IMG/VR virus record: IMGVR_UViG_3300012005_000062
Location: 1-21,031 of that record
From: a virus
Length of the DNA: 21,031 nucleotides
Strand: one strand, 5' to 3'
A model generated the notes under the pieces. That model saw only the letters and a list, made by a program, of their open reading frames with translations, had not been told where the DNA came from and made no database searches. Made by a program: the position numbers and the translations under genes. Numbering within the stretch: the first letter of the stretch is position 1; every line of letters starts with the position of its first letter. Below are positions 1-21,031 of the stretch, piece after piece.

Positions 1-1652
1 GCGGCCGCCGTTGCCCTAGTTTCGGCAGTATTACGAACCGCAGCTTCCTGAGCCATTTTAAGTTTAGTTGGGATAGTTTTGTCTACTAATGAGGTCTTGG
101 GAATATCCTTAACCTTTAAGCCTAGTGCGGCTGCCATTTCTGCTTGGGTGGGTTGTTTAGCTAATGGTGCAACAGTCTTCTTCACCAGCGGTGTTCCTAC
201 TATGGGCTTAGGTAGGTCTGCTGGGGTCTTACCTACTTGTGGGGCTGAACCTGTTGGCTTATACACAAACTCACCATCTGCATATCCAGTTGCGTTATCG
301 GCTGTATATCTAATATCGCCAGCATTCACTTTTTGAGTTAGTATTTTTGAGCCGTCTTTATGTTGTCTTGCGAATACTCGTGCCTGTTCTCTATCGTGAG
401 TTACCCAGTCACCAGCAGTAATCTTACCCTTAGCATTTTCTGGTACGCCTCTATATATAGTTATTTTACTATCTGGTGCAACATTAAACTTCTCTGCATA
501 AGATTGGCCAGTAGCCTGCTCCACCCGTAACTTACGGTTCTGCTCAAGTAAAGTCGGGTTATAGTCATAGATGTTAGTCGGTGTCTTACCTACTTGTGTA
601 GGGGTTACTAGCTTAGTAGTGGGAGGCTTAATCGGTTCAGTTGAGGCATGAACGGTAGTAGCAGGAAGATGATCGGCTGCATTTCTTGCTGTATCTTTCG
701 CGGCGGCTCCAACGACTCGCCCGCCTGCACCAGCTAACGGTATCGCGCCGTGAGCCAGACCAAGAGCAGGAGCGGTAGCTAACCCAAGGGCGGCGTTCTG
801 TAAAACGTGCATCGGGTTGGTATCGCCCGAAGCCAGCGTTCCGGCGGCTCCGTAGCCCGTGGTAATTGGAGCGGAAGTTAGGGTTGTTTTGATCGTATTG
901 CCAACGGCTTTTTTAAGTACTTGACTGCCAATTCCAGCCGTGGCCTTAGTAGCGGCAGTTTCGGCTAGTTTTGCTATTGCGCCGCCCTTGCCTAGAGTCA
1001 GGGCATTAAGAGCGTCTATACCTGCCGTACCGAGAGCATTAAGTACAGGCATACCCGCGTAAGGATTCTGACCTTGAGCAAGCTGACCGCCACGCGCTAG
1101 AGTCTGGGCGGGGGATTGAATTAGCGAGCCAGCAGCATTAGCGACGTTTCCGATAACAGGCAGACTAAAGTTATTATCCAGCCTGTTGATGGCGGCAGTC
1201 GCCTTACCCGTGTTCTTATCGACCGCGTTGCCTGCGACCTGAGCCACTTTACCCGCTGTGTTGTAAACTTGACCCATTGGGTTTATTGCAGGGTTATTTA
1301 GGGGATTAAGACGATTCCAGTCTAGCGGTTGCGGTGCTTGGTTCGGCTGGACAGGTGCAGGCATACGAACGGGGGAGCTATTGAAACCTGTCGCTTGGTT
1401 TATCGCTTGAATGATTGGCATACGAAACTGTGGTACTTGGATTGGGCGCTGCGCGACTTGTGGAGCCTGCTGTGGCTGTCGTGGAGCTTGCTGACGCTGT
1501 TGTGGACGTTGAGGTGGGTTGGGGTGGGTAAATTGACCTACTGCGTTACCGACGTTCTGCTCGACGTTGTGAACTGCACCACCAAAGGCATTGCTGACCG
1601 CATTAGCTGCGCCGCCAATTTCGTTACTGAGCCAGCTAAGTAGCGAGGCCAA
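1..1652 (-). CDS. Virion-type protein with ADP-ribosyltransferase-like domain, partial (C-terminus off window)
   Basis: An uninterrupted minus-strand frame of 550 codons enters from the left edge, so the C-terminus is missing. The start is a TTG at 1652-1650, five bases after an AGGAGG Shine-Dalgarno that overlaps the TAG stop of the gene before it. The N-terminus is amphipathic and Gly/Ala/Asn-rich. A Pro/Gln-rich stretch follows (about residues 45-85), then Gly/Ala-rich hydrophobic segments around 200-330. Residues about 395-465 resemble the R-S-E type ADP-ribosyltransferase fold: IYRGVP with Arg401, GDWVTH with Thr418 at the usual STS position, and GEFVY with Glu461. Domains like this occur in phage head or injected proteins and modify host proteins using NAD+. 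The position at the end of the structural operon fits a minor virion or injected protein. The domain call is by motif only and activity is inferred. Confidence 0.7.
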   Translation of the reverse strand, partial: MASLLSWLSNEIGGAANAVSNAFGGAVHNVEQNVGNAVGQFTHPNPPQRPQQRQQAPRQPQQAPQVAQRPIQVPQFRMPIIQAINQATGFNSSPVRMPAPVQPNQAPQPLDWNRLNPLNNPAINPMGQVYNTAGKVAQVAGNAVDKNTGKATAAINRLDNNFSLPVIGNVANAAGSLIQSPAQTLARGGQLAQGQNPYAGMPVLNALGTAGIDALNALTLGKGGAIAKLAETAATKATAGIGSQVLKKAVGNTIKTTLTSAPITTGYGAAGTLASGDTNPMHVLQNAALGLATAPALGLAHGAIPLAGAGGRVVGAAAKDTARNAADHLPATTVHASTEPIKPPTTKLVTPTQVGKTPTNIYDYNPTLLEQNRKLRVEQATGQSYAEKFNVAPDSKITIYRGVPENAKGKITAGDWVTHDREQARVFARQHKDGSKILTQKVNAGDIRYTADNATGYADGEFVYKPTGSAPQVGKTPADLPKPIVGTPLVKKTVAPLAKQPTQAEMAAALGLKVKDIPKTSLVDKTIPTKLKMAQEAAVRNTAETRATAA

Positions 1653-1661
1653 ACTAGCCTC

Positions 1662-2645
1662 CTATGCTATACCGTTTAGTTGCTTCTGTTTGTCCTGTCC
1701 GAATAGACCGTAGAACGGGCCAGTCTGCTGTTGTGCTGCTGGGCCGACATTACCGCCGATAGCTGGGCCTTGTGCCTGATCGTAGGAATACTTCGCAAGA
1801 TCAGGGGCTTTAACAGCGACCGACTGCGGGGTAAAGGTCGGGTTCAAACCAAGCTGGGTCATAGCGTTTAAGAGCGCCTGTATCTGTGGTTGGTTGTTCA
1901 CGGCGTCACTGCGCTGACCAAGCAGACTCGCTCGGCTGTTATCAATACCAGACTGTAAGTCCTGCGTCTTCTGTTGCTTATCTTGAGCAAGAGTGCCAAA
2001 GGAGTTCCGATAACCAGTATCTGAGGCAACTTGGTTCTGGTCGAGGGCGTTCATGTTCTGGCCGTAGATGTCCTGTACCTGCGAACGCTGGATGTTACCC
2101 TGTTGGGCGGCGGCAAACGGAGCGAGGATACTGGCGGCTGAGGAGTTACCTGCCCCATGAGAGCCGAGCAAGCGCTGTAAACCTTGGTTCTGGTTGCGGA
2201 CACTGGAGCCGATGTTGTCACGCGCGGTCTGGTTACTGGTCATAGTCTGGTTACGGGAGTTAGTGATACCTTGGTTAGCTGCCCCCTGATCGCCCGTAAG
2301 ACGAGCAAAGGCTGAGTTATATGAGTTCATTATGTTCTGGTTGCCGACATCCTGCTGACCTGGGATACGACCGAGGGCGGCATTTATTGCGGAGTCATTG
2401 GCGGAGGAGATAGCAGCTGCCTGAGAAGCCTGTCGTTGGGCGGCTGTGGGGGCAGTATTAGAATTAACATAGATTGGAGGAGGAGCTTGAGTAGAATCAG
2501 CTGCGCCGTATACACTAGAAGTACCCTCATAAAGACCGATAGGATTAGTATTGTAAGGAGCTGGATTAGCGGGATTAAAACCAGCAGGAGGTTGATAGGC
2601 TCCTGTAGCTTTATTGATATTACTTAATTGGGTGAGTGTATCCAT
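1662..2645 (-). CDS. Gln/Asn/Ala-rich putative virion protein
   Basis: This gene encodes 327 residues that I cannot assign to a named family. The N-terminal 75 residues are rich in Pro, Asn and Tyr. Residues about 75-245 are very rich in Gln, Asn, Ala and Ser with many short polar repeats (NQG, NSR, NQN) and should be mostly helical. The C-terminus is Gly/Pro/Gln-rich. Such composition is common in phage internal or injected proteins. It sits between the fibre module and the ADP-ribosyltransferase-domain gene, and its TAG stop lies within that gene's ribosome-binding site, so the two are translationally linked. An AAAGGT Shine-Dalgarno precedes ATG 2645, and a candidate promoter lies just upstream at 2667-2695. 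The structural role is inferred from position and composition. Confidence 0.75.
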   Translation of the reverse strand: MDTLTQLSNINKATGAYQPPAGFNPANPAPYNTNPIGLYEGTSSVYGAADSTQAPPPIYVNSNTAPTAAQRQASQAAAISSANDSAINAALGRIPGQQDVGNQNIMNSYNSAFARLTGDQGAANQGITNSRNQTMTSNQTARDNIGSSVRNQNQGLQRLLGSHGAGNSSAASILAPFAAAQQGNIQRSQVQDIYGQNMNALDQNQVASDTGYRNSFGTLAQDKQQKTQDLQSGIDNSRASLLGQRSDAVNNQPQIQALLNAMTQLGLNPTFTPQSVAVKAPDLAKYSYDQAQGPAIGGNVGPAAQQQTGPFYGLFGQDKQKQLNGIA

Positions 2646-2666
2646 TAAAATACCTTTATTTACTCT

Positions 2667-2695
2667 ATTATGAATTAAATCTTTATGTTTCGCAA
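2667..2695 (-). promoter_or_regulatory. Candidate sigma70-type promoter
   Basis: On the minus strand TTGCGA (2695-2690) and CATAAT (2672-2667) are separated by 17 bases, 21 bases before the ATG at 2645. They lie in an AT-rich 124-base gap (2646-2769), the largest between minus-strand genes downstream of the scaffold. I see no clear terminator in that gap. Confidence 0.35.
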
Positions 2696-2769
2696 ACTAT
2701 TATTTCAGTAGCTATTGACTTAATAATAATACTAATGATTAACAGTAGCAACTATAGAATTAGAGTAAG

Positions 2770-4197
2770 TTAAGCCGTCACGCCCTTAATAACCGCAAAG
2801 CGTAGCGGGGTGGCTTCCGTGATACTGGCCGCTGTGATATTGCGAACTATAATGGTACACGAACCTGCGGCCGGTACGACTGAGAAGTTCCACGCCCCGC
2901 CATTGGTAGCGCTGATGTGGTAGACGATGACGGTATCGGTAGCGGCGATAAAGGTATTAGTCAGCACGAACGATGATGTAGCCTGAGTAAGGACGGCAGC
3001 GCTGAACATCGTTATATTACCGCAAAGCTTACTTAGGGTTACACCTGTAGCCCGTGATGTAGCTTGAATGACTGTACCGCCTGCACCTGTGGTGTAACCG
3101 AAGCCCCCGCCCGATGAGAGCTGGGAGCCGGTAGTCGTCAGACTGGTTCCAGTTGCTGCCCCTAAAGCAGGAGTAACCAGAGCTTGTCCAGCAGGAAAAA
3201 CGACTGTCCCTGTAAAGGTTGGACTGTTTAGATTGGACTTGAGATTTAACGCCGTTTGTCCTGCGGTTGAGATTGGCTTCCCCGAATCCGCCGTATTATC
3301 TACACTTCCCAAACCCACGTCAGCCTTAACTAAGATTAAATCTGTTTTGAGGGTAGCTATCGGAACATCTGCTGGGGTGGCCGTACCAGCCGTGGTGTTG
3401 CCCTTGTAAGTCTTGGTCAGCATCGTTGCGAGGGTGGCGTTGGCGATAGCTGACTGGTCGCCAGTGTTAGTCCCGGATAGGCTAGCTAGCTTGATTTTCT
3501 CGGCATCTGTAGCGTAGTTATCATCTACACCGAGAGGTGGTGCAAAGTTAATATTATCTCCGGTATTAGTACCTGAAATAGTCGGCTTATTTAGTATCTG
3601 CGAGTCTCCTGCACTAGAGTTCCAGTCAGCATTTACATTTACTTCTGCCCCAGCAGGTGCATGAGCAGAGGCAATATGGGTCTGAATATTAGCATTTCCC
3701 GCTTCTTTACCGTTCCAAGTTCCCTTTTCGGTATCAGTTACAAATCTATTGCTTACGTCTTGGGTTATTACGGACGGGGCGTGATTAGCAGGATGGGTGT
3801 AGTTATTAGCCCCGGCCGCTATTCCTGATAATTTAGTTTGTTCAACGGTGGTGTAATCATTAGTTGAAAGCCCTTTGCCAGCGATTACATTTACTTTACC
3901 TGACAGGTCTTGATTATCAGAACCAGGAGCATGAGAATTGGTAGCCAGCCCATCGTAGACACCTTTAAGAGTATTGGTTAAATGAACATTCGTAGCCCCA
4001 GTAGTTATGTCGTCAAGCGTCCCCGTGAAACTCCCGCCGCTGGCGGTTAAATCAACCAGCGTACTGTTAATACGAACAAATGCCTTTTCGTTCTCTTTAC
4101 AAATAATTCTTATTCCATTGGGGATGTTAGTCAGAGTATTAAACTCCGCTATAGTGTCGCAAATTATTATTTCTTGGGGTGTTGTTTTGATTATCAT
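2770..4197 (-). CDS. Tail fibre or spike protein
   Basis: The 475-residue product is built of motifs typical of trimeric phage fibres. The N-terminal 40 residues look like an attachment region. After that come repeats of the kinds TKLSGIAAGANNYTHPA, FVTDTEKGTWN and GTNTGD (twice), then GLGSVDNTAD, KPISTAGQTALNLKSN and SPTFTGTV. The last 120 residues (GYTTGAGGTV, then GVTLSKLCGNITM, ending FAVIKGVTA) match a C-terminal domain that recurs in phage fibre and receptor-binding proteins. The start ATG at 4197 overlaps the TGA of the preceding fibre gene by four bases, so the two are probably made in fixed ratio. It should bind the host surface, but no receptor can be inferred. Confidence 0.85.
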   Translation of the reverse strand: MIIKTTPQEIIICDTIAEFNTLTNIPNGIRIICKENEKAFVRINSTLVDLTASGGSFTGTLDDITTGATNVHLTNTLKGVYDGLATNSHAPGSDNQDLSGKVNVIAGKGLSTNDYTTVEQTKLSGIAAGANNYTHPANHAPSVITQDVSNRFVTDTEKGTWNGKEAGNANIQTHIASAHAPAGAEVNVNADWNSSAGDSQILNKPTISGTNTGDNINFAPPLGVDDNYATDAEKIKLASLSGTNTGDQSAIANATLATMLTKTYKGNTTAGTATPADVPIATLKTDLILVKADVGLGSVDNTADSGKPISTAGQTALNLKSNLNSPTFTGTVVFPAGQALVTPALGAATGTSLTTTGSQLSSGGGFGYTTGAGGTVIQATSRATGVTLSKLCGNITMFSAAVLTQATSSFVLTNTFIAATDTVIVYHISATNGGAWNFSVVPAAGSCTIIVRNITAASITEATPLRFAVIKGVTA

Positions 4198-5384
4198 AGT
4201 AACCTTTCTGCCGAAATAAATAACGCATACTGACTTGTGCCTATTATACCAACCAAAGTTGTAGAGTATTGAATTGACCCTGTTCCGAGTACCCTAATAT
4301 ACAAATTTCCAGATGTTCTGCCTACAGCAGTCAAAGGAAGGGCGACGGATGAGGTCGTGGTGGCTCCTGCGTCATCTGTCCAACCAATAGTCACCATGAT
4401 AGTCCCCGCAGTTATATCGGCGGTAGTATCTTCAAGATAATAGGAAACTCGGTACAGTCCTGCGGTATTAGTTCCCGTTATATTGGTACTCCCAATAGCA
4501 GCAACTTTAGCAGTGAGTTGGATGTTTGTGATAATCTGGTCGCCAGTGTTGGTGCCTGAAAGATTAGAACCAGTGATAGCACCTGTTACTCCGAGTGTGC
4601 CGTCTATGAGAGCATTGTTATCTCCAGCATCACTATCTCCACCGACATGAAGTCCACCGTTTATTGAAAGTTTAGACAACGGCCCCGTCGTCCCGATGCC
4701 GACGTTGCCGCCGACTGTGATTCTAACCTTACTGCTTGCGCCTGTGCCATCAACATTTGTCGTTCCTGTAAGGAAGTTGAACCCATTATCCCCAGAGAAC
4801 AAGTCAAAGCCAGTATTCCCACTTATTCCCATTCCATATACTGAGGCACTGGGATTATTATACAAAGCTAATTTATTTATTACATTTCCGCTTGGAGCAT
4901 ATTTTAAGATACTCGTTATTATATCTGGCAAAGCAGATGACGAACCTATTTCTAACTTTCCCCCCGGGTTCGTCGTCCCGATGCCGACGTTGCCGCTATT
5001 GTAATAAAGATAAGGTGAGGCAGTGACCCATTGGCTTGAGACTAGACTTGAATAAAGCGAGTTAGCCGAGTTATCACCTGTATTCATACCAGTAATAGCA
5101 TCTAACTTAGTTCGGTCTGCCCCTGTAGCGAGGGTGATGGCAGTATCGGCAGCTCCTGCTGTATCAGCTTTAGCGTGAAGACCAAGTTTAGCATCGAGGG
5201 CAGTTTGTTGGGCGGTTGACACGGGTTTGGCAGTATCGGCCGTGTTATCAACGTTTACCAGTCCGACGTCGGTACTGGTCAGAACGACTGCACCAGTACG
5301 GGTGTTGACGCTATCGACTGCGCCAGCCCCGCCCGATCCCGCCGAGTCGAGCTTCTTGGTAAACGGGTTTAGAACGTAAACCAT
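4194..5384 (-). CDS. Tail fibre protein, paralogous repeats with next gene
   Basis: This 396-residue fibre protein begins MVYVLNPFTKKLDS, followed by the fibre motif VNTRTGAVVLTSTDVGL and then VDNTADTAKPVSTAQQTALDAK. That last stretch is closely related to a segment of the downstream fibre gene. Two copies of the NVGIGTT motif (around 4700 and 4985) are encoded by an identical 26-base DNA repeat. GMNTGD and GTNTGD motifs are also present. The C-terminal 100 residues (from about VAAIGSTNITG) look like a beta-sandwich tip domain. The ATG follows directly on the TAG of the gene before it, and the stop overlaps the next start as ATGA. It is likely a distal fibre or base part working with its neighbour. 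Confidence 0.85.
   Translation of the reverse strand: MVYVLNPFTKKLDSAGSGGAGAVDSVNTRTGAVVLTSTDVGLVNVDNTADTAKPVSTAQQTALDAKLGLHAKADTAGAADTAITLATGADRTKLDAITGMNTGDNSANSLYSSLVSSQWVTASPYLYYNSGNVGIGTTNPGGKLEIGSSSALPDIITSILKYAPSGNVINKLALYNNPSASVYGMGISGNTGFDLFSGDNGFNFLTGTTNVDGTGASSKVRITVGGNVGIGTTGPLSKLSINGGLHVGGDSDAGDNNALIDGTLGVTGAITGSNLSGTNTGDQIITNIQLTAKVAAIGSTNITGTNTAGLYRVSYYLEDTTADITAGTIMVTIGWTDDAGATTTSSVALPLTAVGRTSGNLYIRVLGTGSIQYSTTLVGIIGTSQYALFISAERLL
4686..4711. repeat. 26-base direct repeat in fibre gene (second copy 4971-4996)
   Basis: Both places carry the same 26 bases, beginning CGTCGTCCCGATGCCGACG on the plus strand. They are 285 bases apart in the same frame and each encodes the VGIGTT fibre motif. 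Confidence 0.9.
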
Positions 5385-6131
5385 CTAGGTACTCCATACG
5401 GTATAAGTTAGCCCCACCCGTCCCGTAAAGGCGGCAGAATAGCCAGTATTCCCTGCCGTAAAACGAATAGTCTTGGGACTAGTTGAGGTATCGAATTTCT
5501 GGATATACCAGTGACCCTGCACATCGGTATAGCCGAAGTATTGGACGGCTCCGGCATCATCAATGTCGGCGGGCAAGTAGCGCACAAACGGGTCTGTTGG
5601 AGTAGCTCCGGCGACGGGGAATGTCAGGTCATTGATAGCTTGGGTCGTAGCGTTAGCGGCCTTGGTAACAGCACTCAGGTCGATGGCTTTGGGTTCAGGT
5701 ATAGTGGGGAACTTAATAGCCTTGATAGCTTGCTCGACCCTGTCCGTAGCGGTTAACAAAGGGGACAGATTAGGAGCGTCCACCTTGACATTGGGAGCGG
5801 GTATATCAATCTTGTTATCGAGCTTTAACTCCTTAACCGTCTGTTGCAGGAGTTTGATCGCATCGGCTAGAGGTTTAGTAACCTCGCCTAAATTAGTCAC
5901 GCTGACGCTCTCTAACGGCTCAGGGGTAATGGGCATCTTAATAGCGGCAGGGATAGCCTTTAGCGCGGGGATAAGAGCAGCGATGGCCTTGATTACAGCC
6001 GTATCGTCATCGGTCTTGTTCTTAACCGTATCATCGAGTTTTTGAATAGCCAGAAGAATCGGGTCGGGGGCGACCTCTTGAATCTTAGAAGCGTACTCCA
6101 GTAGTGATTGGATAGCGCGTTGCTGATCCAT
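5385..6131 (-). CDS. Putative fibre/baseplate-associated protein
   Basis: This gene encodes 248 residues. Residues 1-60 and about 75-110 are helical with heptad-like patterns (AIQSLLEYASKI, LQQTVKELKLD), suggesting a coiled-coil oligomer. A middle section is Pro/Ile/Val-rich (IDIPAPNVKVDAPN). The C-terminal 75 residues form a beta-rich domain (YFGYTDVQGHWYIQKFD, ending GRVGLTYTVWST) of a type found in phage and metagenomic fibre-region proteins. It lies directly between a small virion protein, with one base between stop and start, and the first fibre gene, with no gap. I cannot give a precise function. A linker or base part of the fibre complex is the best inference. Confidence 0.7.
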   Translation of the reverse strand: MDQQRAIQSLLEYASKIQEVAPDPILLAIQKLDDTVKNKTDDDTAVIKAIAALIPALKAIPAAIKMPITPEPLESVSVTNLGEVTKPLADAIKLLQQTVKELKLDNKIDIPAPNVKVDAPNLSPLLTATDRVEQAIKAIKFPTIPEPKAIDLSAVTKAANATTQAINDLTFPVAGATPTDPFVRYLPADIDDAGAVQYFGYTDVQGHWYIQKFDTSTSPKTIRFTAGNTGYSAAFTGRVGLTYTVWST

Positions 6132-6132
6132 A

Positions 6133-6504
6133 CTAACCCGTAAAACTATATCCGAGGGAGTAAACGGCCGGATTCGCGTTGTTGGCGGTTACTACGAATT
6201 GTAGGGTATAGGGCAGATAGTCTTGGGCGATGGCGTTGGCAATAGATGCAATTGACGAACCTACCTTATAGCGGTTAGTCGTGTTAGTTATGACTGCTGC
6301 ACCCGACAGAATTAGGAAGTACTTACCTGAAGCTGTGTCTTTGCCGTTAATCGTCAGGGTCACCGAACCTGTACCAACAGTCGTCATATCAAGTACGACG
6401 TTCAAGAATGACGCCCCGTTAGTAACAATATCAGGCAGGGTTTGAGTAGTCGTGCGGGAGGCAGAGGCGAGGGCGTTTCCTTGATCGGCTTGTGTGCGGC
6501 TCAT
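6133..6504 (-). CDS. Small beta-rich virion protein
   Basis: The 123-residue product starts MSRTQADQGNA. The rest follows a pattern seen in many phage structural proteins: NGASFLNVVLDMT near residues 29-41, SVTLTINGKD, SGKYFLILSGAAV, and a final LQFVVTANNANPAVYSLGYS. It is predicted to be a compact beta domain. An AAGGAAA Shine-Dalgarno lies eight bases before ATG 6504. It is the first gene after the terminator at 6556-6586, so it opens the fibre module, which runs with almost no gaps to 2770. No specific role (head, neck or fibre) can be fixed from the sequence. Confidence 0.75.
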   Translation of the reverse strand: MSRTQADQGNALASASRTTTQTLPDIVTNGASFLNVVLDMTTVGTGSVTLTINGKDTASGKYFLILSGAAVITNTTNRYKVGSSIASIANAIAQDYLPYTLQFVVTANNANPAVYSLGYSFTG

Positions 6505-6555
6505 ATAATAGTTTCCTTATTTAAGATAATAATACAATACTAATGCTATAGATAC

Positions 6556-6586
6556 AAAAAAGGCAGCTCCTTTAACAGAAGCTGCC
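6556..6586 (-). terminator. Rho-independent terminator
   Basis: On the minus strand GGCAGCTTC and GGAGCTGCC pair as a nine-base stem (one T:G pair) with a seven-base loop, followed at once by TTTTTT (6561-6556). It lies 16 bases after the stop of the 75-residue gene and separates the capsid transcript from the fibre genes. Confidence 0.9.
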
Positions 6587-6602
6587 AATCTTGCGCTAAA
6601 TA

Positions 6603-6830
6603 CTAGCAGGCTTTGCCGCCATTCTGGATAGTACCAGCGGACGAACTGTGGCGGTGAGCCACTTGGTCGTGTCCGTGGGTCGTACCCAGAGTCACGCCAT
6701 TACCAGTGTGCATCTTGCCCGAAGACTTCGTAGTGAACGAACCTTTGAGCTGGGCTACCTGAGCGTGACCTTTCATGCCGAGCTTGCCGGCAGCAGGCTT
6801 AGAACCTCCTGCTACGTTGGAAGTTGCCAT
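6603..6830 (-). CDS. Small Gly/Lys/His-rich protein of unknown function
   Basis: The 75-residue product belongs to no family I recognise. It is rich in Gly, Ser, Lys and His, lacks a hydrophobic core, and has a histidine cluster (HGHDQVAHRH, about residues 52-61) and a C-terminal Cys. An AAAGGAG Shine-Dalgarno lies seven bases before ATG 6830. It is the last gene before the terminator at 6556-6586, so it is probably expressed abundantly with the capsid. A small virion protein or capsid accessory is possible. Metal binding by the histidine cluster is a guess. Confidence 0.7.
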   Translation of the reverse strand: MATSNVAGGSKPAAGKLGMKGHAQVAQLKGSFTTKSSGKMHTGNGVTLGTTHGHDQVAHRHSSSAGTIQNGGKAC

Positions 6831-6852
6831 AATAGACTCCTTTCGTTAGTTA

Positions 6853-7275
6853 CTACGCAGTACGGGCCCAAGTACCAATGAGGTTCGAAATAACCCAAGC
6901 TACGGCCGAGTTAACACCCGTACCCTTAAGCTGGATTTCGTCACCCACAGACGAGGTCGCTTTGGTATTGTTCATGCCCTTAGAGGCAGCCGCGGTAATC
7001 GCAGCACCCGTAAAGCCGTCAGTGCCGGTTGGCATGGTCAGGACTAGGGCAGTACCGTTCGAGCCAGTTCCGACAGCTGCGCCAGTAGTAGCTACGCCAC
7101 CGTTACGGATGATGTAGTGAAGACCAACGACAGTAGCCGGTAGGGTCACAGTTACGTTGTCAGCAATGACGTTTTGGACTAGACCTGAGTCAGCCGCAAC
7201 AAGAGTCTTGTTAGCGTTGACGTCGATCCAAGAGCGGCCGTCAGTGCCGCGGTAAACAGTTGTACTTAAAGCCAT
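6853..7275 (-). CDS. Small virion protein, possible head decoration
   Basis: This gene encodes 140 residues, beta-rich, with the sequence ADSGLVQNVIADNVTVTLPA near residues 28-47, then HYIIRNGGV and a C-terminal AVAWVISNLIGTW. The pattern is one I associate with small structural proteins in phage capsid operons. It lies between a 78-residue Lys/Val-rich protein and the 75-residue His-rich protein, downstream of the major capsid gene, which is where decoration or cement proteins usually lie. An AAGGAG Shine-Dalgarno stands eight bases before ATG 7275. The decoration role is inferred from position only. Confidence 0.7.
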   Translation of the reverse strand: MALSTTVYRGTDGRSWIDVNANKTLVAADSGLVQNVIADNVTVTLPATVVGLHYIIRNGGVATTGAAVGTGSNGTALVLTMPTGTDGFTGAAITAAASKGMNNTKATSSVGDEIQLKGTGVNSAVAWVISNLIGTWARTA

Positions 7276-7292
7276 TTGATTGACTCCTTAAA

Positions 7293-7529
7293 TTATTTTT
7301 TAGTTAGATCGTGCTTAGAGCCGGGAGCAGCTACTTTTTTAGAGTCGGGAACAGCTACTTTGACCTCAGGAACAGCTACTTTGACCTCAGGAACTAACTG
7401 CCAGCCTAGTTTTACTAGCGCATCAGCTCCGGCAGCGTGAACCACAGTTGATTCACCGCCGCTCTCAGGATCGCGGTACGTCCCTGGTTGATTGATTTTA
7501 CCTGTATTTGCTTCATCTCCGAATGCCAT
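7293..7529 (-). CDS. Small protein with VPEVKVA tandem repeat
   Basis: The 78-residue product has an N-terminal half (residues 1-47) containing NQPGTYRDPESGGE and a short helix ALVKLGWQLV. Next come two exact heptapeptides VPEVKVA and a degenerate third, VPDSKKVA, then a basic tail ending DLTKK. The heptapeptides are encoded by a perfect 21-base tandem repeat, so the C-terminal part probably varies in length between relatives. It sits directly after the major capsid gene with its own AGGAG Shine-Dalgarno before ATG 7529. The function is unknown. The Pro/Val/Lys repeat would be an extended linker or a flexible surface tail. Confidence 0.7.
   Translation of the reverse strand: MAFGDEANTGKINQPGTYRDPESGGESTVVHAAGADALVKLGWQLVPEVKVAVPEVKVAVPDSKKVAAPGSKHDLTKK
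7349..7390. repeat. 21-base perfect tandem repeat, two copies
   Basis: The unit starting GAACAGCTACTTTGACCTCA occurs at 7349-7369 and 7370-7390 without mismatch, and a diverged third copy lies at about 7325-7348. It is in frame and encodes VPEVKVA on the minus strand. Confidence 0.95.
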
Positions 7530-7551
7530 TTGCTTACTCCTATTCTAATTA

Positions 7552-8394
7552 TTAAGCGGACTGCGAGTAAATGACGCCCTTACCTGCGTTGGTCGGAACC
7601 ATCGCGTCGTAATATCTCCGGCCTTCTACTACCCATCCATCCACGCCCTGGACCTCTTTTAAGATACGGTAGGTATCGAACTTGTGGGGAGCGACGAGGA
7701 CTGATTCGTGAACGAGTAAGTACTCGCACTTCGAGGGTAAGTAAGAGGTAGGAACTTTGATGATGGCAACACCATCAACCTCACCCTGCTGACCATTAAC
7801 CAACTTACCAGCCTGTAGTTCCGATGCCTTGACGAAGTTAGCGTCTAGCTTCAAGAACGACAGAACGGCGGGAGTTACGAACAGAACGCGGCCGTCACTC
7901 GGAACGAACAAGTCGTCGAGCTTCGACTGCATGTCGAGGATTTTCGTAAAGGCGGTCGAAGCGGTCGTAGTCGTACCAGAGTTGGTCGCGACCTGCGAGT
8001 TAGCCACACCATAAGCCTGGAGAATAGTCAAACGGTAGATGTCAGTGTTAGGAACACAGACTACCTCAATCTGACGCTTCAAGGTCGAACCGGCCTCGGT
8101 GACCATCATTGAGTCTTCGTAGTTACCACGGTCGATTGAGTAAGTAAAACTCTTGTCCTGTGATAGTACGAACGTCTGCTTGGTGGTGTCGAGTTCAGCC
8201 AGCGAACCAAAACGGTTCGTGCCGCTGCGGGTGTAGTTACCCTCAGCTACGGTTGCTACCCCGTAGATGCTAACAGAGTTTACACCCTGGTAATCCAAAC
8301 GAATGCCTTTGTTAATGATGCTGGACGTCAGCGACTTGAGACGAAAGACTTCGTCAATGTCGGACTGATATTTAGCGGCGAAATTTTGTGCCAC
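7552..8394 (-). CDS. Major capsid protein (probably HK97-like fold)
   Basis: The 280-residue product has the features of a tailed-phage major capsid protein. A helical N-terminal arm (FAAKYQSDIDEVFRLKSL) leads to strands typical of the E-loop region (VSIYGVATVAEGNYTRSG) and TKQTFVLSQDKSFTYSIDRG. A spine-helix region follows (about 115-165), then FVTPAVLSFLKLD, and a C-terminal domain with DTYRILKEVQGVDGWVVEGR. It directly follows the scaffold gene, the standard order. The start is GTG 8394 with an AAAGGA Shine-Dalgarno eight bases upstream. Hundreds of copies would form the icosahedral shell. No maturation-protease gene is visible here. Assignment rests on order, length and pattern, not on a database match. 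Confidence 0.85.
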   Translation of the reverse strand: MAQNFAAKYQSDIDEVFRLKSLTSSIINKGIRLDYQGVNSVSIYGVATVAEGNYTRSGTNRFGSLAELDTTKQTFVLSQDKSFTYSIDRGNYEDSMMVTEAGSTLKRQIEVVCVPNTDIYRLTILQAYGVANSQVATNSGTTTTASTAFTKILDMQSKLDDLFVPSDGRVLFVTPAVLSFLKLDANFVKASELQAGKLVNGQQGEVDGVAIIKVPTSYLPSKCEYLLVHESVLVAPHKFDTYRILKEVQGVDGWVVEGRRYYDAMVPTNAGKGVIYSQSA

Positions 8395-8422
8395 GTTAGT
8401 AATCCTTTAAGTTATTGCTTGC

Positions 8423-9229
8423 CTACTTGAGTCCGAGTAGTCCCGAACGGAAGTTATCCACAGATGCCCGTTTGGGTGCTGCACTAGATGGAGTTTCGGA
8501 GTTGGCCAGCATCTTTTCAGCGGCTACTTGTCCCGATACCTTGCCATTCTGTGCGCCTGAAGCGTGAATCTCGGCAAACTCTTTATATATATCATACGGC
8601 AGTACGGTGGCTGCTATGGTCAGACCAGTATTAGGGTCGGTTTGAATCCCGGCAACTCGCTGGTAGATGGTCGATACCCGCTTTGAGAGGGCTTCATCGT
8701 ACGCAGGAGAGCTAGAGTCAAACTGAGGGAAGTCGTGCATGACCTGGAGCGACTGCTGGGAGAGATTAGCGTTGAGGTCGGTGACCGCAGCGTTATACTC
8801 AGCCATTTGTGTCCGCTGTTCCAGCGCCTGAACTCTAGCCATTGCTGGGTCTTCACCCTCGGCTATCAAATCGTCGGCGGTCTGGGGTTGATAGACTTCG
8901 GCGTTAACCGAAGCGATCTCATCTCGCAGGACGTTACGTTTAGAAACTAGATCCCTAATCTCGGTACTAAGATCGTTCTTACGACTCTCAGCGTCTCGTT
9001 TGGCTGGTTCCTCGGTCTTATCAGCGACGGCATCTTCTGCCTCATCATCGCTATCTGTCTCCTCGGATTCGGACTTATCGTCCGTCAGCTCCTCTGGTGC
9101 CAGGTTGATTTCTTTGGGTGACGACTCCTTGGTAGTAGGTGACTCTACTATTGGCTCGGTTGTTGCCTCGGCTGTTGGCTTGGCTGTTACCTCGGCCTCA
9201 TTAACGTCGGTTGCGGCATCTTCTGCCAT
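8423..9229 (-). CDS. Capsid scaffolding protein
   Basis: The gene encodes 268 residues. The first 75 are strongly acidic and rich in Glu, Asp, Thr and Ala (KSESEETDSDDEAEDAV). Residues about 78-165 are charged helices with coiled-coil character (LSTEIRDLVSKRNVLRDEI, then MARVQALEQRTQMAEYNA). The C-terminus is short and basic (SAAPKRASVDNFRSGLLGLK), as expected for the capsid-binding tail of a scaffold. It immediately precedes the major capsid gene. A TAGGAG Shine-Dalgarno lies six bases before ATG 9229, and a near-consensus promoter stands at 9297-9326. It would guide procapsid assembly and then leave or be degraded. Composition and order make this call fairly secure. Confidence 0.85.
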   Translation of the reverse strand: MAEDAATDVNEAEVTAKPTAEATTEPIVESPTTKESSPKEINLAPEELTDDKSESEETDSDDEAEDAVADKTEEPAKRDAESRKNDLSTEIRDLVSKRNVLRDEIASVNAEVYQPQTADDLIAEGEDPAMARVQALEQRTQMAEYNAAVTDLNANLSQQSLQVMHDFPQFDSSSPAYDEALSKRVSTIYQRVAGIQTDPNTGLTIAATVLPYDIYKEFAEIHASGAQNGKVSGQVAAEKMLANSETPSSAAPKRASVDNFRSGLLGLK

Positions 9230-9296
9230 ATCTAGCTCCTAGTTTTAACGCCGATAAAGTGTTGGCGGGACACAGAGACGGAAAGCTCTTGCCCTA

Positions 9297-9326
9297 ATTA
9301 TATAACGGTTGTGTTATGTATGTCAT
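9297..9326 (-). promoter_or_regulatory. Sigma70-type promoter for scaffold/capsid operon
   Basis: On the minus strand ATGACA (9326-9321) and a perfect TATAAT (9302-9297) are 18 bases apart, about 60 bases before the scaffold start. It should drive high expression of scaffold, capsid and the small virion genes down to the terminator at 6556-6586. It overlaps the upstream region of the opposing gene at 9349. Confidence 0.65.
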
Positions 9327-9348
9327 TGGTAGTACACTAGGTATACAA

Positions 9349-9537
9349 ATGGCTAAAGCAACTATCTACATTAAAACTGAGAACGAAGCCAAGTGGAACG
9401 AGTCCACTCATAGCGCCTGGATTAACCAAGCCTTAAAAGATAATCGCTACTTCATTGCGCCAGTTATTTTAGAGCCTATTGCCGCCTCTAGACCAGTCTA
9501 TGATCCTAAACTCGGCCACATGGTTAGTCCCGATTAG
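9349..9537 (+). CDS. Putative ribbon-helix-helix protein, opposite to structural operon
   Basis: This is the only plus-strand gene inside the minus-strand structural block. I choose ATG 9349 (62 residues) over an ATG at 9316 because an AGG lies seven bases upstream and the protein then begins MAKATIYIKTENEAKW. That is one beta strand followed by helices with SAWINQALKD, a pattern resembling ribbon-helix-helix (Arc/MetJ-type) DNA-binding proteins. The C-terminal 25 residues (APVILEPIAASRPVYD) are extended. The last 14 bases overlap tail-to-tail with the 105-residue gene. The region upstream also contains the scaffold promoter on the other strand, so the protein could regulate that promoter. 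Both the family and the role are inferred. It could be a chance frame, but the pattern argues against that. Confidence 0.55.
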   Translation: MAKATIYIKTENEAKWNESTHSAWINQALKDNRYFIAPVILEPIAASRPVYDPKLGHMVSPD

Positions 9538-9841
9538 GCATAAATGTCTCGCGTTGGGCTTCGAGGTTACTCTTGTAATCAATTAGCTTACTTTTAAGTA
9601 TCTGGTGGGCGAGTACTTGCGCTTTAATATCTACTGAACTGGTGACGTCATAGAAGTCGATTGAGTCTGTCGAAGCAATCTGAGTGTCAAACCAAGCAAG
9701 GAGCGCGTTAATGATGGGAGTTGAGGCGAGAAAGGCTGACTGCTCTTCGCGTACCTCACGTTCCTGCTCGGCAGGTGCATCAAAGTTTAAGACTGAGCTA
9801 TCTAAGGGCATGAGGTTATCAGAATTAAGTTGATCGTCCAT
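9524..9841 (-). CDS. Small acidic protein between portal and scaffold
   Basis: The 105-residue product is of unknown family. It is acidic at the N-terminus (MDDQLNSDNLMPLDSS) and helical from about residue 22 onward (EQEREVREEQSAFLAST, IINALLAWFDTQI, then VLAHQILKSKLIDYKSNLEAQRE). The start overlaps the portal stop by one base (TAATG), so it is translated with the portal. Small helical genes at this place often encode head accessory proteins, but nothing in the sequence fixes the role. Its end overlaps the convergent plus-strand gene by 14 bases. Confidence 0.7.
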   Translation of the reverse strand: MDDQLNSDNLMPLDSSVLNFDAPAEQEREVREEQSAFLASTPIINALLAWFDTQIASTDSIDFYDVTSSVDIKAQVLAHQILKSKLIDYKSNLEAQRETFMPNRD

Positions 9842-12126
9842 TACTTCGCCACCTTAACTTTAGGTTGTGGTTTGTTAGCTTGTTGAACGGTGAACTTATG
9901 CGTTCTGTCGGCCTGAGAGACGTTGGTAGCGTGAGTACGGTCAGCTTGCTGTTGCGCGGTATCAGCTTGGGCAATCCGCAAGGCTTCACCTGATGCGTTC
10001 ATCATCTGAGACTTCTGCATATCGGCGTGTTTGTGGGCGGTATCAACCGCGGCAACCTGCGCCTGTCCTGTCTTAGTGTCGGCGTTCTGTTGGTCGATGG
10101 CTAGTTTAGTATCGACTGGCATTATGGTCGTTGCCGGTGCGCCCATGATTGTTTCAATGAACCATTGGCGGGTATCAGTTGGAAGTTGAGCGAAATCAAT
10201 CTTTAACGCTGCCATGAGTTTAATCATCGGATGATTCTCAATAGCATTAGGGTCAGGAGTATCGGTCGGGGCGTTCTTAGCCATCTCAGCCTGAGCCTTG
10301 GTCTGTTCGGCCTGTTGGAACACCTCGATAGGTAGTTCAATACCAGCGTTAGCTAGGAACGCTTGCTGGGCAGTCGGGTTGCCCTCTAGTTCAGCGTAGT
10401 TAGCCCGCATGGTCGGCTTGTCCATCATCGGCATCTTTGATTGTTGTGCCTGTTGCTTCTCTTGCTGGGTCATCTCGGTCACAATCTTATCAATGTTCTT
10501 AATGCCCATGTTCTGGAAGTACTCACGGTAGGCTTCGCCCATGTTGAGCTTGAAGCCGTCTTGAGACATACGCCAGGCAATCAATGGATCAGCGCTAGTC
10601 TCCTTGAGCAGTTCGCCCATACTAGCTAGTTGTTCCTGTGTATCGGCTTCGGTTGAAGAGGTCGGGTCAGCCTTGAACTCTAGCTTCTCAGTCTCAGTAT
10701 CGTAGTCAATACGAATAACATTCTCAGGCGATACGGAGTTAGGGTCAAGTTGACGTAGCTTCATGGCAGTCTCAGGATCTAGGGTCAGCTCCTGTGTACC
10801 GCTTCTCTCGGCGAAGTACAGGTTAATCGAAGTTTCGATGATTTCTTCAAACCAGCTCTCAAACTGACGTCTGATGTAGTTATCCCCCGCACCAAGCTTA
10901 CTCTGGGTAGCCTTAACGCCGGCAGGGGTCTTACTTGAAGCACTGGACCCTACGGCGTCAGAGCCAATCGAGGTATCACCGCCGCCGGAGTTAAGATTAA
11001 GAATCTGACTTCTAATCATTTGTGCTGTTGTCGGGAACTGAGTAATGGCGGTTGTATCAATCTTAGCGGCTTCAAACATGGCGTTAGGGTCACTACCAAG
11101 GTCAATTACGGCGTTCGGCACCCACTTAGCCTGCGACTTGCTCCAGTTGCCACGTTTAATCATCGGAGGATTGAGCATAAGAGCGCGGTTATACTGGTAC
11201 ATCTGTACTTCACTGTCAAGTAGATTCTGCAAGGGTGCAGCAATCTCAACAGTACCTCGTCCTAACGGATTAGATAGGTCAACATTGTCGTACATGTAGT
11301 GAATCGGAATAGCACCGCGAGGATCTTTGTTCTTCTTCTTACGCGCCACGTTCTCGCCGGTAGGTAGGTCGGGGCTAAAGGAATAGAACTCAGCCCCGAT
11401 GCCACGCTGGAATGCGTGTACCAGCTCGATATAGCCCTGAGCGGCAGGCTTGTTGCGTTCATTAGGCGACAATGCAGTCGCGTCTTTGTCGGTCAGGTGC
11501 TTCTTCATCGCTTCGAGTACTGCTGTGTCCCAGCCAGACTCATAGGTTTCACCTCGGCTCTTGGCCTTCTTTGCCAAGCGAGCTTCTTTAGCGATAATCT
11601 CATCAATCTGGTTAGGTTGATAGTAGCTTCTGAGGAAGATAACATTTGAGTCACGATCAGATAGTTTACCCGGCTCAAGGAAGACGTCTTTGATGTAGGG
11701 CAGCGTGAAGTCTGTACCGAAGTATTCACCGCGGTTAATAAACTGCACAAAGGCAGGCTGAGAGCCGTAGGTCTTAGCCTTGCTTACCTCAGCCCAGCAC
11801 TTCTGAATTAGTGCTACAACTTCATTGGCATTAGGCAGTATCTCGTGGGTCAGAATAAAGCCTGCGACAAGATCAAGCCACGGACTCTTACTGTGTATCT
11901 TGCCGGTAGGAATACTAGAGATGACTCGCTTGGGTTGTTCCTGAACGATTGAGGCTAGTGTTCCGTCCGTAACTTTAGGCAGGTGCTTGGCGATACCGGG
12001 GTGAGGCTTGGCGCGGGCAATACGCTCGTATTCATCAAGCGGCTGAAACAATGGCTTCATGTACGCCTGGGCCTCTTTATAGCGGTCTACTAAGTCTTCT
12101 TCCGTGATAAAGGCGAACGATGCCAT
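9841..12126 (-). CDS. Portal protein
   Basis: The 761-residue product follows the large terminase and is the size of portals in podovirus-like phages. The body (about residues 1-520) contains LGRGTVEIAAPLQNLLDSEV followed by MYQYNRALMLNPPMI (about 285-325), typical of portals, and a Gly/Ser-rich loop (NSGGGDTSIGSDAVGSSASS). The C-terminal 200 residues are Gln/Ala-rich helices with repeated QADRTH units near the end, consistent with a long barrel or tail extension. Twelve copies would form the ring at one capsid vertex through which DNA is packaged and ejected. An AAAGGAA Shine-Dalgarno precedes ATG 12126. The call rests on gene order, length and these patterns. Confidence 0.85.
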   Translation of the reverse strand: MASFAFITEEDLVDRYKEAQAYMKPLFQPLDEYERIARAKPHPGIAKHLPKVTDGTLASIVQEQPKRVISSIPTGKIHSKSPWLDLVAGFILTHEILPNANEVVALIQKCWAEVSKAKTYGSQPAFVQFINRGEYFGTDFTLPYIKDVFLEPGKLSDRDSNVIFLRSYYQPNQIDEIIAKEARLAKKAKSRGETYESGWDTAVLEAMKKHLTDKDATALSPNERNKPAAQGYIELVHAFQRGIGAEFYSFSPDLPTGENVARKKKNKDPRGAIPIHYMYDNVDLSNPLGRGTVEIAAPLQNLLDSEVQMYQYNRALMLNPPMIKRGNWSKSQAKWVPNAVIDLGSDPNAMFEAAKIDTTAITQFPTTAQMIRSQILNLNSGGGDTSIGSDAVGSSASSKTPAGVKATQSKLGAGDNYIRRQFESWFEEIIETSINLYFAERSGTQELTLDPETAMKLRQLDPNSVSPENVIRIDYDTETEKLEFKADPTSSTEADTQEQLASMGELLKETSADPLIAWRMSQDGFKLNMGEAYREYFQNMGIKNIDKIVTEMTQQEKQQAQQSKMPMMDKPTMRANYAELEGNPTAQQAFLANAGIELPIEVFQQAEQTKAQAEMAKNAPTDTPDPNAIENHPMIKLMAALKIDFAQLPTDTRQWFIETIMGAPATTIMPVDTKLAIDQQNADTKTGQAQVAAVDTAHKHADMQKSQMMNASGEALRIAQADTAQQQADRTHATNVSQADRTHKFTVQQANKPQPKVKVAK

Positions 12127-12184
12127 GTAATGTTCCTTTAATTTAGATGGACAGTTATATGCTTATTGTAGCATTAGTACCTTA

Positions 12185-13618
12185 TTAGTACATCAGGGAG
12201 CTGATGTTGGAGGTGACTGGTTCGTCTTCTTCCTCTATCGGCTTCATGTAACTTACCAGGAAGTATCCTAATGCCCGCATACCGTCGAAGTGGTGGCCAA
12301 AGCGACGATGGTCATCCCATTTAGGGACAATCTCCTCACCCTGTTTACTTAGTCGTTCGAGCCATACCAGGTTCTCAATCTCCTGCATCAGCCAATTCTC
12401 ATCTTTGCCGGTACGGTCATTCATCTCGACTAAGGTATCAGATATGAATAATCGTGGTTCGCCTGTGCCTGCTTGAATATGGCCATACTCATCGAGCTTG
12501 TTCGCCAGGGTTTCATCCCAACTTGCGGCTTCGCCCGGCTGCTTAACGACAGGTTGAAGGTGCATACCCGCTGTTGCTAATTCTAGTTGCATTCTAGGAT
12601 CATCATTGTCGGTCCAGCCGTTAGTCAGTGTCAGCCCACTAACCTTAGCGTCTCTGAGTTCCTTAATGCGCTCAGTTCTAAGCTGAACCTTACGGAAGCC
12701 CGACACAACATGAACATTATTGTCACCGTCTACACCAATTAGTAACCAAGCGGCTGGGTCAGAAAATCCACCATCAAACGTCTCATACCAAGTCCATGAC
12801 TTATTAAGAGAGTCATAGTGCCTGATGTGTTTCGCTCTATCCCACCAAGCGCATACCAGTCCGACACGCTTAACGAACTTACCCTCACGCCGGACTTGCA
12901 AAGCTTGCTTAGATAAACCCCTGCCCATCTGTTCTTTTTGTTCCTTAGTCAGGTAGGGGTTATCATCCCAACCAGCCTCACTGATAAACAGGTCGGGATT
13001 AGACGTATTAAGATAGATTTCGTCGTACACCCAAGTCATACCTTTAACAGCCGTCATGGTCAGGATTACGTCCAACTGTTGCCCGGCTTCGACACGCACG
13101 AAACACTCCTCCCAAATATCCTTGGGGGGTTCCTCGTCAAACCATATTAACCGCTTACCTGTACCTTGGAACTTTTCCCGGCCTTGGTCATAGGACTTGA
13201 AAGCGATTACTGAGCCGTTCTTTAGCGTCAGCTTCTTAATAATCTTGCCCCTAAGGTAATCAATACGGGCGATGTCCTTCTCGGCAATATATGATAATAA
13301 CTTCTTCTGGGTCGTGTCTTCCTGTACTTCGTAGCTTGGGCAGGCGACCCATATCTCTACTCCGTCCTTAACGCTCTTATAGGGATGGTTGGCCGTAGCA
13401 TAGCGTGTAGTCTCTTGACCGCCCCATTCGGTCTTACCAACACGGTTACCCCAGAATAAAGCCCTAACGGCCTTATCTGACTTAGTAGCCTCATCCTGCT
13501 TGGCATGAGAGGTAGCATACCGTAAGGGATTGGCCGCCATACGGCGATCTCTCTCTGCTAAAGCATTAAGATAATCTATCTTGTCTTGCCTTGATAATGC
13601 GGTCGAGACCTTCGTCAT
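12185..13618 (-). CDS. terL: Terminase large subunit (packaging ATPase/nuclease)
   Basis: The 477-residue protein has a clear two-domain terminase layout. Walker A is GNRVGKT (residues 57-63), Walker B with catalytic Glu is LIWFDEE (157-163), and the coupling motif is ILTMTA (185-190). The C-terminal RNase H-like nuclease domain has Asp282 in TFDGGFSDPAAW, an acidic centre in GWTDND (334-339), and Asp445 in HHFDGMRAL. It cuts concatemeric DNA and pumps it through the portal. ATG 13618 has a GAGG Shine-Dalgarno six bases upstream, which supports this start although it overlaps the preceding gene by 53 bases. This is the most secure functional call in the window. Confidence 0.95.
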   Translation of the reverse strand: MTKVSTALSRQDKIDYLNALAERDRRMAANPLRYATSHAKQDEATKSDKAVRALFWGNRVGKTEWGGQETTRYATANHPYKSVKDGVEIWVACPSYEVQEDTTQKKLLSYIAEKDIARIDYLRGKIIKKLTLKNGSVIAFKSYDQGREKFQGTGKRLIWFDEEPPKDIWEECFVRVEAGQQLDVILTMTAVKGMTWVYDEIYLNTSNPDLFISEAGWDDNPYLTKEQKEQMGRGLSKQALQVRREGKFVKRVGLVCAWWDRAKHIRHYDSLNKSWTWYETFDGGFSDPAAWLLIGVDGDNNVHVVSGFRKVQLRTERIKELRDAKVSGLTLTNGWTDNDDPRMQLELATAGMHLQPVVKQPGEAASWDETLANKLDEYGHIQAGTGEPRLFISDTLVEMNDRTGKDENWLMQEIENLVWLERLSKQGEEIVPKWDDHRRFGHHFDGMRALGYFLVSYMKPIEEEDEPVTSNISSLMY

Positions 13619-13976
13619 CTAAGTCCTCAAATTTATGGATTATTTCACCTACGCTGTTTAACTCAATTGACTGAGCAGCGCGTCCCTCGGTACGATCAGC
13701 TATCTCTTTAGCGTCAGGTAGACTCTTAGGAGCGGCCTCGATCCGCCCAAACGCAATCACCATCGCCATTGTCTTCTCACTATCGGGAGCTTTGACAAAC
13801 GTCTTTAACTGTTCAGGGGTCATGTTCATGAAACGGTTGTACTGGTAGCTGATAGTGTTTTCTTTCTTCCAGCCACCTGGACTAGCATTTTGCGGGTTAT
13901 CACCAAAGCCGCCCTTACCAGTAGGATTGCGCTCCTGTGGCGTCTTCTTGGAAACTAGTTGTGTAGCTTCAGTCAT
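13566..13976 (-). CDS. Putative terminase small subunit (DUF5681-like N-terminus)
   Basis: The gene encodes 136 residues, directly before and overlapping the large terminase by 53 bases. Residues 16-40 contain NPTGKGGFGDNPQNASPGGW, a Gly/Asn/Pro pattern like the DUF5681 region found at the start of many phage small terminases. The remainder is helical (SYQYNRFMNMTPEQLKTF; AMVIAFGRIEAAPK), ending in an acidic/basic helix DEGLDRIIKARQDRLS. A small terminase would recognise the packaging site and stimulate the large subunit. An AAGAGGT lies about 15 bases before ATG 13976, rather far. The family assignment is by motif and position and is fairly likely. Confidence 0.75.
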   Translation of the reverse strand: MTEATQLVSKKTPQERNPTGKGGFGDNPQNASPGGWKKENTISYQYNRFMNMTPEQLKTFVKAPDSEKTMAMVIAFGRIEAAPKSLPDAKEIADRTEGRAAQSIELNSVGEIIHKFEDLDDEGLDRIIKARQDRLS

Positions 13977-14007
13977 AACTATATCGTGCTATACCTCTTA
14001 AAGTTTG

Positions 14008-14326
14008 TCAATCATCATCTTCAGTACTGAACATTCCAAGTATTTGACTCCACGACGAAAATGTTACACCCCTATCATCGATGTAGTACGAAGCGTTGGG
14101 TTTGATGTTGGTGATACCATCCGGCTCGATGCCGAAGTACTCACACCAATCCTCAATGTGCTTCGGGCTGTTGCCTCTCACGGTATGAATAATAACTTGG
14201 TGGCCTGCCTCTTGGAGTTCCTCTATAGCAGCTACCGCTCCCGGCATTGGCTCCCCCATTCGCTTGCCTTTGGGTACGTTGTTGGGGTCACAGATTACAC
14301 CGTCGAAAGTCAATTGCAAGAATCAT
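14008..14326 (-). CDS. HAD-superfamily phosphatase, frame interrupted after codon 7
   Basis: An ATG at 14326, eight bases after GAGGAGG and directly after the previous gene's TAG, opens with MILAIDF and then, in that frame, RRCNL and TGA. One base later the frame continues DGVICDP to a stop at 14008. Joined by a +1 shift at TTT-C-GAC (14308-14302), the product is 105 residues with the full HAD signature: ILAIDFDGV (nucleophile Asp6, Asp8), Thr48 in VIIHTVRG, Lys75, and YYIDDRG with Asp83/84. Without the shift, the downstream frame could only start at TTG 14319 and would lack the nucleophile. Either a one-base error, a real mutation, or programmed frameshifting explains this. Small phage HADs of this type are probably nucleotide or sugar phosphatases; the substrate is unknown. 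Confidence 0.75.
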
Positions 14327-14614
14327 CTATGCCGCCTCCTCTTCATCCTGCGTTAGTTTTACGCCGCGGCTACCAACTCTATTAGCATCACTTATAGCTA
14401 CTTGATCTGCGAAGAACAGGAGCATTGCCTCCATCTCGGTAGTACCGGCATTCTTACGTTTCTTCTCAGGGATCGGCGTAACAAAGGCGGCCAAAGTATC
14501 AGCTCCGATATTGATACTCATGTACTGCTTACCTTTGGGGCCGGTCATCGTTGTCTTGGTGTCAGTGATGGACAACACAAATCTAGGGATGTCTTCGGAC
14601 TTCTTCTTGGTCAT
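14327..14614 (-). CDS. Unknown protein, coupled to neighbours
   Basis: The 95-residue product has a basic N-terminus (MTKKKSED), a predicted beta region (PRFVLSITDTKTTM; YMSINIGADTLAAFVTP), a helix around residues 58-75 (TEMEAMLLFFADQVAI) and an acidic tail DEEEAA. No family is recognised. GGAGG lies five bases before ATG 14614. The start overlaps the preceding gene's stop as ATGA, and the Shine-Dalgarno of the following HAD gene is inside its last codons, so expression of the set is tightly linked. Confidence 0.75.
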   Translation of the reverse strand: MTKKKSEDIPRFVLSITDTKTTMTGPKGKQYMSINIGADTLAAFVTPIPEKKRKNAGTTEMEAMLLFFADQVAISDANRVGSRGVKLTQDEEEAA

Positions 14615-14817
14615 TTGGCCTCCTTATCACCACCAATCAGCTCAATAGTATTCTTAGTGGCTGCGTCTTGGAGCTTGATGCTTTTAACATTATCCTGATT
14701 GCCCCGGAGCATATCAGTTATGTACCCGAATAGTTTGCCGTAGCGGGTTTCCTGGGTTTCGTTGTTACCCTTCTTCTTACTGAGGATAAGTTTGAGTTTA
14801 TGGAATTGGAGTCTCAT
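14611..14817 (-). CDS. Unknown small basic protein
   Basis: This 68-residue product is rich in Lys (MRLQFHKLKLILSKKKGNN) with a helical middle (RYGKLFGYITDMLRGNQD) and a mixed C-terminus (SIKLQDAATKNTIELIGG). No family is recognised. It overlaps both neighbours by four bases (ATGA at 14814-14817 and 14611-14614), which is good evidence that the frame is real. It belongs to the run of small genes between the control region and the terminases. Confidence 0.7.
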   Translation of the reverse strand: MRLQFHKLKLILSKKKGNNETQETRYGKLFGYITDMLRGNQDNVKSIKLQDAATKNTIELIGGDKEAK

Positions 14818-15032
14818 TTAGCTTTACCCTCCAAAGCCTTGATAGCTGCGCCTAGTTCTGCCGTGACAACGATTGGAGGGTTCAGGTCAAAGGGTATCCC
14901 TAGTGTGTTATGTGGCATCTCCATTCGGGTCATCTTCATAGTATCCGGGTTGCCACGGAGTTCATTACCCGTCTGCTTAACATTCCCTAACTTGAAGCGT
15001 TTGTCGTTTTTGATAGTTATGTAGTTGTTCAC
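14814..15032 (-). CDS. Unknown small protein, GTG start
   Basis: The 72-residue product begins with a GTG at 15032 that overlaps the stop of the 47-residue gene upstream (GTGA). A strong GGGAGGTGA Shine-Dalgarno supports this start. The sequence has a basic N-terminal half (YITIKNDKRFKLGNVKQTG), then NTLGIPFDLNPPIVVTAELG and a short helix AAIKALEGKAK. No family is recognised. The stop overlaps the next start as ATGA. Confidence 0.7.
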   Translation of the reverse strand: MNNYITIKNDKRFKLGNVKQTGNELRGNPDTMKMTRMEMPHNTLGIPFDLNPPIVVTAELGAAIKALEGKAK

Positions 15033-15172
15033 TTCTCACCTCCCTTAAATGCTTTGCCGCGGGGGAGTAATCTCCATCGCCCACGCTTCTTCATTTCGTC
15101 CTTTACAGCTTCGTATAACTGCTGCCTAGGCTTCATTATTGCTAGTGACTCTTTGATCTCGGCTATGTTCAT
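15029..15172 (-). CDS. Unknown 47-residue basic helical protein
   Basis: This frame is short but well supported. ATG 15172 begins MNIAEIKESLAIMKPRQQ, the rest is a basic helix (YEAVKDEMKKRGRWRLLPRG) ending FKGGEK, and its TGA overlaps the GTG of the next gene. No Shine-Dalgarno precedes the ATG. Instead a TACAAT box ends six bases before it, so the mRNA may be leaderless. No family is recognised. The alternating Lys/Arg pattern would suit nucleic-acid or acidic-partner binding, but this is only a guess. Confidence 0.6.
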   Translation of the reverse strand: MNIAEIKESLAIMKPRQQLYEAVKDEMKKRGRWRLLPRGKAFKGGEK

Positions 15173-15178
15173 AACAGT

Positions 15179-15207
15179 ATTGTATAACAAGGCGTCTTAA
15201 CATACAA
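15179..15207 (-). promoter_or_regulatory. Candidate promoter giving a leaderless start
   Basis: On the minus strand TTGTAT (15207-15202) and TACAAT (15184-15179) are 17 bases apart, and the -10 box ends six bases before ATG 15172. The -35 matches only partly, so confidence is modest. Confidence 0.35.
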
Positions 15208-15249
15208 CGCTTATACTCTACCGCTTCGGCACAGTCTTACTCAACAGCT

Positions 15250-15495
15250 TCATTTAATATCTCGGAAGCTGGTCAGCTTAGTCATATCTAATCTAAATGT
15301 TTTAATCTCTTGGGCGGTGATATGGCCCGGCTCAGGATCGTCTGACGGCTCTGTAAACAAGTCTAACTCCTCTATAGCGTCATTTATCGCCATAACGTGC
15401 TGGGACTGCTTATAAGCGGCCCAAAACATTTCTAGCTGGGCAATAGTTAGCTGATGAATCACAAATGATTGATACGAAGCTTCGTGAATGTCCAC
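15250..15495 (-). CDS. Unknown protein, first gene of the leftward operon
   Basis: The 81-residue product starts at GTG 15495, four bases after an AAAGGG Shine-Dalgarno. An ATG two bases upstream is in another frame that ends after 12 codons. The sequence is helical (QSFVIHQLTIAQLEMFWAAY, then QSQHVMAINDAIEELDLF), followed by an acidic Pro-rich loop (TEPSDDPEPGH) and HITAQEIKTFRLDMTKL. No family is recognised. As the gene nearest the control region on this side, it could be an early or regulatory protein, but no DNA-binding motif is clear. Confidence 0.7.
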   Translation of the reverse strand: MDIHEASYQSFVIHQLTIAQLEMFWAAYKQSQHVMAINDAIEELDLFTEPSDDPEPGHITAQEIKTFRLDMTKLTSFRDIK

Positions 15496-15519
15496 ATGGC
15501 CCTTTCTTTGCGCCTTATC

Positions 15520-15550
15520 TATATACTAATACTACTCTAATTGAGGTCAA
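15520..15550 (-). promoter_or_regulatory. Candidate leftward promoter
   Basis: On the minus strand TTGACC (15550-15545) is followed after 19 bases by TATATA (15525-15520), 25 bases before GTG 15495. Spacing is longer than ideal. It faces away from the rightward promoter at 15608, making this a divergent control region. Confidence 0.4.
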
Positions 15551-15607
15551 ATGTACAGATTAACCAAAAATATCTCTAGATTATCTATATATTATTGTAT
15601 TAAGGTC

Positions 15608-15636
15608 TTGACACTGGACTATTGTAGGTGTATGCT
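15608..15636 (+). promoter_or_regulatory. Rightward promoter with palindrome over the -10
   Basis: A consensus TTGACA (15608-15613), a 17-base spacer and TATGCT (15631-15636) form the promoter, with an AT-rich tract just upstream that could act as an UP element. The -10 lies in a perfect inverted repeat TGTAT-GCTGG-ATACA (15629-15643), a plausible repressor site. It would start a transcript into the 15866 gene. Confidence 0.65.
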
Positions 15637-15865
15637 GGATACAGTTACAGCAGACAACCGCAGCCGACAAGCTCAACCGTCCAGCTCAAGCCTCCGGGCA
15701 AGTAACCTATCCACCGCACCTTCCCCAAATTGCATGAGCGCAGCGTCCATTCAGAGCGGAGCGCGCAATACGGCCTCGCCGGGTTTCAATCCTCCCGGCG
15801 TCCCTTGACAATTTAATCCCCTGATACGTTCATATGACCGATTAAACCTAACCGGAGATAATACC
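15637..15865 (+). other. Noncoding leader between promoter and first rightward gene
   Basis: No convincing gene is seen in 15496-15865. The 15551-15808 frame is low-complexity Ser/Pro/Ala and starts before the promoter's -10. The segment 15640-15805 is distinctly GC-richer than its surroundings. It can form a perfect seven-base stem CGCCGGG/CCCGGCG (15777-15783 with 15794-15800, ten-base loop) and a weaker ATTGC/GCAAT plus GCGC/GCGC hairpin around 15730-15770. A second TTGACA at 15805 has no good -10. The segment is probably a structured 5' leader. Confidence 0.45.
15820..15834 (+). repeat. Left arm of 15-base inverted repeat flanking the 62-residue gene
   Basis: CCTGATACGTTCATA here is the exact reverse complement of 16077-16091. 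Matches continue less perfectly on the inner side (TTAAT and GG). The arms enclose the 15866-16054 gene. Confidence 0.85.
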
Positions 15866-16054
15866 ATGAATGACTTTAAGGCTTTCGTAATGAATAGTAA
15901 GCAAATGCCCTTTAACGTCTGTATCCACGCCGATAGCGCCGAGCAAGCTAAAACAGTTTTAGCCACCTACGTTGCCAAGCTTGGCCTTACTAAATACCAA
16001 TACGATGAAACGCCCACCACCACATCAATCGCCGTGTTCCCCTTTATTAACTAG
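15866..16054 (+). CDS. Unknown 62-residue protein, first rightward gene
   Basis: ATG 15866 follows a GGAGA Shine-Dalgarno by seven bases. The 62-residue product has a strand-helix-strand look: an N-terminal strand region (FKAFVMNSKQMPFNVCIHA), a helix (SAEQAKTVLATYVAKLG) and a final strand (TTSIAVFPFIN). No family is recognised. The layout resembles small phage proteins in early regions. It lies between the arms of an exact 15-base inverted repeat, and its TAG stop overlaps the first base pairs of the tRNA-like element. Confidence 0.7.
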   Translation: MNDFKAFVMNSKQMPFNVCIHADSAEQAKTVLATYVAKLGLTKYQYDETPTTTSIAVFPFIN

Positions 16055-16160
16055 CCCCTAACCGCTTAATTGGCGGTATGAACGTATCAGGTTCAATACT
16101 TACAAGTCCATAAGCCCTAGCTGGTCGCGGTTGCAATGGTTCAATCCCATTGAGGGGCTC
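16053..16160 (+). ncRNA. tRNA-like element, atypical length
   Basis: AGCCCCT (16053-16059) pairs perfectly with AGGGGCT (16153-16159). CCGC/GCGG at 16062-16076 can form a D-like arm. TGAAC-GTATCAG-GTTCA (16079-16095) is a five-base stem with a seven-base loop with T in the position before the anticodon. AATGG-TTCAATC-CCATT (16135-16151) is a near-ideal T arm. Against a normal tRNA, 39 bases lie between the anticodon and T arms, there is an extra base beside two arms, CCA is not encoded, and the read anticodon (ATC) is unusual. It may be a degenerate tRNA, a mimic or a coincidence. Confidence 0.35.
16077..16091 (+). repeat. Right arm of 15-base inverted repeat
   Basis: TATGAACGTATCAGG is the exact reverse complement of 15820-15834. 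It coincides with the 5' half of the anticodon-like arm and its loop in the tRNA-like element. Confidence 0.85.
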
Positions 16161-16206
16161 ATGGCTTTATAAGCCGCAAGGAATAATAATTGAAAGGCAC
16201 AATATC

Positions 16207-16401
16207 ATGAATACAATAGCAGTAAACGCCCGTAGCTTAAATGGCTTCACCAAGCGACTATACAACGTAAGAATGTTGCTCCACAACGAAGGAAAAGAGA
16301 ATCTAGCCGATAAGGTCTACAAGCTTGAGCAAGATTGCCTGTTCGATAACTACATGGACTTACGAACAGCAAAAAGCAGACTCATTAGGATTTTAAGCTA
16401 A
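16207..16401 (+). CDS. Unknown 64-residue basic helical protein
   Basis: I choose ATG 16207 because GAAAGG lies a little over ten bases upstream; a longer frame from 16150 would begin inside the tRNA-like element. The protein (MNTIAVNARSLNGFTKRLYN, then VRMLLHNEGKENLADKVYK) is mostly helical and basic, with an acidic patch EQDCLFDNYMD and a basic end KSRLIRIL. No family is recognised. Its stop overlaps the next start by one base (TAATG), so the two are translated together. Confidence 0.7.
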   Translation: MNTIAVNARSLNGFTKRLYNVRMLLHNEGKENLADKVYKLEQDCLFDNYMDLRTAKSRLIRILS

Positions 16402-16646
16402 TGGCAACAGTAACAAAACGACCTTACAAGATACCTAGTCATAAATACTGGATAACGATTGAGGATAAATACCTAGTAGACTACAGCGACGATATAAAAA
16501 AGCTGGTTGATGTTGATATAAACAAGGTATTGCAGGACTTGATAAACCTACGGGCTAATATGCAATACGATTTGATAAGACTAGGACTAATCTACGAGCT
16601 ACACGACCCTATACCAAATAATGACGATAAATTGGAGGAATATTAA
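16401..16646 (+). CDS. Unknown 81-residue protein
   Basis: The start overlaps the preceding stop (TAATG at 16399-16403). The N-terminus is basic with aromatic residues (TKRPYKIPSHKYWITIEDKY). The middle is helical (DDIKKLVDVDINKVLQDLIN; RANMQYDLIRLGLIYELHD), ending in an acidic tail NNDDKLEEY. No family is recognised. AT-rich codons are frequent. The end holds the GGAGG Shine-Dalgarno of the next gene. Confidence 0.7.
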   Translation: MATVTKRPYKIPSHKYWITIEDKYLVDYSDDIKKLVDVDINKVLQDLINLRANMQYDLIRLGLIYELHDPIPNNDDKLEEY

Positions 16647-16647
16647 A

Positions 16648-16812
16648 ATGTTCACTAAACCAAAATACTATCGTACCCGTAACGGCCAAGTTATAGCTGG
16701 ACGCCAGCACAGAATTGGAAAGCGACACTCTGAACCGTCAGAACTAATAGGCTGGATTATGTTATCGGGGCTTATCTGGATTGTAATGCTAGCAATTGTA
16801 TTAACTAATTAG
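16648..16812 (+). CDS. Small membrane protein, one C-terminal helix
   Basis: I choose ATG 16648, nine bases after GGAGG, giving 54 residues. The frame extends upstream to 16621 but would then overlap the previous gene. The N-terminal 30 residues are strongly basic (KPKYYRTRNGQVIAGRQHR). Residues 33-52 are one hydrophobic helix (LIGWIMLSGLIWIVMLAIVL). The positive-inside rule puts the basic part in the cytoplasm. Small single-helix proteins are common in phage early regions and may act on the host envelope or be holin-like, but a role cannot be assigned. Confidence 0.7.
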   Translation: MFTKPKYYRTRNGQVIAGRQHRIGKRHSEPSELIGWIMLSGLIWIVMLAIVLTN

Positions 16813-16820
16813 AGGTTTTT

Positions 16821-17102
16821 ATGGAATATAGAATCGAACTTAAAGTAATTGCAATTGACCGTGATGAGATTGAGGAGGAGATTTACACCGGCTACGTACC
16901 GACGATTGACGATCTGCTGGTTAGAGCCAACTCGTTAGACCATCTGATGCAGCTCCACTCCGAAGCTGCGGACGATTATAAAGACTGGCTAGAGCAGCAC
17001 ACTAAAGAAGATGAGGCCGCCGACAACGCCGACGACGCCTACAAGCAGGAGCGTGAGCAGCACGATCTGGACGCTGACGAGCAGTTAAACGCTGATAAAT
17101 AA
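16821..17102 (+). CDS. Strongly acidic 93-residue protein
   Basis: ATG 16821 follows AGAGG by about five bases. The product has 29 Asp/Glu against nine Lys/Arg, so its net charge is about minus 20. Residues 1-25 form strands (EYRIELKVIAIDRDEIEEE), and the rest is helical with a long acidic stretch (TKEDEAADNADDAYKQERE). It resembles in charge the small acidic phage proteins that mimic DNA or titrate host proteins, but no specific family is recognised. It is the last gene before the 400-base structured gap. Confidence 0.7.
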   Translation: MEYRIELKVIAIDRDEIEEEIYTGYVPTIDDLLVRANSLDHLMQLHSEAADDYKDWLEQHTKEDEAADNADDAYKQEREQHDLDADEQLNADK

Positions 17103-17112
17103 GTCAAGTCAT

Positions 17113-17489
17113 AGCAGAAACCCCCGAATACGATAGGTATCCTGGGGCTTTGCTGTGCTCGAAAGGCCTAAGAGCACGAGATAATTATACACTAGCTTTA
17201 TAAAAGCGTTAGTAGTATTATGGATAATAACAACAAAAGACGAGCTACTCCTCGTCTCTTGATACCTCAAGGGTAACACGAGACAGCGATTAGTCAAGGG
17301 CTTCGTTGTTGTGAGACCTCCATCACATGCTAGAGCTGGATAGTCCAGTAACACACTAAACATTGGGAACTGACATACTAGGAGCTGAGCGACACTCAGC
17401 AGGGACACTTGCATTGAGGCCAACAACCTAGCCACTTACAAGCAAAAAAGCTTACAGGTAATCGGAACAGTAACACTGCCGTAGGCAGT
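17113..17489 (+). ncRNA. Candidate large structured noncoding RNA
   Basis: The gap 17103-17508 holds no convincing gene but many local hairpins in order: 17113-17154 (AGCA/TGCT, CCCC/GGGG, ATAC/GTAT with small internal loops), 17155-17177 (GTGCTC/GAGCAC), 17181-17221 (ATAAT/ATTAT enclosing a nine-pair stem at 17191-17213), 17238-17257 (AGACGAG/CTCGTCT), 17258-17271 (CTTGA/TCAAG), 17336-17348 (CTGGA/TCCAG), 17384-17400 (GCTGAG/CTCAGC) and 17475-17489 (ACTGCC/GGCAGT). A seven-pair long-range helix GTTGTTG/CAACAAC (17305-17311 with 17421-17427) can enclose two of them. The strand is taken from flanking genes. The last hairpin ends just before the Shine-Dalgarno of the next gene. The minus-strand frame at 17109-17435 is not gene-like. 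Confidence 0.5.
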
Positions 17490-17508
17490 ATCTTAAGGAG
17501 CCCAGTCT

Positions 17509-17739
17509 ATGCCTAAACACATTAAAGTTAATTATATACAAGCTCAGGGACGGACAAAGTTTACTCTTCAGCATGATGAATATAAATCTTTAGTGATAAA
17601 TGGGTTTATTGGAGAGGATAGATCAGACCCATATAAGTTTTATAAAAGCCTGTTAGACCATCTTAAAAAGATTCAGAGATTCGGTGGTATGACTTGGGCT
17701 AAGAATAATAAGGAATGGATAGGAGAACAATTTAAATGA
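17509..17739 (+). CDS. Unknown AT-rich 76-residue protein
   Basis: ATG 17509 has TAAGGAG eight bases upstream. The product is basic (MPKHIKVNYIQAQGRTKFTL; FYKSLLDHLKKIQRFGGMTW), with no recognised family. Its codons are visibly more AT-rich than those of the genes on either side, which may mean separate origin. Its stop overlaps the next start as ATGA (17736-17739), so three small genes from here to 18262 form one coupled set. Confidence 0.7.
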   Translation: MPKHIKVNYIQAQGRTKFTLQHDEYKSLVINGFIGEDRSDPYKFYKSLLDHLKKIQRFGGMTWAKNNKEWIGEQFK

Positions 17740-18002
17740 AGCGTAAAGTACCAGCTAATTACAACGCGCTAGACGATCTGTCGAAACGATTAGGTCAGTT
17801 TATTGCAACAAACCATAAAGCGTTAAGGAATAATCTTACCGACTTGGAGCGTGTACGAATCGAGGGGCAGAATATGAGCTTTCAGGCCACGCTTGCTCTA
17901 ATCAGCCAGATTCATAAGGGCGGTTCAATCTGGCGCGGTGGCTATAAAGATAACGTCGGAGTAGTTTATACCGACCAGCTTCAGGAAATACTAAACGGAT
18001 GA
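17736..18002 (+). CDS. Unknown 88-residue protein
   Basis: The start overlaps the previous stop (ATGA), following AGGAG a few bases upstream. The N-terminal two thirds are helical and basic (ALDDLSKRLGQFIATNHKAL; SFQATLALISQIHKGG). The C-terminus has SIWRGGYKDNVGVVYTDQLQ. No family is recognised. Its end overlaps the next gene by four bases. Confidence 0.7.
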   Translation: MKRKVPANYNALDDLSKRLGQFIATNHKALRNNLTDLERVRIEGQNMSFQATLALISQIHKGGSIWRGGYKDNVGVVYTDQLQEILNG

Positions 18003-18262
18003 GCATGGACTTTTTAGAACTACCAGAAGACATAGAATTTGAGGAACTTCGCCGTAAGGTTGAAGACGGGATTGACGATGAGTGGGTGACAATGCCTATC
18101 CGGGTCATCGTAAAATACGTTGCCTACCGATTCCTCGAAGAGTTAGAGGATATTGACCGCCTTGGAAACAAGAAAGTCGATCCCATAGCTCTTCAGAAGC
18201 TTATTGATGATCGAATCATACGACTCGTAACACAACTCAAGGAGAAAGTTGACAACTCATAA
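17999..18262 (+). CDS. Unknown acidic helical protein
   Basis: The 87-residue product starts at ATG 17999 in an ATGA overlap; an in-frame ATG six bases later is also possible. It is acidic at the N-terminus (MDFLELPEDIEFEELRRK) and helical throughout (MPIRVIVKYVAYRFLEELED; LQKLIDDRIIRLVTQLKEKV). No family is recognised. It is the last of three coupled genes. The stop is followed within six bases by the -35 of a new promoter, so the operon ends or is reinforced here. Confidence 0.7.
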   Translation: MSMDFLELPEDIEFEELRRKVEDGIDDEWVTMPIRVIVKYVAYRFLEELEDIDRLGNKKVDPIALQKLIDDRIIRLVTQLKEKVDNS

Positions 18263-18268
18263 AAGCTC

Positions 18269-18297
18269 TTGACACCGAAGCTATTATTTGATAAGAT
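18269..18297 (+). promoter_or_regulatory. Sigma70-type promoter
   Basis: A consensus TTGACA (18269-18274), a 17-base spacer and TAAGAT (18292-18297) precede the 18325 gene. Transcription would start near 18304 and could cover the genes to the right edge. Confidence 0.65.
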
Positions 18298-18324
18298 GCT
18301 CTTAAGTTAATGAAAGGCATTGAT

Positions 18325-18483
18325 GTGAATAAAGTAATTTTAACGATTAGTTCAGTATTATTGGTAGTTATGGTTAGTGGGTTCGTTTATTTATGGGCGC
18401 ACACTGACGACGGTGCTCCAATCTGTCCTCAGCAATTACCCCAAGTTCAGCAGGACTTTCCGCACAACACCGACGGTTGCTAG
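18325..18483 (+). CDS. Small membrane-anchored protein, GTG start
   Basis: This 52-residue gene lies just downstream of a strong promoter. I choose GTG 18325, seven bases after AAAGG; an in-frame ATG at 18310 would give 57 residues but has no Shine-Dalgarno. Residues 3-24 are one hydrophobic segment (VILTISSVLLVVMVSGFVYL). The remaining 28 residues (HTDDGAPICPQQLPQVQQ, ending TDGC) hold two Cys and would lie outside the membrane as an N-terminal signal anchor. Placement and form suggest an envelope-acting early protein, perhaps exclusion or lysis related, but this is not shown. The stop lies three bases before the next ATG. Confidence 0.6.
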   Translation: MNKVILTISSVLLVVMVSGFVYLWAHTDDGAPICPQQLPQVQQDFPHNTDGC

Positions 18484-18486
18484 GTT

Positions 18487-18879
18487 ATGGGAAAATATTT
18501 TTGTACAGCACCATTTTGTTTAAGGCGAGCAACGCATACAGAGCCCCTGTCGCTGTGTGACAAACATTATAGGGAACTGGAGTTAATAGATGCCCGTGAC
18601 GCCGCAGAACGAGCCTCCGTGCGTCTGAAAGCACTTGCAGATCTGAATAGTCCTGAGCTACACTCTCTTGAAGTCAAGCCACATCGTAAAGGTGGAGGCA
18701 CTAAGGCTGGTGGGTTAAAAGCAAGAGCTACTAATTACAGGCTCTACGGTTTAGATTTTTATCGTCAGATTGGAAGACTTGGAGGTATCAAGTCGCGTGG
18801 CGGTGGGTTTACTGACCCTGAGCTAGCCCGCGCAGCCGGAATTAAAGGTGGAAAAGCAAGTAGGAGGGATAAAATATGA
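18487..18879 (+). CDS. KGG-motif protein with N-terminal putative zinc site
   Basis: The 130-residue product has two recognisable parts. The N-terminus has Cys6, Cys11, Cys24 and His27 (FCTAPFCLRRATH, then LCDKHYRELE), a plausible zinc-binding group. After a helix with RDAAERASVRLKAL and a basic Gly-rich linker (HRKGGGTKAGG), the C-terminus has YRQIGRLGGIKSRGGGFTD and ARAAGIKGGKASRR, the KGG-type repeat found in YciG/Con-10-like stress proteins and in many phage proteins. A KGG region fused to a zinc site suggests nucleic-acid binding, which is inferred. The stop overlaps the next ATG by four bases (ATGA). Confidence 0.75.
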   Translation: MGKYFCTAPFCLRRATHTEPLSLCDKHYRELELIDARDAAERASVRLKALADLNSPELHSLEVKPHRKGGGTKAGGLKARATNYRLYGLDFYRQIGRLGGIKSRGGGFTDPELARAAGIKGGKASRRDKI

Positions 18880-19979
18880 ATAAGACACCAATGTTATATA
18901 AATACCTTTACTATACAGATGGTTTGATTGTCTCCGAACATGGGAACCTATCTTGGCAGGTTGGGCAAACCAAGACAATTAAAGGTAAGCTGGTTAGATG
19001 CGAAAACGGCTTCCATGCCTCACTCAAACCCCTAGATGCACATACTTTTGTTAAAGGTACGGTTCTAGCCCGCGTCACTGGCTCAGGTAAGAGCATCATC
19101 GAAGAAGATAAGCAGGTTTGGCAATCTATGACCTTAACCGACGCTCGAATGTGGCGTAAGCAAGACAGCGTTGCCTTGAGTATTTTTGCTGCCGAACTAG
19201 TTATCTCTAGTTTTGAAGATAAATATCCAGACGATAAGCGTCCTCATGAGTCAATTAAAGCCGCTAAGAAGTGGCTGGCTGACCCAACGGAGAAAAATAG
19301 GGACGCCGCCTACTCCTACGCCGCCGCCTCCTCCTACGCCGCCGCCTCCTCCTACGCCGCCGCCTCCTACGCCGCCTCCTCCTCCGCCTCCGCCGCCGCC
19401 TCCTACGCCGCCGCCGCCTCCTCCTACGCCGCCGCCTCCTACGCCTACGCCTCCTACGCCGCCGCCTCCTACGCCTACGCCTCCTACGCCGCCGCCTCCT
19501 CCGCCTACGCCTCCTCCGCCGCAAGAAAGAATATACTGGCCAAGATTAACGCTTGGATGGAAGCTCGCTTTGAAGACTTGCCTAGCGTCTATACCCCCGA
19601 TGATATAACTGAACTCAAGGCTAGAGAGTATTTTGTCTTCGGTAGTAATTCAGACGGAATTCATGCTGGTGGTGCCGCCCATACTGCCGTAAAGTGCTTT
19701 AAGGCTATCATGGGTCAAGGCGAGGGTATTCAAGGTCAAAGCTACGCTATCCCGACCATGGAAGGGCTGACTAAGCTCAAGGCTGCCGCTAAACGCTTTA
19801 TCAAGTACGCCGAGAAGCACCCATTGGATATGTTCTATCTAACCAAAGTAGGAACTGGCATCGCCGGACATCCTGAGAGCGTAATTGCTCTACTGTTTGC
19901 GAACGCTCCAGAAAATATCATTCAGCCAGAAGGATGGCTTTCCTCAAAGTACAAAGCAAAGAAAAAGGCACTAGCATGA
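18876..19979 (+). CDS. DUF7666-like / Ala-Ser-Tyr tract / macro-like fusion
   Basis: This 367-residue protein has three parts. Residues about 8-110 resemble the phage DUF7666 domain (LVRCENGFHASLKPLDAHT, then EDKQVWQSMTL). Residues 144-216 are only Ala, Ser and Tyr, encoded by a triplet-repeat tract. Residues about 217-367 resemble the phage macro-like family (A1S_2505-type): FVFGSNSDGIHAGGAAHTA, GQGEGIQGQSYAIPT, then KVGTGIAGHPESVIALLFAN. Macro-like domains bind ADP-ribose or its derivatives. The whole could be an ADP-ribose-binding or nucleotide-signal-binding protein of the early region. It is translationally coupled at both ends by ATGA overlaps. The domain calls are by motif memory only. 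Confidence 0.75.
   Translation: MNKTPMLYKYLYYTDGLIVSEHGNLSWQVGQTKTIKGKLVRCENGFHASLKPLDAHTFVKGTVLARVTGSGKSIIEEDKQVWQSMTLTDARMWRKQDSVALSIFAAELVISSFEDKYPDDKRPHESIKAAKKWLADPTEKNRDAAYSYAAASSYAAASSYAAASYAASSSASAAASYAAAASSYAAASYAYASYAAASYAYASYAAASSAYASSAARKNILAKINAWMEARFEDLPSVYTPDDITELKAREYFVFGSNSDGIHAGGAAHTAVKCFKAIMGQGEGIQGQSYAIPTMEGLTKLKAAAKRFIKYAEKHPLDMFYLTKVGTGIAGHPESVIALLFANAPENIIQPEGWLSSKYKAKKKALA
19305..19523 (+). repeat. 73-codon GCC/TCC/TAC triplet tract
   Basis: The tract consists of the codons GCC (Ala), TCC (Ser) and TAC (Tyr) only, ending in one GCA, in the middle of the macro-like gene. The second half holds a perfect 30-base duplication encoding YAYASYAAAS. It has no stop in any of several frames, which is why spurious poly-Pro and poly-Arg frames appear. 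Confidence 0.95.
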
Positions 19980-20845
19980 ACAAGGAACTGACAATCCAGT
20001 TATACAAATGTATCAATGAGAACGATACGCCTAGGGAGATAGCTCATTGGCATTGTAGTTCAGTTAGTCGATGTCCTCGCGCCCTGTTTTATGAGCGTCT
20101 AGGCTTGCCTGGATTACCTAGTAACGAGCCTGGCGGTGGTAAGAAACTACGCTGGCGAGCTGGTCACGCTATTGAGGCCAGTATCAGACCAGAGCTAGAG
20201 AAGCTCTATCCTAAACTTCTGACCAACGTCAGATTTACCAACCAAGAATTAGATTGCACGGGAGAATTCGATGGCTATGACCCCGAAAGCAAAACTTTAA
20301 TCAGTGTTAAGAGTGTTCACGATTTTGCTTTTATCACTAGAGGCGATACTAACGGGCTCAAGGAAAAGGTCGGGGTAAAGAAAAGCCCCAAAACAGGTAA
20401 AGAAATCAACGACTACGACCTTAAAAAGACTCCCTATATTCATCATGAGTGGCAGGAACACGCCTATGTACTGTTGATGCAGGACGACCTCACCGACGTG
20501 CTTGACGATGGCTATGACCCTGAAAGTAAAACCCTAATCAGTCCCGAAAAATGGCAGGTAGAGCATATTACCTATGTCTATATAACTCTTGGAGGGTTGA
20601 TTGCCTGCTACACGACAGAGGTTCAGCCCGATCTAGTAGATAGGGTAAAAAACAAATTAGAATACTTAAACAAGTTCTGGTCGTTAGGGAGTGAACGCAA
20701 GAGTCTCCCGATGTGTACCTGTAGCCCAGGCCAAGAGATGTATGACGTTCAAGATCAGTATTGCCCATGGAAATACGAGGGTGGTTGCTGTTCAGAAGAT
20801 TTAATAACCGAAGCTAAAGCTTCTAAGGAGAACGAAAATGTCTAA
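19976..20845 (+). CDS. Cas4-like PD-(D/E)XK nuclease, motif III altered
   Basis: I place the start at ATG 19976, overlapping the previous stop as ATGA (289 residues). The signature includes SRCPRALFYERLG (Cys33, start of a Cas4/AddB-type Cys set), RAGHAIEASI (motif I His), TGEFDGYD (motif II Asp), then TLISVKS where the usual D/E-x-K acid is Ser, and EWQEHAYVLL (QxxxY-like). The C-terminus has CTCSPG, QYCPW and GGCC, enough Cys for an Fe-S cluster. Such nucleases process ends in phage recombination and replication. A 12-residue segment, DGYDPESKTLIS, occurs twice (20270-20305 and 20507-20542). The Ser may mean altered or lost cleavage. Confidence 0.75.
   Translation: MNKELTIQLYKCINENDTPREIAHWHCSSVSRCPRALFYERLGLPGLPSNEPGGGKKLRWRAGHAIEASIRPELEKLYPKLLTNVRFTNQELDCTGEFDGYDPESKTLISVKSVHDFAFITRGDTNGLKEKVGVKKSPKTGKEINDYDLKKTPYIHHEWQEHAYVLLMQDDLTDVLDDGYDPESKTLISPEKWQVEHITYVYITLGGLIACYTTEVQPDLVDRVKNKLEYLNKFWSLGSERKSLPMCTCSPGQEMYDVQDQYCPWKYEGGCCSEDLITEAKASKENENV
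20270..20542 (+). repeat. Internal 36-base duplication in nuclease gene
   Basis: 20270-20305 and 20507-20542 both encode DGYDPESKTLIS. Of 36 bases four differ, and all four changes are silent. The second copy looks like an insertion between DVLD and PEKWQVE. Confidence 0.9.
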
Positions 20846-21031
20846 TGTCTATATGACCTACAAAGCCCCTAGTGATGGAGGATTCTTCCTCAAGTTTGAG
20901 AGTGACGAGCCGGTAAAGTTAAGATTATGCAGTGAACCTTATATTTTTGCTTCGAGTTTTACTGACAAAATAACAGGTGAAACTAAAATAAGTAATAAAT
21001 ATGCTTGGGGTATTTGGAATTACAACGAAGC
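20838..21031 (+). CDS. Possible ssDNA-binding protein, partial
   Basis: ATG 20838 overlaps the last eight bases of the nuclease gene and follows AAGGAG. The 64 codons seen begin MSNVYMTYKAPSDGGFFLKF and continue VKLRLCSEPYIFASSF, then KYAWGIWNYNE, running off the right edge. The start (a flat polar region, a FLKF strand, then VKLRLxSEP and WGIWNY) resembles phage single-stranded DNA-binding proteins with an OB fold, which often stand next to Cas4-like nucleases. Such a protein would coat ssDNA during replication or recombination. With the C-terminus missing this is a moderate call. Confidence 0.6.
   Translation, partial: MSNVYMTYKAPSDGGFFLKFESDEPVKLRLCSEPYIFASSFTDKITGETKISNKYAWGIWNYNE

Follow-up and report, generated by a model that had tools for sequence, protein, structure and literature searches.

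Can a phage gene still yield an enzyme when a change of reading frame falls inside its active-site motif? This question is raised by a HAD phosphatase gene on the minus strand of the window (the whole stretch of DNA analysed, 21,031 nt, record IMGVR_UViG_3300012005_000062), which is split over two frames. The features of the locus are as follows.

14008 to 14326, minus strand: HAD-family phosphatase gene in two frames (sequence, read-through translation and family matches)
14326 to 14306, minus strand: frame-0 start segment of the HAD gene, MILAIDF (translation)
14304 to 14008, minus strand: +1-frame body of the HAD gene, DGVICD... to the stop codon at 14010-14008 (translation)
14302 to 14308, minus strand: shift site, with TTT at 14308-14306, CGA at 14305-14303 and C at 14302 (sequence)
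14288 to 14290, minus strand: frame-0 stop TGA, after MILAIDFRRCNL (sequence and frame-0 translation)
14335 to 14340, minus strand: AGGAGG Shine-Dalgarno of the HAD gene, 8 nt before the ATG (sequence)
14327 to 14614, minus strand: upstream 95-aa ORF, whose TAG abuts the HAD ATG (coupling; ORF list)
13566 to 13976, minus strand: downstream ORF, probable small terminase (77% identical homologue in the related contig L002)
12185 to 13618, minus strand: large terminase subunit (Pfam Terminase_6N 3.1e-12; phrog_2 7.2e-21)

A phosphatase gene in two frames

Read downward on the minus strand from 14340, the sequence is aggaggcggcatag ATG ATT CTT GCA ATT GAC TTT CGA CGG TGT AAT CTG TGA. The preliminary description had proposed a strong Shine-Dalgarno and an ATG coupled to the previous stop; indeed, the ATG (14326-14324) directly follows the TAG (14329-14327) of the 95-aa ORF, for which Pfam and PHROG searches gave no family match. 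Translation of both frames also bore out its claim that MILAIDF must be followed by a +1 shift at TTT_CGA_C. After TTT, the +1 reading picks up at GAC (14304-14302) and stays open for 98 codons, and the HAD motif residues expected to be restored down to 14008 are all present (D6, D8, K75 and D83-D84-R85). The identity of the probable small terminase downstream was deduced from its position beside the large terminase.

When TTTC is read as one step, a 105-aa protein results, which matches PHROG 1238 (5.5e-23) and, under the family cutoff, Pfam Hydrolase (3.7e-5). Against the BT0820 HAD family (NF046079) it scores 42.2 bits (E 9.6e-11), where the curated cutoff is 165 bits, so the predicted product is related to this family but lies outside it. 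Motif I (D6-F-D8-G-V, pattern DxDx(V/T)), motif III (K75) and motif IV (D83-D84) occur together in the read-through product, as they do in the 7 homologues aligned with it; the product would thus qualify as a HAD-superfamily phosphatase, only provided that the ribosome shifts. A profile search returned BT0820 (PDB 2obb; 7.9e-8) and the D-arabinose 1,5-diphosphate phosphatase AfhF of phage HY126 (PDB 9iqw; 1.7e-3). Both structures were also among the top fold matches for a low-confidence model of the +1 ORF alone (pLDDT 67), so that the protein resembles BT0820-like minimal HAD phosphatases and AfhF in sequence profile and in predicted fold. A sugar-phosphate phosphatase is a fair guess for the predicted enzyme. 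Since the solved relative 9iqw is a phage D-arabinose 1,5-diphosphate phosphatase, sugar phosphates may be the substrates of some of these small phage HADs, perhaps in connection with DNA modification.

Elsewhere in the window, on the plus strand, 18876-19979 encodes a 367-aa protein whose middle holds a long low-complexity run built from repeats of Ala, Ser and Tyr (SYAAASSYAAAS...), and 19934-20845 encodes a 303-aa protein in which the segment DGYDPESKTLIS occurs twice, roughly 80 residues apart.

The same break in other phage HAD genes

The large terminase of the window has eleven relatives in IMG/VR. In L002, whose large terminase is 93% identical, an unrelated ORF occupies the place of the HAD gene, while L003 has an intact HAD gene downstream of its terminase (GACTTCGACGG). 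Further HAD genes, in L176-L178, were found by searching with the C-termini of the window and L003 proteins and are intact too. L003 and L176-L178, at about 40-45% identity, are the nearest HAD relatives of the window, and since they are intact the shift is not ancestral to the family of the window gene; among known relatives it is private to the window's lineage. Conservation by descent was therefore ruled out. No closely related second copy of the window HAD gene was found in the IMG/VR collection, and a nucleotide search of annotated phages gave no match to the window.

The contrast between the window (13976-14330) and L002 (1385-1760, with an unrelated 111-aa ORF of its own) is a complete difference just upstream of the terminase genes, despite the near-identical large terminases, and suggests that the HAD region beside the terminase is a swapped cassette.

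To look beyond close relatives, IMG/VR was scanned with the pattern GAYTTTCGAYGGNGTNAT, which matched at least 50 loci. Among the matches listed, most were chance matches in other genes and two were shifted HAD genes, L056 (GAT TTT CGA CGG TGT AAT CCA TAG) and L057 (GAC TTT CGA CGG AGT CAT TCA TAA). A motif-blind sample was then drawn using only the part after the motif as query (alignment A1), and the 80 best of 206 relatives were fetched. Of these 80, 77 have DF or DW before DG, one is in frame but lacks the nucleophile (L072) and two are shifted, both at the F|D boundary: L071, which is the L056 contig and the source of the query, and L138, with GAT TTT TGA C GG, i.e. a prfB-like UUU_UGA_C. 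Thus the UUU_CGN site is not conserved, with 78 of the 80 wider relatives in frame as well as L003 and L176-L178. L072 (near 1486 of IMGVR_UViG_3300046697_000530) is a close relative of the L056 phosphatase that reads LCLAFDGV, with the nucleophile Asp changed to Ala, and is apparently an in-frame, inactive copy.

A scan of IMG/VR for any inserted base combined with TTC or TTT, which covered the F|D boundary only, recovered no true HAD genes besides L056, L057 and L154 (the L138 contig), with TTT+C and TTT+T as the only forms; a scan requiring GGAGG upstream gave no further shifted HAD gene. Isolate phages and plasmids yielded no shifted homologue, their matches being single pieces that mostly run from near the N-terminus, and the four isolate-phage homologues that were read directly are intact. 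An intact relative is carried by Bradyrhizobium phage ppBjS10J-1. In bacterial genomes there were 17 shift-pattern matches, none of them HAD, and even the intact pattern, when combined with GGAGG, does not occur in the 399 genomes. Our literature search found no earlier report of frameshifted phage HAD genes.

The window, L056, L057 and L138 therefore share a +1 shift at one codon boundary, F|D of DFDG, between the catalytic Asp residues. UUU_CGN is in frame at the transition in the window, L056 and L057, and all four sites consist of UUU followed by a pyrimidine (C or U). After the shift, all four bodies stay open for 98-125 codons with intact HAD motifs. The nearest relatives of every shifted gene are intact and each shift occurs in one contig, so that no shift is seen to be conserved by descent. 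Intact relatives had been named beforehand as evidence against programmed shifting; L003 and L176-L178 provide just that, yet the same shift turned up in three separate phage HAD genes. In a tree of 81 C-terminal sequences the shifted genes fall in four places, and strongly supported branches force four changes. Built on few columns and containing some long branches, that of L057 among them, this tree gives only rough placements for single genes; as judged from it, the recurrence in four HAD lineages is convergent. Of the extra cases, L138 alone is fully unbiased: L056 served as query, and both L056 and L057 were picked up by the site-specific scan.

The shifted genes also share a strong initiation signal. 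AGGAGG stands at the start of 4/4 shifted genes compared with 6/78 intact relatives (Fisher p = 1.2e-4; p = 1.0e-3 without L056, on 77 intact genes). AGGAGG had not been required when L056 and L057 (pattern scan), L138 (C-terminal fetch) and the window (preliminary description) were first found.

Gene loss, read error or another start

The main rival to low-level +1 frameshifting is a recurrent inactivating insertion: a one-base knock-out in a short T run, acquired independently in four phages and leaving no useful protein, which we regard as possible. In a variant of this explanation, strongly initiated copies might be lost more often, high expression being costly. The intact close relatives of every shifted gene fit a loss, as do the TTTC and TTTT sequences, which are expected from insertion of a T into TTC or TTT. 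Moreover, the HAD gene is dispensable in this phage group, being absent beside the terminase in L002, and the missense loss of the nucleophile in L072 indicates that loss of activity is tolerated somewhere in the family. Random hits, however, should spread over ~390 bases, and the 80 best of 206 relatives showed no frame break elsewhere, either in the N-terminal (~2.8 kb) or in the C-terminal (~33.4 kb) coding sequence (L074 and L132, without a near start, have open N-terminal extensions). For the C-terminal part this control carries a bias, as only full-length matches with the best scores were retained. Decay after a knock-out is also at odds with four bodies that are still open and keep their HAD motifs, and a run of two or three Ts is shorter than usual slippage requires.

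A one-base sequencing or assembly error in a metagenome contig is a quite unlikely cause. In its favour, the contig comes from a virus collection in which no second copy of its HAD gene was found; against it, four contigs show one type of break at one boundary, and the three with named records come from three different datasets. Recurrence at one boundary in three other separate HAD genes makes a read error hard to invoke. By our own estimate, at 1e-4 errors per base, ~0.08 such cases would be expected in 200 genes. The contigs otherwise carry long intact ORFs, with an ORF cover of 0.95-0.98 in the window and most L056 and L138 pieces and 0.87-0.94 in L057, and hence are not indel-ridden assemblies. 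A read error and a loss mutation had both been put forward as simpler options; the first is unlikely, and the second, as recurrent knock-out, is the main rival.

Very improbable is translation from TTG at 14319 (or 14313) in the +1 frame, where an ORF finder lists a gene at 14319-14008, to give a HAD-like pseudo-enzyme (MQLTFDGVI...) without the nucleophile Asp: although some HAD-fold proteins lack this residue, neither TTG has a Shine-Dalgarno at a usable distance, whereas the ATG at 14326 has AGGAGG, and L056, L057 and L138 have no ATG, GTG or TTG in the +1 frame before the motif. In these three genes motif I is thus obtainable only by shifting. As the four genes read, an enzyme with both aspartates would be made only through the shift.

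A proposed slippage at the phenylalanine codon

Recurrence at a slip-prone Phe codon behind a strong ribosome binding site suggests that the enzyme may be made by +1 frameshifting and not simply lost. Our preferred reading, to which we give about equal credence and doubt, is that the insertion is real, the gene is still used and some active enzyme is made because tRNA-Phe slips into the +1 frame, whether as a programmed or as a corrective event. Ribosomes would load strongly at AGGAGG-ATG and translate as far as UUU. Some of them would then move ahead by one base, with P-site tRNA-Phe (anticodon GAA) re-pairing from UUU to UUC, or from UUU to UUU in L138, while a slow codon occupies the A site, either CGA or, in L138, the stop codon UGA with C as the next base. 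Slipped ribosomes would read GAC and complete the HAD phosphatase, including its two catalytic Asp residues, non-slipping ribosomes would end within six codons, and strong initiation would offset inefficient shifting. Slippage is inferred, as are its +1 rather than -2 direction, its rate and the use made of it. Frameshifting at UUU-pyrimidine sites was reportedly studied by Schwartz and Curran in 1997. Rather doubtful is the stronger proposal of a regulated, obligatory +1 shift that evolved repeatedly in phage HAD phosphatases at UUU-pyrimidine, exactly between the catalytic aspartates, with enzyme output during infection set by the decoding speed of CGA (tRNA-Arg) or UGA (RF2).

UUU_CGN is the +1 frameshift motif of influenza A PA-X and of plant amalgaviruses (PMC3498833, PMC5052127). 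It is prevalent in the latter, and UUU_CGA has been proposed in two related fungal viruses (PMC5052127). For PA-X, a peptide spanning the site demonstrated the +1 shift, and in the favoured model tRNA-Phe slips from UUU onto UUC while CGU occupies the A site (PMC3498833); sites of this type shift at only about 1-2% (PMC5052127). The phage HAD genes share the P-site/A-site layout UUU_CGN and the possible re-pairing from UUU to UUC. In contrast, the PA-X and amalgavirus shifts take place in RNA viruses of eukaryotes, where long ORFs flank the site on either side and, in PA-X-type systems, UCC is the E-site codon, whereas the HAD genes are those of bacterial viruses and have a frame-0 part of only 7-13 codons, GAY in the E site and a single enzyme whose catalytic motif would be completed by the shift.

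In other respects the HAD genes resemble prfB (RF2; CUU_UGA_C), which has a short frame-0 ORF with the main protein in the +1 frame and, directly after the slip codon, a slow A-site codon with C as the next base (PMC5009743). In a minority of species the RF2 site is UUU_U, and the base after UGA is nearly always C (PMC5009743); L138 has UUU_UGA_C. Unlike prfB, this different gene is shifted sporadically rather than conservedly and has no internal Shine-Dalgarno near the slip codon: none occurs just before it in the four genes read directly, where AGGAGG sits 26-42 nt upstream of TTT, at the start codon. Phage +1 frameshifting in a tailed phage, as proposed here, is known from capsid and tail genes, for example in Listeria phage PSA (PMC5009743). 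There, slippage on a proline codon gives a second, longer structural protein, whereas the HAD gene encodes an enzyme, could not do without the shift and would shift close to its start.

The preliminary description had read the site as one of recoding, and recurrence at UUU-pyrimidine behind AGGAGG supports this part. The CGA codon, suggested to be slow, is by count not especially rare in this phage (33/242 Arg codons), avoidance of TTT_CGA was not seen in the genes examined, and no stimulatory RNA structure beyond shuffles was found downstream of the shift (z from -0.15 to 0.37); recoding is therefore a good hypothesis rather than a result. No tRNA or frameshift-suppressor tRNA was found in the window or the shifted loci, and an Rfam search gave no match. 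Between divergent gene blocks of the window, the intergenic region 15750-16170 contains sequences that by eye resemble tRNA 3' halves, but ARAGORN and Rfam find nothing there.

Firth et al. 2012 left open the use of such motifs in cellular genes (PMC3498833). If the shift is used, the HAD genes would extend +1 frameshifting of the PA-X type (UUU_CGN) to a bacterial virus. Such a shift would stand apart from known phage cases in being indispensable for the product, in lying at the beginning of an enzyme gene and within the motif of its active site, and in having arisen independently several times. The HAD genes also carry a warning for annotation, as gene callers list such genes as truncated, catalytically dead proteins.
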